NCBI GenBank assembly: GCA_016278485.1
Contig: JADQBT010000001.1
Location: 1 to 64,000, forward strand
Reading direction: 5' to 3'
DNA from: Halanaerobiales bacterium
Lineage (GTDB): Bacteria; Bacillota; Halanaerobiia; Halanaerobiales; Halanaerobiaceae
DNA length: 64,000 bases
The position numbers and the translations under genes were made by a program. The notes below the pieces were generated by a model. That model was not told the origin of the DNA. It was given only the letters and a program-made list of their open reading frames with translations, and ran no database searches. Below are positions 1 to 64,000 of the stretch, in pieces. Every line of letters starts with the position of its first letter. Within the stretch, counting starts at the first letter, position 1.

Positions 1-31
1 GTCGCAAGTTCGAGTCTTGCTCGGGGAGCCA
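1..31 (+). tRNA. 3' end of a tRNA gene (partial)
   Basis: The window opens inside a tRNA. Bases 4-8 and 16-20 form the five-pair T stem around a TTCGAGT loop, bases 21-27 are the 3' acceptor strand, base 28 (G) is the discriminator and 29-31 encode CCA. The anticodon lies outside the window. A 5' end pairing with this acceptor strand would begin with T, which together with the G discriminator fits tRNA-Asn, but the identity is a guess. Confidence 0.9.
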
Positions 32-78
32 TTTTTATTTTACAGAAGTGAATAACTCGCTAGCTATTTCTTAAATAG

Positions 79-107
79 TTGACTTTATTTATGATTAATG
101 ATAATAT
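79..107 (+). promoter_or_regulatory. Sigma-A type promoter of the glp operon
   Basis: TTGACT (79-84) and TAATAT (102-107) are separated by exactly 17 bases. Transcription would start near 114, placing the long leader hairpin at 158-221 inside the 5' untranslated region. Confidence 0.65.
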
Positions 108-157
108 TTAATTAGAAATTTTAAAAAGCATATATTTATTCTGGCGGAGAATATGAG

Positions 158-230
158 AAAGCCTTATTGAGTCCTAATAATGGGATATTTTTATCCTTTT
201 ATTAGTTTTCAATAGGGCTTTTTGTGTTTT
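158..230 (+). terminator. Leader hairpin, candidate GlpP-controlled attenuator
   Basis: A nested hairpin fills the leader of the glp operon. Bases 158-170 pair with 209-221 (13 pairs, one G.U), 174-180 pair with 199-205, and 183-187 pair with 192-196. A T-rich tract follows (219-231). This is the shape of an intrinsic terminator lying 45 bases upstream of the first gene. GlpP, the known glycerol-3-phosphate responsive antiterminator, is encoded at the end of the same operon, so the hairpin is inferred to be its target. Binding itself cannot be seen from sequence. Confidence 0.6.
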
Positions 231-266
231 TAGATATATTTCTATAAAATATTGAGGGGGATATTA

Positions 267-1745
267 ATGGCAAAAAAATATTATGATGTTATTATAATTG
301 GTGGGGGTGTTTCTGGAGCAGCAATTGCCTGGAAATTAGCCAAATATGATCTTAAGGTTTTACTTTTAGAAAAGGAAGCAGATTTAGCTACCGGAACTAC
401 TAAAGCAAATACAGCAATTATTCATGGTGGCTATAATGCTGATCCGAGTACGGTTAAAGGTAGATTAAATGTAAAAGGAAATCAGCAGATTAAAGAAATA
501 GTAAGGGATTTAAATGTACCTTTTAAAGAAATTGGTTCATTAGTAGTAGCTTTAGAAGGAGATGATATTTCTCAATTAACTAAACTACTAGAAAATGGGA
601 ATAAAAATGGAGTTAAAAGTCTTGAAATTGTTGATCAAGCTTGGTTACAAAAAAATGAACCAAATCTAACTGATGAGGCAAGGGCAGCTTTATATTCGCC
701 AACTGCAGGTGTTATCAATCCTTGGGAATTTGCTCTGGCTATGGCAGAAAATGCTGTTCAGAATGGACTAGATATTCAACTAGAAACAAAAGTGACTGAT
801 ATTATTATGAAAGATAAACAGGTAACAGGTGTAGAGACTAATAAAGGTTCATTTTATGGCAATTATATAGTCAATGCTGCTGGGTTATTTGCAGATGAGA
901 TAGCCCGAATGGTTGGAATTGATAAAGTAAAAATTCAACCAAGAAAAGGTGAATACTATCTCTATGACCAAGCCTATGATTTTGCCGTAAATCATATAAT
1001 TTTCCAACTACCAAAAAGCCATAGTAAGGGTATTGTCGTTACCAAATCTGTTGATAATAATTTAATGATTGGGCCTACTTCAGAACCTGTTGCTGGGAAA
1101 AATGACTTAGCTACTACTGCAACTGGTTTAGAAAAGGTATATAAAAGTGCCAAAAATATATTTCCTGACTTATCACTTAGCAATGTTATCCGTGAATTTG
1201 CAGGCTTAAGAGCCGCAGATGTTAGTGAGGATTTTATTATAGAAGCTGCTAGTGATGTAAGTGGATTTATTAATTGTGCTGGTATTCAATCACCTGGTTT
1301 ATCATCAGCGCCAGCAATAGCTGATTTAGTAATTGATATTTTAGCAGATGAAGGCTTAAATTTAAATAAGAAAACTAATTATATAAAGTATCGGGAAGAA
1401 CCGATTAGATTTTATGAACTTAGTCATCAAGAAAGAGCAAAACTAGTTGAAAGTGATTGCCGTTATGGAAAGATTATTTGCCGGTGTGAAACGGTAACTT
1501 ATAAAGAAATTGTTGATGCAATTCACGGACCAATAGGCGCACGAACCGTTAATGCAGTAAAGAGAAGGACTAGAGCAGGAGCGGGGAGATGCCAGGGAGG
1601 TTTTTGTGGCCCAAAAGTTGTTGAAATAATTGCAGAAGAACTAGGAATTTCACCTACTGAAGTAAGACTTGAAAAAGACAATTCAAAAATATTGAAATTC
1701 GAAATTAAAGAGTTATTAAATGATGAGGTGCATAATGATGCTTAA
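267..1745 (+). CDS. FAD-dependent glycerol-3-phosphate dehydrogenase-like protein with BFD-type [2Fe-2S] domain
   Basis: This 492-residue flavoprotein is of the anaerobic GlpA type and probably oxidises glycerol-3-phosphate to dihydroxyacetone phosphate. The FAD-binding Rossmann motif GGGVSGAA lies near the N-terminus and the DAO fold follows. The C-terminal part carries the cysteine set CRC and RCQGGFCG of a BFD-like [2Fe-2S] domain. The ATG at 267 is chosen because GAGGGGG at 254-260 is a good ribosome binding site; a TTG at 252 has none. It overlaps the next gene by eight bases and heads a four-gene operon ending in glpP, which supports the glycerol role. The substrate is inferred from family and context, since related DAO-family enzymes act on other 2-hydroxy acids. 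Confidence 0.85.
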   Translation: MAKKYYDVIIIGGGVSGAAIAWKLAKYDLKVLLLEKEADLATGTTKANTAIIHGGYNADPSTVKGRLNVKGNQQIKEIVRDLNVPFKEIGSLVVALEGDDISQLTKLLENGNKNGVKSLEIVDQAWLQKNEPNLTDEARAALYSPTAGVINPWEFALAMAENAVQNGLDIQLETKVTDIIMKDKQVTGVETNKGSFYGNYIVNAAGLFADEIARMVGIDKVKIQPRKGEYYLYDQAYDFAVNHIIFQLPKSHSKGIVVTKSVDNNLMIGPTSEPVAGKNDLATTATGLEKVYKSAKNIFPDLSLSNVIREFAGLRAADVSEDFIIEAASDVSGFINCAGIQSPGLSSAPAIADLVIDILADEGLNLNKKTNYIKYREEPIRFYELSHQERAKLVESDCRYGKIICRCETVTYKEIVDAIHGPIGARTVNAVKRRTRAGAGRCQGGFCGPKVVEIIAEELGISPTEVRLEKDNSKILKFEIKELLNDEVHNDA

Positions 1746-3018
1746 ACTAAAAAGAGATTTAGTAGTTATCGGTGGAGGACCAGCTGGTATGGCAGCTGCT
1801 GATAAAGCATATGACGAAGGAATTGAAGAGGTACTAATTTTAGAAAGAGATTTTGAATTAGGAGGAATTTTACCACAGTGTATTCACAATGGTTTTGGTT
1901 TGCATCATTTTAAGGAAGAATTGACTGGTCCGGAATATGCACAGCGCTATATTGATTTAATTGCGAGAAAAAGTATTGAAGTAAAATTAGATACCATGGT
2001 TTTAGATATAACAGTAGATAAAAAAATATATGCAATGAATAGTAAAGACGGATTCATGGAGATTGAAGCAACCGCAATTGTATTAGCTATGGGATGTAGA
2101 GAAAGAACAGCAGGTGCAATTGGTATTCCTGGTACCAGACCAGCTGGAGTGCTTACTGCTGGTACTGCACAACGCTTTACAAATATTGAAGGGTTTGTGC
2201 TTGGCAAAGAAGTAGTTATTTTGGGATCAGGCGATATTGGTCTAATTATGGCCAGAAGAATGCGTTTGGAAGGTGCTAATGTGAAAGCAGTTGTTGAATT
2301 ATTACCCTATACTGGAGGTTTAACCAGAAATGTAGTCCAATGTTTAGAAGATTATGATATACCATTATTATTAAATCATACTGTAACTAATGTAAAAGGT
2401 GAAAATAGAATTGAATCAGTTATCATTTCAGAAGTTGACGAAAAATTAAAGGTGATTCCTGGAACCGAAAAGGAATTTTCCTGTGATACTTTGTTATTAT
2501 CAGTAGGATTAATACCAGAAAATGAGTTATCTAAAAAGGCAGGGGTAAAACTTGATCAAAGAACAAAAGGCCCCATTGTTAATGAAGGCAGAGAAACTTC
2601 TATTTCTGGTATTTTTGCTTGTGGAAATGTTCTACATGTGCATGATTTAGTTGATTATGTGACAGAAGAAGCAGTGATTACAGGCTATTGGGCAGCTAGA
2701 TTTATAAAAGATAAATATCAAAAGAATAGTGAACGGCGACAGATAAAGGCAGGCAAAAATGTTAATTATGTAGTTCCTCAATATTTAGATTTAGTTGACC
2801 ATGATCGCAAGAAAACACCTCTATATATGCGAGTTTCAAAACCTTTAACAAACGTTGATATAAAGATTTCTCTAAAAGGAAATACCCTTTTAACTTTTAA
2901 ACAAGATTATGCTAGACCAGGAGAAATGATTAATATTAACCTACCAGAAAAAATATTAAATGAAGAAGAAAATATAGAAGAAATAACAATTGATATCATT
3001 GAAAAGGGGGTCCATTAA
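1738..3018 (+). CDS. FAD/NAD(P)-dependent oxidoreductase, partner of the GlpA-like protein
   Basis: The 426-residue product is a two-dinucleotide-domain flavoprotein. An N-terminal FAD motif GGGPAGMAAA is followed near residue 165 by a second nucleotide-binding motif, GSGDIG, and by a C-terminal FACGN motif that usually closes the FAD site. Such proteins sit between the dehydrogenase subunit and the DUF1667 protein in many clostridia, where they probably pass electrons from the dehydrogenase to an acceptor, taking the place of GlpB. Two start codons, 1735 and 1738, follow GAGGTG at 1725-1730; the second has the better spacing. The gene overlaps its upstream neighbour by eight bases and shares one base with the downstream one, so translation is likely coupled. 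Confidence 0.85.
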   Translation: MLKLKRDLVVIGGGPAGMAAADKAYDEGIEEVLILERDFELGGILPQCIHNGFGLHHFKEELTGPEYAQRYIDLIARKSIEVKLDTMVLDITVDKKIYAMNSKDGFMEIEATAIVLAMGCRERTAGAIGIPGTRPAGVLTAGTAQRFTNIEGFVLGKEVVILGSGDIGLIMARRMRLEGANVKAVVELLPYTGGLTRNVVQCLEDYDIPLLLNHTVTNVKGENRIESVIISEVDEKLKVIPGTEKEFSCDTLLLSVGLIPENELSKKAGVKLDQRTKGPIVNEGRETSISGIFACGNVLHVHDLVDYVTEEAVITGYWAARFIKDKYQKNSERRQIKAGKNVNYVVPQYLDLVDHDRKKTPLYMRVSKPLTNVDIKISLKGNTLLTFKQDYARPGEMININLPEKILNEEENIEEITIDIIEKGVH

Positions 3019-3392
3019 TGTCAGAGTCAAAAGTTTTAACATGTGTTTCTTGTCCAAAAGGTTGTGAAATAAAAGTTGAGTTTGAAGATGAAAAAATTAT
3101 TGAAATAATTGGCAACTCTTGTCCGCAAGGAGAGGATTATGCAAGAGAAGAGATTATCTCTCCAGTTAGAATATTACCAACTACAGTCAAAGTTATTAAT
3201 GGAATTTTACCAATTGTGCCAGTTAAAACAACTAAAGCTATCTCATTAGAATTAGTAGATCAAGCCATGCGAGAGATCAGTCGGGTTAAAGTTGAAGCTC
3301 CAATTGAAACAGGGCAAATTCTTTATCAGAATCTACTTGACACTGGTATTGATGTTGTAGCCACTAGAAGAATTTTTGCTAAAGAAAGATGA
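3018..3392 (+). CDS. DUF1667 family protein
   Basis: This 124-residue protein begins with a CVSCPKGC motif followed by a third cysteine region (NSCPQG), a pattern that suggests bound iron-sulfur or zinc. DUF1667 proteins regularly accompany GlpA-like and FAD/NAD oxidoreductases, as here, and are thought to be a small electron-carrying subunit; no activity has been shown that I know of. Its ATG overlaps the stop of the preceding gene by one base (TAATG), with GGGGG upstream as ribosome binding site. Confidence 0.85.
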   Translation: MSESKVLTCVSCPKGCEIKVEFEDEKIIEIIGNSCPQGEDYAREEIISPVRILPTTVKVINGILPIVPVKTTKAISLELVDQAMREISRVKVEAPIETGQILYQNLLDTGIDVVATRRIFAKER

Positions 3393-3408
3393 TATTTTAT
3401 AGCTAAGA

Positions 3409-3417
3409 TGTTATAAT
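3409..3417 (+). promoter_or_regulatory. Possible extended -10 promoter for glpP
   Basis: TGTTATAAT matches the extended -10 pattern TGnTATAAT and lies 30 bases before the glpP start. No good -35 is present. A separate promoter would let the antiterminator be made when the leader terminator is closed. This is inference from a short motif. Confidence 0.3.
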
Positions 3418-3446
3418 ATAGTAAATGTTTATTAGGAGGCTCTTTA

Positions 3447-4010
3447 TTGCAGCATTTAAAGAAATATTTCGACCGTTATCCAATTATTCCAGCTATAAGA
3501 GATATACATGATCTGGATAAAGCAATGTCAATTAAAGAAGCTACCGTTATATTTTTGTTAACAGGTACAATTTTTGATCTTGAATTAGCCATGCAGAAAG
3601 CTAAAGATAATGATAAAATACTAATTGTTAATGTTGATTTAATTGATGGTATCTCAACAGATAAAGTAGGAATTAGATATTTAGCTGAAAAATATCTTTG
3701 TGATGGGATAATATCAACTAGAAATTATTTATTAAAAGCTGCTAATACTGCAGGGTTAATGACAGTACAGCGTATATTTATGCTTGATTCAGGCTCATTA
3801 AAAACAGCAATTAATATTGCTAGGCAAGATTATTTTGATGCTGTTGAAATCTTACCTGGTCTGGCAGCCCCTTATTTTATGGAGCATTTATCAGCTAATA
3901 TCAAATTGCCAATTATCGCCGGGGGTCTTGTAGAAAATAAAGAGGAGATAAAAGAATTAACGAAAAAAGGAGTAATTGCTATTTCTACTAGTGAACAGAC
4001 AATTTGGTAG
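3447..4010 (+). CDS. glpP: Glycerol-3-phosphate responsive antiterminator GlpP
   Basis: The 187-residue product matches the GlpP family in length and in landmarks: an N-terminal PIIPAIRD segment, a central D-G-I-S-T stretch, and a C-terminal PIIAGGLV followed by AISTS. GlpP folds as a small TIM barrel, binds glycerol-3-phosphate and then prevents termination in the leaders of glp transcripts. The start is TTG at 3447, seven bases after AGGAGG; there is no other reasonable start. As the last gene of the operon it probably acts on the leader hairpin at 158-221, making a self-contained circuit. Other targets such as glpF or glpK are not in the window. Confidence 0.92.
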   Translation: MQHLKKYFDRYPIIPAIRDIHDLDKAMSIKEATVIFLLTGTIFDLELAMQKAKDNDKILIVNVDLIDGISTDKVGIRYLAEKYLCDGIISTRNYLLKAANTAGLMTVQRIFMLDSGSLKTAINIARQDYFDAVEILPGLAAPYFMEHLSANIKLPIIAGGLVENKEEIKELTKKGVIAISTSEQTIW

Positions 4011-4016
4011 AATGAG

Positions 4017-4045
4017 TTGCTTTTTTTAGCTCAGCTAGATATAAT
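4017..4045 (+). promoter_or_regulatory. Sigma-A type promoter of the RNase HI fusion operon
   Basis: TTGCTT (4017-4022) and TATAAT (4040-4045) are 17 bases apart, and the gene begins 38 bases further on. The motif marks a break between the glp operon and the next transcription unit. Confidence 0.55.
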
Positions 4046-4083
4046 TTATTGTAGATGAGTATTATTTAGATGAGGTGGGAATT

Positions 4084-4878
4084 ATGACAGATAAATTAAC
4101 AGAATTTCGCTCTTTCAGAGAAAAGATGAATGAAAAGATTCTTGATGAAGGAGATCTTAATTTAAAAAGATTTTTTAATCTTGATAGTAGGATTTATGAA
4201 GAGGGAGCTTTATCATCCAGTGTTAAAGAATTGCTGGGACTTGTTGCTTCAATGGTATTAAAATGTGATGATTGTATTAGTTATCATATCATCCGTTGTA
4301 AAGAAGAAGGAGTTAGCAAAGAAGAATTATATGAGGCATTTAATGTAGCATTAATCGTGGGAGGTTCTATTGTAATTCCTCATCTAAGAAGAGCAGTGGC
4401 TTTGCTGGATGAATTAGAAGAGGATAAAGGAACTGATGAAATCTGGGAAATATATACTGATGGATCATGTTCTGGAAATCCAGGTCCAGGTGGTTATGCT
4501 GCTTTATTACTGCATGATGACAAGGAAATTCCAGTGACAGGATATGTTCCGGAAACGACAAATAATCGGATGGAGCTTAAAGCTGTTATTGAAGCTTTAA
4601 AAGAAGTGCCTGTCCCAAAAAAAATAAAGCTATATAGTGATTCAAGTTATGTATTAAATGGCTTAAGTGATTGGTTAGAAAATTGGAAAAAAAAGGGTTG
4701 GAAAACAAGTTCAAATAAACCTGTTTCAAATCAAGATCTCTGGCAGGAATTAGATATCTTAATAGATTCTCGTGAAATTGAATATATTAAGGTAGAAGGT
4801 CATAGTGGTGATCATTATAATGAGCAAGTCGATACTTTGGCTAGAGAAGAGATTATTTCCCACTTGGAAGGAGAATAA
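4084..4878 (+). CDS. AhpD-like (carboxymuconolactone decarboxylase) domain fused to ribonuclease HI
   Basis: The 264-residue protein has two domains. Residues 1-110 form an AhpD/CMD-like helical domain with the redox motif CDDC at 61-64 and His68, the arrangement found in alkylhydroperoxidase D. Residues 120-262 are a complete RNase HI with the four acidic catalytic residues Asp126, Glu164, Asp186 and Asp250 and the usual loop histidine, His240. It should cut the RNA strand of RNA-DNA hybrids; whether the AhpD part has disulfide or peroxide chemistry is unknown. The ATG at 4084 is preferred over GTG at 4075 because GAGGTGG (4072-4078) serves it. Its stop overlaps the ybjQ-like start, so the two are co-translated. 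Confidence 0.85.
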   Translation: MTDKLTEFRSFREKMNEKILDEGDLNLKRFFNLDSRIYEEGALSSSVKELLGLVASMVLKCDDCISYHIIRCKEEGVSKEELYEAFNVALIVGGSIVIPHLRRAVALLDELEEDKGTDEIWEIYTDGSCSGNPGPGGYAALLLHDDKEIPVTGYVPETTNNRMELKAVIEALKEVPVPKKIKLYSDSSYVLNGLSDWLENWKKKGWKTSSNKPVSNQDLWQELDILIDSREIEYIKVEGHSGDHYNEQVDTLAREEIISHLEGE

Positions 4879-5195
4879 TGATGATTGTTACAACAACCCC
4901 TTATGTAGAAGGAAAAAAAGTAAAGGAATACCTTAAAGTTGTTTCAGGTGAGACAGTTATGGGTGCAAATATGATGAGAGATTTTTTCGCCAGCATTACT
5001 GATGCTTTAGGGGGAAGATCTAAATCATATGAGTCTAAGTTGGCAGAAGGAAAAGATTTAGCTATTACAGAAATGGAAGAAAAGGCTGCTACTATCGGAG
5101 CAAATGCAGTTATCGGTGTTGATATTGATTTTTCAGAAATGCGAGAAGGTATGATTATGATAATCGCTACAGGAACTGCAGTTATTACAGAATAA
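4878..5195 (+). CDS. YbjQ/UPF0145 family protein
   Basis: This 105-residue protein belongs to the YbjQ (UPF0145) family, small soluble proteins that assemble into rings and have been linked loosely to heavy-metal binding. Visible family features are the TTTPYVEGK start, the central SxxYESKLAEG segment and the AIGANAVIG-like stretch (here ATIGANAVIG) before a hydrophobic C-terminus. Its ATG overlaps the upstream stop (TAATG) with GGAAGGAG upstream. It lies between the RNase HI fusion and purine nucleoside phosphorylase, which says little about function. Confidence 0.85.
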   Translation: MMIVTTTPYVEGKKVKEYLKVVSGETVMGANMMRDFFASITDALGGRSKSYESKLAEGKDLAITEMEEKAATIGANAVIGVDIDFSEMREGMIMIIATGTAVITE

Positions 5196-5216
5196 AATAT
5201 CTAGAGGTGAATTCAA

Positions 5217-6035
5217 ATGGATTGGACAACAAAAAGAAAAGAAGCTGCTGAATATATTAGATCTAAATTTGATAAAAAACTTGAAATTGGATTAATACTG
5301 GGTTCTGGCCTAGGAGAATATTGCGAGAGAATAGAAGAACCTGTTAAAATAAAATATGAAGAGATTCCCCATTTTTCAGTTTCAACAGTTAAGGGTCATG
5401 CTGGTGAATTGGTATTAGGGAAAATAGATGGCAAATATGTTTTTGCCATGAATGGTAGAATTCATTATTATGAAGGTTATTCCATGCAAGAACTAGTCTT
5501 TCCCGTCTGGGTAATGAAAGAATTAGGCATAGAGAAGATGATTATTACAAATGCTGCGGGTGGTTTAAATCCTACTTTTAAACCTGGAGATTTAATGATT
5601 ATTAATGATCATTTAAATTTCATGTGGGATAATCCTCTGATTGGTCCTAATGATGAGAGTTTAGGGCCTAGATTTCCTGCTATGACAAATGCCCATCCGC
5701 AAGAATTGATAGAAGTTGCAGAAAATGCTGCCGAGGAAATTGATTTACATATTATGAAAGGGGTTTATCTTGCGATTACTGGTCCAGTTTATGAATCAAC
5801 TGCAATGGGAAAATTCCAGCGTTTGATTGGAGCTGATGCGGTCGGTATGTCAACAGTGCCCGAATTGATTGCTGCAACACATGCTGGCGTAAAAAATCTG
5901 GCAATTTCCTGTATTACGGATGTTGTCGAAGATACTCCGGGTAAATCATTAACCCATGAAGAAGTAGTAGCAGTAGCAAATCGAGTAAAACCTATTTTCA
6001 AAAAATTAATGGATCAAATTATCGCCAGTTTATAA
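5217..6035 (+). CDS. punA: Purine nucleoside phosphorylase (trimeric, inosine/guanosine type)
   Basis: The 272-residue enzyme splits inosine and guanosine with phosphate, releasing the base and ribose-1-phosphate for purine salvage. The phosphate-binding GSGLG motif lies near residue 30, GRIHYYEG near 80, TNAAGG near 108 and the purine-contacting SCITDVVED near 230, all typical of the trimeric family and of its usual length of about 270. AGAGGTGA lies eight bases before the ATG. It ends the operon starting at 4084 and converges with perR, whose stop is eight bases away. Confidence 0.95.
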   Translation: MDWTTKRKEAAEYIRSKFDKKLEIGLILGSGLGEYCERIEEPVKIKYEEIPHFSVSTVKGHAGELVLGKIDGKYVFAMNGRIHYYEGYSMQELVFPVWVMKELGIEKMIITNAAGGLNPTFKPGDLMIINDHLNFMWDNPLIGPNDESLGPRFPAMTNAHPQELIEVAENAAEEIDLHIMKGVYLAITGPVYESTAMGKFQRLIGADAVGMSTVPELIAATHAGVKNLAISCITDVVEDTPGKSLTHEEVVAVANRVKPIFKKLMDQIIASL

Positions 6036-6043
6036 ATTAATCT

Positions 6044-6436
6044 TTAATTTTTATTTTGACAATTAGAGCAGACACCTTTAAATTCGAGGCGGTGTTCCAG
6101 TACTTTGAATGCTGTCTCTTTTTCGATATTCTGATTTAATTTATCAAAAATATCTATCTGAAGATCAAAAATTCGATCACATTCTATACAACGAAAATGA
6201 TAATGATTATTAGTATTCCCATCATACCTACTGTAAGTGCTACCATAGTCTAGGGTTTGAATTAATCCCATCTCAGATAGCACATTTAAGTTTCGATAGA
6301 TTGTACCTAAGCTGATATTGGAGATTTCTTTTTTAACTTGTTCATAAATCCAGTCTGCCGTAGGATGAACAGTAGTTCCTTTTAATACTCGTAAAATAGT
6401 TCTACGTTGTTTGGTCATACGAGTAGATTTATTCAA
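6044..6436 (-). CDS. perR: Peroxide-responsive Fur-family repressor (PerR-like)
   Basis: The 130-residue regulator has a winged-helix N-terminus (SLGTIYRNL recognition region) and a dimerisation domain with two CxxC pairs (CIEC and CSNC) for structural zinc. The metal-sensing set of PerR can be placed: the HPTAD histidine, the aspartate of SRYDG, both histidines of HYH, and the aspartate of FDL. This resembles PerR more than Fur or Zur, although close homologues can differ in the metal sensed. The start is TTG at 6436, behind AAGGAGAG. A palindromic Fur-family box lies 24 bases upstream and is shared with the divergent trpS unit, so the gene probably represses itself. Confidence 0.85.
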   Translation of the reverse strand: MNKSTRMTKQRRTILRVLKGTTVHPTADWIYEQVKKEISNISLGTIYRNLNVLSEMGLIQTLDYGSTYSRYDGNTNNHYHFRCIECDRIFDLQIDIFDKLNQNIEKETAFKVLEHRLEFKGVCSNCQNKN

Positions 6437-6459
6437 TTTAATCTCTCCTTAATATTTCA

Positions 6460-6482
6460 ATAGTAATAATAATTGTTACTAT
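6460..6482. promoter_or_regulatory. Fur/PerR-type operator
   Basis: TAATAAT-A-ATTGTTA is a 7-1-7 inverted repeat with a single mismatch; extended outwards, the palindrome is 11-1-11 (6460-6482). Per boxes have the form TTATAATnATTATAA, so spacing and AT content fit. It lies in the divergent region between perR and trpS and is most simply read as the autoregulatory site of the perR gene. Confidence 0.75.
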
Positions 6483-6551
6483 TTATTTAATGTTAGCAAA
6501 TATATGACTAGAAGTCAAGCTTTACTAAACCAAATAAAGGGTGATAATTTA

Positions 6552-7553
6552 ATGACAGATAGCAGACAAAGAATACTGACTGGGGACCGCCCGACTGGGA
6601 AACTCCATCTTGGGCATTATGTTGGTAGTCTAAAAAATAGAGTTGAATTACAGAATAAATATGACACTTTTCTTATTATCGCAGATGTGCAAGCACTGAC
6701 AACTAATTTTGAAAGTCCAGAACAACTTTCTCAAGATGTCAGACAGGTAGCGAGAGATTATCTGGCAGCAGGAATTGACCCAGAAAAAGCTACGATCTTT
6801 GTGCAGTCTATGGTACCTGAGATTGCAGAATTAACTGTTTTTTTCTCTATGATAGTTACAGTAAATCAGTTAAGACACAATCCAACGATTAAAGCAGAGT
6901 CAGAGCAATATGGTTATAAAGAGATGACTTATGGTTTTTTGGGTTACCCAATAAGTCAGGCCGCGGATATTTCATTCTGCAAAGCAAACCTTGTTCCAGT
7001 GGGTGAAGATCAAATACCGCATATTGAACAGACAAGAAAAATCGTGAGAAAATTTAACAACATGTATGATCAAGTATTTCCTGAACCAGAGGCACTGATA
7101 AGTGATTTTCCTCGTCTAATGGGACTTGATGGCAAAGCTAAAATGAGTAAAAGTTTAAATAATGCAATTTATCTAAGTGATACGGAAAAGGAAGTTAATC
7201 AAAAAATAATGCAGGCAAAAACAGATCCAGCCCGGATTCATAAAGATGATCCTGGGCATCCTGAAGTTTGCACAGTTTTTCATTATCATCAGGCATTTAA
7301 TACGGATGAATCAGATGAAATAGAAGCAGATTGTAGAGCGGGTCGGATTGGTTGTGTAGCCTGTAAAAAAAGATTAGGTAAAAAACTAAATTTATTCTTA
7401 GACCCTATGCGAGAAAGACGAATAAAATATATTGAAAATCCAGCATTAATTGATGAGATTTTAATGCGTGGAACTGAAAAAGCAAGAAAAGTTGCTGGTG
7501 AAACATTGAGTCAAGTAAGAGCTGCGATGAAACTTGATTATTTTTCTGCTTAA
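6552..7553 (+). CDS. trpS: Tryptophanyl-tRNA synthetase
   Basis: This 333-residue class I synthetase charges tRNA-Trp. The HIGH-type signature is HLGH within GKLHLGHYVG, and the KMSKS loop is intact (AKMSKSLN). A cysteine-bearing stretch (GCVACKK) lies in the C-terminal helical region, as in other Firmicute TrpS. The ATG at 6552 is chosen: AGGGTGAT precedes it and the family length is about 330. An in-frame ATG at 6504 would add a tail not found in relatives. It heads a trpS-ddl-dinB unit divergent from perR. No T-box or trp leader is visible between 6483 and 6552. Confidence 0.95.
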   Translation: MTDSRQRILTGDRPTGKLHLGHYVGSLKNRVELQNKYDTFLIIADVQALTTNFESPEQLSQDVRQVARDYLAAGIDPEKATIFVQSMVPEIAELTVFFSMIVTVNQLRHNPTIKAESEQYGYKEMTYGFLGYPISQAADISFCKANLVPVGEDQIPHIEQTRKIVRKFNNMYDQVFPEPEALISDFPRLMGLDGKAKMSKSLNNAIYLSDTEKEVNQKIMQAKTDPARIHKDDPGHPEVCTVFHYHQAFNTDESDEIEADCRAGRIGCVACKKRLGKKLNLFLDPMRERRIKYIENPALIDEILMRGTEKARKVAGETLSQVRAAMKLDYFSA

Positions 7554-7586
7554 TAGCTGGTTTTTTAAAAAGAAAGGAGTTTTCTT

Positions 7587-8627
7587 TTGCAGAGCAAAAA
7601 AAAGCTAGGTTTAATTTTTGGTGGTCAATCTGCTGAACATGAAGTCTCAATTCTTTCAGCACGCTCAGTTTATCAAGCGATTGCCAAAGACAAATTTGAA
7701 CTTATTCCAATTGGAATAAACAAAAAGGGAGAATGGATTAATCCGTCTCAATCTGATGCAGTCTTAAGTGGGGCAAGAGATGAATTACCAGAGCGAGAAG
7801 TTGACAATATAAAAGAAAGTATTAAATTCTTTTTAGAACTAAAGCTTGATGTGGTATTTCCGCTTATCCATGGCCCTTCAGGAGAAGATGGAACTTTGCA
7901 GGGGTTTTTAGAAACCCTTGCCATACCTTATGTAGGATGTAATGTACTTGCTTCTGCAGTTGGTATGGATAAAGAGATTATGAAAAATATTTTTTCTTAT
8001 CACAAATTACCACAGGCTAAATATCTATGCAAACATCTTCACCACATTTTAGAAGAAGATAAAAAAGAGCTATATTCTGAAATTGTTGAAGAACTAAATT
8101 TACCATTTTTCATAAAACCAGCCAATCTAGGTTCTAGTATTGGTATTACTAAAGTAGCTAATTTTGTTGAATTTACTAAAGGATTAGATATTGCTATAGA
8201 ACATGATAAAAAAATTATTTTTGAAGAGACTATAGTTGGTAGAGAAATTGAATGTGCAGTCTTTGGGAAACCGGGAGAGATAAAAGTTTCCATTCCTGGA
8301 GAAATTATTTCTATTAATTCTTTTTATGATTATCAAGCAAAATATCAAGATCAGCAGACAAAATTGATTATTCCAGCTGAAGTAGATAAGCAGGTAGGTT
8401 ATGATCTAAAAAATATTGCAGCAGCAGCTTTTGAAGTAATTGATGGCTTTGGATTAGCTAGAGTAGATTTTTTCATAACAGAGGCTGGAAGAGTTTTAAT
8501 TAATGAAATAAATACTATACCAGGATTTACAAGATATAGTATGTATCCTAAATTATTTGCTGAGACAGATTTTCCATATCAAGAGTTAATTAATAAACTT
8601 GTTGAACTAGCTTTACAAAGAGGTTAA
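7587..8627 (+). CDS. ddl: D-alanine--D-alanine ligase
   Basis: The 346-residue ATP-grasp enzyme joins two D-alanines for the peptidoglycan stem peptide. The N-terminal GGQSAEHEVS motif, the HGPSGEDGT segment, the ATP-binding FIKPANLGSSIG and the magnesium-binding EINTIPGFT all fit the family. It starts at TTG (7587), eight bases after AAAGGAG. It is separated by five bases from dinB and follows trpS by 33 bases. MurF, which uses the dipeptide, is encoded at 15585. Confidence 0.95.
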   Translation: MQSKKKLGLIFGGQSAEHEVSILSARSVYQAIAKDKFELIPIGINKKGEWINPSQSDAVLSGARDELPEREVDNIKESIKFFLELKLDVVFPLIHGPSGEDGTLQGFLETLAIPYVGCNVLASAVGMDKEIMKNIFSYHKLPQAKYLCKHLHHILEEDKKELYSEIVEELNLPFFIKPANLGSSIGITKVANFVEFTKGLDIAIEHDKKIIFEETIVGREIECAVFGKPGEIKVSIPGEIISINSFYDYQAKYQDQQTKLIIPAEVDKQVGYDLKNIAAAAFEVIDGFGLARVDFFITEAGRVLINEINTIPGFTRYSMYPKLFAETDFPYQELINKLVELALQRG

Positions 8628-8632
8628 AGCTA

Positions 8633-9820
8633 ATGAAGCAGTTAAATATAGTGCATGTAGATATGGATGCTTTTTTTGCAGCAGTTGAAAAGTTGGATAA
8701 TCCAGCTTTGCAAGATAAGCCAGTCATTGTTGGTGGAGTTAGTATTGGCCAAAGAGGTGTTGTCGCAACAGCTTCCTATGAAGCAAGAGAGTTTGGTATA
8801 CACTCAGCGATGCCGATTGCAAAGGCAAAAATACTTTGTCCTGATGGAATCTATTTACCAACGAGAAAAGATCGTTATCAACAGGTTTCAAAACAATTTT
8901 TTTCTATTTTAAATTCATTTACTCCACTTGTAGAAAAAATATCAATTGATGAAGCTTTTTTAGATTTAACTGGTTGTCATAAATTATTTGGTAGTTCAGA
9001 AGAAATTGCTAAAAAAATAAAAGAAAAAATAAATATGGAAACAGGCCTCACTGCTTCAGTGGGGCTTGCTCCGAATAAATTTTTGGCTAAGATTGCCTCA
9101 GATCTTAAAAAACCAGCCGGTTTAACTATAGTTAGACCAGAAGAAGTAGAAGAATTTTTAGAGAAATTACCTGTTGGAAAATTGTGGGGAGTAGGCATTA
9201 AATTAGAGAAAAAATTAAAAAATCTTGGTATTGAAGAAATTGGGGATATACAACAATTTTCTCTCCAGAAATTAAATGATCTTTTCGGTCGGAGTGGAGT
9301 AAAATTATTTTACTTGAGTCGAGGCATTGATAATAGAAAAGTAAATACAGAAAATAGTATAAAATCAATTAGCCATGAAGAAACTTTTTCTAAAGATATT
9401 TTTAAAAAAGATGAAATCTATGCTGTATTAATGCAGCTAGCAGAAAAAGTCTCTTACAGATTGCGTAGTAATGACCTTGCTGGCAATACTGTTTTTGTGA
9501 AAGTGCGCTATGCTGACTTTAAAACTTATACCAGGCGGATTACTTTAAAAAAATCTGTAAGCCGACCCGAAGAAGTTTATCAGATAGGAAAAAGATTATT
9601 AAAGATAAACAAATTATTAAAAAAGCCTGTCCGATTATTGGGTATTGGTGTCAGCAAGCTGGCACCATTACAGAAAAAACAATTAAATTTATTTGATAAA
9701 CAAAAAGAGAAGAAACAAGATCAACTGGTAAATGTTATAGATGATTTAAATAATAAATATGGTTTTCAATCCGTGCAAAGAGCGAGAGAATTGCTCTTAA
9801 ATGATGATTTATCTCAATAA
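8633..9820 (+). CDS. dinB: DNA polymerase IV (Y-family)
   Basis: The 395-residue translesion polymerase carries the Y-family palm motifs: VDMDAFFA at the N-terminus and SIDEAFLD near residue 105, holding the catalytic acidic residues. The helix-hairpin-helix thumb and little-finger domain follow. Near the C-terminus KQLNLFD resembles a sliding-clamp binding motif (QxxLF), as expected for DinB. It closes the trpS unit and is followed directly by a strong terminator. No LexA box was seen immediately upstream, where only five bases separate it from ddl. Confidence 0.95.
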   Translation: MKQLNIVHVDMDAFFAAVEKLDNPALQDKPVIVGGVSIGQRGVVATASYEAREFGIHSAMPIAKAKILCPDGIYLPTRKDRYQQVSKQFFSILNSFTPLVEKISIDEAFLDLTGCHKLFGSSEEIAKKIKEKINMETGLTASVGLAPNKFLAKIASDLKKPAGLTIVRPEEVEEFLEKLPVGKLWGVGIKLEKKLKNLGIEEIGDIQQFSLQKLNDLFGRSGVKLFYLSRGIDNRKVNTENSIKSISHEETFSKDIFKKDEIYAVLMQLAEKVSYRLRSNDLAGNTVFVKVRYADFKTYTRRITLKKSVSRPEEVYQIGKRLLKINKLLKKPVRLLGIGVSKLAPLQKKQLNLFDKQKEKKQDQLVNVIDDLNNKYGFQSVQRARELLLNDDLSQ

Positions 9821-9840
9821 GAGATAGATCATTTTTTTTT
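9804..9840 (+). terminator. Intrinsic terminator after dinB
   Basis: Bases 9804-9815 pair with 9821-9832 (12 pairs, one G.U) around a five-base loop, followed by a run of Ts to 9840. The same bases contain the stop codon region of the small minus-strand gene, so the terminator sits at a convergent junction. Confidence 0.85.
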
Positions 9841-9963
9841 GCGGAAAAATAATTTTAGCCAGTTAAAGATAAAGGGTATTTTTAAGCCTCCACTCATACT
9901 TTTAGTATACTCATTATTTTTATCCTTATTTTTTGTCCACGCAAAGAAAAAGTCAAGTTTCAA
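9829..9963 (-). CDS. Small basic protein of 44 residues, unknown
   Basis: A minus-strand reading frame of 44 codons begins at TTG (9963-9961) with GGGAGG seven bases upstream, one of the better ribosome binding sites in the window, and ends at TGA (9831-9829) inside the dinB terminator. The predicted peptide is rich in lysine (ten) and phenylalanine (seven), with two tryptophans, a polar middle, an SGGLK turn, a hydrophobic FIFNWLKLFF stretch and a terminal RKKK. This could bind a membrane surface. I recognise no family. It fills most of the 300-base gap before mraZ. It may be chance, but the site and the full use of the gap argue for a gene. Confidence 0.45.
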   Translation of the reverse strand: MKLDFFFAWTKNKDKNNEYTKSMSGGLKIPFIFNWLKLFFRKKK

Positions 9964-10070
9964 GTTAATCCCTCCCATGATTATCATATGTGCTCAATAA
10001 GAAATTAGTACTAATTAAAATTTTTGGAATTTCTTTAAAGGAATTATTCAATCTATGTTGAAGTAAAAAC

Positions 10071-10120
10071 TTAGTGGGAAAAAGTGGAGCATTAGGGAAC
10101 AAAGTGGTAAAGGGTGATAA
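10071..10120 (+). promoter_or_regulatory. MraZ operator: five direct 10-bp repeats
   Basis: Five ten-base units follow each other without gaps from 10071 to 10120. Units 1, 2 and 4 contain AGTGG at the same register (10073, 10083, 10103); units 3 and 5 are degenerate (TTAGGG, AGGGTG). The consensus is near AAAGTGGNAA. MraZ proteins are known to bind tandem GTGG-type repeats of this spacing upstream of their own gene. The last unit overlaps the mraZ ribosome binding site, so bound MraZ could also block translation initiation. Confidence 0.75.
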
Positions 10121-10123
10121 ATT

Positions 10124-10555
10124 ATGTTTATGGGCGAATATACACATAATATGGATAGTAAAGGGAGATTGATTATTCCTTCAAAATTCAGAGAACATCT
10201 TTCTGAAGAATTTGTTATCACCCGTGGTTTAGATAACTGTTTATTTGTATATCCTATGCATGAATGGTCTGTACTAGAAGAAAAATTAACTTCACTACCC
10301 ATGACAAGTAGTAATGCAAGGACCTTTGTAAGATTTTTCTTTTCTGGTGCAACCGAAACTGATCTGGACAAGCAGGGAAGAGTTTCATTACCTGTAAATT
10401 TAAGGGAATATGCAAAATTGGAAAAAGAAGTAGTAGTTATAGGTTTAGCAAATCGGATAGAACTTTGGTCTAAAGAAAAATGGGATAGCTATTTATTAGA
10501 TGCTGAAGATTCTTATGAAGAAATAGCATCTGCAATGGAGGAACTTGGTATTTAA
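10124..10555 (+). CDS. mraZ: Transcriptional regulator MraZ
   Basis: The 143-residue protein has two SpoVT/AbrB-like MraZ domains: MGEY-H-MDSKGR at the N-terminus and the matching [10 protein letters not shown] near residue 85. MraZ forms a ring and represses the division and cell-wall cluster it heads. The ATG at 10124 lies six bases after AGGGTGAT; an ATG two codons later is a possible alternative. The repeat array directly upstream is its likely operator. rsmH follows after 15 bases. Confidence 0.96.
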
Positions 10556-10570
10556 GGAGAAGGTATAGTA

Positions 10571-11503
10571 ATGGAATTTACACATCAACCTGTTTTATTA
10601 AATGAAACTATAAAATATTTAAATATAAATGCAAAAGGGATTTATCTTGATGGTACCTTTGGTCGAGGCGGACATAGCCAGGGAATTTTAGAAAATCTTC
10701 TGCCTGGTAGTAAGTTAATAGCAATCGATCGGGATTTAACCGCAGTTAAAGTTGGCAAAAAGATTTTTGCTGATAACCCAATTATAGATATTCACCATGC
10801 AAATTATAAAGATTTAGGTGTTGTATTAAAAAACGTGGGAATAGAAAAAGTTGATGGAATGCTTTTTGACCTAGGTGTTTCTTCTCCCCAATTAGATAAT
10901 CCTGAACGAGGTTTTAGTTATCAAAAAGATGGACCACTTGATATGCGTATGAATCAAACCCAGTCATTGACTGCTTCAGATATTGTTAATCATTATGGAG
11001 AAGAAGAGATCAAAAATATTATTAGTGATTATGGTGAAGAAAATTGGTCGGTTCGTATTGCAGAATTTATTGTTAAGATGAGAGAAAAAAAACCTTTACA
11101 AACAACAGGTGATTTGGTTGAGGTTATCAAAGCTGCAATTCCTGCATCAGCACGAAGAGGTGGCGGACATCCTGCTAGAAGAACTTTTCAAGCATTGCGG
11201 ATTGCTACAAACGATGAATTAAATCAGTTAAAGGAAATGATAAAAAATGCAATTAAGTATTTGAAAGTTGGCGGAAGAATTTGTATTATTAGTTTTCAAT
11301 CATTAGAAGACAGAATTGTTAAACATACTTTTCGTGAACTGGCAAAAAATTGTGAGTGTCCACCAGATTTTCCCATCTGTGTTTGTGATAAAGAAAAAGA
11401 AGTAAAAGTAGTCACAAGGAAACCTGTTACGGCAACGGAAAAAGAAATAACGGATAATCCAAGATCTCGAAGTGCATTACTTAGAGTAGCAGAAAAGTTA
11501 TAA
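10571..11503 (+). CDS. rsmH: 16S rRNA (cytosine-1402-N4) methyltransferase RsmH
   Basis: The 310-residue SAM-dependent enzyme methylates N4 of C1402 in the ribosomal P site. Its S-adenosylmethionine site is shown by DGTFGRGGHS near residue 28 and by the FDLGVSSPQLD motif near 100; the HPARRTFQALRI segment and the SFQSLEDR motif are family markers. Four cysteines near residues 257-268 are also common. Length and position after mraZ are normal. AAGGAGAAGG precedes the ATG. Confidence 0.97.
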   Translation: MEFTHQPVLLNETIKYLNINAKGIYLDGTFGRGGHSQGILENLLPGSKLIAIDRDLTAVKVGKKIFADNPIIDIHHANYKDLGVVLKNVGIEKVDGMLFDLGVSSPQLDNPERGFSYQKDGPLDMRMNQTQSLTASDIVNHYGEEEIKNIISDYGEENWSVRIAEFIVKMREKKPLQTTGDLVEVIKAAIPASARRGGGHPARRTFQALRIATNDELNQLKEMIKNAIKYLKVGGRICIISFQSLEDRIVKHTFRELAKNCECPPDFPICVCDKEKEVKVVTRKPVTATEKEITDNPRSRSALLRVAEKL

Positions 11504-11524
11504 ATAAGAGGGTAGGTGAATAAA

Positions 11525-11995
11525 TTGTTAAGAGAAGAGTATAGTTATCAATTTAAAAGTGGGGAACAAGACAGAAATAATTATAATGGAATTAGCGTTA
11601 AGAAAAAAACATATTTTTATGTTTATATATTCTTAATAATTTTGATCGGTAGCCTGCTAGTTTTACATATTAGCCATCTGCTACAGGTAGATAGTTTTAA
11701 TTATCGTATTAATAATTTAGAACAAAGACTAAACCTGTTAAAAGAAAAAAATAACGAATTGCAATTAAAGGTTGCTAGCCAATCATCACTTAGTAAGATT
11801 GAGCAGCTTGCTAAAAACAAATTAGAAATGGTAGAAGCAGAGCAATTTGAAGTTTTAGTTTACGCTAATCCGGATAAATATGATAAAATAGAAAATAAAG
11901 ATAAAAATAAATCTGCTGATCATTTTATTCTTGCATCACTCTATAATAAGTTGATGGATAGATTGGTAAATGTTCAGGCAGAGGCCCCACATTAG
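11525..11995 (+). CDS. ftsL: FtsL-like septum formation protein
   Basis: The 156-residue product has a short basic N-terminus, one membrane segment near residues 30-50, and then a heptad-type coiled coil (INNLEQRLNLLKEKNNEL), the layout of FtsL and DivIC. FtsL helps recruit the septal SEDS-transpeptidase pair. Sequence conservation is low in this family, so the call rests on topology and on position between rsmH and the transpeptidase. TTG at 11525 lies five bases after AGGTGA; a GTG at 11516 would add three residues and sits too close to its own site. Confidence 0.8.
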   Translation: MLREEYSYQFKSGEQDRNNYNGISVKKKTYFYVYIFLIILIGSLLVLHISHLLQVDSFNYRINNLEQRLNLLKEKNNELQLKVASQSSLSKIEQLAKNKLEMVEAEQFEVLVYANPDKYDKIENKDKNKSADHFILASLYNKLMDRLVNVQAEAPH

Positions 11996-12007
11996 GAGGA
12001 TTAAAAA

Positions 12008-14083
12008 GTGCCACGAACAAATCCGCAGGTTAGAAATAGAGTTTTACTATTTTTTCTAATAATTTTTATTATTTTTGTTTTACTTGCATTGCGGTTAGTT
12101 TGGATTCAGGTAATTAATAGTGCTGAATACCAGAATCTTGCTTTGAATCAGCGGTTGCGTGAAGTTAAAGTAGAAGCTAAACGCGGTATTATTTATGACC
12201 GTAACGGGAAAAAATTAGCTGTAAGTTCTAGCAGTCAGACTGTTGTTGCAATTCCACCAGATGTAAAAAATGCTAAACAGACAGCAATTCAATTAGAAAA
12301 AATACTGACTACTGATTATCAAACTATTTATGATCGTATTACCAGAAACGCCAGTGCAGTTTATATACAGAGAAAAATCAGTGACAAAATGGCCCGTCAA
12401 ATTAAAGAATTAGATTTATCTGGAATTATTTTTACTGAAGAAAGCAAACGCTATTATCCTGAAAACAGTTTGGCAAGTCATTTAATTGGGTTTGCTGGGA
12501 TAGATAGTCAAGGTTTAGATGGTATTGAATTAGCTTTTGATAAATATTTAAGTGGAAAACCAGGTAAAATAACTGTAGAAAGAGATGCGGCAGGCACAAC
12601 CATACCAGAAGGTGTCAGAGAATTTGTACCTTCCCGGGATGGTTTTAATATTTATTTGACAATTGATGAAGTAATACAATATATTGCAGAAAGAGAGTTG
12701 AAAAGAGCTGAAAAAGAACTTAATCTTTCTGGTGGATCAATAATTGTAATGGACCCGCAAAATGGAGACGTTCTTGCATTAGCTAATACACCTGATTATA
12801 ATCCTAATCAATTTGCTGATTATCCCCAAAAATACTGGCGGAATCGTTCAATCTCTGACAGCTTTGAACCAGGTTCAACTTTTAAAATTATTACTACAGC
12901 TTCAGCATTAGAAGAAGGTGTAGTCCAAAGAAATGATATATTCTATGACCCTGGCTATATTAAAGTTAGTGGAGAAAGAATAGACTGTTGGAAAACTAAT
13001 GGTCATGGAAGGCAAACATTCGCTGAGGTAGTACAAAATTCTTGTAATCCAGGCTTTGTTCAAGTTGGAGTTCGCTTGGGAAAAGATAAGTTTCATAACT
13101 ATATAAAAGCTTTTGGTTTTGGTGATGAAACAGGAATCAAACTTCCTGGTGAAGCCGTTGGCCTTGTACCACCTTACGAGAAGGTTGGTCCAGTTGAACT
13201 CGCTACTTTTTCATTTGGTCATGGTTTAACAGTAACGCCTATCCAGTTAATTTCTGCAGTCTCCGCTGTTGCAAATGGCGGGAAATTAATCCGTCCTCGC
13301 TTAGTAAGCGAAATAAGAGATGCTGATCATAATTTAATTGAAAAAAATGAACCAGTTGTAATTCGTCAAGTTGTTTCAGAATCAACAGCTAGTTTAACTC
13401 GTGAATTACTTGAGCAGGTAGTTGCAGATGGTACAGGTGCAAATGCAGCCATTCCTGGTTATAATATTGGTGGTAAAACTGGTACAGCTCAGCATTATGG
13501 CGAGCAAAAGTATGATTCCTCTTTTATTGGTATGGTACCGATTGATAAACCTAGTCTAGTTGTTTTGGTTGTTCTTTATGATGTTGAAGGACCTACTTAT
13601 TATGGTAGTCAAACAGCAGCACCTGTATTTAGAAGAATGACTAGAGATATTTTACGATATTTAAAGATTACACCAGAAAACACCCCAGAGGTAGAAGAGC
13701 AAAAACCGGAAACGCTCGTTTTACCTGATTTCACTGGTCAAGAAGTTAGTGAAGTAGAAAAATTATTGAGAAATAGTAATTTAAATGTTAAAATTGTTGG
13801 TAGTCAGACAAAAATTTTAGAACAGGTTCCATTTTCTGGAACAGAAGTTGCTGAAAACTCAACGGTTATTTTGTTTACAGAAAAATCGGCTGGATTTCAT
13901 GATTTTTATGTAGCCGTACCAGATTTTAGAGATTTAACTAGAGAAGACGCTATTTATCTTGCTCAAGAAATCGGGCTTCAGGTTAGAACAAATGGTTCTG
14001 GAAAAGTAGTCGGGCAAACCATTAACCCAGGAGAAAGAGTAAGTGGTGGCACTGAAATAATATTGAAACTTAGTAATGAATAG
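12008..14083 (+). CDS. Penicillin-binding transpeptidase with two PASTA domains (FtsI/SpoVD type)
   Basis: The 691-residue class B enzyme cross-links peptidoglycan outside the cytoplasmic membrane. One signal-anchor helix (about residues 10-30) is followed by the dimerisation domain (AKRGIIYDRNG) and the transpeptidase: SxxK is STFK, SxN is SCN, and KTG lies in GGKTGTAQ. Two PASTA domains end the protein (LVLPDFTGQ and YVAVPDFRDL). In Bacillus, both PbpB and SpoVD sit here; SpoVD is spore-specific while PbpB is septal. With one copy in this cluster, the vegetative septal role is likely and the spore role possible. It starts at GTG behind AGGAGG. Confidence 0.93.
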   Translation: MPRTNPQVRNRVLLFFLIIFIIFVLLALRLVWIQVINSAEYQNLALNQRLREVKVEAKRGIIYDRNGKKLAVSSSSQTVVAIPPDVKNAKQTAIQLEKILTTDYQTIYDRITRNASAVYIQRKISDKMARQIKELDLSGIIFTEESKRYYPENSLASHLIGFAGIDSQGLDGIELAFDKYLSGKPGKITVERDAAGTTIPEGVREFVPSRDGFNIYLTIDEVIQYIAERELKRAEKELNLSGGSIIVMDPQNGDVLALANTPDYNPNQFADYPQKYWRNRSISDSFEPGSTFKIITTASALEEGVVQRNDIFYDPGYIKVSGERIDCWKTNGHGRQTFAEVVQNSCNPGFVQVGVRLGKDKFHNYIKAFGFGDETGIKLPGEAVGLVPPYEKVGPVELATFSFGHGLTVTPIQLISAVSAVANGGKLIRPRLVSEIRDADHNLIEKNEPVVIRQVVSESTASLTRELLEQVVADGTGANAAIPGYNIGGKTGTAQHYGEQKYDSSFIGMVPIDKPSLVVLVVLYDVEGPTYYGSQTAAPVFRRMTRDILRYLKITPENTPEVEEQKPETLVLPDFTGQEVSEVEKLLRNSNLNVKIVGSQTKILEQVPFSGTEVAENSTVILFTEKSAGFHDFYVAVPDFRDLTREDAIYLAQEIGLQVRTNGSGKVVGQTINPGERVSGGTEIILKLSNE

Positions 14084-14116
14084 TTACAACTTTTCTTGAA
14101 AGTGGTGGATATAACA

Positions 14117-15604
14117 ATGAATTTGCAGGATTTACTAGCAGAAATTGATATTGTTGAGATTATTGGAGATTGCAATATCAATATAGAAAATTTAGTTTAT
14201 GATTCCAGACATGTAGATAAAGGTGCCTTGTTTTTTGCTATTAAAGGTCTAGTTAAAGATGGGCATGATTTTATAGATGAAGCAATAGATAATGGAGCAG
14301 TTGCAATTATTATTGAAAGTGAGCTTAATGAATATCGTAAAGGAATTGTCTATATTAGGGTGCATAATGTAAGATTGGTTATGAGTTTCCTAGCAGCTTC
14401 TTTTTACGGCCATCCACTAAGAGATTTAAAAATAATCGGTATAACAGGCACAAATGGAAAAACTACTACAAGTTTTTTAATCAAAAATATACTGGAATCA
14501 GCTGGATATCAGGTCGGTCTTGTCGGAACAATAAAAAATGTAATAGGAAGTAAAGATCTTCCTGCACAAAGAACTACTCCTGAATCAGTTGATCTACATA
14601 AGTTTTTTGCCGATATGAAAAAATTGAAATTAGATTATGTAGTAATGGAGGTTTCTTCACACGCTATCGATCTTAAACGAACAGCAGGAATTGAATTTGA
14701 CTGTGCAGTATTTACAAATATTACCCAAGACCACCTTGACTACCATGTTAATTTTGAAGATTATTTGGCTGTTAAAAGTAGTCTATTTAGTCAGGTGAAA
14801 ACTAATGGAGCTTGTATTATTAATAAAGATGCTGATTTTAATGAAGTGATAGCTGCTAAATCAGCAGGCCAAGTATATTTTTATGGATTAAAAAAAGATG
14901 CGGATTTAACAGCTGATGAGATTGAGCTTAAACCAGATGGAGTTTCTTTTAAGATACATGGTTTGGTGGAGGATGATTACTCCCTAAAATTGACAGGTAA
15001 ATTTAATATATATAATGCTCTTGCTGCTGTCACAACAGCACGTGCCTTTGGAATTGAAGCCAAAGAATGCAAGTTAGGATTGGAAAAAGTAAATGGAGTT
15101 CCCGGTAGATTTCAGTTATTAAGGGAAGGTCAAAAATATGCTGTAGTAGTTGATTATGCTCATACTCCTGATGGAATGAGAAATGTTTTAGCCACAGCAC
15201 GTGAGTTAATTACAGGCAAATTAATTGTTGTTTTTGGCTGTGGTGGGGATCGTGACCGGACGAAAAGGCCACAAATGGGAAAAGTAGCAGCCCAATTTGG
15301 TGATCTATTAATTGTAACTAATGATAATCCGCGGAATGAAAATCCAAATCAGATTTTTGCTGATATTGAAAAATCATTACAGAGTGATAAAAGTGATTAC
15401 CAAATCATTGAGGACAGGCGTGCAGCAATCTATACCGCTATTAATTCTGCCCAGGGTGATGATATGGTCATTATTTTAGGAAAGGGACATGAAACATACC
15501 AAATTTTCAAAAATGAAACAATAGATTTTGATGATCGAGAAGTTGCTCGAGAAGCGATTCGAGATAAGGAAGGGGTTTTAACTGATGCAGCCGATAACAA
15601 TTAA
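14117..15604 (+). CDS. murE: UDP-MurNAc-tripeptide synthetase MurE (meso-diaminopimelate adding)
   Basis: The 495-residue cytoplasmic ligase adds the third residue of the stem peptide. The ATP loop is GTNGKTTT near residue 113. The DNPR motif (NDNPRNEN) near residue 405 marks enzymes that add meso-diaminopimelate rather than lysine, and gives direct evidence for the peptidoglycan type. ATG at 14117 follows a weak AGTGGTGG; a TTG at 14096 has no site. The gene overlaps murF by 20 bases in another frame. Confidence 0.95.
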   Translation: MNLQDLLAEIDIVEIIGDCNINIENLVYDSRHVDKGALFFAIKGLVKDGHDFIDEAIDNGAVAIIIESELNEYRKGIVYIRVHNVRLVMSFLAASFYGHPLRDLKIIGITGTNGKTTTSFLIKNILESAGYQVGLVGTIKNVIGSKDLPAQRTTPESVDLHKFFADMKKLKLDYVVMEVSSHAIDLKRTAGIEFDCAVFTNITQDHLDYHVNFEDYLAVKSSLFSQVKTNGACIINKDADFNEVIAAKSAGQVYFYGLKKDADLTADEIELKPDGVSFKIHGLVEDDYSLKLTGKFNIYNALAAVTTARAFGIEAKECKLGLEKVNGVPGRFQLLREGQKYAVVVDYAHTPDGMRNVLATARELITGKLIVVFGCGGDRDRTKRPQMGKVAAQFGDLLIVTNDNPRNENPNQIFADIEKSLQSDKSDYQIIEDRRAAIYTAINSAQGDDMVIILGKGHETYQIFKNETIDFDDREVAREAIRDKEGVLTDAADNN

Positions 15605-16976
15605 GGAGATTAAAGAGGCTGTTCAAGGAAAATTAATTCAGGGTGACCCTCTTTTAAGGATTGAAAATATCACTACTGATAGCCGTAAGGTTAGTCGTGG
15701 AGATCTTTTCATTGCAATAATTGGTGATAGATTTGATGGTCATAGATTTATTGAAGAAGCTGCCAAAAATGGTGCAGCGGCAGTACTTACAGATCGGGTT
15801 ATCAATACTAATTATAAATTAGCAGTAATTATAGCAGAAGATACAACTAGAGCCTTACAGGATTTAGCTCATTATTATAGAAAACAGTTTAGTAATTTAA
15901 CAGTTGTAGGTATTACTGGTAGTGCGGGGAAAACCACAACAAAAGATATGACAGCTGCTCTATTAAATGAAAATTTTAAGGTATTAAAAACTGATGGAAA
16001 TTATAATAATCATATTGGATTACCACTCACCTTATTGCAACTAGAAGGTGATGAAGATTTCGCTATTTTGGAAATGGGAATGAGCTCTATAGGCGAAATC
16101 GATTTGCTTGCTAAGATAGCTTTACCCTCCTATGGTATAGTTACTAATATTGGAGCTGCTCATCTTCAAAATTTAGGATCGATTGAAAATGTTGCTCTTG
16201 CTAAAGGAGAATTAATTAATAATCTGCCAGGACAAGGAACTGCAATTTTAAATTATGATGATAAGTTGGTCAGGCAGATGTCTGCTGATTTTACTGGTGA
16301 AGAACTCCTTTATTATGGTTTTAGTGAAAAAGCAGATCTGCAAGCTTTCGCTATGGAATACAATACACAAGCAAGTAAATTGTATTTTACTGTTAAACAA
16401 GCAGCAGAAACAAGACGTTTATTTTTGAATAGACCCGGTAAACATAATGTTTATAATGCTCTTGCTGCAATTGCACTTGGGCGGAAAGTTGGCTTAGATT
16501 GGGAAATGATTCAAGCTGGCTTAAAAAAAATTAAGTATACTTCTTTACGACTAGATATTCAGAAGTCAGCTGAGGGAGTTCTTATTATTAATGATACATA
16601 TAATGCCAATCCACTTTCAATGAAAGCTGCTCTAGATGTTCTTACAAATATGCAAGGAGCTAGAAAAATAGCTATCCTGGGAAGTATGCTTGAGTTAGGT
16701 GATAATAGTAGAGAAGCACATTTGGAGATTGGTAAGTATTTGGCAGATGGTGATTGTGATTTATTATTGGCTGTGGGCCAACTGGGCGCTATAATTGCGG
16801 AAGGGGCTTATCAGGCTGGTTTTTCACAGAAAAATATTTATAAATTAAATAATAACAATGAAGCAGCGAAACTCTATCAAGAGCACAAAAAAGAAGGAGA
16901 TCTTGTTCTGGTAAAGGGGTCCAGAGCTAACAAGATGGAGGAAATTGTAGCTGCAATTGTAGATCAGGAGGATTAA
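15585..16976 (+). CDS. murF: UDP-MurNAc-tripeptide--D-Ala-D-Ala ligase MurF
   Basis: The 463-residue ligase attaches the D-Ala-D-Ala dipeptide, made by Ddl, to complete the pentapeptide. The ATP-binding loop is GSAGKTTTKD near residue 111, and the NDTYNANP motif near residue 335 is characteristic of MurF. Its start lies inside the last 20 bases of murE with AAGGAAGGGG upstream, so the two are translationally coupled. mraY starts four bases after its stop. Confidence 0.96.
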   Translation: MQPITIKEIKEAVQGKLIQGDPLLRIENITTDSRKVSRGDLFIAIIGDRFDGHRFIEEAAKNGAAAVLTDRVINTNYKLAVIIAEDTTRALQDLAHYYRKQFSNLTVVGITGSAGKTTTKDMTAALLNENFKVLKTDGNYNNHIGLPLTLLQLEGDEDFAILEMGMSSIGEIDLLAKIALPSYGIVTNIGAAHLQNLGSIENVALAKGELINNLPGQGTAILNYDDKLVRQMSADFTGEELLYYGFSEKADLQAFAMEYNTQASKLYFTVKQAAETRRLFLNRPGKHNVYNALAAIALGRKVGLDWEMIQAGLKKIKYTSLRLDIQKSAEGVLIINDTYNANPLSMKAALDVLTNMQGARKIAILGSMLELGDNSREAHLEIGKYLADGDCDLLLAVGQLGAIIAEGAYQAGFSQKNIYKLNNNNEAAKLYQEHKKEGDLVLVKGSRANKMEEIVAAIVDQED

Positions 16977-16980
16977 GGTT

Positions 16981-17937
16981 ATGGAGCAGGTTTTAGCTGT
17001 GGTTATTCCTTTTGTTATTATCATGTTAACAGGACAACCAGCTATAAAATTTTTGAAAAAATTAAATTTTGGACAACAAATAAGAGCAGAAGGTCCAGAA
17101 AGCCATCAGACTAAAGCTGGCATTCCTACTATGGGCGGCTTAATTATTCTTTTTGGAGTCATCATATCAGTTTTATTTTTACTTAATTTAAACCAAAATA
17201 TTTTATTATTATTGATCATTACTCTGGGAATGGGTTTAATTGGTTTTCTTGATGATTTTTTAAAAATAAGATTACAAAGATCAATGGGACTATCTGCAAA
17301 AGAAAAGTTAAGTGGGCAATTGTTATTAGGAATTTTATTGGCAACTGTCACTTTAGTTAAATATAATAGTTATCAGATTTTAATTCCCTTTCAAGGAGTA
17401 ATTAATATTAATCCGGTCTTATTTTTTCTAATGATAGTTTTTACTGTTGTTGGCACAGCTAATGCTGTTAATCTTACAGATGGACTTGATGGATTAGCTG
17501 GGGGAGTAACTGCTATTACAGCAGGTTCTTTTGCGTTACTTACTGCTTTACTTGGTTTCATTGAGTTATCTGATTTTAGTCTGATTCTAGCCGGTAGTTG
17601 CCTAGGTTTTGTTTGGTATAATAGTCATCCAGCCCAAGTGTTTATGGGGGATGTTGGTTCATTGGCTTTAGGCGGAGCATTAGCAACTATTTCAGTTATC
17701 TCTGGAACTGAAGTATTTTTATTCCTAATTGGTGGGGTATTTGTGATAGAAACAATTTCTGTGATGATTCAAGTGAGTTATTTTAGATTAACTGGTGGTA
17801 AACGAGTTTTTAGGATGACTCCTATCCATCATCATTATGAACTTAAGGGGATGCAGGAAAGTAAAGTTGTGGCCAGATTTTTATTGATTAGTTTAATTTT
17901 CTCTGCAATTGGACTTGCTGGATTTTATTTAATATAA
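16981..17937 (+). CDS. mraY: Phospho-MurNAc-pentapeptide transferase MraY
   Basis: The 318-residue integral membrane enzyme transfers phospho-MurNAc-pentapeptide to undecaprenyl phosphate, forming lipid I. Several hydrophobic helices are visible, with the family landmarks GIPTMGGL near residue 45, the aspartate motif FLDDFLK near 95, NLTDGLDGLAGG near 165 and the histidine-rich PIHHHYE near 282. AGGAGG precedes the ATG. Confidence 0.97.
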   Translation: MEQVLAVVIPFVIIMLTGQPAIKFLKKLNFGQQIRAEGPESHQTKAGIPTMGGLIILFGVIISVLFLLNLNQNILLLLIITLGMGLIGFLDDFLKIRLQRSMGLSAKEKLSGQLLLGILLATVTLVKYNSYQILIPFQGVININPVLFFLMIVFTVVGTANAVNLTDGLDGLAGGVTAITAGSFALLTALLGFIELSDFSLILAGSCLGFVWYNSHPAQVFMGDVGSLALGGALATISVISGTEVFLFLIGGVFVIETISVMIQVSYFRLTGGKRVFRMTPIHHHYELKGMQESKVVARFLLISLIFSAIGLAGFYLI

Positions 17938-17956
17938 CTATTTGAAGGAGCATCTT

Positions 17957-19318
17957 ATGTTTGATTTAAAAGGAGTTCGGGTAACAATTGTTGGTTTAAG
18001 TAAAAGAACAGGGCTGGCTTTGGTTAAATTTTTGGCCAGCAAAGGGGCAATAATTACAGTTACTGATAGCAAAAGTTGTTCTGATTTAAGAGAAGAGATA
18101 AATTTGTTAGAAAAATATCAATTGCGCCTCGATCTGGGTGGTCATAGTGAGAAAAGCAGAGAGGCTGATTTAATTGTTGTTAGTCCAGGTGTTCCGTTTG
18201 ATATACCTTTTTTGCAACAAGCGCGGCAAGAAGATATTGAAGTCATAAGTGAAATAGAATTGGCTTATCAGTTTGCAGAGGCTAAGATCATTGCTATTAC
18301 TGGTACAAATGGAAAAACAACAACAACAGCTTTATTAGCTGAGATGTTGGCTGATCTACCTGATAGAAAAGTGAAAGTTGCTGGCAATATAGGTATTCCA
18401 ATGATTAGTGAAATTGAAGATCTCGGGCCAGAAGATTTACTGGTTACAGAGGTGAGTTCTTTTCAATTAGAAGGTATTAAGGAATTCAAACCCAGTCTGG
18501 CACTTTTTTTGAATTTTGCTCCAGATCATCTTGACCGTCACCATAATCTTGAAAATTACTGGCAGGCCAAAATGAAGATTTTTGCAAACCAGACAGCAGC
18601 CGATTTAGCAATTATAAATTTTGATGACGAAAAATTATTGAAGTTAAAAAATCAGCTTAAAGCTAAAGTGTTTGGTATAAGTCTTAGAGAGAAAAGTTCA
18701 GTAATAATCAATGATGATATAATGTATTTAAATATCAAGGGTGATTTAGAAGAATTAATCAAGCTTAGTGAAATACCATTAACAGGGGAGCATAATTTAT
18801 ATAATATTGCCTTTGCAGCCTTGGCAGCACGTCTTATTGGCCAAAAAACAAAAATAATAAAGAAAACAATTAGTTTATTCAAACCAGCAGGTCATCGCAT
18901 GGAATCAATTAAGCTTTCTAATAGGGAGCTAGTTGTGATTGATGACTCAAAAGCAACTAATCCAGCTGCGGCTTATCAGGCCTTAGCTAGTTGCCAGAGG
19001 CCAGTAGTTTTAATTGCCGGTGGCCAGGCTAGAGGAGCAGATTTTAGTGAACTAGCACCATTAATTAAAGAAAAAGTTAAGCTGTTAATTCTATTAGGAG
19101 AGACAAAAGAACAACTGGCAGAAGAAGTATTAAAGACTGGTTTTAATAATATACATAAAGTAGATAGTATGAAAGAAGCAGTTTTTCTATCTGAACAGGA
19201 AATAAATAGAGGAGACTGCCTGTTATTATCTCCTGCTTGTCCTAGTTGGGATATGTATGCAAGTTATCAGGCTAGAGGAGCAGAGTTTCAAAAATATGTT
19301 AAGGAGTTTTTTGGATGA
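17957..19318 (+). CDS. murD: UDP-MurNAc-L-alanine--D-glutamate ligase MurD
   Basis: The 453-residue ligase adds D-glutamate to UDP-MurNAc-L-Ala. The Rossmann-like N-terminus binds the UDP-sugar, the P-loop is GTNGKTTTT near residue 115, and the DDSKATNP motif near residue 330 is typical of MurD. The ATG at 17957 follows GAAGGAG by six bases; an upstream in-frame TTG at 17942 precedes that site and is not used. Confidence 0.96.
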   Translation: MFDLKGVRVTIVGLSKRTGLALVKFLASKGAIITVTDSKSCSDLREEINLLEKYQLRLDLGGHSEKSREADLIVVSPGVPFDIPFLQQARQEDIEVISEIELAYQFAEAKIIAITGTNGKTTTTALLAEMLADLPDRKVKVAGNIGIPMISEIEDLGPEDLLVTEVSSFQLEGIKEFKPSLALFLNFAPDHLDRHHNLENYWQAKMKIFANQTAADLAIINFDDEKLLKLKNQLKAKVFGISLREKSSVIINDDIMYLNIKGDLEELIKLSEIPLTGEHNLYNIAFAALAARLIGQKTKIIKKTISLFKPAGHRMESIKLSNRELVVIDDSKATNPAAAYQALASCQRPVVLIAGGQARGADFSELAPLIKEKVKLLILLGETKEQLAEEVLKTGFNNIHKVDSMKEAVFLSEQEINRGDCLLLSPACPSWDMYASYQARGAEFQKYVKEFFG

Positions 19319-19343
19319 AATATGGTTATAAGGGAGTGAAATA

Positions 19344-20441
19344 ATGGGTGAACATGATTCCCCTGACCTTACATTAATCTTTGTTGTTGCCACCCTATTG
19401 GTGATTGGACTGATCATGATATTGTCTGCCAGTTCGATCAGGTCTCATGACCTGTATGGTGACAGTTATTATTTATTTAAAAACCAATTAAAATTTGCTG
19501 TGCTAGGTATAGTAATCATGCTGACGACAATGAAAATGGATTATCATATTTTTAAAAAATATGCAAGTTTGATTATGTTAATAGCAATTATTACACTTAT
19601 ATTAGTTTTAATTCCAGGTATAGGAAGGGAAACAAATGGATCACGGCGTTGGCTAGGTATTGGACCAATTGGTGGCCAGCCATCTGAATTTGCTAAATTA
19701 GCATTAATTATATTTTTGGCTAGTTTTCTGGATCGGAAAAGTGATAATATTAAGAGTTTTATTAAAGGAGTATTGCCTCCACTAGTTATCATGGGTAGTA
19801 TATTTTTTCTTATTTATCTGGAACCTGATTTAGGAACTGCTATTTCTGCAGCAGCAGCAGGGATGGTCATGATTTTTGCAGCAGGCATTAAATGGCTCCA
19901 TATCTTCTTACTGGGAATCGGCAGCTTTTCATTTTCTGTATATTTTATTTTATCAGTGGAATATAGACGGGAGCGTTTATTTGCATTCTTTGATCCCTGG
20001 AAAGATCCTCTTAACACAGGCTATCATACGATCCAATCTTTATTAGCCTTAGGTTCAGGCGGGTTGTTTGGTGTTGGAATTGGCCAGAGTCATCAAAAGT
20101 TTTTGTATTTACCTGAACCGGGTACTGATTTTATCTTTGCGGTGTTAGGAGAAGAGCTAGGCTTGTTAGGAACTTTCTTTGTCGTCTTTTTATATTTTAT
20201 GTTAGCTTACCGTGGCTTAAAAATTGCAATTAATGCTCCAGATATGTTTGGATCCATGTTAGCGGTAGGAATTACATCTTTAGTTGTTATGCAAGCAATT
20301 ATTAATATTGGTGTTGTGACAGCTTCGATGCCTGTAACAGGTATAACTCTACCCTTGATTAGCTATGGGGGTTCTTCTTTGACTATAATATTAGCTGGAA
20401 TGGGAATATTATTGAGCATCTCCCGTTATTCATTTAAATGA
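19344..20441 (+). CDS. ftsW: SEDS-family glycosyltransferase (FtsW/SpoVE)
   Basis: The 365-residue membrane protein has about ten hydrophobic helices and belongs to the SEDS family, which polymerises lipid II with a class B penicillin-binding protein. Family motifs include GSRRWLGIG near residue 93, PEPGTDFIFAVLGEE near 240 and PLISYGGSS near the C-terminus. Position between murD and murG matches ftsW in most bacteria and spoVE in Bacillus. The transpeptidase at 12008 is its probable partner. Confidence 0.94.
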   Translation: MGEHDSPDLTLIFVVATLLVIGLIMILSASSIRSHDLYGDSYYLFKNQLKFAVLGIVIMLTTMKMDYHIFKKYASLIMLIAIITLILVLIPGIGRETNGSRRWLGIGPIGGQPSEFAKLALIIFLASFLDRKSDNIKSFIKGVLPPLVIMGSIFFLIYLEPDLGTAISAAAAGMVMIFAAGIKWLHIFLLGIGSFSFSVYFILSVEYRRERLFAFFDPWKDPLNTGYHTIQSLLALGSGGLFGVGIGQSHQKFLYLPEPGTDFIFAVLGEELGLLGTFFVVFLYFMLAYRGLKIAINAPDMFGSMLAVGITSLVVMQAIINIGVVTASMPVTGITLPLISYGGSSLTIILAGMGILLSISRYSFK

Positions 20442-20449
20442 GGTGAAAT

Positions 20450-21571
20450 ATGAAGATTGTACTTACTGGTGGTGGAACAGGTGGACATATCTATCCAGCT
20501 CTGGCTGTTGGCAGCTATCTGAGTAATAAAGGCCATAAAATCGTATATATAGGTGGAGTAAATAAATTAGAAGCAGAATTAGCCTTAGAATCAGGTTTTC
20601 CCTTTTATGGAATCTCTGTCGCACCACTGCCTAGAAAAATAAGTATTAATTTGTTTAAAAATATATTTACTAATTTCAAGGGAATTTTGCAGGCATATCG
20701 ACTGATGAGACAGATTAAACCTGATTTAGTACTGGGGACAGGTGGTTATGTGGCTGGACCTGTGGTTTTGGCTGCTTCGCTTGCAGGTAAAAAGACAATC
20801 ATCCATGAACAAAATGCTTATCCTGGTATTAGTAATAAATTGTTGGCTAGATTTGCAGATGAAATCGCACTCAACTTTGCTGCCGCTAAAAAATACTTGC
20901 CAGAAAATGTACTTGCCAAAACAGTTATCACAGGAAACCCTGTTCGACAACAAATTATTACAACAACTAGAGAAAGAGCTGCTCTTGGCCTTAAACTTAA
21001 TCCAAATTTAAAGACAGTTGTTATCTCTGGAGGTAGTCAGGGAGCGCGTAGTATTAATGAAGCAGTAATTGGTATTTATAAAAAAATTATTAAAGATGAC
21101 CGCTTTCAATTAATACACTTGACAGGGAAAAGTAACTATCAGCAGATGCTAGATTTACTGACAGAGCAGGGACTAGGGGAAAGACCGAAGAGGCTTAAAA
21201 TATTACCTTATTTACATCAAATGGATTGGGCTTATGCAATGGCAGATTTAATTGTTTATCGTGCTGGAGCTACTGGTCTAGCTGAAATTACTGCACGTGG
21301 CGTTGCAGCAGTCTTAATTCCGTTTCCTTATGCAGCGGAAGACCATCAAGTTGTTAATGCGCAAGCATTGGTTAATCAGGGCGCTGCAATAATGATTCAA
21401 GAAAAAAATTTATCGGAAAAAAAGTTAACTTCTACAGTGTTTTCTTTACTTAATGATGACAAAAAAAGAGCAGATATGGCCAAAGCAAGTGCTAAACTGG
21501 GTAATCCGCAAGCTCTAGAGAAATTAGTTGAGTTAATCGAAGCTATCAATAGAGAAAATATTAATAGCTAA
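20450..21571 (+). CDS. murG: UDP-GlcNAc:lipid I N-acetylglucosaminyltransferase MurG
   Basis: The 373-residue peripheral membrane glycosyltransferase turns lipid I into lipid II. The glycine-rich GGGTGGHIYPA loop opens the protein, a second loop (SGGSQGARSIN) begins the C-terminal domain near residue 190, and the UDP-sugar region YRAGATGLAE near 275 with PFPYAAEDHQ follows. GAGGTGAAAT precedes the ATG, eight bases after ftsW. Confidence 0.96.
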   Translation: MKIVLTGGGTGGHIYPALAVGSYLSNKGHKIVYIGGVNKLEAELALESGFPFYGISVAPLPRKISINLFKNIFTNFKGILQAYRLMRQIKPDLVLGTGGYVAGPVVLAASLAGKKTIIHEQNAYPGISNKLLARFADEIALNFAAAKKYLPENVLAKTVITGNPVRQQIITTTRERAALGLKLNPNLKTVVISGGSQGARSINEAVIGIYKKIIKDDRFQLIHLTGKSNYQQMLDLLTEQGLGERPKRLKILPYLHQMDWAYAMADLIVYRAGATGLAEITARGVAAVLIPFPYAAEDHQVVNAQALVNQGAAIMIQEKNLSEKKLTSTVFSLLNDDKKRADMAKASAKLGNPQALEKLVELIEAINRENINS

Positions 21572-21641
21572 AATCAAGATGAATAACAGAATTTCAAATG
21601 GTGAATATAATAATAAATGACTTTTGTATGAGGGAGAGGAT

Positions 21642-23021
21642 ATGGTGAAAGAGATACATTTAATTGGCATCGGTGGTGTCTCTATGAGTGGAATAGCCAG
21701 TGTTTTATTAGATAGAGGCTATCGTGTAACCGGCTCTGATCTAAAAACAAGCAAATATATGCAAAACTTAGCTGCTAATGGAGCTAAAATTCAGCTAGAA
21801 CATCAGGCAAATAATTTACATAATCCTGACATAGTTGTTATATCTAGCGCCATTCCTAAGGATAATCCAGAACTTGTGGAAGCTCAAAAAAGGGGAATCC
21901 CAATCTACAAAAGAGCCGAAATTCTAGCAAAACTAATGCAGAATCAAAAAACAATTGCTATTGCTGGAACCCACGGAAAGACGACTACTACTTCCATGTT
22001 AGCAGTTATGGCAGATAATGCTGGTCTTGATCCTTCAATTATGGTGGGGGGATTAGTTCCTGAGTTAGGTGGAAATATTCAAAATGGTTCTGGAAAATAT
22101 TTTATTACAGAAGCAGATGAAAGTGATGGTAGTTTTCTATATTTTGATCCATCTTATGCGGTCTTGACAAATCTTGAATTTGATCACCCTGATTTTTATG
22201 AAGATGAGAATAAGTTAAGAGAAATTTTCTATGAATTCATAGAAAAAGTTCCTGATGCTGGTAAAATATTTATTAATCACGATGATCCATTTTTAGCTGA
22301 AATAGTTAATGAAGATGATCCGCGTCTCTTAACTTTTGGTATTGAAGGTGGAGTTTTTCAAGCGAAAAACATCAACTATCAAACAACAAAAACTAGTTTT
22401 GATCTTTATGCAGGGATGGACAGGCTTGGACAAATTAATTTATTAGTTCCGGGCCAACATAATGTATATAACGCTCTAGCAGCAGTTTCAGTTGCTTTAA
22501 GCATGGAAATATCATTTGAGACTATTAAAAACACATTAAGTAATTTTAAGGGTGCGGGCCGACGTTTTGAAAAAAAGGGATTACTTCGCAATGAAGATAT
22601 CTTGATAATAGATGATTATGCTCACCATCCAACAGAAATAAAAACAACTTTGAAGGCAGCGCGTCAATCAAAATATCAACGTATTATTGCTATATTTCAA
22701 CCACACCGTTATAGTCGTACCGAGAGTCTTTATAACGATTTTGTAGCTGCTTTTGCTTCAGCGGATTTAGTTATTATAACTGATATTTACGGAGCCGGTG
22801 AAAGTCCACGTCAGATCGATATGGAACAATTTACCTGTGACATTCAACAAAATAGCAGAGTAGAAGCAGTCTATATAAGTGATTTTTCTGATATAAAATT
22901 ATATTTAGATGAACATTTAAAACAAGGGGATTTAGTTTTAACATTAGGAGCTGGTGATGTTTATCAGGTAGGTGAAATGCTCTTAAAATCTGATACTGAC
23001 CAGAAGAAGGTAGGCGGCTAA
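21642..23021 (+). CDS. murC: UDP-MurNAc--L-alanine ligase MurC
   Basis: The 459-residue ligase adds the first stem residue, L-alanine. The N-terminal GIGGVSMSG loop, the ATP loop GTHGKTTTTS near residue 110, EADESDGS near 165 and DDYAHHPTE near 322 define MurC. ATG at 21642 follows GAGGGAGAGG; a TTG at 21624 lacks a site. The next gene starts one base after the stop, where many Firmicutes and proteobacteria have murB; no murB is present. Confidence 0.96.
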   Translation: MVKEIHLIGIGGVSMSGIASVLLDRGYRVTGSDLKTSKYMQNLAANGAKIQLEHQANNLHNPDIVVISSAIPKDNPELVEAQKRGIPIYKRAEILAKLMQNQKTIAIAGTHGKTTTTSMLAVMADNAGLDPSIMVGGLVPELGGNIQNGSGKYFITEADESDGSFLYFDPSYAVLTNLEFDHPDFYEDENKLREIFYEFIEKVPDAGKIFINHDDPFLAEIVNEDDPRLLTFGIEGGVFQAKNINYQTTKTSFDLYAGMDRLGQINLLVPGQHNVYNALAAVSVALSMEISFETIKNTLSNFKGAGRRFEKKGLLRNEDILIIDDYAHHPTEIKTTLKAARQSKYQRIIAIFQPHRYSRTESLYNDFVAAFASADLVIITDIYGAGESPRQIDMEQFTCDIQQNSRVEAVYISDFSDIKLYLDEHLKQGDLVLTLGAGDVYQVGEMLLKSDTDQKKVGG

Positions 23022-23022
23022 G

Positions 23023-23736
23023 ATGGATAATTTTTTAAATCATAAAAGTTTATTACTAATTATCCTGTTTATGGCTCTAGGAGCGGTTGTATCCTTATTT
23101 AGTTCACCACTTTTTGAAATAAAAAATATAAATTTTTTAGGTGATGAGCTCAACAATAAAGCTAAGATTAAGCAAGCTTTAGCAGATATATATGGTGAGA
23201 ATATATTTTTTTTACAAGAAGCACAACTAGAAGCTAAATTAGCCTACAATCCCTATATTTCTAATTTAGAACTCAATAAAAAATATCCACGCACAATTAA
23301 TTTAGAGATAGATAAGAGAACAGCTGTTGGCTGGATTAAAAATAGAGGACAAGCTTTAATTTTTGCAGATGATGGCTATATTTTAAAAAGGAAAGAAAGT
23401 CTAGATATTAACCTTCCCGAGATAGTTGGTTTTGGTTATAAGTTTAAGCAAGACAATCTAGTTTTTCCAGAAAATCTCGAAAAAATTATCAAGGGGATTA
23501 CTTATCTTACTCCAACTGAGAAGTCTTATATCAGTCAAATTACCTCTTGTAATGATGGTCAGACTAATGTTAAACTTGTTTCGGGTACTAGTGTATTATT
23601 GGGGGGAATTGATGAAATAGATCAAAAATTTAGGTTATTAAACTCAATTATTAAAAATAATAAAGAACACCTGTCTGAAGTAAGTTATATTGATTTGAGA
23701 TTAATACAAAAACCAGTAATTAAAATAAAAAAATAA
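23023..23736 (+). CDS. ftsQ: Cell division protein FtsQ/DivIB
   Basis: The 237-residue protein has one N-terminal membrane helix (residues 9-27), a POTRA-like domain starting at FEIKNINFLG and a beta domain. This is the FtsQ/DivIB layout; it joins FtsL and DivIC in the septal complex outside the membrane. Conservation in the family is weak, but PYISNLELNKKYPRTI is a typical stretch (Y-P-x-T motif). It follows murC almost directly and precedes ftsA. Confidence 0.88.
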   Translation: MDNFLNHKSLLLIILFMALGAVVSLFSSPLFEIKNINFLGDELNNKAKIKQALADIYGENIFFLQEAQLEAKLAYNPYISNLELNKKYPRTINLEIDKRTAVGWIKNRGQALIFADDGYILKRKESLDINLPEIVGFGYKFKQDNLVFPENLEKIIKGITYLTPTEKSYISQITSCNDGQTNVKLVSGTSVLLGGIDEIDQKFRLLNSIIKNNKEHLSEVSYIDLRLIQKPVIKIKK

Positions 23737-23779
23737 TAAAGGATATTTTAAGTTTATATTGAATTAAATAATTGGATAT

Positions 23780-23809
23780 TTGCAATAATTGATAAATATA
23801 TTTTATGAT
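23780..23809 (+). promoter_or_regulatory. Possible promoter for ftsAZ
   Basis: TTGCAA (23780-23785) and TATGAT (23804-23809) lie 18 bases apart in the 104-base gap before ftsA. The gap is very AT-rich, so a chance match is possible. Confidence 0.35.
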
Positions 23810-23840
23810 ATATTTTGTTTGAGAAAGGGGGTAGACTGTT

Positions 23841-25109
23841 TTGAAAAGACGTCGCATCGTTACTGGTCTGGATATAGGTACTACTAAAATATGCGCTTTA
23901 ATTGCCGAATTAAGTGCAAATCGTCAACTAGAGATAATAGGTATAGGAATAGCACCCTCACATGGATTACGCAAGGGGATTGTGGTTGATATTGATAAGA
24001 CAAGCCATGCTATTAAAAGTGCAATTCAAAAGGCTGAAATGATGGCGGGAATTAAAGTTGATTCAGCTTTTGTTGGTATAGCTGGTTCTCATATTAAGTC
24101 AATAAACAGTCATGGAGTAGTTGCTGTTACAGGTGAAGAAAAAGAAATTAAAAAGAGTGATGTAGATCGGGTTCTTGATGCAGCAAAGATAATTCCTTTG
24201 TCTACAGAAGAAGAAATAATCCATGTGCTGGCTAGAGAGTATATTGTAGATGGCTGTCAAGGTATTAAGGACCCCCTTGGAATGTCTGGTGTAAGACTAG
24301 AAGTGGAAACACATATTGTGAAAGGTTCTTCGACTTCTATTCAAAATTTAGTGAAAAGTGTATTACGTGCTGGTCTCAATGTAGATGACATTGTATTAGA
24401 ACCACTTGCTTCAAGTTTTGCAGTCTTATCAGAAGATGAAAAAGAACTGGGAGTTGCATTAGTAGATATTGGTGGTGGGACAACCGACTTGATTGTATTT
24501 CATGAAGGAAGTATCGCTTTTACTTCTGTCCTACCAGTTGGTGGTAATCATGTTAGTAATGATATAGCTGTTGGACTTCGTACACCTGTTTCGGAAGCGG
24601 AGAAAAACAAGATATTATATGGCTCTGCACTTGCTGAAAAGATTGATCCTAAAGAAAAGATAGAGGTACTTGCTGCAAGTGGTAGAGATAGAAAGAAGAT
24701 ACATAGAAAATATTTGTGTCAGGTGATAGAACCTAGAATGCACGAGGTTTTTTCTTTAGTTAAAAAAGAATTGGCAGAAGCAGGTGCAAAAGATCTGACA
24801 CCAGCTGGATTGGTTTTAACTGGTGGAGCTTCTTTACTGGATGATGCTACTGAATTAGCCTCAGGAGTTGTGGATCTTCCTGTTAGAATTGGTGAACCTT
24901 CCTATGTGAGTGGGCTATCAGATGTTGTAGAAAATCCAGTCTATATTAAAAGAGGAGATAAAGTACCTAAAGCAATTTTCTCCACAGCCGTAGGTTTGAT
25001 AGAATATGGTGCTAATTTTGGAGATAATGCTCAAGTAGAAAATAAGAGCAAAGATATTGTTAATAACTTTTTTAACCGCATAAAAGAGTGGTTCAGTGAA
25101 TTTTTTTAA
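23841..25109 (+). CDS. ftsA: Cell division protein FtsA
   Basis: The 422-residue actin-like ATPase anchors FtsZ to the membrane. The phosphate-1 loop GLDIGTTKICA opens the protein, the second phosphate loop is VDIGGGTTDL near residue 208, and the adenosine motif is LTGGASLLDD near 327. The C-terminus (FFNRIKEWFSEFF) is an amphipathic helix suited to membrane binding. The start is TTG at 23841 after AAAGGGGG. ftsZ follows after 18 bases. Confidence 0.96.
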   Translation: MKRRRIVTGLDIGTTKICALIAELSANRQLEIIGIGIAPSHGLRKGIVVDIDKTSHAIKSAIQKAEMMAGIKVDSAFVGIAGSHIKSINSHGVVAVTGEEKEIKKSDVDRVLDAAKIIPLSTEEEIIHVLAREYIVDGCQGIKDPLGMSGVRLEVETHIVKGSSTSIQNLVKSVLRAGLNVDDIVLEPLASSFAVLSEDEKELGVALVDIGGGTTDLIVFHEGSIAFTSVLPVGGNHVSNDIAVGLRTPVSEAEKNKILYGSALAEKIDPKEKIEVLAASGRDRKKIHRKYLCQVIEPRMHEVFSLVKKELAEAGAKDLTPAGLVLTGGASLLDDATELASGVVDLPVRIGEPSYVSGLSDVVENPVYIKRGDKVPKAIFSTAVGLIEYGANFGDNAQVENKSKDIVNNFFNRIKEWFSEFF

Positions 25110-25127
25110 TAGGGAGGGAAACTGTAG

Positions 25128-26207
25128 ATGTTTGATATTGGAACTGAGATTGAACAGTTTGCAAATATAAAAGTTGTAGGCGTAGGCGGTGGTGGTAATA
25201 ACGCTGTAAATCGGATGATTGAAGAAGGTCTTGAGGGAGTAGAATTTATTGCTATTAATACTGATGCACAGGCCTTAATGTCATCAAATGCGGGATTAAC
25301 CATTAGGATTGGTGAAAAAATAACGCGTGGACTTGGTGCAGGTGCAGATCCTACAATAGGTTTAGAGGCTGCTCGTGAGAATAAAGAAGAGCTCAGTCAA
25401 GCTCTTGAGGGAGCAGATATGGTTTTCATTACTGCTGGTATGGGTGGTGGAACAGGTACAGGAGCTGCTCCAGTAGTTGCTGAAACTGCTAAAAGTTTGG
25501 GAGCTTTAACTGTTGGTGTTGTCACAAAACCACTTACTGTTGAAGGTAGTCAACGTATGGCAAAAGCAGAAAATGGTATTGAAGAATTAAAATCCAAGGT
25601 GGATACTTTAATTACAATACCAAATGATAGATTACTTGAGGTTGTGGAAAAACAAACTAGTCTGATGGATGCCTTTAAAACAGCTGATGATGTTTTGCGC
25701 CAAGGTGTTCAGGGTATATCTGATCTTATAACTATTACTGGTATTATTAATCTTGATTTTGCTGATGTGAAAACTATTATGACTAATGCTGGTTCTGCTT
25801 TAATGGGGATTGGTAAAGCAAGTGGTGATGATAGAGCATCAGAGGCTGCCAGATTAGCTATTGCTTCACCATTATTGGAAGCATCAATCAATGGAGCTAA
25901 AGGTGTTCTTTTAAATATTACAGGTGGTATGGATTTAGGTATTCATGAAGCCAATGAAGCTGCTCGAGTTATTCAAGAATTAGCTGACCCTGATGCAAAT
26001 ATAATTTTAGGAGCAGTAATTGATGAAGAGTTAGCTGATGAGGTTAAAGTGACTGTTATTGCAACTGGTTTTGATAATACGGTTGTAGCAGAATCTGAGA
26101 TGGTAGATGAATATGAATCTGATGAGCTGGATGATGATTTTGAATTAGAGAGTTTTGACGGGGATGATCTTGATATTCCTGCTTTTTTAAGAAGACAGAA
26201 AAGATAA
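25128..26207 (+). CDS. ftsZ: Cell division GTPase FtsZ
   Basis: The 359-residue tubulin homologue forms the Z ring. The GTP-binding tubulin signature is [10 protein letters not shown] near residue 107, the GVGGGGNNA loop lies near 18, and the T7-loop region near 205 ([11 protein letters not shown]) holds the catalytic aspartates. After an acidic linker of about 25 residues the conserved tail DIPAFLRRQ binds FtsA and other partners. GGGAGG precedes the ATG. Confidence 0.98.
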
Positions 26208-26233
26208 ATTTAAAAAATAAAATAATTTTTGTT

Positions 26234-26265
26234 AAGCCCTGCTGCTTTTTTAATCAGCGGGGCTT
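26234..26265 (+). terminator. Hairpin after ftsZ
   Basis: Bases 26234-26244 pair with 26255-26265 (11 pairs, one G.U) around a ten-base loop. The following bases are only moderately T-rich, so this may be a weak terminator or an mRNA end-stabilising hairpin between the division genes and the sporulation set. Confidence 0.55.
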
Positions 26266-26282
26266 ATCTGCTTTATAGGCTA

Positions 26283-26329
26283 TTGACAAAATCTCTGTAA
26301 ATCTCCTGTAATAATCTAATTTCCTGTGA
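26283..26329 (+). promoter_or_regulatory. Candidate spoIIGA promoter with long spacer and CTGTAA repeats
   Basis: A perfect TTGACA -35 (26283-26288) has no good -10 at 17 bases. TAATAA (26309) and TAATCT (26312) lie 20 and 23 bases downstream. The spoIIG promoter of Bacillus subtilis is known for a 22-base spacer activated by Spo0A. Three copies of CTGTAA/CTGTGA occur at 26295, 26306 and 26324. The match to true 0A boxes is poor, so the assignment is tentative. Confidence 0.4.
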
Positions 26330-26364
26330 CATAAGTATTAAAAAGAAAGCTGGTGAAAAAAATT

Positions 26365-27213
26365 ATGGAAATATACCTGGAGCCGGCTCTCTTAAAAAAT
26401 ACCATCTTGACATTTTTGCTCATAAAAGCTGTTGCCTTAATGCGAGGTAAAAAAGTATCAAATAAAAGATTAACTATAGTGCTTTTAGTAAGTAACTTGT
26501 ATTTGTTAATTAATCTATTCTGGTATCTAGCGCAGACGGGATTAAATAAATTATTTATAAATTTTTTTGCAGCAATAAGCATGACCTTAATCGCATTTAA
26601 ATTTAAAAGTTGGCGTAATTTCTTAACAGATATTAGTTATTTATATTTAATTAGTTTTACTGGGGTTGGTCTTTTAACTGTTTATCAGAATTTATTAGTT
26701 GCCATGCCAAAAAGTGTTAAAATTTCTTTCTGGCCAGTATTAATTTTACTAATTATTTTTGTAAAAGCTGGTCAAAAATATTGGACATCTGTTTTACCAG
26801 TAAGACATGATCTGCTTGAATTAGAGATTATTTTAAAAGATAAGAAATTACAAATTAAGGGATTGCTTGATACTGGAAATCAACTAACTGATCCTCAGAC
26901 TGGTTTTCCAGTTATTATAGTAGAAGCTCGTAAAATATTTTCAGAAAATGAAATAGATCAACAACAGTTAGCAAGAAAAGATATCTCGAAATTATGTTTT
27001 GAGCATCATTATTTAGAGAGCTTTTCTTTAATACCTTATGCTGATCTTGGACAAGAAACAGGATTACTTGTTGGTTTTTGTCCAAAAGAGGTAAAATTTA
27101 TTTATCAACAACAAAAATTTTCTTGTAAAAAGGTGAAATTGGGCCTAGTTGATAAAAAGTTAAGTAAAAAAAATAAGTTTTCAGCAATTATTAATCCTGA
27201 ATTATTAAAATGA
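26365..27213 (+). CDS. spoIIGA: Sigma-E processing peptidase SpoIIGA
   Basis: The 282-residue membrane aspartic protease cuts the pro-sequence from SigE in the mother cell. About five hydrophobic helices occupy the first 145 residues, and the soluble half contains [11 protein letters not shown] with the catalytic D-T-G. ATG at 26365 gives the family-typical start MEIYL; an upstream GTG at 26353 is possible but less like relatives. Its substrate is encoded next, 19 bases downstream, and its activator SpoIIR two genes further. Confidence 0.92.
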
Positions 27214-27232
27214 TTTTCGAGGGGGAAGGTTT

Positions 27233-27967
27233 ATGTTTAATTTACTCAGAAAAAAGTTTTATTATATTAAAAATTTAATAAGTAAATTTATTATGGCAAA
27301 AAATAATGAAGAACAGGAGATTTATTATATTGGTAGTAGTGAAAGATTGCCACCACCACTGGAAGATGAGGAAGAACATATTTTATTAAATAAGATGGCA
27401 AATGGAGATGAACAGGTTAGAGACCTTTTAATTGAACATAATTTACGTCTGGTAGTTTATATTGCAAAGAAATTTACTAATACAGGTATTGATATAGAAG
27501 ATCTAGTCTCAATCGGGACGATTGGATTAATTAAAGCTGTTAAAACTTTTGATGTAAGCAAAAATATTAAATTAGCTACTTATGCTTCTCGTTGCATAGA
27601 AAATGAAATATTAATGTATCTAAGAAAGAACAATCGTAGAAAAACTGAGGTTTATTTTGATGATCCACTTAATATTGATTGGGATGGAAATGAACTTAAA
27701 TTATCAGATATACTGGGTACAGAAGAAGATCTTATTTATCAAAATATTGAACAAGAAGTAAATTGGAAACTATTAAAGCTTGCTATGGGTAGTCTAACAG
27801 GCAGGGAAAAGAAGATTTTAATTTTAAGATATGGATTACTTAAAAAAGGAGAAAGGAAAACACAAAAAGATGTAGCTGATCTATTGGGAATATCACAATC
27901 TTATATTTCCAGATTAGAAAAAAGAATTATAAAAAAATTGAAGAAAGAAATCTCTAGAATGGTTTAA
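27233..27967 (+). CDS. sigE: Sporulation sigma factor SigE (pro-form)
   Basis: The 244-residue sigma factor directs early mother-cell transcription. An N-terminal pro-sequence of about 25-30 residues precedes EIYYIGSSE, near where SpoIIGA cleaves in relatives. Region 2 is well kept ([34 protein letters not shown]), as is [13 protein letters not shown], and the region 4 helix is [22 protein letters not shown] precedes the ATG. Confidence 0.96.
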
Positions 27968-28075
27968 AAAGCCATATATTTTTTACCTTCAGCAGTAAAA
28001 TTTTGTATGTATAATTAAAATATTCCTGGTAATAATGATAATGTAGTAAATAATGTAACTGCTGGAGGGATTAAG

Positions 28076-28861
28076 ATGGGTCAAAAAGTTGAAATAAGTG
28101 GTGTTAATACTTCAGAAATACCAGTATTATCACATGAAAAAATGATGGAATTATTTAAAGAAATGCATTTAGGTGCACCTGAGGCAAGACAAACACTTGC
28201 TCATGGTAATCTGAGACTCGTATTAAGTGTAATTCAGCGGTTTAGCAACCGGGGTGAGAATGCAGATGACCTTTTTCAGGTTGGTTGTATAGGACTGATG
28301 AAGGCAATTGATAATTTCGACTTGTCAAAAAAAGTTAGATTTTCTACTTATGCTGTTCCTATGATAATTGGTGAGATCAGACGTTACCTAAGAGATAATA
28401 ACCCGATAAGAGTCAGTCGTTCTCTTAGAGATACAGCTTATAAGGCAATTCAAATGAAGGAGACTCTTAAAAATAAAAATTCTGAAGAACCAACGATGAC
28501 ACAAATTGCTAAAAAACTTGATATACCTCGTTCTAAAATAGTTTATGCATTAGATGCAATTCAGGATCCTATCTCTTTATTTGAACCAATTTATAATGAT
28601 GGTGGAGATCCGATTTTTGTTATGGATCAAATTAGTGATGAAAAATCAGAAGATGAAATCTGGTTGGAAGGTATTGCGGTTAGGGAAGGTTTACGAAAAC
28701 TTGATGAAAGAGAAAAAATAATTTTAACTTATCGTTTCTATGGTGGGAAAACACAGATGGAAGTAGCTGATGAGATTGGCATTTCTCAGGCTCAGGTTTC
28801 CAGATTAGAAAAAGCTGCTCTAAAAAGACTCCAACGTTATGTTAAGGAGGAGAAAAAATGA
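28076..28861 (+). CDS. sigG: Sporulation sigma factor SigG
   Basis: The 261-residue sigma factor directs late forespore transcription. The N-terminal VEISGVNTSEIPVL segment is typical of SigG and separates it from SigF. Region 2 (ADDLFQVGCIGLMKAIDNFD), the region 3 part (NPIRVSRSLRD) and the region 4 helix (SQAQVSRLEK) are intact. It lies 108 bases after sigE, and its stop overlaps the spoIIR start by four bases (ATGA), an arrangement that would bring the sigE-activating signal under the same transcript. Confidence 0.95.
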   Translation: MGQKVEISGVNTSEIPVLSHEKMMELFKEMHLGAPEARQTLAHGNLRLVLSVIQRFSNRGENADDLFQVGCIGLMKAIDNFDLSKKVRFSTYAVPMIIGEIRRYLRDNNPIRVSRSLRDTAYKAIQMKETLKNKNSEEPTMTQIAKKLDIPRSKIVYALDAIQDPISLFEPIYNDGGDPIFVMDQISDEKSEDEIWLEGIAVREGLRKLDEREKIILTYRFYGGKTQMEVADEIGISQAQVSRLEKAALKRLQRYVKEEKK

Positions 28862-29523
28862 GCAGAAAGATGAGTAGAATAAAATTACAGTTATTAATTA
28901 TGGGACTTTTGTTAATCTATTTAACAATTTCAGTATATGCCAATTTTCAAAGTGAAGGTTATCCACAAAAAATTGCGCGAGCTTATAGAAATGAAAGTCT
29001 AGTAAGACTGCACATTTTGGCAAATAGTGATTCTGCTTTTGATCAGTATTTGAAAAGACAGGTAAGAGACTATTTGTTAGAAAATTTTTCCGGAAATAAT
29101 TGGTTAAAGGATATATCTAATGAGCAGTTGCTAACAATGCAAAATAAACTTAATAGTTACATTAATCAATTAGGAGTAAATTATAAAATTAAAGTTGAAC
29201 AGGGGGTTTATAAGTTTCCCAAACGGACTTATAGTAAATTGACATTACCAGCTGGTAATTATCAAGCAGTTAAAGTTATAATTGGACAGGCAGCGGGAGC
29301 TAATTGGTGGTGTGTACTTTCTCCCCCTGTTTGTTTTAATGATAAAAAAGTTGGACAAAAAGATATAAAGGTAAAATCATTTTTAGTAAATTGGTTAAAT
29401 GATGCACGAGACAAATCCTTACTGCATAATCTGGCAGTAGGGGGGAGCAACTATGAAAGAGTCGGAATTGAAATCTCGCGACGTTATAGATATCAAAACT
29501 GGCCGAAAAATTGGATATATTGA
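28858..29523 (+). CDS. spoIIR: Stage II sporulation protein R (SpoIIR)
   Basis: The 221-residue secreted protein signals from forespore to mother cell by activating SpoIIGA. A membrane/signal segment (about residues 9-28) ends in VYA. Family motifs follow: VRLHILANSDS near residue 48, VRDYLLE, LPAGNYQAV near 130 and NWWCVLSPPVCF near 150. The last 23 codons are also read in another frame as the start of the ylmC-like gene, a 71-base overlap. Length is normal for SpoIIR. Confidence 0.93.
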   Translation: MSRKMSRIKLQLLIMGLLLIYLTISVYANFQSEGYPQKIARAYRNESLVRLHILANSDSAFDQYLKRQVRDYLLENFSGNNWLKDISNEQLLTMQNKLNSYINQLGVNYKIKVEQGVYKFPKRTYSKLTLPAGNYQAVKVIIGQAAGANWWCVLSPPVCFNDKKVGQKDIKVKSFLVNWLNDARDKSLLHNLAVGGSNYERVGIEISRRYRYQNWPKNWIY

Positions 29524-29716
29524 TGATGTAGAAATTGATCCTGATGCTGGTCAAATTAAAGCCTTAATCATACCAGAAAAGAAAAAAAATTGGTATCAGT
29601 TTTTTTCAGGTCGAGAAAAAAAGACTATTAATTGGAATGATATATATTTGATTGGCAAGGATGTAATCTTGATTAAAGATCAAAATAATTATGAAGAGTT
29701 AGATAATGAATTTTAA
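29453..29716 (+). CDS. YlmC/YmxH family PRC-barrel protein
   Basis: The 87-residue product is a PRC-barrel protein of the YlmC/YmxH sporulation family (RDVIDIKTGRKIGYIDDVEID). Its function is unclear. GGGGGGAG seven bases before the ATG is a strong ribosome binding site, although it lies inside spoIIR; the reading frame is one base shifted from spoIIR. Homologues are usually found near spoIIR, sigE or pgeF, which supports the call. Confidence 0.88.
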   Translation: MKESELKSRDVIDIKTGRKIGYIDDVEIDPDAGQIKALIIPEKKKNWYQFFSGREKKTINWNDIYLIGKDVILIKDQNNYEELDNEF

Positions 29717-29743
29717 AAACCGGCCTAGCCGGTTTTATTCTTT
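29716..29743 (+). terminator. Intrinsic terminator after the sporulation set
   Basis: AAAACCGGC and GCCGGTTTT form a nine-pair stem around the three-base loop CTA, followed by a T-rich stretch. It separates the sigE-sigG-spoIIR-ylmC unit from pgeF. Confidence 0.85.
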
Positions 29744-29761
29744 TAAAAATAAAATTAATTA

Positions 29762-29770
29762 TGTTATACT
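29762..29770 (+). promoter_or_regulatory. Extended -10 promoter for the pgeF-divIVA unit
   Basis: TGTTATACT is an extended -10 (TGnTATACT). A poor -35 candidate, TTTAAA, is 17 bases upstream. The start codon of pgeF lies 46 bases downstream and a terminator lies just before, which fits the start of a new unit. Confidence 0.45.
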
Positions 29771-29815
29771 ATTATAAAGAACTACTAAATAATTTATGAG
29801 AAAGGGTTGTTCGGA

Positions 29816-30631
29816 ATGTTTTCCTGGAAAAATAGGACAAATTTATCTTATTTAGAAATCGATGAATTTGCAGCAGCAGGAATAGTAGCAGTTTTTTCAA
29901 GTCGCAAAGGTGGTTTTAGTGAAGACCAATATAAGTCATTGAATTTAGCTTTTCATGTAGGAGATAATAAAGAATTGGTTTTGGCTAATAGAAATAAATT
30001 TGCCAATCTATTTTCCATAGATAGTCATGACTTTGTCTGTGCTGAGCAGATACATGGTAATCAGATAGCTCTTGTAGATAAGAATCAAAAAGGTGCTGGT
30101 GCAGTTGATTTAGAATCTGCTTTGCAAGGATATGATGGGTTAATTACCAACTGTAGCCAACTACCTATTTTTTCATTCTATGCAGATTGTGTTCCTATCT
30201 ATTTATATGACCCAATCCAGGGTGTGATAGGTTTGGCGCATTCAGGTTGGCCAGGAACTTATAAAAAAATAGCTTTACAGTTGATAAATAAAGCTCAAAT
30301 TAATTTTTCTTCAAAGTTGACTGATCTATATCTGGCAATTGGTCCTTCAATAAGTGGAGTAAATTATGAAGTTTCGGCTGAACTAGCTAAAAAGTTTAAA
30401 TCCAAATTTCCCGATTTGATTCAAGAAGTTTTAAGTAGTTCAGATCGGGAAGGACATTATTTATTAGATTTATCTTTACTGAACAAATTAATGATTATTA
30501 AAAAAGGTATTCCTCGCAAAAATATAATTATGGCCAATTTATGTACTTATGCAAATAAAGATGATTTTTTTTCATACCGACGTGAGCCGGGTGAAACTGG
30601 TAGAATGGCCAGTATGATGATGTTACCTTGA
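29816..30631 (+). CDS. pgeF: Multicopper polyphenol oxidase / purine nucleosidase family protein (YlmD/PgeF)
   Basis: The 271-residue protein is of the YfiH/LACC1 family. The metal-site residues are the histidine of EQIHGNQ, the cysteine of YADCVPI and the histidine of LAHSGW. Members are reported to remove wrongly built peptidoglycan precursors (PgeF) and to split purine nucleosides; which applies here is unknown, but the cell-wall setting favours the former. ATG at 29816 has nine bases to AAAGGG; TTG at 29807 is too close. Confidence 0.9.
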   Translation: MFSWKNRTNLSYLEIDEFAAAGIVAVFSSRKGGFSEDQYKSLNLAFHVGDNKELVLANRNKFANLFSIDSHDFVCAEQIHGNQIALVDKNQKGAGAVDLESALQGYDGLITNCSQLPIFSFYADCVPIYLYDPIQGVIGLAHSGWPGTYKKIALQLINKAQINFSSKLTDLYLAIGPSISGVNYEVSAELAKKFKSKFPDLIQEVLSSSDREGHYLLDLSLLNKLMIIKKGIPRKNIIMANLCTYANKDDFFSYRREPGETGRMASMMMLP

Positions 30632-30650
30632 ATAAATAAGGAGATAATTC

Positions 30651-31604
30651 ATGAATTATTCCCCACAGAACCAGAAAGATTATAAAACAACTTCAGTTAG
30701 AAAAAGAGAGCAGAAAAAAAGTAAACTTTCTTATTTTGTTTTTTTGTTTATAGCAATATTATTAGTTATTATTATCTATCAGTTAATTGATCTTAGAAAT
30801 TTTAAGTTAGCTACTGCAGTGCACGGTGAGGTAATAGATGGTTTTAAAAGCAAGGCATTGGTAATCAGAGAAGAAAAAGTATTTAGAGCACCTTATAAGG
30901 GAATCGTTGAAGTATTAAAAGAAGAAAATCAACGTATTAATAGTGGTGAGAAAGTAGCTATTATAAAAAATCAGAGTAATCAATACCCCATTTATAATCA
31001 TCGAGCAGGGATTATTAGCTATGCAACAGATGGTTTAGAGAAGATTTTAAATGAGCAAAGTTTAGCAGATATTTCTGTGCAAAATTTAAATAATTATGAA
31101 AGATCATATCAGCATCTTATAAATAATAATCGCGTCCAAAAAGGTGAGCCTGTTTATCGCATAGTTAATAACTATCAACTTTATCTTGCTGTTCCAACAA
31201 CAAGTCAAGAAGCTGAAGAATATAGATTGGGAGAAATTATATTTATTAATGATGGGAAAGATGATGATTTAATTGAAGGTGAAATTATAAGAATAGATAA
31301 TAACATAGAGCAAAGTTTAATTATAGTTAAACTTGAAAGATATATACCACGTTGGACGAATTTGCGTTGGGTTGATGTAAGATTTATAAAAAATATATAT
31401 AGAGGGATACGCATACCCAGGAAAGCAATCTTTACCAAGCCTGATGGGCAGGGTGTTTTATTGTTACGTAATAGTGGTAGCTATTTTTTTAGAGAAATTA
31501 TTATTGTAGATGGTAATGATAATCATGCTATAGTTGAAGGATTGGATGTCGGTGATAATGTAATTACCAATCCTGAAGATTTTAATTTTGGTCGGAAAGG
31601 ATGA
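30651..31604 (+). CDS. HlyD-family membrane-fusion-like protein
   Basis: The 317-residue protein has a very basic N-terminus, one membrane helix (about residues 25-47) and an extracytoplasmic part with a lipoyl/barrel-sandwich half motif (RAPYKGIVEVLKEENQRINSGEKVA). This is the layout of HlyD-type adaptor proteins. No transporter gene is adjacent. Similar proteins occur between pgeF and ylmE in clostridial division clusters, so a role in envelope or division assembly is possible but unproven. Confidence 0.75.
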   Translation: MNYSPQNQKDYKTTSVRKREQKKSKLSYFVFLFIAILLVIIIYQLIDLRNFKLATAVHGEVIDGFKSKALVIREEKVFRAPYKGIVEVLKEENQRINSGEKVAIIKNQSNQYPIYNHRAGIISYATDGLEKILNEQSLADISVQNLNNYERSYQHLINNNRVQKGEPVYRIVNNYQLYLAVPTTSQEAEEYRLGEIIFINDGKDDDLIEGEIIRIDNNIEQSLIIVKLERYIPRWTNLRWVDVRFIKNIYRGIRIPRKAIFTKPDGQGVLLLRNSGSYFFREIIIVDGNDNHAIVEGLDVGDNVITNPEDFNFGRKG

Positions 31605-31610
31605 TCTAAT

Positions 31611-32306
31611 TTGGAAGGAAATGATTTAAAAGAGAGACTAATTGAACTACAAAAAAGAATCAGAAAAGCTTGTCAACAAAGTGGACGGGAAGAAAAGAAT
31701 GTTCAATTAATTGCTGTGAGTAAAAATCATGCACAAAGTGAGATTGAATTTTTGCAAAAGGAAGGTCTCTGTATTTTTGGAGAGAGCAGAGTGCAAGAAT
31801 TACAAGAGAAAAATGAGAAAATAGCTAATATTAACTGGCATTTTATTGGACACTTGCAAAGAAATAAAGTAAAATATTTAATGAGGATGCCTGAATGTAA
31901 AATGATCGAATCATTAGATAGTTGGAGACTGGCCAAAGAAATTAATAAAAGGGCCAAAAAAAATAACAGGACAATAGAGGTTTTAGTAGAAGTTAATATT
32001 TCTGGCGATGAAAATAAATTTGGTATTTTACCAGCAGAAGTTCGTAACTTTATGCAAAAGGTTGTTAAATTAGATCATTTAAAAATTAAAGGGATGATGA
32101 CTATTGTGCCTCATCTAGATGACCCTGAAAAAACACGAACTTTTTTCCGCGAGATGAAAACTATGCAAACTAAGTTAAATGAAGATGGATTTAACTTACC
32201 CGAATTATCGATGGGAATGAGTAATGATTTTGAAGTAGCTATTGAAGAAGGTGCCACTATGATTAGAATTGGTACTGCTCTTTTTGGATCTAGACAATAT
32301 GCGTGA
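31611..32306 (+). CDS. ylmE: PLP homeostasis protein YlmE (YggS family)
   Basis: The 231-residue protein is a single-domain pyridoxal-phosphate protein of the YggS/PROSC family. The cofactor lysine is in LIAVSKNH near residue 37, and the phosphate-binding SMGMSNDFEVAIEEG lies near 200. The family balances free PLP and amino acid pools. It starts at TTG (31611) after AAAGGA. In most Firmicutes sepF follows; here YggT comes 20 bases later instead. Confidence 0.93.
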   Translation: MEGNDLKERLIELQKRIRKACQQSGREEKNVQLIAVSKNHAQSEIEFLQKEGLCIFGESRVQELQEKNEKIANINWHFIGHLQRNKVKYLMRMPECKMIESLDSWRLAKEINKRAKKNNRTIEVLVEVNISGDENKFGILPAEVRNFMQKVVKLDHLKIKGMMTIVPHLDDPEKTRTFFREMKTMQTKLNEDGFNLPELSMGMSNDFEVAIEEGATMIRIGTALFGSRQYA

Positions 32307-32326
32307 AATTTTAGGAGGTGGAAAGT

Positions 32327-32596
32327 ATGATGATTACTTATAGAATAATTGATGCTGCATTTGAGATTATAAATATTATGATTATTATCAGGGTGATTCT
32401 TTCTTGGTTACAACCAACAATTAGTGATGCCCGTTGGAGAAAGGCTATTAATCTTATCTATAAATTTACTGAGCCAATTCTTGAACCAATTAGAAGAATA
32501 CTTCCAACTGGAAGTATTGGCATAGATTTTTCTCCCCTGGTTGCTATCTTTGCGTTATCAATTATTCGCAATTTTATATTTAGTATCTTATTTTAA
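32327..32596 (+). CDS. YggT/YlmG family membrane protein
   Basis: The 89-residue protein has two hydrophobic segments separated by the family motif FTEPILEPIRRILP. YggT/YlmG proteins sit in division clusters and have been tied to nucleoid or envelope organisation, without a firm mechanism. ATG at 32327 is eight bases after AGGAGG; an upstream GTG overlaps that site. Confidence 0.92.
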   Translation: MMITYRIIDAAFEIINIMIIIRVILSWLQPTISDARWRKAINLIYKFTEPILEPIRRILPTGSIGIDFSPLVAIFALSIIRNFIFSILF

Positions 32597-32614
32597 TATT
32601 GGAGGTCAGAATAA

Positions 32615-33403
32615 ATGTTAGACAAGGAACGCTTATTATCTCATTTGCATAGTGAAGACGACCAACTCTTAGGTAGTCATATATTGGATAAGATAGAGAT
32701 GGTTTTAAATAGACATAAAGAACAAGCAACTGATTTTTTAAATCCTTATCAGAGAGAGATAGCCCGCGGTCTTCTTGAGCAAATTTCTGATATTAATTTT
32801 CGCGAAGAGGGTGGATATAGACAAGCTGAACGTAAAAGAATAGTTATTTTCCCGGAATATCTATTTCCAGACTTAGTTCCAGCTCAAATTGATGTTTTAA
32901 AAATTAGTGGTAACTTTTCTTTCCAGAGCATTAGTCATCGTGATTTTTTGGGTGCTATCCTAGGATTAGGTATCCAGCGAAAAGTGATTGGGGATTTATT
33001 AGTACTTGATGGTTATGCCCAGGTTATTGCTGCCAAAGAGATTAGCGAATTTATAGAATTAAAACTGATGAAAGTGCACGAGGTGCCGGTTGAAATTGAA
33101 GCAATTGAAGCTGAACAACTTGAAATACCAGTCCAACATACCAAGGAAATAAAAACAACTGTACCCTCTATGCGACTAGATGCAGTCGCTAGTTCTGGAT
33201 TCGGTGATTCGCGGAGCAAGATGACTAGATATATTAAAGGTGGTAGAGTTAAATTAAATTACAAGGAAGAGAAAGATCCAGCAGCTGATGTTGAATTAGG
33301 TGACTTAATATCTGTTAGAGGACGGGGACGGGTAGAAGTTGCGGTGGATAACGGTTTTTCGAACCGGGGTCGGATTAAACTTATTTTAAAAAGATATACT
33401 TAA
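32615..33403 (+). CDS. ylmH: S4-domain RNA-binding protein YlmH
   Basis: The 262-residue protein has an N-terminal YlmH domain and a C-terminal S4 RNA-binding domain starting near residue 180 (MRLDAVASSGFGDSRSKM). YlmH proteins bind ribosomes and have been linked to rescue of stalled 50S subunits, which is interesting because RqcH is also encoded in this window (48852). GGAGG precedes the ATG. Confidence 0.93.
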   Translation: MLDKERLLSHLHSEDDQLLGSHILDKIEMVLNRHKEQATDFLNPYQREIARGLLEQISDINFREEGGYRQAERKRIVIFPEYLFPDLVPAQIDVLKISGNFSFQSISHRDFLGAILGLGIQRKVIGDLLVLDGYAQVIAAKEISEFIELKLMKVHEVPVEIEAIEAEQLEIPVQHTKEIKTTVPSMRLDAVASSGFGDSRSKMTRYIKGGRVKLNYKEEKDPAADVELGDLISVRGRGRVEVAVDNGFSNRGRIKLILKRYT

Positions 33404-33418
33404 TTAAAGGAGGAAGCT

Positions 33419-33898
33419 ATGAAATTATCACCACTTGATATTTATAATAAAGAGTTTAAAAAATCAACTTTTGGATATAATACAGCACAGGTTGATGAAT
33501 TTATGGATGAAGTAGGAATGGCTTATGAGCGTCTCTTAAAAGAATTAAATAATCTGCAAGAAGAAAAAAAAGGTCTTGAAGAAAAGTTGAGTAATTATCA
33601 AGCGATTGAAGAAAGGCTAGCATCTACGCTTAGCTCTATGCAAGATACTGTTAAGGAAAGAACAAAACAGGCTAAAAATGAAGCTGATATGATTATTCAA
33701 CGAGCTGAGATGAAAGCTGATCAGATAATTAAAGATACTGAGGCAGAAATAAGCCAAGAGAAAAGAAAACTTGATCAACTTAGAGAACAGAGGAATTTTT
33801 TCCGAATTAGATTTAAAACTTTATTGGAAAGTCATCTGGAATTATTAGAAGAAGATAAGCAGAAAAAGAAAACTAAGCAGGAGAGCTCGGTCTCTTGA
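33419..33898 (+). CDS. divIVA: Cell division protein DivIVA
   Basis: The 159-residue coiled-coil protein marks curved membrane at septa and poles. The N-terminal membrane-binding domain is typical: LSPLDIYNKEFKKS followed by FGYNTAQVDEFMDEV. Two long heptad-rich helices fill the rest. GGAGGAAG precedes the ATG. It closes the ylm unit and is followed by the ileS promoter. Confidence 0.95.
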   Translation: MKLSPLDIYNKEFKKSTFGYNTAQVDEFMDEVGMAYERLLKELNNLQEEKKGLEEKLSNYQAIEERLASTLSSMQDTVKERTKQAKNEADMIIQRAEMKADQIIKDTEAEISQEKRKLDQLREQRNFFRIRFKTLLESHLELLEEDKQKKKTKQESSVS

Positions 33899-33912
33899 CT
33901 TGTTTAAAAACC

Positions 33913-33941
33913 TTGACGTAGAACTTTATTTAGTTTATAAT
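33913..33941 (+). promoter_or_regulatory. Sigma-A type promoter of ileS
   Basis: TTGACG (33913-33918) and TATAAT (33936-33941) have exactly 17 bases between them. Transcription would begin about 33948, at the left edge of the T-box leader. Confidence 0.8.
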
Positions 33942-33947
33942 TGAGAA

Positions 33948-34196
33948 AAATGTAATATCGTGCAAATGCTTTGAATAGGAGAGTAATGATTAAAATAAGT
34001 GAAAGCGAACTGGGTACGGTGAGAGCCAGCCACTTTTTAATCATGAAGATCACCTATGAGTTATCAAGCCGAAAATAAGTAGGTTTGGATCGTCTACCGG
34101 CGTTAACGGTCAATGAGATTATTTCTGTGAGAGGAATAAAATCAGGGTGGTACCGCGGTCCTTCGCCCCTGCATGGGTGAAAGGGCTTTTTTTAAT
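33948..34196 (+). promoter_or_regulatory. T-box leader, isoleucine specific
   Basis: The 345-base gap before ileS is a T-box riboswitch. Stem I elements are AGCGAACTGG and GGTGAGAGCCAG (34008-34029). The probable specifier codon is ATC (34049-34051) in the usual GAAG-ATC-ACC setting and reads isoleucine. The T-box bulge GGGTGGTACCGCGG lies at 34145-34158, and a terminator stem (34159-34188, ending in a T run to about 34193) overlaps it. Uncharged tRNA-Ile pairing with specifier and bulge would permit read-through into ileS. Both the signature and the gene downstream agree. Confidence 0.95.
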
Positions 34197-34242
34197 GTCT
34201 ATTTATTTTATAATATAAATCAAGGAAGGTGTGGATTGTAAA

Positions 34243-37023
34243 ATGGGTTATAAAGAAACAATTAATTTACCTAATACAGATTTCCCGATGCGGGCTAATC
34301 TGAGTGAAAGAGAACTGGATTTTCAAAAGTTTTGGGCGGAGAATAAAATTTACGAAAAAGCAGTTGCAAATAGGGAGGATAGTGAACCTTTTATTCTGCA
34401 TGATGGTCCTCCTTATGCCAATGGAGATATTCATATTGGGCATGCTTTAAATAAGATTTTAAAAGATATTGTGACTAGGTATAAAACATTACAGGGTTAC
34501 TATTCTCCTTATGTACCTGGTTGGGATACACATGGTCTACCTATTGAGCATCAGGTGACAAAAGATATGGGAGATGCTGCAAAAGAACTTTCAATTGAAG
34601 ATCTAAGAGAGCGTTGTACTGAATATGCTCTTAAATATGTTGAACGGCAGAAAGAACAATTTAAGCGTTTAGGTGTTTGGGGTGAATGGGAAAAACCTTA
34701 TCTGACTTTAAATCCTGAATATGAAGTAAAACAAATTGAAGTTTTTGGTGAAATGGCCAAAAAGGATCTCTTTTATAGAGGTAAAAAGCCAGTTCACTGG
34801 TGTCCAAATTGTGAAACAGCATTAGCAGAAGCTGAAGTTGAACATGGTGAGGATAGATCACCTTCAATTTATGTGAAATTTCCCGTTAAAAACGAAATGC
34901 AGGCAGGTGGAGTAACTTTAAAGCCTGAAGATAGTTATTTAGTTATCTGGACTACTACCCCCTGGACAATTCCCTCTAATTTAGCTATTACCCTCCATCC
35001 AAGTTATCCTTATGTAGTCGTAGAAGTTGCAGGGGAAAAGTTAGTAATGGCTGAAGAGTTAGTTGAATCTGTAATGAAAGTAACTGGAATTAAAGAATAC
35101 GAAGTAATAAGTGAACCTTTCAGTGGCAAAGTACTTGAAAGAAAAAAATGTGTTCATCCTTTAATGGATCGCGATTCATTGATTATTATTGGTGATCATG
35201 TTACTCTTGAGCAAGGTTCTGGTTGTGTTCACACGGCGCCAGGTCATGGTCATGAAGATTATATAGTTGGTCGTGAATATGATTTAGATATTTATGCACC
35301 GATGGATAATAAAGGATATTTTACTGAAGAAGCTAAACAATTTGCTGGCAAACACTATGATGAAGTTAATATCATGGTTACTGAAGCTTTGAAAGAGGAT
35401 AATCTATTGATGGATTTAAGTTTTATCGATCATCAATATCCACATTGTTGGCGCTGTAAGGGAAATCTTATTTTTAGAGCTACTGATCAGTGGTTTGCTT
35501 CAATTGAGGCCATCAAGGAAGAAGCCTTAAAAGCAATTCATGAAGTTGATTGGTATCCTGCCTGGGGTGAAGAACGCATGGCAAATATGATTGCTGATCG
35601 TTCTGATTGGTGTATTTCCCGCCAGAAAAAATGGGGTGTACCAATTCCTATCTATTATTGTGATGATTGTCAAGAAGCTATCATCAATGATGATACATTA
35701 GATGCTTTAAAAGAGGTTGTTGCTAAAGAAGGTTCGGGTGCCTGGTATAAATATACAGCTAGTGAACTTTTACCTAAAGGCTATCAATGTCCTCATTGTG
35801 GTGGTACCGAATTCAGTCAAGAAGAAGATATTATGGATGTCTGGTTTGATTCAGGTTCCAGTCATAAAGCTGTCCTGGAAAGCAGAGATAATCTAGAATG
35901 GCCTTCTCAGCTTTATCTAGAGGGGACTGATCAGTATCGCGGTTGGTTTAACTCTTCTCTTTTAACAGCTGTTGCAACTGAAGGTCGTGCTCCTTATCAT
36001 GAAGTCGTAACAAACGGATTTACAGTTGATAATAAGGGAATTAAGATGTCTAAATCACAAGGTAATGTTGTTTCACCATTTAAAGTTATTGACCAATATG
36101 GTGCTGATATTTTACGTCTCTGGGTAGCATCTTCTGATTTTAAAAATGATATTAGAGTTTCAGATGATATATTAAAACAGAATTCGGAAGTATATCGAAG
36201 AATAAGAAATACATTTAGATTTATTTTAGGAAATATTAGTGATTTCGTTTATGAGGATGACTATCTTCCTTATGCAGAAAGAACAGAGATTGATCGCTGG
36301 ATAATGATTAGATTACAGGAGTTAGTTCTTAAATCAACTGCAGCTTATGATAAATATGAGTACCATCGAGTTTATCATGATGTGCATAATTTCTGTACAG
36401 TAGAGATGAGTTCACTTTATGTTGATATTTCTAAAGATAGACTCTATACTGATGGAACAGCCTCTCACAGTAGAAGGGCTGCTCAGAGTACTCTTTATGA
36501 TATTTTGATGGCTCTTGTAAAACTTGTTTCACCGATTTTAATTCATACGGCTGAAGAAGTTTGGCAGTTCCTACCTGAAGCTGATTGCCCTAGTGAAAGT
36601 GTATTTCTGACAGATTGGCCGGTAGTAGATGAGAATTATCAAGATGAAGAATTAATGAAGAGATGGGAAAGATTATTAGCAATCAGAAAAGATGTTGCTA
36701 AAGCACTTGAACTAGCAAGAGCTGAAAAGGAAATAGGTAACTCACTAGATGCTCGGGTTACTCTTTACCCAGTTAATGATTCGCAAAAAGAATTTCTTTC
36801 AGATCATTTGCTACAACTTGCTGATCTCTTTATTGTCTCACAGGCTGAATTAGGTGAAGGTAAACCTGAAGAAGCTTATCAAGGACAAGAAACAAAAGTT
36901 TCTGTTAAAGTAACTTCAGCTAAGGGTGAAAAATGTGCTCGTTGTTGGAAGTTTAGTGAAACTGTAGGCGATGATGAAGAGCATGAAGATTTATGTGAAC
37001 GGTGTTCCACTGTTGTAAATTAA
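34243..37023 (+). CDS. ileS: Isoleucyl-tRNA synthetase
   Basis: The 926-residue class I synthetase charges tRNA-Ile and edits valine. HIGH is kept ([11 protein letters not shown]), as is the editing-domain [10 protein letters not shown] region, the KMSKS loop (IKMSKSQGN) and the C-terminal zinc site with paired cysteines (CARCW and CERC). ATG at 34243 gives the conserved start with [12 protein letters not shown] at 34231 overlaps the AAGGAAGGTG site. Its expression is set by the T-box upstream. Confidence 0.98.
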
Positions 37024-37043
37024 TAGATAAATAAAAGGACCCT

Positions 37044-37099
37044 GTAAGTGATATACTTCCATTTTATTAAAGTGGTCCTAGTAAAGTGATATGCTCCCC
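37044..37099. repeat. Two direct copies of a GTAAGTGATAT-type motif
   Basis: GTAAGTGATATACTTCC (37044-37060) and GTAAAGTGATATGCTCC (37081-37097) differ at few positions and lie 37 bases apart. The first sits inside a weak hairpin made by AGGACC (37036-37041) and GGTCCT (37074-37079). The second runs into the large hairpin at 37094. Such paired motifs suggest the worn end of an insertion sequence or a repeat family, but no transposase is present. Confidence 0.5.
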
Positions 37100-37152
37100 T
37101 TATAGTAGACAGTGGAAATAATATAGCTGTTTATTATAGGGGGAGTTTTTTT
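37094..37152. terminator. Large hairpin between convergent ileS and MATE genes
   Basis: Bases 37094-37112 pair with 37127-37145 over 19 positions (three G.U pairs) around a 14-base loop, and seven Ts follow. It can terminate ileS. The stem is far longer than the other terminators here, and its inner ends read ACA...TG, so origin from insertion-sequence ends is possible. Confidence 0.75.
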
Positions 37153-37162
37153 AACTTCTTAA

Positions 37163-38533
37163 TTAATTTTCTTCAAATAATTTGATACTTGCCCATTTCA
37201 TAGATTTAAATCTAAGATATATTACAAAAGAAAAGACCAGGAATGAAGTAATTTCTGCAAGCCAGACACCGGCAACGCCAAAATCTGTTTTCAGTATAAA
37301 GAAATAGGAAAGAGGAATAAATAATAACCAGAGACGCATGATGGTGATATACATTGCACTTTTTGTATCTCCTGCTCCTCTTAAGGCTCCTGTCATAATA
37401 ATCATAAAAGCTAAAAATGGTTGATTAAGAGCCATCAGCCTGATTGTAAATAATGAGGCATCAATTACTTCTTTTTCAGTTGTAAAGACAGATAGTACAA
37501 AAATGGGAAAGACAAAATAAAAAAGTGCTATTGCACTACCTAATAATGCACCCATGCCCGCAGCTGTAAAACCAGTCCGTAATGATTCTTCCGGATCTTT
37601 GGCACCAAGATGTTTACCCACTAGCGTAGTAGTAGCTATTGCGATGCCGATTGTTGGCATAAAAGAAATAGATTCAATATTTAATAAAATACGGAAAGCT
37701 GCTTCAGAGACAGTATTTAATTTAGAAATGAAAATACCATTAATAAGAAAAGCCGTCTGCATAAAAAATTGTTCAATTGCTGCAGCATAACTTAATTTCC
37801 AGAGTGGTTTTAATATTTTGCTAGAAAGTTTTAATAAATGTATGCGCAAGCGTAGATGCCTTTTGCCCTGCCAGAATAAATAAATATAAAGGAATGCAGC
37901 AATACCTCTGGCAATAGTAGTTGAAAGAGCAGCACCAGCAACTCCCAGTTCTGGAAATATCCAACTACCGGTAATCAAGAAATAGTTACCAATAATATTA
38001 AGGATATTGGCAGCACCTGTGATTAACATGGGTGTTCTTGTATCACCTGCTCCCCGCAATGCAGCAGCACTAGCAAAAGTAATAAACATAAAAAATTGGC
38101 CTAATGAGACAATTTTAAGATATGAAACACCATAACTTTTTACAATTGGAGTTATTTCATAAACATTAAGTATTGAACCAGCAAAGGTAAAAGTCACAAA
38201 TGTAATTATAGTACCAATTAATAAATTCAAGGTTAAATTTTCAGCAAGTATTTTATCCATTCTCTGATAATTTTTTTCTCCGTAACTGCGCGAGATCATG
38301 GCAGTAGCTCCAGCATTAAAAGAAGAGAAAATAAAGATTAACATAAAAATTATCTGGTTTGCAAAACCGACTGCTGCCAGTGCCTCTTTACCAATAAAAT
38401 GACTGATCATTAGAGTATCAGCCACACCAACTAAAGTATTTAAACTCATTTCCATAATTGCTGGCAAAGCTAAAATAAATATGTTTTTCATCCGATTTCT
38501 ATGTTCTATATTCAAAGTAAGTTCCAAATTCAT
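37163..38533 (-). CDS. MATE-family efflux transporter
   Basis: The 456-residue protein has twelve hydrophobic helices in two similar halves; MATE markers include the stretch near residue 35 (GVADTLMIS) and its counterpart near 260. Both halves repeat an ALRGAGDT motif (AALRGAGDTRTP and GALRGAGDTKSA). MATE proteins export cationic drugs or metabolites using sodium or proton gradients; substrate is not predictable. GGAGGTG precedes the ATG at 38533. It is transcribed divergently from the DUF5665 gene. Confidence 0.93.
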   Translation of the reverse strand: MNLELTLNIEHRNRMKNIFILALPAIMEMSLNTLVGVADTLMISHFIGKEALAAVGFANQIIFMLIFIFSSFNAGATAMISRSYGEKNYQRMDKILAENLTLNLLIGTIITFVTFTFAGSILNVYEITPIVKSYGVSYLKIVSLGQFFMFITFASAAALRGAGDTRTPMLITGAANILNIIGNYFLITGSWIFPELGVAGAALSTTIARGIAAFLYIYLFWQGKRHLRLRIHLLKLSSKILKPLWKLSYAAAIEQFFMQTAFLINGIFISKLNTVSEAAFRILLNIESISFMPTIGIAIATTTLVGKHLGAKDPEESLRTGFTAAGMGALLGSAIALFYFVFPIFVLSVFTTEKEVIDASLFTIRLMALNQPFLAFMIIMTGALRGAGDTKSAMYITIMRLWLLFIPLSYFFILKTDFGVAGVWLAEITSFLVFSFVIYLRFKSMKWASIKLFEEN

Positions 38534-38613
38534 TTCACCTCCATTTTACATACATAGAGATATAATAGCATAAATTTTGCATAGAATAAAGGTGAATAAT
38601 AAATTTTTATGAG

Positions 38614-38934
38614 GTGATAACAATCGATAATGAAGATCAAAATGATAACAAAGAAATTGACAATGTTGAAAAAATAATGAAAAGGTTAGAAAAAATAACT
38701 GAAAAGATGGAGGATAATTATCAAAAAGAGACAAAACAGATGATGGAATCTCCTTATCGCATGATTCTTTTAAATTTTATAATTGGCCTTGCAAGAGGAC
38801 TGGGAATTGCAGTTGGAGCAACAGTCTTGGGTGCTCTTTTCTTAATTGTCTTACTGAGATTAGCACAATTAAATATTCCAGTTATTGGTGAGTTTCTGGC
38901 CAGGTTAATTAAGATTGTACAAACCTATCTATAA
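38614..38934 (+). CDS. DUF5665 family small membrane protein
   Basis: The 106-residue protein has a charged N-terminal half that looks coiled-coil (VEKIMKRLEKITEKMEDNY), a conserved MILLNFIIGLARGLG segment and two hydrophobic stretches. The family is widespread in clostridia upstream of lspA or related genes, without known function. The start is uncertain: GTG at 38614 lies inside GAGGTGA, the best ribosome binding site, which would instead serve the in-frame ATC at 38623. The first in-frame ATG (38677) is well downstream. Confidence 0.75.
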   Translation: MITIDNEDQNDNKEIDNVEKIMKRLEKITEKMEDNYQKETKQMMESPYRMILLNFIIGLARGLGIAVGATVLGALFLIVLLRLAQLNIPVIGEFLARLIKIVQTYL

Positions 38935-38947
38935 AGGTTTTAGTAAG

Positions 38948-38976
38948 TTGTTCTATCTGCTTTAATATGGTAAAAT
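38948..38976 (+). promoter_or_regulatory. Promoter of lspA
   Basis: TTGTTC (38948-38953) and TAAAAT (38971-38976) are 17 bases apart, with TG one base before the -10. The lspA start is 29 bases downstream. Confidence 0.5.
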
Positions 38977-39004
38977 ATAATAATAGTGGGGAAGTGGGAG
39001 TGAG

Positions 39005-39442
39005 ATGTTAGTTGTTATTTTATCAATTTTTATATTTTTCTTAGATCAACTAAGTAAATACTTGATTAGGAATCAACTGTCACCTGGTGAATCAATTCCT
39101 ATTATTAAAAACTATTTTCAGCTCACTTATGTGCAAAATAGAGGAGCTGCCTTTGGTATTTTTCCGGGTAAGAGGATTTTTTTAGTGGTAGCAGCAATTT
39201 TTTTGACATTTGTTTTAATTTATATTTATCATAGTCTGATTGGTAAAACCCTAATCCATAAAATTGCTTTTGCTTTGATTTTCGGAGGTAACTTTGGCAA
39301 TCTTTATGATAGAATAAGCGTAGGTTTTGTTACTGATTTTTTAGATTTTAAGTTTTGGCCGGTCTTTAATCTGGCTGACACAGCTTTAGTCATAGGTTTA
39401 TTTACTTTACTAGGTCTAGTCTGGAGAAGTGATATTAATTGA
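39005..39442 (+). CDS. lspA: Lipoprotein signal peptidase (signal peptidase II)
   Basis: The 145-residue membrane protease removes the signal peptide from diacylated prolipoproteins. It has four hydrophobic helices. The conserved pieces are DQLSKYLI near the start, YVQNRGAAFG near residue 41, and the two catalytic aspartates in GGNFGNLYDRI and VFNLADTAL. It precedes an rluD-type gene, a common pairing. lgt (59472) and lnt (47407) supply the other steps. Confidence 0.96.
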   Translation: MLVVILSIFIFFLDQLSKYLIRNQLSPGESIPIIKNYFQLTYVQNRGAAFGIFPGKRIFLVVAAIFLTFVLIYIYHSLIGKTLIHKIAFALIFGGNFGNLYDRISVGFVTDFLDFKFWPVFNLADTALVIGLFTLLGLVWRSDIN

Positions 39443-39466
39443 ATAGATTTTTAAGGTGTGAGAAAA

Positions 39467-40381
39467 GTGGATGAATATACATATTTAGTAGAAGAGGATA
39501 TGGCTGGGATGAGAATTGATAAATATCTCGCCCAAAAAAATGCGGATCATTCAAGGTCATATCTGCAAAAATTAATTGATGATGGTTTGGTCTTGATTAA
39601 TGGTCAACAAACTCAACAGAGTAATAAAATAAAATATGCAGATAAAATAGTTTTGCGTGTTCCACCAGCAACTGACCCAGAAATTAAAGCAGTAAAAATC
39701 CCACTTGATATTATTTTTGAAGATAAAGATATAATAGTCATAAATAAGCAAGCCGGTTTAGTAGTTCACCCTGCTCCAGGTCATTATCATGATACTTTAG
39801 TGAATGGCTTAATCTATTATGCTGAAAATTTATCCGGGATTAATGGTGAGAAAAGACCAGGTATTGTACACAGGCTTGATCAGGATACTTCTGGAGTAAT
39901 GATTGTAGCTAAGAATGATAATAGTCATCGAGAATTAGCCAGGCAGTTTAAAAACCGTGAGACTGAGAAATATTATCTAGCCTTAGTCAAAGGAAATGTA
40001 CCCTATGAGAAGGGAAAGATAGATGCTCCAATCGGGAGAGACCCTCAGGCTCGTAAAAAGATGAAAGTCAAAAAAAATAATAGTAAGAAAGCAATAAGTA
40101 GATTCAAAGTGAAGCAAAAATTCAAGGATTTTACATTATTAGAAATTAAGATTGAAACAGGTAGGACTCATCAAATTAGAGTTCATCTAGCATATATGGG
40201 TTATCCAGTTGTTGGCGACAAAAAATATGGACGTCAACAAAGTAAGCTTACGGTGGACAGGCAGCTTTTACATGCTTATCGTTTAGGCTTAAAACATCCC
40301 ACTACACTAAAATGGATGCAGTTTAAAGCAGATCTTAGTGATGATTTTAGAGAGGCACTCAAGTTTTTAAGCGAAAACTAG
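39467..40381 (+). CDS. RluD-family pseudouridine synthase
   Basis: The 304-residue protein has an N-terminal S4 RNA-binding domain (MRIDKYLAQ) and an RluA/RluD catalytic domain with the aspartate in HRLDQDTSGVM near residue 135. It should modify uridines in 23S rRNA; exact positions vary in the family. GTG at 39467 has AAGGTG eight bases upstream and gives the common start MDEYTY; GTG at 39458 overlaps that site. Confidence 0.92.
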   Translation: MDEYTYLVEEDMAGMRIDKYLAQKNADHSRSYLQKLIDDGLVLINGQQTQQSNKIKYADKIVLRVPPATDPEIKAVKIPLDIIFEDKDIIVINKQAGLVVHPAPGHYHDTLVNGLIYYAENLSGINGEKRPGIVHRLDQDTSGVMIVAKNDNSHRELARQFKNRETEKYYLALVKGNVPYEKGKIDAPIGRDPQARKKMKVKKNNSKKAISRFKVKQKFKDFTLLEIKIETGRTHQIRVHLAYMGYPVVGDKKYGRQQSKLTVDRQLLHAYRLGLKHPTTLKWMQFKADLSDDFREALKFLSEN

Positions 40382-40451
40382 ATTGGATAGTTGTTGCAGG
40401 ATTAGTTTACTTTATATAGAACTATTACAATTAAGAAGGGAGAGATAATGA

Positions 40452-41645
40452 TTGATTAATGCAATTCAAATGACAGATGATATTTATTGGGTTGGAGTGA
40501 ATGATAAAGAAACTGATTTATTTGAGTCACTTTGGCCATTACCTGAAGGAGTTTCTTATAATTCTTATTTAATAAAAGATGAGAAAATTGCTTTAATAGA
40601 TACTGTTAAAATTAATTATAATGACTCATTTTTAGAAAAAATAAAAGGTCTGATTGGTGAAAGAAAAGTTGATTATTTAATTATTAATCACATGGAGCCA
40701 GATCATTCTGGTTCAATAAAGTCTCTTCGTGAAGCCTACCCTGATCTTAAAATAGTAGGTAATGCCAAAACAATGAATTTTTTAGCAGGCTTTTATAATA
40801 TCAAAGAAGGTACCAAAATAATAGAAGATGGAGACCAACTAGATTTAGGTAAGCATCAATTGAGTTTTTATCTAACGCCTATGATACATTGGCCAGAAAC
40901 AATGATGACTTTTGATGAATATGATCAAATCTTGTTTTCTGGAGATGCATTTGGTGGTTTTGGTTCTCTTGATGGTGTTCTTTTTGATGATGAATTAAAT
41001 ATTAATTTTTATGCAACTGAAATACGCCGTTATTTTTCTAATATTGTTGCAAAATATAGTCCATTAGTGAGTAAAGCTATTCAAAGATTATCAGATCTTG
41101 ATATTAAAATGATAGCTGCAACACATGGACCAGTCTGGCGAGAAGACCCTAACTATATCATTGAAGAATATAGAAAATGGAGTAATTATGAAACTGATGA
41201 GGGTGTTGTTGTAGTATATGGTTCAATGTATGGAAATACAAAGATTATGGCAGAAGCAGTAGCCAGATCATTATCAGAAAATGGTATTGAAAATATAAAA
41301 TTATTTGATGTTTCGAGAAAACACGTTTCAGATATTATAAATGAGATCTGGCAGTATAAAGGTGTTGTATTGGGAAGTTGTATTTATAATCTGGAAATCT
41401 TTCCACCAATGGAAACGCTTATTAATGATCTTGAAAATCGCAACCTTAAAAAGCGTGTCTTAGGAATTTTTGGTTCTTACAGCTGGAGTGGAGGGGCAGT
41501 TAGCCGGCTACAGAATTTTGCTAAACAAGTAAATTGTCAGTTAGTAGAACCAGTAGTAGAAGTTCAGTATTCTCCAGACGCAAATATGCTTGATCAATGT
41601 TATGAATTAGGTAAAAATGTTGCAGAGGCAGTTATAAACTATTAG
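40452..41645 (+). CDS. fprA: Flavodiiron protein (FprA type)
   Basis: The 397-residue protein reduces oxygen to water or nitric oxide to nitrous oxide. The metallo-beta-lactamase-like domain carries the diiron ligands: H-x-E-x-D-H in NHMEPDHSG near residue 78, the histidine of MIHWPE, the aspartate of FSGDAFGG and the histidine of THGPVW. The C-terminal flavodoxin domain begins near residue 255 (YGSMYGNTKIMAEA). No rubredoxin extension is present. TTG at 40452 gives the family-like start NAIQM..IYWVG. It suits an anaerobe and sits beside a nitroreductase. Confidence 0.95.
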   Translation: MINAIQMTDDIYWVGVNDKETDLFESLWPLPEGVSYNSYLIKDEKIALIDTVKINYNDSFLEKIKGLIGERKVDYLIINHMEPDHSGSIKSLREAYPDLKIVGNAKTMNFLAGFYNIKEGTKIIEDGDQLDLGKHQLSFYLTPMIHWPETMMTFDEYDQILFSGDAFGGFGSLDGVLFDDELNINFYATEIRRYFSNIVAKYSPLVSKAIQRLSDLDIKMIAATHGPVWREDPNYIIEEYRKWSNYETDEGVVVVYGSMYGNTKIMAEAVARSLSENGIENIKLFDVSRKHVSDIINEIWQYKGVVLGSCIYNLEIFPPMETLINDLENRNLKKRVLGIFGSYSWSGGAVSRLQNFAKQVNCQLVEPVVEVQYSPDANMLDQCYELGKNVAEAVINY

Positions 41646-41659
41646 GGAGGGTTTAGAAG

Positions 41660-42217
41660 ATGGATGTAAAAAAAGCAATTAAAGAAAGAAGAGCTTATCG
41701 TTCACTTGCACCAGTTGAGATTAATCGAGAATTAATTGAGGACCTTGCTGAATCGGCTTCTTTGGCACCTTCTTGCTTTAATAAACAACCTTGGCGATAT
41801 GTTTTTGTACATGCTGAAAGCAAATTGTCAGAGTTACATGAAGTGTTGGCAAAAGGAAATGAATGGGCAGAATCGGCATCTATGATAATTGCTGTTCTAG
41901 CCAAAGCTGAAGATGATTGTGTTTTAAGTGGCAGAGAATATTATTTATTTGATGTTGGTTTAGCTACATCAATGTTGATTTTAAGGGCCACAGAATTAGG
42001 TCTTGTCGCACATCCGATTGCAGGTTATGATGAGGCTGCTACAAAAGAGGTACTTAACATACCTGATGATTATACAGTTATTACATTGATTAATGTTGGG
42101 AAAAAAGCTGAAGAGATAAGTGGTATTTTATCGGATAAACAAGTAGCTGATGAAAAAACTAGACCAGACAGAAAAAAATTGAGTGGATTTGTCTATGAGA
42201 ATAATTTTAATAAATAA
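41660..42217 (+). CDS. Nitroreductase-family protein
   Basis: The 185-residue FMN protein belongs to the nitroreductase superfamily: RRAYRSL near the start, the ESASLAPSCFNKQPWR segment that wraps FMN, and a glycine-containing C-terminal NVGKKAEE. Such enzymes reduce nitro compounds, quinones or other acceptors with NAD(P)H. It follows fprA by 14 bases with GGGAGGG as ribosome binding site, so a shared redox role is likely. Confidence 0.9.
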   Translation: MDVKKAIKERRAYRSLAPVEINRELIEDLAESASLAPSCFNKQPWRYVFVHAESKLSELHEVLAKGNEWAESASMIIAVLAKAEDDCVLSGREYYLFDVGLATSMLILRATELGLVAHPIAGYDEAATKEVLNIPDDYTVITLINVGKKAEEISGILSDKQVADEKTRPDRKKLSGFVYENNFNK

Positions 42218-42251
42218 TTTCCATAAAATTTTTCTATAAATATTCACAAAA

Positions 42252-42281
42252 TTGCAGGAATTAAGAACTATTTTATAGAAT
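42252..42281 (+). promoter_or_regulatory. Possible promoter of the EF-G-like gene
   Basis: TTGCAG (42252-42257) and TAGAAT (42276-42281) are 18 bases apart in the 120-base gap after the nitroreductase. Support is moderate. Confidence 0.35.
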
Positions 42282-42337
42282 ACAATAGTGTCTGAAAAAA
42301 ATATGATTTTTAAAATATTGAAAGGCTGGTGTAAAAA

Positions 42338-44398
42338 TTGAGTAATGTTAATACTAAAGATATCAGAAATTTTTGCCTAATATCCCATGGAGGTGCCGGT
42401 AAGACAACTTTGACTGAAAAGATACTTAAACTTACCGGGCAAATTGATGAGGTAGGTAGTGTTAATAAAGGTACTACCAAATCTGACCATACACCTGGAG
42501 AGAAAGAACATAAATACTCTATTACAAATGGCTATTTTTCTTTTCCTTGGAAGAATAGGTATGTCAATTTGATTGATACACCTGGATACGCAGACTTTCG
42601 CGGAGAAGTTGCAAGTGCAATTAGAATGGTTGAAAGTGCATTACTTTTAATTGATGGAACATCTGGTATAGAAGTAAATACTAATTATGTCTGGAAAATG
42701 GCAGTAAAAGATAATCTGGCCCGAGCAATATTTATTAATAAATTAGATAAAGATGGAGCTAAATTTGAGGAAGTTTATCAAGAACTGGTAGACAAATTTG
42801 CAGATAAACTTGCTTTAACGTCAATACCTTATGGTGTTGGTGAAAATTATCAAGGAATTATTGACCTGCTTGATGAAAAAGCTTATTTAATTAAAGATGG
42901 ACAAGAAAAAGTGGTTGATATACCTGAAGATGCAAGAGATAAGTTTGAAGAATACCGCACAAAACTGGTTGAATCTGTGGTTGAATTAAATGAAGAGTTG
43001 ATGATGAGATATTTAGAGGATGATCCTATTTCAAATCAGGAACTTACAAAAGCGTTTTTTGAAGAAGTCTGTGCCCATCAATTAGTACCGGTTATGTCAG
43101 GTTCTGCTGAAAAAGATTCAGGTATTGACCGTTTACTTGATCACCTGGTGAAAATTTTACCGTCACCTGTGAGCATGGATTTAGAAAAGATTGTTGCAGA
43201 GGGAGCGGATCCAAAGGTTGATCCTGAAGCACCTTTTAGTGGGATAGTTTCTAAAACACTGGTAGATCCATATATTGGTAAGTTATCTGTCTTTAAAATT
43301 ATTAGTGGTAAATTACATCGGGATGATAAAATATATATTCCACGCATTAATGAGCATGTAAAAGCAAGCAAGCTTTATAAAATGAATGGGTCTGAACAAG
43401 AAAATGTGGATGAATTAATTGCTGGTGATATTGGAGCAATGGCAAAAGTTGATGAATTAGAAACCTCAGATACTATTCGTGCAGCAGAATCAGATATTTT
43501 GTATAAGGATATTCCATTCCCTAAACCAATGTTTAAACGTGCAGCCGAGCCAAGCGAAGGTATCGATGAAGAGAAGATGTCATCTGCCTTACATCGTTAT
43601 GCACAATCTGACCCGACTTTTAGGATTGATTATAATAAGATTACAAAACAACTCTTGATTACTGGAATGGGAACTGTTCATCTTGATGTTGTGTTAGATG
43701 AATGTAAACGCAAATATGATGTTGAATTTAAAACTTCTGATCCAAAAGTTTCCTATAAAGAAACAATTCAGACTAGAGCTGATGTTGAAGAAAAATATAA
43801 AAAACAATCAGGTGGCCGTGGTCAATATGGTCATGTATTAATGAAGATGGAGCCTTTAGCAAGAGGTAAAGGATTTATATTTGAAGAAGAAATATTTGGT
43901 GGATCAATTCCTAGTCAGTATATTCCGGCAGTAGAAAAAGGAATTAGAGAAGCTATGGATGAAGGTGTTTTGGGTGGTTTTCCCGTAGTAGATTTTAAAG
44001 TTATTCTTTATGATGGATCTTACCACGATGTAGATTCATCAGAAATGGCCTTTAAAATTGCTGCTTCAAAGGCGTTCAAAAGAGGTCTAGCTCAGGCAAA
44101 ACCAGTAATTCTAGAGCCTATTATGGAAGTCGAAGTTACTGTGCCTCAGGATTTCATGGGAGATATCATGGGAGACTTTAATTCGCGTAGAGGTAGAATA
44201 CAGGGAATGGAGCCTAAAGATGGTACTCAAGTAATTAAAGCTGAAGTACCAGAATCTGAAATGTTCAATTATGCAATAGAGCTAAAATCCATTACTGGTG
44301 GTTATGGTGCTTTTGATATGCATTTTGCCCATTATGATAAAGTACCAGGGGAATTAAGCCAAAAAATTATGGAAGAAGCAAATAGAGAAGACGACTAA
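42338..44398 (+). CDS. Elongation factor G-like GTPase
   Basis: The 686-residue translation GTPase has all five EF-G domains. The P-loop reads SHGGAGKTT rather than the AHIDAGKTT of EF-G proper, while DTPGYADF and NKLDKD (guanine recognition) are kept. This marks the paralogous EF-G-like group rather than the main fusA. The SGGRGQYGHV motif of domain IV and the GDFNSRRGRI motif of domain V are present. Its exact job is unsettled. It starts at TTG (42338). Confidence 0.9.
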   Translation: MSNVNTKDIRNFCLISHGGAGKTTLTEKILKLTGQIDEVGSVNKGTTKSDHTPGEKEHKYSITNGYFSFPWKNRYVNLIDTPGYADFRGEVASAIRMVESALLLIDGTSGIEVNTNYVWKMAVKDNLARAIFINKLDKDGAKFEEVYQELVDKFADKLALTSIPYGVGENYQGIIDLLDEKAYLIKDGQEKVVDIPEDARDKFEEYRTKLVESVVELNEELMMRYLEDDPISNQELTKAFFEEVCAHQLVPVMSGSAEKDSGIDRLLDHLVKILPSPVSMDLEKIVAEGADPKVDPEAPFSGIVSKTLVDPYIGKLSVFKIISGKLHRDDKIYIPRINEHVKASKLYKMNGSEQENVDELIAGDIGAMAKVDELETSDTIRAAESDILYKDIPFPKPMFKRAAEPSEGIDEEKMSSALHRYAQSDPTFRIDYNKITKQLLITGMGTVHLDVVLDECKRKYDVEFKTSDPKVSYKETIQTRADVEEKYKKQSGGRGQYGHVLMKMEPLARGKGFIFEEEIFGGSIPSQYIPAVEKGIREAMDEGVLGGFPVVDFKVILYDGSYHDVDSSEMAFKIAASKAFKRGLAQAKPVILEPIMEVEVTVPQDFMGDIMGDFNSRRGRIQGMEPKDGTQVIKAEVPESEMFNYAIELKSITGGYGAFDMHFAHYDKVPGELSQKIMEEANREDD

Positions 44399-44409
44399 GA
44401 TAAAAAATA

Positions 44410-44438
44410 TTGATATATTAGATAAACTGTGCTATAAT
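44410..44438 (+). promoter_or_regulatory. Sigma-A type promoter upstream of the opine dehydrogenase/B12 operon
   Basis: TTGATA (44410-44415) and TATAAT (44433-44438) have a 17-base spacer. Transcription would start near 44445, only 25 bases before a terminator hairpin. Confidence 0.65.
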
Positions 44439-44469
44439 TAATTAGGACACTTGTAAGTTTATTTAAAAA

Positions 44470-44496
44470 AGCTCTCTAGTTAGAGGGCTTTTTTTT
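44470..44496 (+). terminator. Intrinsic terminator or attenuator in the leader
   Basis: AGCTCTCT (44470-44477) pairs with AGAGGGCT (44482-44489; one G.U) around a four-base loop and is followed by a run of eight Ts. It may end the EF-G-like transcript. Because a good promoter lies just upstream, it also attenuates, or defines, an RNA of about 50 bases. Confidence 0.75.
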
Positions 44497-44553
44497 AACT
44501 AAAAATATTGCAGGGGGTATTTTATAGTTCAATAATATGAGGAGGAAATAAAG

Positions 44554-45771
44554 ATGGAAAAGAAGAGAATTGCTGTTTTGGGTGCAGGTAATGGAGGACA
44601 GGCTTTAGCTGCTTATTTGGCCTATCAGGGTCATCAGGTTAATCTCTATAATAGAAGTCTTCCGAGAATTTCTGCCCTGCAAGAGACTGGTCAGATTAAG
44701 ATTACCGGTGTAGTAGAAGGTATAGGTTACTTAAATATTGTAACAGATCAACTTGTTAAGGCGATCGAGGGAGTGGAGATCGTTCTGGTCGTTACTCCCG
44801 CTGTCGCTCACCGTTATTTAGCCAGTAAATTAAGTAGTTGTCTAGAAGATGGGCAATTAATTATACTTAATCCTGGTCGGACAGGTGGTGCGCTTGAATT
44901 TAATAATATCTTGACAAAAAATAACTGTCAGGCTGATTTATTATTAGCTGAGGCGCAAACTTTTATTTTTGCAAGTAGAGTTGTTTCACCTGGCGAAGTT
45001 AAAATATTTGCTATTAAAAACAAAGTTGAATTAGCTGCTTTTCCTAGTAACAAAACTAAAGAGGTCTTTGCTAAATTAGATGATGTTTTACCACAATTTT
45101 TTCCTGTGGAGAATGTTTTAAAAACGAGTTTGGATAATATTGGTGCTGTTTTTCATCCTGCACCTACTCTGTTAAATATGGCCTGGATTGAATCGCGGGC
45201 GGGAGATTTTAATTATTATCAAGAAGGAGTCTCACAATCTGTTGCTAAAGTTCTTGAAAAGATAGATGAGGAACGAATGGCAGTTGCCCAAATAATTGGA
45301 GTAGAGCCAACTAGTGCTGCAGAATGGTTGAGGCTGTCTTATGGTGCAATTGGTCATAATTTGCACGAGTTACTTAATAACAATTTGAAATATGCGGGAA
45401 TTAAAGCTCCTCCAAGTACAGCACATCGTTATATTTTTGAAGATGTGCCAATGAGCTTAGTCCCAATTGCTTCTTTAGGTGATTATTTTAAGGTAGAAAC
45501 ACCAGCAATTAAGATGATTATAGACCTAGCTAATCTTGTCCATCAAACAGATTATCGGGCAACAGGCAGAACGGTAGCCTCACTTGGTATTGAGGGAATG
45601 TCTATTAATGAATTAAGAGCTTTAGTAACACATGGAAGTCTACCTAGAAAAACTGTTAAAGTACAATTTGATGAGCATTTAATTGAAGGGGTTGAAGCTG
45701 AACAGATTATGATCCCTAAATTATTGAAAAAATTAGATCAAGAAAGTGGTGTACAGAAATGGAAAAATTAA
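44554..45771 (+). CDS. NAD(P)-dependent octopine/nopaline dehydrogenase family protein
   Basis: The 405-residue protein has an N-terminal Rossmann domain with GAGNGGQAL near residue 10 and the alpha-helical opine dehydrogenase domain beyond residue 190 (SYGAIGHNLHELL, PSTAHRYIFEDVP, and RTVASLGI). Enzymes of this family reductively join an amino acid to a keto acid, or oxidise such products. The substrate is unknown. GAGGAGG precedes the ATG. The last 13 bases overlap the start of the cobalamin-binding gene, so the two proteins are almost certainly made together and probably act on linked substrates. Confidence 0.85.
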   Translation: MEKKRIAVLGAGNGGQALAAYLAYQGHQVNLYNRSLPRISALQETGQIKITGVVEGIGYLNIVTDQLVKAIEGVEIVLVVTPAVAHRYLASKLSSCLEDGQLIILNPGRTGGALEFNNILTKNNCQADLLLAEAQTFIFASRVVSPGEVKIFAIKNKVELAAFPSNKTKEVFAKLDDVLPQFFPVENVLKTSLDNIGAVFHPAPTLLNMAWIESRAGDFNYYQEGVSQSVAKVLEKIDEERMAVAQIIGVEPTSAAEWLRLSYGAIGHNLHELLNNNLKYAGIKAPPSTAHRYIFEDVPMSLVPIASLGDYFKVETPAIKMIIDLANLVHQTDYRATGRTVASLGIEGMSINELRALVTHGSLPRKTVKVQFDEHLIEGVEAEQIMIPKLLKKLDQESGVQKWKN

Positions 45772-47390
45772 TAATTGGTGCCTCAATTGGAAATTGTGTT
45801 CATGTAGGTGGGGTTAGTAATTTTTTGCAACTGGCCCGGCAGAGAGGTTATCAAACAAAATTTCTGGGACCCGCGGTTAAGATAGATTATTTACTTGATG
45901 CTGTACAAGAAAGTGAACCAGAGGTGGTAGCTGTAGGCTACCGCCTTACTCCAGAGACGGCAGAAAGGGTCTTAAACAAACTAAAGGATAGTGTAGAAGA
46001 AAGAGGGTTAACAAAATTTAAATATATTTTTGGAGGAACCCTGCCGGTTGCTAATGTAGCGAAAAAGGTAGGGCTTTTTGATGTAGTTTTCAGTGGAGAA
46101 GAAACACTTGCAGAAATTATTGCTTTTCTTGATGGAAAAGAACCTGAGCAGATTGCAGAAAATTATGCAGATAATTTATTAGATAGAATTGCAGATAAAA
46201 AACCATATCCACTAATTAGACATCATTATGGTCAGCCGACTATGGAGGCTACCCTGTCAGGTATTAAAAAAATTGCTAAAAGTAAAGTTGTTGATATTAT
46301 TTCGCTTGGTCCAGATCAAAATGCACAGGAGTCATTTTTTAGACCAGCCGAAATGAATGAAACGGAAAAAGGAGCAGGTGGAGTACCAATCAGGACAGCA
46401 AAAGATTTGCAAAATCTTTATAAAGCTAGTCGTTATGGGAACTTTCCGCTTTTAAGAAGTTATAGTGGGACAAGAGATGTTTTTAAAATGGCTAAATTAT
46501 TAATTGAAACAATAAATAATGCCTGGGCTGCAGTACCATTATCCTGGTATAATGAATTAGATGGGCGAGGTCCACGCGATCTTTTAACTGGCATAAAAGA
46601 GAATCAGGAGTTAATGAGATGGCATGGAAAAAATAATATTCCAGTTGAGGTAAATGAAGCTCATCATTGGAGTTTGCGTGATGCCCATGATACAATAGCA
46701 GTGGCAATGGCTTATCTAGGCGCTTACAACGCCAAAAAAATGGGAGTTAAAGATTTTATTGCACAATATATGTTTAATAATCCTGCTCAGACTTCTGGGC
46801 CAATGGATCTGGCAAAAATGCTGGCCAAAAAAGAGTTAATTGAGAGTCTGGTTGATAAAGAATTTAAAGTATATACTCAGGTTAGGGCAGGACTTGCTAG
46901 TTTTCCGCTAGATCTTGATCGAGCAAAAGGTCAACTTGCATATGCAACATTTCTGGGTATGGCACTTGAGCCTGATTTAGTACATGTGGTGGGTTTTTCA
47001 GAAGCTGACCATGCAGCACGAGCAGGAGATGTAATAGAAAGTTGTAAAATCGCCAGTCAAGTTATATATAATTCTATTGCAGGTTATCCGGATTTTCTTA
47101 AAGATCAAACGATACAGAAACGCAAAGATCAATTGTTAGAAGAAGCAGATATTTTATTAGAAGCAATTAAGAACTTAGGGTCTCCGCAAGAGAGCGACTC
47201 ATTGGCTAGCCCGGAAGTTCTTGCTAGAGCTATTAAAAGTGGTTTGCTTGATGCTCCTCATCTGCAAGGAAATCAAGTTGCTGCTGGTAAGCTTGAAACT
47301 AAAATGGTTAATGGTGCTTGTTATGCATATGATTTTAGTAAAGATAAGGTTTTAACAGAATCAGCAAGAATAATTCAATTGAGTAATTAA
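45759..47390 (+). CDS. Cobalamin-binding protein with glutamate-mutase-like barrel domain
   Basis: The 543-residue protein starts with a B12-binding Rossmann domain (residues 1-140). The family pattern D-x-H-x-x-G is present as CVHVGG at 13-18, so His15, the expected cobalt ligand, is kept while the aspartate is replaced by cysteine. The S-x-L position is YRL at 61-63 and the GG pair is at 92-93, at standard distances. Residues 160-540 resemble the catalytic barrel of glutamate mutase E and related aminomutases (NEAHHWSLRDAHD, MFNNPAQTSGPMDLAKML). It may rearrange the carbon skeleton or amino group of a substrate linked to the overlapping opine-type dehydrogenase. The reaction is unknown, and annotation as methionine synthase would be wrong. 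Confidence 0.8.
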   Translation: MEKLIIGASIGNCVHVGGVSNFLQLARQRGYQTKFLGPAVKIDYLLDAVQESEPEVVAVGYRLTPETAERVLNKLKDSVEERGLTKFKYIFGGTLPVANVAKKVGLFDVVFSGEETLAEIIAFLDGKEPEQIAENYADNLLDRIADKKPYPLIRHHYGQPTMEATLSGIKKIAKSKVVDIISLGPDQNAQESFFRPAEMNETEKGAGGVPIRTAKDLQNLYKASRYGNFPLLRSYSGTRDVFKMAKLLIETINNAWAAVPLSWYNELDGRGPRDLLTGIKENQELMRWHGKNNIPVEVNEAHHWSLRDAHDTIAVAMAYLGAYNAKKMGVKDFIAQYMFNNPAQTSGPMDLAKMLAKKELIESLVDKEFKVYTQVRAGLASFPLDLDRAKGQLAYATFLGMALEPDLVHVVGFSEADHAARAGDVIESCKIASQVIYNSIAGYPDFLKDQTIQKRKDQLLEEADILLEAIKNLGSPQESDSLASPEVLARAIKSGLLDAPHLQGNQVAAGKLETKMVNGACYAYDFSKDKVLTESARIIQLSN

Positions 47391-47406
47391 TGTCAGGAGG
47401 AATTTT

Positions 47407-48897
47407 ATGAGTAGCGCCTTGGCAATTTTGGCTGCAATTTTATATATCATACCATATTTTAAACCGGATTTATTTTTAATTAGTTTCTTTTCTTTTTTAC
47501 CGTTACTATTTGCCTTAGAGGGAGAAGAAGGAAAACGAACATTCTTTTTTGGTTGGTTGATGGGAATCGGTATTTTGGCTGGTACAGGTTATTGGTTATA
47601 TTTTCCTCTGGCCGATTTTAGTGATCTTTCTATGTCAGTCGTTTTTTTAATACTTTTTACCACTATAATTATTGGTGGCCTTTACTTTGGACTATGGTCT
47701 CTAATTCATAATTTTATGCAGCCTAAGCATAGTTTTAGCCCATTTATTTTTGCTTTTTCCTGGACAGGATTTGAATTTATCCGATATTATTGGCTAAATA
47801 TTTATCCGTTTGGATATCTTGGTTATAGTCAATTTCGGAATAAATGGGTATTACAATTTGCTTCTTATGGAGGCGTTTTATTAGTTTCTTTTGTAGTAGC
47901 CTTGGTGGCTGGTTATTTATTTAAAATAATTAAAAAAAATTCCATGAAGAGAATGGTGCCACTTCTAATTTTAATTTTGGTAATAGCGATAGTAGGAAAC
48001 CTACCGAGCAAAGTAGACGGGAATAATTATTTAAAAGTAGGTATTATTCCGACTGAATTCAATCAGGAAGATAAGTGGCGTCCCGAATTTGTGAATCAAA
48101 TTGTCGAAAAAATTGGCAATGCAGCAGATCAACTCACTGGTGCTGATTTAATAATAACACCGGAAACCTCACTTACTTTTGATCTGATCAAAAATGAATT
48201 TTACCGGGAGATGTTTTTTAATAAAATTGAAAAGGTAGATAGTTATTTAGTAGTTGGTAGTCGTGCTATCAAAGATGGTGATTCTGATAGGAAAGAGTAT
48301 AATAGTAATTTTTTGCTAGCACCTGGAGGAAAAGTTATAGATCGCTATGATAAACAAAAACCTTTAATCTTTGGAGAATATATTCCCTTTGCAAATTTTG
48401 TAGAAAGATTAACCGGTTATGCAATAATTCCTATATTTCCAGGTGATTCGGATTTAATCTTTTCCACTCAACGTTTTAGTTGGTTGAATTTAATTTGTTC
48501 AGAGATTTTAGACCCAGTCTCAAAAAAGGTTGCTAAAAATTATCAGTTTATTGCTAATCAATCAAATGAAGCATGGTTTGGAGATGCAAATTTACAAATA
48601 CAGATGTGGGGAGTCTCGGTTTTTAGAGCTGTGGAAAGCAGGAAGTCTGTTGTTAGAGCAGGTAATCAGGCTATTTCTGGTTATATTTCTCCCTTAGGAA
48701 ATGAGATAGTAATGCAGCAAGATAATAACTCTCCCTTCATGGTAAATATTATTTTAAATCAGAAAACAACCTTTTACCAGAGGAAGGGAGAATTAATTGG
48801 AATTATCATTACTCTTCTAGCATTATTGATTTTTATTATTAAATTTATTCTTTATCTGCGCAAGCTTTTAATTAATTCTGCATCAGGATCAATGTAG
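47407..48897 (+). CDS. lnt: Apolipoprotein N-acyltransferase
   Basis: The 496-residue membrane enzyme adds the third acyl chain to lipoproteins. Six or so N-terminal helices precede a nitrilase-like domain starting near residue 210, and one helix ends the protein. The catalytic triad can be placed: glutamate in TPETSLTF, lysine in DKQKPLIFGEYIPF, and cysteine in NLICSEIL. Lnt is typical of bacteria with an outer membrane and rare in classical monoderm Firmicutes. It follows the cobalamin gene by 16 bases with AGGAGG, so it seems to share that transcript. Its end overlaps rqcH on the other strand by 46 bases. Confidence 0.9.
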   Translation: MSSALAILAAILYIIPYFKPDLFLISFFSFLPLLFALEGEEGKRTFFFGWLMGIGILAGTGYWLYFPLADFSDLSMSVVFLILFTTIIIGGLYFGLWSLIHNFMQPKHSFSPFIFAFSWTGFEFIRYYWLNIYPFGYLGYSQFRNKWVLQFASYGGVLLVSFVVALVAGYLFKIIKKNSMKRMVPLLILILVIAIVGNLPSKVDGNNYLKVGIIPTEFNQEDKWRPEFVNQIVEKIGNAADQLTGADLIITPETSLTFDLIKNEFYREMFFNKIEKVDSYLVVGSRAIKDGDSDRKEYNSNFLLAPGGKVIDRYDKQKPLIFGEYIPFANFVERLTGYAIIPIFPGDSDLIFSTQRFSWLNLICSEILDPVSKKVAKNYQFIANQSNEAWFGDANLQIQMWGVSVFRAVESRKSVVRAGNQAISGYISPLGNEIVMQQDNNSPFMVNIILNQKTTFYQRKGELIGIIITLLALLIFIIKFILYLRKLLINSASGSM

Positions 48898-50603
48898 ATT
48901 GTTTGATATTCATCATAATAAACCAAACCAGGTTTAGCACCTTTTGGTTTATTTACATTAGCTACTTCAGTAAAATCAACTGGTACATTGGTCGATTCCC
49001 TTGCATTACTAAAATAGGCTGCTAAGGTGGCTGCTTCTTTTAAAGTTGAGTCTGGTACTGGTTGATCAGTATCCCGACGTATTATAACATGGGAACCAGC
49101 AATTTCTTTAGTATGGAGCCAAATATCAGCTTGATTTGCTATTTTTTTGGTGAGTCGATCATTTTGACGGTTGTTTCTACCTACAAGAATTTGATAATCA
49201 TCTGAAGAAATAAATTTGTAAGGCGGAAGAGCTTTAGTCTTACCTTTTCTACCTTTTTTATTTTTACGCTGTTTTTTCTTAAGATAACCCTCGTCATTTA
49301 ACTCTTCTCTAATTTCCGATAAATCTTCAGTAGTTTCAGCCTGGCTTAGGTTTAATTTAACTTGATCAAGATAACGTTCTTCATGCCGTAATTTTCTAAT
49401 CTCTCTCTTTAAGTGGGCAACACTCTTTTTTGCTTTGCTATATTTTTTATAATATTTTTGTGCATTATCTGATGGTGATAATTTAGGATCAAGCGTGATT
49501 TTTAATTCTTTACCTTCATTATAGTAATCAGGTAGGATAGCTTTTTTCATGCCACGCTTTAGCTGATATATATTGGCTGTAATAATTTCGCCTTTTTTCT
49601 TGTATTTTTCAGCTTGCTGGCTATCTTTAAGTTTTGCCCGTAACTTTTTTTGTTTTTTATTATTTTTACCCAAGTATTTATTTACAACAGAAAGCAATTC
49701 ATTTTTTTCTTTTCGTAAAACCTTTGTTTTGATCTCATGGATATAATAATAATCTAACATAGGACCGGTGGAAGAATAATTGATAGTCTTTTCCGGAGAT
49801 CTATGTTGGAGCGGAAAGGGAGAGATATATGTAATTTCTCCATCTTCATCAATTCCCATACTAGGCGTGAAATCACCCTCGCTAACTTTCTGAAAAAGCC
49901 TGACAAAACTGTCGCGCAAATTGTTTTTTTCTGCTTGCTCTAATTCGTCGTAATTTGCTTTAGGATCTATTTTTGCTCGGTCAACAATTTCTTTGGCTGT
50001 ATAAGGACCAATGCCCTGGAAATTATACATAATTGCTCGAAAAGAATCATCAGCAAAATTAAGCGGTATATATCTGAAAAAATTATCTTTATTTACGACA
50101 AGAGGATTAATTTTGTCTTGTGCAGGTGGATATTTATATTTAGAACCAGGATAAAGCTGCCTCTCACTACTAACTTTTTCTGTAATTCTATGCATAGCAT
50201 CAAGTACATTTTTTTGTTCATCAATTAAAATAACATTACTATATCTGCCCATTATTTCGAGAATCAGGGTAAATTTTTCACCACGTTTTTCAATATCTAT
50301 CTCTAATAAACGCTCATAATCAGGTTGTCTTATCTCTTGTATATATCCATTAGTTAAATATTTTCTAAGTAACATACAAAAATCAGGCGGATAAGGTGGA
50401 TTTTCATAATTTAACTCTGTCAGATGTACTCTTGCACCATTGGCTGAAATTGAGACTGCCATTGCAAGATTTTCTCCAGTCTGTCTTAAATTGATTTTCA
50501 TTAAAGACTTATTAATCTGATAAACCTTATCAATTCTTGCACCAATAATTTTATTTGTTAGATCATGTTTTACCGCTGATAATAATACTCCATCAACTGA
50601 CAT
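48852..50603 (-). CDS. rqcH: Ribosome quality control protein RqcH (NFACT family)
   Basis: The 583-residue protein binds obstructed 50S subunits and drives alanine tailing of stalled chains. The NFACT-N domain begins VDGVLL, a long coiled-coil middle (residues 280-410) follows, and the NFACT-R domain with DIWLHTKEIAGSHVII ends it. The DR motif of the first domain appears as ER in PDYERLLE, a conservative change. Older annotation as fibronectin-binding protein is likely wrong. ATG at 50603 is preferred, seven bases from AAGGAG, over TTG at 50606. It converges on and overlaps lnt. Confidence 0.92.
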   Translation of the reverse strand: MSVDGVLLSAVKHDLTNKIIGARIDKVYQINKSLMKINLRQTGENLAMAVSISANGARVHLTELNYENPPYPPDFCMLLRKYLTNGYIQEIRQPDYERLLEIDIEKRGEKFTLILEIMGRYSNVILIDEQKNVLDAMHRITEKVSSERQLYPGSKYKYPPAQDKINPLVVNKDNFFRYIPLNFADDSFRAIMYNFQGIGPYTAKEIVDRAKIDPKANYDELEQAEKNNLRDSFVRLFQKVSEGDFTPSMGIDEDGEITYISPFPLQHRSPEKTINYSSTGPMLDYYYIHEIKTKVLRKEKNELLSVVNKYLGKNNKKQKKLRAKLKDSQQAEKYKKKGEIITANIYQLKRGMKKAILPDYYNEGKELKITLDPKLSPSDNAQKYYKKYSKAKKSVAHLKREIRKLRHEERYLDQVKLNLSQAETTEDLSEIREELNDEGYLKKKQRKNKKGRKGKTKALPPYKFISSDDYQILVGRNNRQNDRLTKKIANQADIWLHTKEIAGSHVIIRRDTDQPVPDSTLKEAATLAAYFSNARESTNVPVDFTEVANVNKPKGAKPGLVYYDEYQTIYIDPDAELIKSLRR

Positions 50604-50636
50604 CAAATCACTCCTTAAGTATTCTTCTATTTTATA

Positions 50637-50665
50637 AGTATAAAAGAATAATTACTCCACGTCAA
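50637..50665 (-). promoter_or_regulatory. Sigma-A type promoter of rqcH
   Basis: On the minus strand TTGACG (50665-50660) and TATACT (50642-50637) are 17 bases apart, 34 bases before the start codon. Confidence 0.7.
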
Positions 50666-50678
50666 TTTTGAGTTATGA

Positions 50679-50706
50679 TTGTCATTTCTGCTGCATAGCA
50701 TATTAT
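50679..50706 (+). promoter_or_regulatory. Promoter of the P-type ATPase
   Basis: TTGTCA (50679-50684) and TATTAT (50701-50706) are 16 bases apart; the start codon is 26 bases downstream. It is divergent from the rqcH promoter. Confidence 0.5.
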
Positions 50707-50731
50707 AAACAGGCAGTAGGGAGGGAAAAGG

Positions 50732-53329
50732 ATGGAGGAATCTTATTATCAGGTTTCTGAAGAGAGTCTAAAAAAAGAATTTTCTTCTGATTTAGAGGAA
50801 GGTTTAAGTAAACGTGAAGCTAGAAAGAGATTAAAAAGTCACGGTTTAAACCAATTAACAATGACAAGTGGTAAAAATATTTTTAGTATATTCATGGGAC
50901 AATTCAAAGATTTTATGATCATAGTATTATTAATTGCCACAATTGTGTCATTTTTATTAGGTGAAATAACTGATGGGATTGCCATTTTCACTATTATTTT
51001 ACTAAATGCAGTGCTTGGTTTTGTACAGGAATATAGGGCAGAGAGATCATTAGCTGCACTAAAAGAACTTGCAGCTCCTCAGGCGACAGTTATTAGGGAT
51101 GGAATTCCAGAAGAAATTCCAGCTGCTGAGTTGGTCATAGGAGATTTAATCAGTATTAAAGCTGGAGACCGTGTACCTGCAGATATTAGGTTAATTGAAG
51201 ATAGTGATATTTCTGTGGATGAGTCATTACTGACGGGTGAGTCAGAACCTGTAGCAAAAACCGGGGAAAGATTGTTTACACGTGAACTTTCTTTAGCTCG
51301 TCAATCAAACATGCTTTTCATGGGAACAACTGTGATGCGTGGCCAGGCAAGAGGAGTAGTCGTTCGAACTGGCAGTGCAACAGAGATGGGCAAGATCGCA
51401 GAGATGTTGGATGAGGATAATAGTAGAAAAACACCCTTACAGAAAAAATTGGCTTATTTAGGTAAATGGTTGGTCTTTATCAGCATCATCATCACAATTC
51501 TTATTGTAGTTACTGGAATTTTAAAAGGAAGATCGACATACCAAATGTTTATGGCAGGTGTTAGTCTAGCCGTTGCAGCAATACCAGAAGGACTACCCGC
51601 TGTAGTTACACTTTCTCTGGCTGCAGGTGTGCAAAAAATGATTAAAGAAAATGCAATAGTTAGAAAATTGCCTGCTGTAGAGACACTTGGTTCAGCTACA
51701 GTAATCTGTACAGATAAAACAGGAACATTAACCCAAAACAGGATGCAGATTGAAAGAATCTTTGTTAACCGTAAAATTAGGAAATTTTCATTTGAAGATA
51801 AGTCAGTTAGTAAATATATGAAAAAGCTATTTAAAATTGGCTTTTTAAGTAATCAGGCTGAGTTTAGGCCAGTACAAAATAAGAATCCCTGGCAGAGAAT
51901 GAAGGAATACTTTAAAGATAGCAAAGAATTTAAATTAAATGGAGATCCAACTGATAAAGCTTTTATTGAGGGAGCATATCAGATTGGCTTGACTAAAAAT
52001 GATATTGATAAAGAATTTAAATTACTAAAGTTAAATGAATTTACTTCAGAAAGAAAAATTATATCATCATTAGTTATTAATAATAATAATAAAAAGAAAT
52101 ATCTTTTTGCAAAAGGTGCTCCCGAAGAAATAATAGATAGAAGTAGTAGAGTTGAAGATAGTAGTGGTATAAAACAGTTTACAGATGATTATCGAGAAGA
52201 AATTAAACAAGTTGCAGAAAATATGGCGACACGTGCATTGCGTGTCATTGCCGTAGCTTATAAACCTGTTAAAAGTAATAGTGAAACCTATCCTGATGAA
52301 GAGAGATTAATATTTTTAGGTTTAGTTGGTCTATCTGATCCACCACGTGCAGGGGTGAAGGAAGCTGTTGCTACCTGTCTAAATGCTGGTATTAGACCAA
52401 TTATGGTAACAGGTGATCATAAATTAACTGCTGAAGTAATTGGTAGAAAACTAGGTATTAAAGAAATACATTCCCGAGTAACACCGGCTGATAAATTAAA
52501 ATTAGTTGAAAAATTACAGAGTGAAAATGAGATTGTGGCAATGACAGGTGATGGTATAAATGATGCACCAGCTATTAAAAGAGCTGATATAGGAATTGCT
52601 ATGGGTGATGAAGGAACAGATGTTGCTAGAGAATCAGCTTCAATTGTATTGGCAGATGACAACTTCACTACCATTGTTAGTGCTGTAAAACAAGGTAGAA
52701 TTATTTATAGTAATATTAGAAAGTTTATTCGTTATTTGCTTTCTTGTAATATTGGTGAATTATTAGCAATCTTTTTGGGAGTAGTTCTTGATCTTCCCTT
52801 ACCACTACTGCCAATTCAAATTTTATTTGTTAATCTTGTAACTGATGGACTGCCTGCACTAGCACTTGGCGTTGGCAGTGGTGATGATAGTGTGATGTTA
52901 AAAAAACCACGTCCGGTTGATGAGACAATTTTTTCAGGCATGAAAAGTTCCATTATTTTGCAAGGTGGATTAATTGGTCTAAGTACAATTTTGGTCTTTT
53001 TATTGTTTATTTTTAAGTTTGATAGTGGTCTTTTAACTGCTCGTACAGCAGCATTTGTAACACTAGTAATGTCTCAGTTGTTTTTTGTTTTTAGTTGCCA
53101 ATCAGAAGAAAAAAGCTTTCTAGAGAATCTCTTGGAAGCTGATTTTTGGCTTCTATTATCTGTAATAAGTTCTTTCCTACTATTACTAGCAGTCTTAGAA
53201 TTTAATTGGTTACAGAGCTTTTTCTACACTGTTCCGCTAACAATTAGAGAATGGGCGCTAATTATAGTTTTTGCCATTATGCCTACATTTATCGGAGATA
53301 TAACGTCTCAACCCTTGTCAAACAAGTAA
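50732..53329 (+). CDS. Cation-transporting P-type ATPase (calcium type)
   Basis: The 865-residue pump is of the P2A type. In order: cytoplasmic N-terminal domain, actuator loop LTGESEPV near residue 167, helix 4 with the PEGLP ion site, the phosphorylated aspartate in DKTGTLTQN near 330, the nucleotide-binding KGAPEEI, the hinge [10 protein letters not shown] near 610 and helix 6 with NLVTDGLPA. The PEGLP and N..TD residues are those of calcium pumps, although sodium or manganese transport cannot be ruled out. No C-terminal regulatory tail is seen. It probably exports calcium and is monocistronic. Confidence 0.93.
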
Positions 53330-53343
53330 TGCTATGATATTAT
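53315..53343 (+). promoter_or_regulatory. Promoter of the remA-gmk-rpoZ-coaBC unit
   Basis: TTGTCA (53315-53320) and TATTAT (53338-53343) are 17 bases apart. The -35 lies in the last codons of the ATPase gene. remA starts 53 bases downstream. Confidence 0.5.
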
Positions 53344-53395
53344 AATTAAAATAGTCAATAAAATAATTAATACATAAAGTGTTACAGGAGGTTAT

Positions 53396-53650
53396 ATGTT
53401 AATGAAAGTTAATCTAATAAATATTGGATTTGGAAATATTGTAGCAGCAAATAGGGTGATTGCCGTTGTCAGTCCTGAATCGGCTCCAATCAAAAGAATT
53501 ATTCAGGAAGCGCGGGAGAGAAGTATGCTAATTGATGCCACATATGGTAGAAGAACAAGGGCTGTTATTATTACAGATAGTGATCATGTAGTCCTTTCTG
53601 CTATTCAGCCAGAAACAGTATCCCATCGCCTTGACGATGATAAAGAATAA
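53396..53650 (+). CDS. remA: RemA/DUF370 family DNA-binding regulator
   Basis: The 84-residue protein is RemA: NIGFGNIV near the start, [15 protein letters not shown] in the middle and [13 protein letters not shown] near residue 50 are family signatures. In Bacillus it activates matrix genes and forms DNA-wrapping rings. Here, as in most Firmicutes, it precedes gmk and rpoZ; its targets in this organism are unknown. CAGGAGG precedes the ATG. Confidence 0.95.
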
Positions 53651-53669
53651 GGGGAAAGGGGCTGTTTTT

Positions 53670-54257
53670 ATGGCTGATGGTATTCTTTTTGTCCTTTCAG
53701 GACCTTCAGGTGTGGGAAAGGGTACAGTACTAGATAAATTGCTTGAAGATTATCATGATGTAAAGTATTCTATATCCGCGACTACACGGGCTCCACGCGC
53801 AGGTGAAGTAGATGGAGAGGATTATTTTTTTAAAACAACTGAACAGTTTCAAAAAATTGAGGCAGAGAATGGATTTATTGAAAGTGCTCTTGTTCATAAT
53901 AACTATTATGGGACTCCCAAAGAATATGTTGATCAGACATTAGCTAAGGGAGAAGATATTATTCTAGAGATTGATATTCAGGGAGCAAGACAGGTTAGAA
54001 AAGCTTATCCAGATGCGATCTATATTTTTTTAGTTCCTCCATCTTTAGAAGAACTGGGCAATAGGTTAGATCGAAGAGGTTCGGAAACTCCTGAATCCAA
54101 GAAGATAAGATTGGGCAATGCTCAACTGGAACTAAAAGAGGTTCATAAATATGATTATGAAATACTCAATGATGAACTAGAACGCACAGTTAAAAGATTA
54201 AAAGAGATAATTAGCAAAGAAAAAGAAGCTAGAAATAAAAGGAGGAAACAAAATTGA
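53670..54257 (+). CDS. gmk: Guanylate kinase
   Basis: The 195-residue kinase converts GMP to GDP. The P-loop is GPSGVGKGT near residue 10, followed by SATTRAPRAGEVDGEDYFF for GMP binding. ATG at 53670 is chosen because relatives start just before the P-loop and AAGGGGAAAGGGG precedes it; an upstream ATG at 53631 inside remA would add an unlikely tail. Its TGA overlaps the rpoZ TTG. Confidence 0.96.
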   Translation: MADGILFVLSGPSGVGKGTVLDKLLEDYHDVKYSISATTRAPRAGEVDGEDYFFKTTEQFQKIEAENGFIESALVHNNYYGTPKEYVDQTLAKGEDIILEIDIQGARQVRKAYPDAIYIFLVPPSLEELGNRLDRRGSETPESKKIRLGNAQLELKEVHKYDYEILNDELERTVKRLKEIISKEKEARNKRRKQN

Positions 54258-54469
54258 TTACAGATCCATCTGCTGATATGATGCATGACAAAGCGGATAG
54301 CCTTTATACTATTGTTATACTTGCTGCAAGACGGGCTAGGAATTTAAATTTAGATGGCGATGATATTCTCGATAGCTACAAAAATAGAAAACCAGTCTCT
54401 AAAAGTTTAGAAGAAATAATAGCTGGTAAATTAAAATATGAAAAGAAAAGTAAAAACACACTAAAATAG
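54254..54469 (+). CDS. rpoZ: RNA polymerase omega subunit
   Basis: The 71-residue protein matches omega: TIVILAARRARNL is the conserved helix that contacts beta-prime, followed by KPVSKSLEEI. It begins at TTG (54254), seven bases after GGAGGAA and overlapping the gmk stop, so it is translationally coupled. Confidence 0.92.
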   Translation: MITDPSADMMHDKADSLYTIVILAARRARNLNLDGDDILDSYKNRKPVSKSLEEIIAGKLKYEKKSKNTLK

Positions 54470-54478
54470 GTGGTCCAT

Positions 54479-55672
54479 ATGGAAGCTAAAAAGGAAAAAA
54501 ATATTGTCTTAGGGATAACTGGTGGCATTGCTGCTTATAAAATGGTTGAGTTGGCTAGCCGTTTAACAAAGGCTGGTCATAATGTATTTCCTATCATGAC
54601 AGATTCAGCTCAAAAGTTTGTTGGGCCAGTAACTTTTCGATCAATAACACATAATTCAGTTGAAAGTGATCTTTTCACACCACCAGCTCACCATGATGTA
54701 AAACATATTTCTTTAGCTGATCGGGCTGATCTCTTTATAGTCGGGCCTGCTACTGCAAATTTCATTGGCAAGTTAGCAAATGGGATAGCTGATGATCTGT
54801 TGAGTACAGTTATCATGGCAACTAAAGCACCAGTTTTACTTGCCCCTTCAATGAATGTACATATGCTAAATAATCCGATTGTACAGGATAATATGGATTA
54901 TCTTACTGAAAAAGGTTATCATTTAATTACGCCGGGAGCTGGTTATTTAGCCTGTGGTTATGAAGGACAAGGTAGATTACCAGAACCTGTCGAACTGTTA
55001 GAACATATAAATTATCATTTAACTGATAAAGATTTAGTTGGTCTGAAAATATTAATTTCAGCTGGACCAACTAGAGAAAAAATTGATCCTGTTAGATTTA
55101 TTACTAATTATTCAAGTGGTAAAATGGGTTTTGCACTTGCTAGAGAAGCAGTCAATAGAGGGGCCGATGTAACATTAGTCTCAGGTCCTGTAAATTTGGA
55201 TAAACCACTAGGTGTCAATTTAATTAAAGTTGATTCTGCTTTAGAAATGGCTGATACCATATTTAACATATCTTCTGCACAAGATATTATTATTATGGCT
55301 GCTGCTGTTGCTGATTATAGGCCATCCCAATATTCTAAACAGAAAATCAAAAAGAGCATCTCGGAAATGAAGGCTTTAGAACTGACTGCAACAACTGATA
55401 TCTTGGCCCAATTAGGTAAGCAGAAAGAAAAAGACCAATTATTAGTCGGTTTCGCAGCCGAGAGTGAGAATCTGATGAAGAATGCTGAAGCTAAATTAAA
55501 AAATAAGAATTTAGATTACATAGTTGCAAATGATATTACTAGTTCAGAAACAGGTTTTATGAGTGATCTAAATCAGGTGACTATTATCAGTAAAGATGAA
55601 AAATTAGAATTTGAAAAAATGAGCAAACAGGCAACAGCCCGCCAGATTTTCAACTGCATAATTAAAAGCTAA
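54479..55672 (+). CDS. coaBC: Bifunctional phosphopantothenoylcysteine decarboxylase/synthetase
   Basis: The 397-residue enzyme makes 4'-phosphopantetheine in coenzyme A synthesis. The N-terminal flavin-dependent CoaC half has GITGGIAAYK, the PSMNVHM motif near residue 124 and the ACGYEGQGRLPEP flap. The CoaB half starts near residue 190 (ISAGPTREKIDPVRFI) and carries the NYSSGKMG motif. ATG at 54479 follows AGGTGG; GTG at 54470 overlaps that site. Confidence 0.96.
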   Translation: MEAKKEKNIVLGITGGIAAYKMVELASRLTKAGHNVFPIMTDSAQKFVGPVTFRSITHNSVESDLFTPPAHHDVKHISLADRADLFIVGPATANFIGKLANGIADDLLSTVIMATKAPVLLAPSMNVHMLNNPIVQDNMDYLTEKGYHLITPGAGYLACGYEGQGRLPEPVELLEHINYHLTDKDLVGLKILISAGPTREKIDPVRFITNYSSGKMGFALAREAVNRGADVTLVSGPVNLDKPLGVNLIKVDSALEMADTIFNISSAQDIIIMAAAVADYRPSQYSKQKIKKSISEMKALELTATTDILAQLGKQKEKDQLLVGFAAESENLMKNAEAKLKNKNLDYIVANDITSSETGFMSDLNQVTIISKDEKLEFEKMSKQATARQIFNCIIKS

Positions 55673-55696
55673 TATGGATAAATTGTATATAATTAA

Positions 55697-55725
55697 TTGA
55701 CAATTATGTTAAAAACATATATAAT
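55697..55725 (+). promoter_or_regulatory. Consensus sigma-A promoter of the ABC importer
   Basis: TTGACA (55697-55702) and TATAAT (55720-55725) are both perfect and 17 bases apart, the strongest promoter in the window. The solute-binding protein starts 125 bases downstream; no clear structure was seen in that leader. Confidence 0.85.
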
Positions 55726-55849
55726 TAATACTAAATAACTAACTAAAAGTTTGTTTTATTTTTTTTATTTTAAGGGGGTGAAAAAGTAGTAGAGGAATTT
55801 GAGTAGCAATTTATATTAAAATTTTATATTAACCTTGAGGAGGTAAGTA

Positions 55850-57424
55850 GTGAGAATGATAAAAAGAAGTTTAGTAATGTTTGTAATATTAAGTATGTTA
55901 ATTGTTGGTTTAAGTATAGGTGCCTATGCTCAGGATCCTGAGTATGGTGGGACTTTTGTTTTTGGACGAGGTGGAGATTCAGTAGGTCTTGATCCAATTC
56001 AGGTGACTGATGGTGAATCATTTAAGGTTACCCAGCAAATTTATGATAACCTAGTTCAGTATGAACCGGGTACAACTGATGTTATTCCTGCACTTGCAAA
56101 AGAATGGGATGTTTCAGAAGATGGTAAGACCTGGACTTTCTATCTGAGAGAAAATGCAATGTTTCATGATGGAAACCCTGTCAACGCTGAAGCAGTTAAG
56201 TGGAATTTTGACCGCTGGCGTTTTGAAGACCATGAGTACCATATTGGTGGAGAATTCATCTATTATGGTTATATGTTTGGGGGCTTCCCAGGCGTAATTG
56301 AAGAAGTTAATGTTGTAGATGAATATACTGTTGAATTTGTATTAAATAAAACACAGGCTCCTTTCTTAAATAACCTAGCTATGGTTCCTTTTGGAATTTC
56401 TAGTCCTGTAGCTGTTAAAAAGTGGGGAGAAGACTATTTCAAACATCCAGTAGGTAGTGGAGCATTTAAATTTGTTGAATGGCAAGAAGGTAACAGAGTA
56501 GTAGTTGAAGCGAATGAAGATTATTGGGGCGGACGTCCATACCTGGATAAAGTAGTTTTCCGTTCAATTCCTGATAATGCAGCTCGTTTTATGGAATTAC
56601 AGGCAGGTACTATTGATATGATGGACGGAGTTAGTCCTGAAGATGTTGAAAGTATTAAGACTGCCGAAGACCTTAATTTATTATTACGTCCAAGTATGAA
56701 TGTTGGTTATTTTGCAATGAACTTCAGTATGCCTCCATTCGATGATCCACTTGTTAGAAAAGCATTTAACCATGCAATTAATAAAGAAGCATTAATTGGT
56801 GCGTTCTATGCTGGTTTAGCTGAACCTGCTAAGAATCCAATGCCACCATCCATTTGGGGCTATAATGATGCAATAGAACCTTATGAGTATAATCCGGAAA
56901 AAGCTAAAGAATTATTAGCTGAAGCTGGTTATGAAGATGGTTTCGAATTTGATCTCTGGTATATGCCAGTGCCAAGACCATATATGCCACAGGGTAAATT
57001 CATTGCCCAGGCTATTCAAAACTTCCTGAGTCAGGTTGGTGTTACAGCTAATCTAGTATCATATGATTGGGGAACTTATCTTGATAAAACAAGAAATGAA
57101 GAAGCTCAAACTTATTTGCTTGGCTGGACAGGAGATAATGGTGACCCAGATAACTTCTTATATGTATTATTAGATAAAACTAATTCTGATAATGCCTATG
57201 AAAGTGAAGAATTACATGAAGTGTTAGTAGAAGCTCAAAGAACTATTGATAAAGATAAAAGAATTGAGCTCTATAAAGAAGCACAGGAAATTATTCATGA
57301 AGATGCTCCTTGGGTTCCATTAGTTCACTCTACACCACCACTTGCTTTGAAACCAATGGTTAAAAATTATATACCAAACCCAACAAGTACTGAGAAATTC
57401 AAAGATGTGTGGTTAGACCAATAA
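55850..57424 (+). CDS. ABC transporter substrate-binding protein, peptide family 5
   Basis: The 524-residue protein is a DppA/OppA-type binding protein. A signal peptide of about 27 residues ends in GAYA-QDP, a type I cleavage site. There is no lipobox cysteine, so the mature protein is probably free in a periplasm rather than a lipoprotein. The family 5 body includes LAKEWDVSEDGKTWTF and the C-terminal VPLVH. Likely ligands are peptides, but sugars and nickel are bound by relatives. It starts at GTG after GAGGAGG. Two permease genes follow, with a stable hairpin between. Confidence 0.92.
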   Translation: MRMIKRSLVMFVILSMLIVGLSIGAYAQDPEYGGTFVFGRGGDSVGLDPIQVTDGESFKVTQQIYDNLVQYEPGTTDVIPALAKEWDVSEDGKTWTFYLRENAMFHDGNPVNAEAVKWNFDRWRFEDHEYHIGGEFIYYGYMFGGFPGVIEEVNVVDEYTVEFVLNKTQAPFLNNLAMVPFGISSPVAVKKWGEDYFKHPVGSGAFKFVEWQEGNRVVVEANEDYWGGRPYLDKVVFRSIPDNAARFMELQAGTIDMMDGVSPEDVESIKTAEDLNLLLRPSMNVGYFAMNFSMPPFDDPLVRKAFNHAINKEALIGAFYAGLAEPAKNPMPPSIWGYNDAIEPYEYNPEKAKELLAEAGYEDGFEFDLWYMPVPRPYMPQGKFIAQAIQNFLSQVGVTANLVSYDWGTYLDKTRNEEAQTYLLGWTGDNGDPDNFLYVLLDKTNSDNAYESEELHEVLVEAQRTIDKDKRIELYKEAQEIIHEDAPWVPLVHSTPPLALKPMVKNYIPNPTSTEKFKDVWLDQ

Positions 57425-57452
57425 ATTAAGAGCTTAGTCAATATAGATTATT

Positions 57453-57478
57453 TCTGCGGCCAAGCAATTGGCCGCAGA
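57453..57478 (+). other. Stable intercistronic hairpin with GCAA loop
   Basis: Bases 57453-57463 and 57468-57478 form a perfect 11-pair, GC-rich stem closed by a GNRA-type GCAA tetraloop. No T run follows, so it is not a standard terminator. Placed right after a binding-protein gene, it probably stabilises the upstream mRNA and raises binding protein over permease. Confidence 0.7.
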
Positions 57479-57530
57479 TTCATTTTGCATATTAAAAAAT
57501 TATTTTTTTAAGGAGGTAGCAGAATAGTAG

Positions 57531-58535
57531 ATGTTTAATTATATTATTAAAAGAATTGTTGCATTAATACCTATTATAATTGGTGTTTCAATCATTGTAT
57601 TTTTACTTATTCACTTAATACCTGGTGATCCAGCCCAAACAATGTTAGGGGAAAGAGCAACTGAAGAGACAGTGCAGAGGCTTAGAGAACAGATGGGACT
57701 CAATGATCCTCTTTACGCTCAATTTGGTCGGTTTTTCAAAAATTTGCTGAGAGGTGATCTGGGTCGTTCTATTACTAGTAATAATCCAGTCGCAGTAGAG
57801 ATATCGCAGAGATTTCCTGCGACACTAGAGTTATCAATTTTTGCTATTGTTTTCGCTGTACTAGTTGGTGTACCGGCAGGAATACTGGCTGCTACAAAAC
57901 AAAATTCATGGTTTGATAATCTAAGTATGTTGGTAGCTTTAATTGGGGTTTCAATGCCTATTTTTTGGCTTGGCTTAATGTTTATCTGGTTATTTGCAGT
58001 AACATTAGGTTGGTTTCCACCCTCATCTAGAATGAGTGTTGGGGTTGTTTTTGAACCGATTACTAATTTATATTTATTAGATAGTATTATCCAACTAAAT
58101 TATCTTGCTTTTATAGATGCATTAAGACATTTGGTATTACCAGGAATAGCCTTAGGTACTATCCCGATGGCTATTATTGCTAGAATGACAAGGTCAAGCA
58201 TGCTGGAAGTTTTAAAACAAGACTATATTAGAACAGCTTATGCTAAAGGTTTAGTAAAAAGAGTTGTCGTTTATAAACATGCATTGAAAAATGCAATGGT
58301 ACCGATCATAACTGTAGTTGGACTGCAGTTTGGAGTTCTGCTCGGAGGAGCAGTATTAACAGAGACTATTTTTTCCTGGCCGGGACTTGGTAAGTATTTA
58401 GTTGATGCAATTTATGCCAGAGATTTTCCGGTTGTACAGGGCGGTATTCTTTTCTTTGCCATAGTTTTTGTACTAGTTAATTTAGTTGTTGATCTCTCTT
58501 ATGCCACTATTGATCCACGTATCCAATATAATTAA
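57531..58535 (+). CDS. ABC transporter permease, DppB type
   Basis: The 334-residue permease has six hydrophobic helices. Conserved family parts are HLIPGDPA near residue 30, LRGDLGRS near 75 and the EAA coupling loop near 235 (RTAYAKGLVKRVV), which touches an ATPase subunit. GGAGG precedes the ATG with a longer spacer. Its partner DppC-type gene follows after 29 bases. Confidence 0.94.
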   Translation: MFNYIIKRIVALIPIIIGVSIIVFLLIHLIPGDPAQTMLGERATEETVQRLREQMGLNDPLYAQFGRFFKNLLRGDLGRSITSNNPVAVEISQRFPATLELSIFAIVFAVLVGVPAGILAATKQNSWFDNLSMLVALIGVSMPIFWLGLMFIWLFAVTLGWFPPSSRMSVGVVFEPITNLYLLDSIIQLNYLAFIDALRHLVLPGIALGTIPMAIIARMTRSSMLEVLKQDYIRTAYAKGLVKRVVVYKHALKNAMVPIITVVGLQFGVLLGGAVLTETIFSWPGLGKYLVDAIYARDFPVVQGGILFFAIVFVLVNLVVDLSYATIDPRIQYN

Positions 58536-58564
58536 AATTTAAAGTAGAGAGGAGTAGAGTTATT

Positions 58565-59416
58565 ATGAATTTAAATAATCCATGGTTTGAGGCATGGAAA
58601 AGATTAAGAAAAAGTAAAATTGGGCTAGCTGGAATTGCAATTATATTTATCTTAGTAGCAGTTGCTATTTTTGCACCATTAATTGCTCCGTATAGTCCTA
58701 TAGAGCAGGATATCATGTCTAGATATCAAGCACCATCTCAACGTCATTTATTAGGAACTGATGAGATGGGTCGTGATATACTAAGTAGAATTATTTATGG
58801 TTCAAGAATATCACTGCAGGTTGGTTTGTTTTCAATTGGTCTAGCTTTAGTAATTGGAGTGACACTTGGTCTAATAGCTGGATATTATGGCGGTTATTTG
58901 GATATGATAATTATGCGGATAATGGATATTATGCTGGCTTTTCCCAGTGTATTACTTGCGATAGCGATTGTAGCTATTCTGGGTCCGCAACTTAAAAACG
59001 CCATGCTAGCGATAGGAATCATTAATATTCCACGTTTTGCAAGAATTATTAGATCTTCTACAATTACGATTAAAGAAGATGAATTTATAAGTGCTGCACG
59101 TGTTTTAGGAGCAGGGGATTTTAGGATAATATTAAAACATCTTTTACCTAATGCAATGGCACCGCTTATTGTCCAGACTACTTTGAGTATAGCAACTGCA
59201 ATTTTGGAAGCAGCAGCTTTAAGCTTTCTGGGGTTGGGTGCACAGCCACCCACACCTGAATGGGGTGCAATGCTGAGTGATGCACGTAGTTCACTACAGA
59301 AGGCTCCCTGGGTGATGACATTCCCAGGTATGGCAATTATTTTCGGTGTGCTTGGATTTAATCTGCTTGGTGATGGTCTAAGGGATGCACTAGATCCTAA
59401 AATGAAAAATGTTTAA
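58565..59416 (+). CDS. ABC transporter permease, DppC type
   Basis: The 283-residue permease has an N-terminal cytoplasmic segment (NPWFEAWKRLRKSKIG), six helices and the family motif LLGTDEMGRDILSR near residue 62. The EAA loop is near residue 180 (SAARVLGAGDFRIILKHLLPN). No DppD/DppF ATPase genes follow; a terminator and lgt come next. GAGAGGAG precedes the ATG. Confidence 0.94.
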   Translation: MNLNNPWFEAWKRLRKSKIGLAGIAIIFILVAVAIFAPLIAPYSPIEQDIMSRYQAPSQRHLLGTDEMGRDILSRIIYGSRISLQVGLFSIGLALVIGVTLGLIAGYYGGYLDMIIMRIMDIMLAFPSVLLAIAIVAILGPQLKNAMLAIGIINIPRFARIIRSSTITIKEDEFISAARVLGAGDFRIILKHLLPNAMAPLIVQTTLSIATAILEAAALSFLGLGAQPPTPEWGAMLSDARSSLQKAPWVMTFPGMAIIFGVLGFNLLGDGLRDALDPKMKNV

Positions 59417-59424
59417 TCAACTAC

Positions 59425-59459
59425 AGGCAGGGCGGCTTTAGGCAGTCCTGCTTTTTTTG
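59425..59459 (+). terminator. Terminator after the ABC permease genes
   Basis: AGGCAGG (59425-59431) pairs with CCTGCTT (59447-59453; one G.U), and Ts run to 59458. It ends the importer operon before lgt. Confidence 0.65.
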
Positions 59460-59471
59460 GGAGTGATCTAA

Positions 59472-60257
59472 ATGATTGATCCAATAGCTTTTCAATTTGG
59501 CCCATTAAGAATTAGATGGTATGGATTGATAACTGGTTTGGCACTTTTAGCAGGGTTAAAGTTAGTGCTCTGGCAGGTGAAAAATGATGAGAAAATCAAG
59601 GAAGAATTTTTTCTTGATTTTTTAATCTGGGCCTTACCAATAGCGATAATTGGGGCGCGCCTTTATTACGTGTTATTTCATTTTGATTATTACCAAGCTA
59701 ATCCAGCTGAAATACTTTCAATCTGGCATGGTGGACAAGCGATTCATGGATCAATTATTGGTGGTTTAATTGTCTTATATTTTATGTGTAAAAAATATCA
59801 AGTTAGTTTGTTATTGGCTCTAGACTATCTAGCTCCGGCCATGATATTAGGCCAAGCTATTGGTCGCTGGGGTAATTTCATAAATCAAGAAGCTTTTGGT
59901 AGAGTGGTAAGTCCGGAATTTATTAATAGATTCCCAGAGTTTATTGCTAAGCAAATGTATATCAATGGAGCTTATCACCACCCAACATTTCTATATGAAT
60001 CAATCTGGAATTTTATGATATTTATTATTTTAATTATATTAAGAAAATCAGAAAAAATAATTAAAGGTGATTTATTTGCGATCTATTTTATGATGTATTC
60101 GATTGGCAGGTATTTTATCGAAAATATTAGGACAGATAGCTTAATGTTTTCAGGTTTTCAAGTTGCTCGAATTGTTAGTATCTTAATGATATTAATTGGA
60201 TTAGTTATTTTATTTAATAATCACAAAAGTGACCATAAATTGACACATCTTGACTGA
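59472..60257 (+). CDS. lgt: Prolipoprotein diacylglyceryl transferase
   Basis: The 261-residue membrane enzyme transfers diacylglycerol from phosphatidylglycerol to the lipobox cysteine. Seven helices are visible. Conserved residues include the HGGQAIHGSIIGG segment near residue 90 and the signature GRWGNFINQEAFG near 135, followed by HPTFLYESIWN. GGGAGTGAT precedes the ATG. Confidence 0.97.
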   Translation: MIDPIAFQFGPLRIRWYGLITGLALLAGLKLVLWQVKNDEKIKEEFFLDFLIWALPIAIIGARLYYVLFHFDYYQANPAEILSIWHGGQAIHGSIIGGLIVLYFMCKKYQVSLLLALDYLAPAMILGQAIGRWGNFINQEAFGRVVSPEFINRFPEFIAKQMYINGAYHHPTFLYESIWNFMIFIILIILRKSEKIIKGDLFAIYFMMYSIGRYFIENIRTDSLMFSGFQVARIVSILMILIGLVILFNNHKSDHKLTHLD

Positions 60258-60268
60258 TATGCTAAACT
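60240..60268 (+). promoter_or_regulatory. Promoter of metK
   Basis: TTGACA (60240-60245) and TAAACT (60263-60268) are 17 bases apart, with TG one base before the -10. The leader would be only about 28 bases, leaving no room for a SAM riboswitch. Confidence 0.6.
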
Positions 60269-60301
60269 AAATTTATTAAGTTTAATGAAGAAGGTGATCA
60301 G

Positions 60302-61483
60302 ATGCCAAGAAATTATTTATTTACTTCAGAATCAGTTACTGAAGGACATCCAGATAAAGTTGCGGACCAGATATCAGATGCTGTCTTAGATGCTATTCTA
60401 GCCCAAGACCCAGATGCTAGGGTTGCTTGTGAGGCGCTAGTAACAACAGGTATGGTATTAGTCTCAGGTGAAATTTCTACAGACTGTTATGTTGAATTAA
60501 CTGAACTTATCAGAAAAACTATTAAGGATATTGGTTATGATAGAGCTAAATATGGGTTTGATGGTGATACTTGCGCAGTGCTAACTGCTATTGATGAGCA
60601 ATCAACTGATATAGCATTAGGTGTTGACCATTCTTTAGAAGAGAAGAAAGGTCAAGCAAAGGATGAAATAGGTGCAGGTGATCAAGGTTTAATGTTTGGG
60701 TTTGCTTGTAATGAAACAGAAGAATTGATGCCTTTACCAATCATGCTTGCTCATAAATTGTCACGTCGCTTGGCCAAAGTGAGAAAAGACGGTCTACTTG
60801 ATTATTTGAGACCAGATGGTAAAACACAGGTTACAGTAGAATATGATGATTATACTCCGATTAGAGTAGATAAAGTATTAGTCTCAAGCCAACATCACCC
60901 AGATATTTCCCAAGATAAGATTCAGCAGGATATAATAGAACATGTGATTAAGCCAATCATTCCAGCAGAAATGCTTGACGAAAAAACAGAATATCTTGTC
61001 AATCCAACGGGTCGTTTTGTTATTGGTGGCCCACACGGAGATACAGGTCTTACTGGTAGAAAAATTATAGTTGATACATATGGCGGAATATCTCGCCATG
61101 GTGGTGGTGCATTTTCAGGTAAAGATCCTACAAAAGTTGATCGTTCTGCATCATATGCAGCTCGCTATGTTGCCAAAAATATTGTGGCAGCTGAACTTGC
61201 TTTAAGATGTGAAGTTCAGGTTGCTTATGCAATTGGTGTGGCAAGACCTTTATCAGTTATGGTAGATACTTTTGGAACAGGAAAATTAGCTGATCAAAAA
61301 TTGGAGAAAATCGTTAAGGAAATATTTGATTTAAGACCTGCCAAAATCATAGAAACGCTTCAATTGAGGCAACCTATTTATCAACAGGTAGCAAGTTATG
61401 GTCATTTTGGCCGCCATGATCTAGATTTGCCCTGGGAGAAAACAGATCGAATTAAAGAACTGCAAGAAAAAGCAGGTTTATAA
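60302..61483 (+). CDS. metK: S-adenosylmethionine synthase
   Basis: The 393-residue enzyme makes SAM from methionine and ATP. The first residues hold [19 protein letters not shown], near residue 115 lies [10 protein letters not shown], and near residue 255 [16 protein letters not shown], all strictly typical. Length is normal. AAGAAGGTGAT precedes the ATG. Confidence 0.98.
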
Positions 61484-61497
61484 TATTAAAGTAGTTT

Positions 61498-61530
61498 ATA
61501 CCGGAGGCCAGTACCTTCGGTATTTTTGTT
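61498..61530 (+). terminator. Terminator after metK
   Basis: ATACCGGAGG (61498-61507) pairs with CCTTCGGTAT (61514-61523; one G.U) around a six-base loop, followed by TTTTGTT. Confidence 0.8.
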
Positions 61531-61552
61531 AAGATAAAGATGGGGTGAAATA

Positions 61553-62599
61553 ATGAGCCAGAACTATAAAATGGTAGACCGGAAGAAAATGATGAGTGGA
61601 CTCCGGCTGGCTGTAATTATTAGTTTGCTTTTTTCAGCAGCTATAATTTTTTTTACTATAGATGAAAATTCATTACAGAAAGTTTTAGAAAGTTTAAGTT
61701 TTAAATATATTATTTATCTATTATTAATCTATGCTGGATATTGGTTATTTTCTGGCTTAAGATTGGCAATCATGGTTAATACAGTTGGTGGGAAGATTGG
61801 CCTGTGGGATGGGATAAAGGTTGCTTTATCAGGTGCATTTGTTTCAAATGTAACACCTTTTGCAACAGGTGGCGGGCCATTCCAGATTTATTTTTTGCAT
61901 AAAAAGGGAGTTAATCTCGGTAAATCATCAACAGTTGTAGTTTTTCAATTTGTCTTAAGAATCTTCTTTTTTGGGTTAAGTATACCATTTTATTATATAT
62001 TTTTTAGATCGGCAATTGATTCAGGAGCAATTCCCGACACATTTTTTTATTTAGCTTTAATACTTGGTTTTGTCTTTTCGTTCTTTTTACTTATCCTCAT
62101 TTTGGTACCATCGATAACTAATGGTCTCTTAAAAAACCTTTTTAAAATGAAATTTGTGAGGAAAATTTTTAAAAAGAGTCATAAAGCAAAAAAATTATTG
62201 GTTAAGGGTAAAAGAGAGCTAGAAGATTTTCGGCATTCATTAAGGGTAATGAGTCGTTATAAAAGTCGGTTATTTCTTGCCTTTTTATGTACGATTGCTT
62301 ATTGGATATTTTTATTTTCTATTATGCCAGTTATTTTAATGGCTCTTGGTCTGGAACCGAATTTCATGAAAGCATTTGTTATGCAAACAATCTACTTTTT
62401 AATAATTCCATTTATGCCAACACCTGGTGCCAGTGGAATTGCAGAGATGAGTATAGCTTCAATTTTTGCTTCATTTATGCCTAGCAGCTTAATTGGATTT
62501 GTCACTTTTGCTTGGAGATTGGTTACTTTTTATTTAGTGTTACTAGTAGGAGGAATTATTGCATTTAGGGAGTTTTACAAAGGAAGTATAGAAGAATGA
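61553..62599 (+). CDS. Flippase-like membrane protein (UPF0104 / LPG synthase TM family)
   Basis: The 348-residue protein has about eight hydrophobic helices and family markers SGLRLAIMVNTVGG near residue 65, NVTPFATGGGPFQ near 100 and the C-terminal PFMPTPGASGIAE. It matches the membrane part of lysylphosphatidylglycerol synthase (MprF) without the soluble synthase domain, so it may move or modify lipids but not aminoacylate them. GATGGGGTG precedes the ATG. Its stop overlaps the priA start by four bases. Confidence 0.9.
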   Translation: MSQNYKMVDRKKMMSGLRLAVIISLLFSAAIIFFTIDENSLQKVLESLSFKYIIYLLLIYAGYWLFSGLRLAIMVNTVGGKIGLWDGIKVALSGAFVSNVTPFATGGGPFQIYFLHKKGVNLGKSSTVVVFQFVLRIFFFGLSIPFYYIFFRSAIDSGAIPDTFFYLALILGFVFSFFLLILILVPSITNGLLKNLFKMKFVRKIFKKSHKAKKLLVKGKRELEDFRHSLRVMSRYKSRLFLAFLCTIAYWIFLFSIMPVILMALGLEPNFMKAFVMQTIYFLIIPFMPTPGASGIAEMSIASIFASFMPSSLIGFVTFAWRLVTFYLVLLVGGIIAFREFYKGSIEE

Positions 62600-64000
62600 A
62601 TAAATATATTAAAGTAGTTGTAGATGTTCCTGTAGCCAGGGTGGATAAAATGTTCGATTATCAACTGCCAACAGACTTAGTCAATCAGACTAAGGTTGGC
62701 CAGGCAGTTAAAGTGCCATTTGGGCGCCGCCAGGTTACAGGATTTATTGTTGCAATTGGTGAAACTCCAGCAATAGAGGCAAGTAAAATAAAGAAGATAA
62801 AAAACATCATGCAAGCAGAACCTTTTTTTGATAAAAAAATGCTTTCTCTTTATAAATGGATAGCTAGTTTTTATCATTCCTATTTGATACAGGTTATTAA
62901 AGCAGCTATTCCTTATGGAGCTGTCCGTGGTAAAGTCAATAAAAAAACTATTCAATGTATTACTTTAGCGCAGAGCGAAGAAGCAACTAAGCAGATTATT
63001 AAGGAACTTTCGAATCGGGCCTATAAGCAGCAGGCTGTGTTAAAATATTTGCTTGCTAATAATGAAACTGATCTAACAATAACTGAATTGGCAAAGCGAG
63101 TAGAGACAACTTCAGGGACTGTATACCGTTTAATAGAAAAAAAGTATTTAAAGTATTATAATAAAGATGAGCGGAGAAAACCATCTTTTCATGGTAAATC
63201 TGCAAAAAATAGTTTTAAATTAACAAAATTTCAAGAAAATGCAGTAGCTAATATAAACCAAAATCTTGCAAATAATAAATTTGGTGTTTTTTTATTACAT
63301 GGAGTTACTGGAAGTGGGAAGACCGAAGTTTATATCAGGTTATTAGAAAAAAATCTGCAGAAAAAGCAGGGAGCAATTTTACTTGTTCCAGAAATAGCTT
63401 TGACGCCTGTCATGGTTGGTAAATTGTTGGCTAGATTTAATGATGAAATAGCAGTTTTGCATAGTAATCTATCATCAGGAGAACGTTATGATGAATGGTG
63501 TAGACTAAAAGATGGTAAAGCCAGTATTGCTGTAGGAGCACGCTCAGCTATCTTTGCTCCAGTTAAAGATTTAGGGCTAATTATAATTGATGAAGAACAT
63601 GAGAATACTTATAAACAGACAGAATATCCGCCTTATCACGCCAGACAAGTGGCAGTTAAAAGAGCTAGTGAAGAAGATGCAGTTGTTGTATTAGGTTCTG
63701 CAACACCAACTATTGAATCCAGCTATTTGGCGAGAAAAGACAAATTTAAACTTTTGGAGTTGCCAGAACGTATTTATCAGGCTGAAATGCCACCTGTATT
63801 AGTTGTAGATATGCGAGAAGAATTAAAAGAAGGCAACTTTTCAATCTTTAGTAATAAACTAAAATCAGAAATAGAAAAAACATTGGCGAGAAATAAGCAG
63901 GTATTATTATTTTTAAATAGGCGTGGTTTTGCCAGTTTTTATTTATGTAGAAGCTGTGGTCATGTGATAGAATGTAATCATTGTGATATTTCTTTGACCT
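62596..64000 (+). CDS. priA: Primosomal protein N' / helicase PriA (3' end outside window)
   Basis: The reading frame opens at ATG 62596 and runs to the window edge, about 468 codons. The N-terminal part is the PriA 3' DNA-binding domain (VARVDKMFDYQLP). A winged-helix region near residue 150-170 is followed by the helicase core: Walker A GVTGSGKTEVY near 236, DEEH near 333 and GSATPTIESS near 367. The last residues enter the cysteine-rich zinc region (CRSCG, CNHC). PriA restarts stalled replication forks. GAAGAATG overlaps the preceding stop. Confidence 0.96.
   Translation, partial: MNKYIKVVVDVPVARVDKMFDYQLPTDLVNQTKVGQAVKVPFGRRQVTGFIVAIGETPAIEASKIKKIKNIMQAEPFFDKKMLSLYKWIASFYHSYLIQVIKAAIPYGAVRGKVNKKTIQCITLAQSEEATKQIIKELSNRAYKQQAVLKYLLANNETDLTITELAKRVETTSGTVYRLIEKKYLKYYNKDERRKPSFHGKSAKNSFKLTKFQENAVANINQNLANNKFGVFLLHGVTGSGKTEVYIRLLEKNLQKKQGAILLVPEIALTPVMVGKLLARFNDEIAVLHSNLSSGERYDEWCRLKDGKASIAVGARSAIFAPVKDLGLIIIDEEHENTYKQTEYPPYHARQVAVKRASEEDAVVVLGSATPTIESSYLARKDKFKLLELPERIYQAEMPPVLVVDMREELKEGNFSIFSNKLKSEIEKTLARNKQVLLFLNRRGFASFYLCRSCGHVIECNHCDISLT

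Follow-up and report, generated by a model that had tools for sequence, protein, structure and literature searches.

A B12-dependent mutase-like protein and an opine-type dehydrogenase form a conserved gene pair that may make an amino-acid-derived osmolyte under c-di-AMP control

The gene pair in a Halanaerobiales genome

We analysed a stretch of 64,000 nucleotides from a Halanaerobiales bacterium (contig JADQBT010000001.1, positions 1 to 64,000; hereafter the window), in which a gene for an opine-dehydrogenase-type oxidoreductase is followed by one for a single-chain B12-dependent mutase-like protein (Table 1). As originally predicted from the sequence, the two reading frames overlap by 13 bases. 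The promoter-like element before the pair matches the consensus at 11 of 12 positions and was the top of 32 matches in the scanned region. RNA folding of the window leader gives a hairpin with a 13-bp stem, and the other Halanaerobiales leaders inspected have no such hairpin. Control of the operon by a cobalamin riboswitch or T-box was considered and rejected, as Rfam identified only the ileS T-box at 33962-34173, and a check for plasmid carriage returned zero plasmid matches.

The original prediction also placed lnt in one unit with the pair. The gene has the same direction, starts 16 bases past the mutase stop and is clearly identified (TIGR00546, 212 bits against a cut-off of 132.9), but it lies 3' of the pair in Halanaerobiales loci only and looks incidental. 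We take the same view of the EF-G-like and RqcH neighbours, in the latter case because RqcH, found near the pair in Halanaerobiales, is rarely so placed outside that order (NFACT in only 3 of 100 scanned neighbours elsewhere). No mutase small subunit or reactivase is encoded near the pair within the window, as had been noted, and two MutL genes lie elsewhere in the genome, away from the pair. This genome also carries complete glutamate mutase (GlmS/L/E) and ornithine aminomutase operons of its own.

Table 1. Features of the locus, in window coordinates
Feature	Positions	Strand	Remarks
Promoter-like element TTGATA-17-TATAAT with TG extension, 5' of the pair	44410..44438	+	consensus match only
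Terminator- or attenuator-like hairpin with a run of Ts in the leader, 3' of the promoter and 5' of the dehydrogenase gene	44465..44494	+	RNA fold
Opine-dehydrogenase-type oxidoreductase	44554..45771	+	405 aa; catalytic pair His201/Asp297 retained; probable NADP(H) motif NRS
Overlap (13 bases) of dehydrogenase and mutase reading frames	45759..45771	+	
Single-chain B12-dependent mutase-like protein	45759..47390	+	543 aa
B12-binding (Rossmann) domain, mutase residues 1-127	45759..46139	+	PF02310 and structural match to 4jgi
Cobalt-ligand motif C13-V-H15-V-G-G18, Cys replacing Asp	45795..45812	+	family conservation; Asp in a few members
Glutamate-mutase-E-like barrel and C-terminal part, mutase residues 135-541	46161..47381	+	VIA-align to 1cb7_B
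lnt (apolipoprotein N-acyltransferase)	47407..48897	+	co-directional with pair; probably incidental

Relationship of the two proteins to known enzymes

The B12 domain lies at the N-terminus of the mutase, where it had been placed from the sequence. Pfam assigns it to residues 5-120 (PF02310, 41.8 bits against a cut-off of 32.1), and residues 1-127 of the AlphaFold (AF2) model (pLDDT 91.8) match 4jgi with Z 16.7 over 120 residues. The protein keeps His15, Gly18, YRL (61-63) and GG (92-93), and both the cobalt-ligand His15 and Gly18 of the DxHxxG motif are invariant in the family alignment. The window protein, like most members, has cysteine at the Asp position of this motif (family motif C-V-H-V-x-G); the canonical Asp occurs in scattered members (L097, L108, L110, L120 and L123). 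Thus the elements listed in the original prediction were read correctly, and, judged from the alignment, Cys for Asp is a conserved trait of the family; in principle it could reflect a different cobalamin mode.

Structure prediction also confirms the glutamate-mutase-like second domain. The top PDB match of the model is glutamate mutase E (Foldseek 3e-17; VIA-align to 1cb7_B, Z 33.1 over 377 residues, rmsd 3.1), followed by lysine 5,6- and ornithine 4,5-aminomutases (Z 28-31). At the sequence level the MutE profile PF06368 matches weakly (29.3 bits against 26.6), as does the profile alignment (hhalign 16%), which is too weak to place the substrate arginines R66, R100 and R149 and the Glu E171 of GlmE. 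The NCBIfam methylaspartate mutase S model gives 21 bits against a cut-off of 110. The family alignment shows a complete complement of invariant polar residues in the barrel.

The mutase therefore shares with glutamate mutase (GlmS/GlmE, with reactivase GlmL/MutL) the barrel fold, the B12 Rossmann domain and, in some relatives, MutL beside or fused to it. It differs in that GlmS is a separate small B12 subunit whereas the B12 domain here is fused N-terminally in the same chain, and in its Cys for Asp, ~17% identity, opine-type dehydrogenase partner and regulation. Ornithine 4,5- and lysine 5,6-aminomutases belong to the same barrel superfamily and have a similar B12 domain (hhalign 91% to OraE of this genome), but the mutase has the reverse domain order, no small subunit and no invariant PLP lysine in its B12 domain: among 38 aligned members, residues 1-142 contain zero invariant Lys. 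In OAM, Lys629 is the residue that binds PLP (PMC4256349).

MutL adjoins the pair in four loci (L088, L095, L100 and L110) and, by coordinates, in four genomes (G270, G315, G361 and G379); in L121 and L122 it forms a fusion with the mutase. This arrangement supports adenosylcobalamin radical chemistry. MutL is present in 60 of 80 genomes with the mutase and 28 of 80 without it (p 6e-7); the remaining 20 of 80 mutase-bearing genomes lack MutL, and thus the reactivase is not universal with the mutase. A 5'-deoxyadenosine deaminase gene adjoins the pair in L104.

The partner is an opine-type dehydrogenase, as predicted (Octopine_DH, 158.8 bits against a cut-off of 30). It aligns over nearly its full length with N-(1-D-carboxylethyl)-L-norvaline dehydrogenase (CENDH, PDB 1bg6; phmmer 4e-81), and His201 and Asp297, invariant among its homologues, align to residues of 1bg6 that we take to be the catalytic His and Asp. 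CENDH has an acidic residue after beta-2 where this family has NR[S/T] (NRS in the window protein), and this one motif suggests that the cofactor is NADPH. A further difference from CENDH is that the dehydrogenase here nearly always occurs with the mutase and is riboswitch-controlled in many relatives.

Conservation, regulation and gene neighbourhood

The original prediction called for a survey of co-occurrence, and this found the homologues mostly together. In a phylum sample of 398 genomes, 87 with the mutase and 311 without, the dehydrogenase is present in 84/87 of the former and 23/311 of the latter (Fisher p 2e-60), so that roughly one sampled genome in five holds both. The two genes are adjacent in nearly all of 54 loci, mostly with gaps of <100 nt. 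The pair also occurs in Chloroflexota, often in reversed order (L039, L040 and L042), and 12 of 12 further Chloroflexota loci are paired; dehydrogenase presence in GC-rich loci was settled by tblastn. We conclude that mutase and dehydrogenase are a real, conserved and co-inherited pair in two phyla. A mutase-Crp fusion in L048 is probably an assembly effect, because one residue of the joined frame is ambiguous and the two genes are separate in close relatives.

Outside the window's class, the c-di-AMP (ydaO) riboswitch RF00379 heads the pair operon at 18 of 40 loci and was not seen at about half of them; a count of 20/27 is not a frequency, as those genomes were partly picked for having the riboswitch. 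Across ~700 kb scanned, 19 of 20 RF00379 matches lead the pair operon and one leads an adjacent asnB. The riboswitch also leads the dehydrogenase gene where this is detached from the mutase (G324 and G358). It has no match upstream of the pair in the window and is absent from all scanned Halanaerobiales and Chloroflexota loci; thus, function in the window is inferred from relatives. Other RF00379 sites lead TrkH/TrkA, an AA_permease_2-family transporter, cell-wall hydrolases, AsnB and a GATase_2 protein. Genes under c-di-AMP riboswitches are associated with K+ and amino acid transport, the cell wall and osmotic shock (PMC7266159), and c-di-AMP controls glutamate and aspartate counter-ion pools (PMC8092236). 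Our literature search, whose scope excluded the gene lists of the primary ydaO papers, linked opine dehydrogenase neither to glutamate mutase nor to ydaO.

Recurrent neighbours of the pair are AsnB, a second D-Ala-D-Ala-ligase-like enzyme (a Ddl paralogue of the ATP-grasp type) and MutL, and the recurrent families include no lyase, dehydratase, CoA ligase or thiolase. The Ddl-like ligase is adjacent in six loci (L100, L101, L105, L106, L109 and L113) and, by coordinates, in six genomes (G191, G244, G268, G284, G327 and G400), most of which hold a better-scoring Ddl elsewhere. In L110 and L113 the pair has a true murD as its neighbour, and DapF lies near it in L087 and L103, with DapL also in L087. 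The AsnB neighbours are ordinary by NCBIfam, scoring above the asparagine synthase B cut-off and only 271-295 bits on the AsnO-type amidotransferase model (TIGR03104, cut-off 570.1).

Possible function of the pair

The original prediction proposed an undescribed B12-dependent rearrangement coupled to an opine-type redox step, perhaps in amino acid breakdown. The link between B12 enzyme and redox partner is upheld by the near-constant pairing and the glutamate-mutase-like barrel. Breakdown fares less well: the riboswitch in many relatives, together with AsnB, ATP-grasp and MutL neighbours, points instead to a biosynthetic pathway. Fermentation, with B12-dependent rearrangement of an amino acid or imine and its oxidation by NAD, fits the many anaerobic hosts and the catabolic roles of the related glutamate mutase and ornithine aminomutase, both present in the window genome. 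The c-di-AMP control, the NADP-type motif, the AsnB and ATP-grasp neighbours and the lack of recurrent lyases, dehydratases, CoA ligases and thiolases make it improbable. We give still less credence to an ordinary glutamate mutase isoform with a fused B12 subunit, forming 3-methylaspartate on which the dehydrogenase then acts. The closest fold and the MutL adjacency and fusion favour such an isoform, but the identity is low, the methylaspartate mutase S score falls far below its cut-off, the usual substrate-binding residues are not clearly kept in the weak MutE alignment, and a complete GlmS/L/E operon is already present in this genome. That the protein is regulatory, its B12 domain a sensor or devoid of cobalt chemistry, is suggested by the prevalent Cys and seems highly improbable given the invariant His15 and polar barrel residues, the recurrence of Asp in scattered members, and the fused or adjacent reactivase.

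Cell-wall synthesis could explain the murD, dapF/dapL and Ddl-like neighbours just as well. The pair would then make a non-standard amino acid for the peptidoglycan stem or cross-bridge, which the Ddl-like ligase would join and AsnB-type enzymes would amidate; cell-wall hydrolases in the c-di-AMP regulon, and lnt 3' of the pair in Halanaerobiales, are in keeping with this, as is the better Ddl that most genomes with the adjacent ligase hold elsewhere. We regard this role as unlikely, though less so than those above, since paralogues of Mur ligases or transferases are not widespread among the pair's neighbours, the AsnB neighbours are ordinary, and most relatives, with presumably ordinary walls, lack the pair. 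Nor does the pair replace glutamate racemase, as MurI is missing about equally rarely with the mutase (12/87 genomes) and without it (31/311).

We tentatively favour a two-enzyme biosynthetic module of B12 mutase and NADPH-dependent opine-type dehydrogenase within an osmotic and cell-envelope regulon, its product being most likely an amino-acid-derived osmolyte. The mutase would bind adenosylcobalamin in the base-off/His-on form, with His15 as the ligand and Cys13 as the residue that tunes it. By the deoxyadenosyl radical so formed it would rearrange a glutamate- or aspartate-derived substrate, either an amino acid or an opine. Before or after this step, the dehydrogenase would use NADPH to join an amine and a 2-oxo acid reductively. 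The product, made at low c-di-AMP, would most likely serve as an organic osmolyte or as a counter-ion to K+, and may be amidated or peptide-linked in some lineages. Control in the window's Halanaerobiales lineage, where the RNA switch is absent, would be by other means.

Synthesis of the osmolyte NAGGN offers a partial parallel, as it proceeds from glutamine by an Asn-synthase-type amidotransferase and a GNAT/peptide-bond enzyme (PMC8070244). The amidotransferase type is the element common to that pathway (AsnO/Ngg) and the pair loci, but AsnB here is ordinary, and NAGGN synthesis involves neither a B12 mutase nor an opine dehydrogenase. In pyrrolysine biosynthesis, a radical mutase, an ATP-grasp ligase and an NAD(P) dehydrogenase (PylB, PylC and PylD) act in sequence on amino acids. 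The same trio of enzyme types meets here by analogy, although PylB is a radical SAM enzyme, the mutases are not homologous, and only some pair loci have the ligase.

It is possible, and we hold this more loosely than the module itself, that the mutase family represents a previously undescribed class of adenosylcobalamin radical mutases and that, together with its NADPH-using opine-type partner, it supplies an osmolyte derived from amino acids, with c-di-AMP as the controlling signal. The known adenosylcobalamin radical mutases are few in number. We know of no B12-dependent step in the c-di-AMP osmotic regulon, and the literature searched describes none; if this reading is true, the pair would provide the first, by a carbon-skeleton rearrangement of an undescribed type. 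The riboswitch offers a direct handle, as the operon should be inducible or repressible through c-di-AMP and the metabolite could be found by comparing metabolomes. The mutase occurs in 87 of 398 sampled genomes of the phylum, its redox partner is almost always the same, and the riboswitch often leads the operon, all of which implies an unrecognised metabolite of osmotic or envelope homeostasis.

Pairing and predicted chemistry of the two enzymes

Our data show a stable pairing of the opine-dehydrogenase-type and B12 mutase-like genes. The mutase occurs in 87 of 398 sampled genomes of the phylum, a close dehydrogenase in 107, and both together in 84 (p 2e-60). The three mutase-bearing exceptions are a contig edge with a partial dehydrogenase at the contig end (G273), a fragment (G220) and a genome whose dehydrogenase, beside the mutase, is divergent (G137). 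The genes are adjacent in almost all of 54 neighbourhoods, frequently with a 4-base overlap. Among Chloroflexota, where 16 of 301 genomes carry the mutase, gene order is often reversed, yet the pair is kept in 12/12 loci. Because the pair persists in both samples, with 84 of 87 mutase-bearing genomes of the phylum also encoding the dehydrogenase, the homologues are not mostly found apart, in keeping with the original prediction of a joint system. One genome (G070) encodes a very close dehydrogenase and is the sole genome of this sort in which we found no mutase; no riboswitch was found at this dehydrogenase.

In the window, both reading frames lie where originally predicted and have 13 bases in common, and lnt begins 16 bases past the mutase frame (see table). 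Halanaerobiales leaders of the dehydrogenase gene (window, L037, L043, L044 and L046) have in common a run of G and then TTTT, some 25 nt 5' of the ribosome-binding site, and two tandem purine-rich sites.

Coordinates of features at the pair and at related loci
Feature	Location	Coordinates	Remarks
Opine-dehydrogenase-type reading frame	Window	44554-45771	405 aa
B12 mutase-like reading frame	Window	45759-47390	543 aa
Promoter-like site, good	Window	44410-44438	Upstream of pair
Stable hairpin, then T run	Window	44465-44494	3' of promoter-like site
Leader of dehydrogenase gene	Window	44440-44553	
T-box leader	Window	33962-34173	112 bits; directly 5' of isoleucyl-tRNA-synthetase-like gene (34231-37023)
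c-di-AMP riboswitch	G324	173553-173702	Dehydrogenase gene 172336-173421
c-di-AMP riboswitch	G358	3417038-3417181	Dehydrogenase gene 3417322-3418395
OLE RNA	L124	4172-4824	474 bits
MurI-like and glutamate mutase S, L, E genes	L139 (G000:C28)	7141-11303	Window genome
Dehydrogenase in genome without mutase found	L164 (G070:C103)	20319-21404	577 bits

By sequence, the dehydrogenase is a predicted opine dehydrogenase family member, as originally assigned: it matches Octopine_DH at 158.8 bits (cut-off 30), and its closest solved relative is N-(1-D-carboxylethyl)-L-norvaline dehydrogenase (CENDH; PDB 1bg6, 4e-81). The catalytic histidine and aspartate (H201 and D297) are invariant across orthologues. 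In Rossmann enzymes, N-R-S/T-type residues after the second strand point to NADP(H); such residues stand where CENDH has an aspartate, which suggests an NADP(H) preference.

Residues 5-120 of the mutase form the B12-binding domain (41.8 bits against a cut-off of 32.1); the MutE profile match is weak. A predicted structure built from 38 family members (mean pLDDT 91.8) has glutamate mutase E as its top match (Foldseek 3e-17), and its residues 1-127 align with free-standing cobalamin proteins (Z 16-17). Thus, the model describes a single-chain mutase with the B12 domain in front, bearing out the original prediction of an N-terminal B12 domain and a glutamate-mutase-like second domain. The putative enzyme resembles a B12 radical mutase in mode of action, but is not classed as a glutamate mutase because it lacks the separate S subunit and motif aspartate of that enzyme. 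Nor is it classed as an aminomutase, since no PLP lysine is conserved in the family. Elsewhere, the window genome carries full operons for glutamate mutase and ornithine aminomutase, making this the organism's third mutase lineage; its nearest named relatives, L037 and L038, place the organism in the Halanaerobiales. A MurI-like (glutamate racemase-like) gene directly adjoins the glutamate mutase genes.

His15 and Gly18 are invariant in all 38 rows of the family alignment. The window protein does carry the cysteine reported in place of the family aspartate, but Cys13 is nearly invariant within its own family, and the motif reads GECVHVAG in 12/12 additional Chloroflexota loci. Aspartate replaces it in L097, L108 and L110, and also in L120 and L123; these rows are scattered on the tree, forcing at least three changes, with the positions of the long-branched L120 and L121 themselves unsure. 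Because of this scatter, cysteine and aspartate appear exchangeable, which argues that cobalamin would still be bound via the histidine. L120 and L123 form a divergent subgroup at about 30-33% identity, in which the motif is the canonical DxHxxG and the dehydrogenase is the subgroup's own; L123 is apparently split across two frames.

Several neighbours are signs of probable adenosylcobalamin chemistry. MutL, of the glutamate mutase reactivase family, adjoins the pair in L088, L095, L100 and L110 and, judged by coordinates, in G270, G315, G361 and G379; it is joined to the mutase C-terminus in L121 and L122 (single chains of 1233 and 1214 aa). A 5'-deoxyadenosine deaminase lies directly upstream of the pair in L104. 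MutL was found in 60/80 mutase-bearing versus 28/80 mutase-free genomes (p 6e-7), and is not obligatory because 20 mutase-bearing genomes lack it. A divergent dehydrogenase lies next to both fusions, and in a Chloroflexota genome (G628:C45) the mutase match falls within an open frame of comparable length (1268 aa).

Predicted control by c-di-AMP riboswitches in relatives

The main new result of our leader RNA search (five Rfam scans, 42 loci, about 700 kb) is a c-di-AMP (ydaO) riboswitch that leads the operon of the pair in a number of loci. Of 20 RF00379 matches, 19 lie on the same strand at this position, spread over 18 loci and twice in tandem in L097; the other heads an asnB adjoining the pair in L092. 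Where the dehydrogenase is detached (G324 and G358), the riboswitch goes with it. No riboswitch was found ahead of the pair in the window, other Halanaerobiales loci or the Chloroflexota loci scanned; many Halanaerobiales loci have instead a Crp-type regulator gene 3' of the mutase. OLE RNA occurs near the pair's operon in one genome.

Other copies of the riboswitch in the genomes that carry it head TrkH/TrkA potassium uptake, an AA_permease_2-family transporter, NlpC/P60, LysM and CAP cell-wall proteins, peptide transporters, an AsnB and a GATase_2 protein. This gene set agrees with the published class description of potassium and amino acid transport, cell wall and osmotic shock (PMC7266159). 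Glutamate and aspartate counter-ion pools are also reported to be under c-di-AMP control (PMC8092236). One genome (G388; L150, L151 and L092) has c-di-AMP riboswitches ahead of a GATase_2 (glutamate synthase-type) region, two asnB genes and the pair, which suggests that the c-di-AMP regulon has a branch for nitrogen and osmolytes.

Neighbouring genes and possible function

In a scan of 100 proteins encoded near the pair in loci outside the window's class, Asn synthase (7), D-Ala-D-Ala ligase C-domain (7) and MutL (4) came up most often, followed by Mur ligase domains (3), DapF (2) and MatE (2). NCBIfam models identify the tested Asn synthases as ordinary AsnB. The Ddl-like proteins score under Ddl cut-offs, and since a better-scoring Ddl is present elsewhere in most of the same genomes, the linked ligase is a predicted paralogue that probably makes another dipeptide.

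The strongest rival to an osmolyte role is that the pair serves a cell-envelope amino acid; murD adjoins it in L110 and L113 and DapF in L087 and L103, and the riboswitch class that heads it serves potassium uptake as well as cell-wall genes. Amino acid breakdown, as originally proposed, is less likely; the same 100 neighbours include no recurring fermentation gene.

We tentatively favour synthesis of an amino-acid-type osmolyte or counter-ion. The architecture, pairing and regulation are computational findings; cofactor use, step order and product are our inference. The dehydrogenase would carry out an NADPH-linked reductive coupling and the mutase, in sequence with it, an adenosylcobalamin radical rearrangement, both on a glutamate- or aspartate-derived substrate. 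In some lineages, AsnB or an ATP-grasp ligase may amidate the product or link it into a dipeptide, analogous to the NAGGN pathway (PMC8070244).
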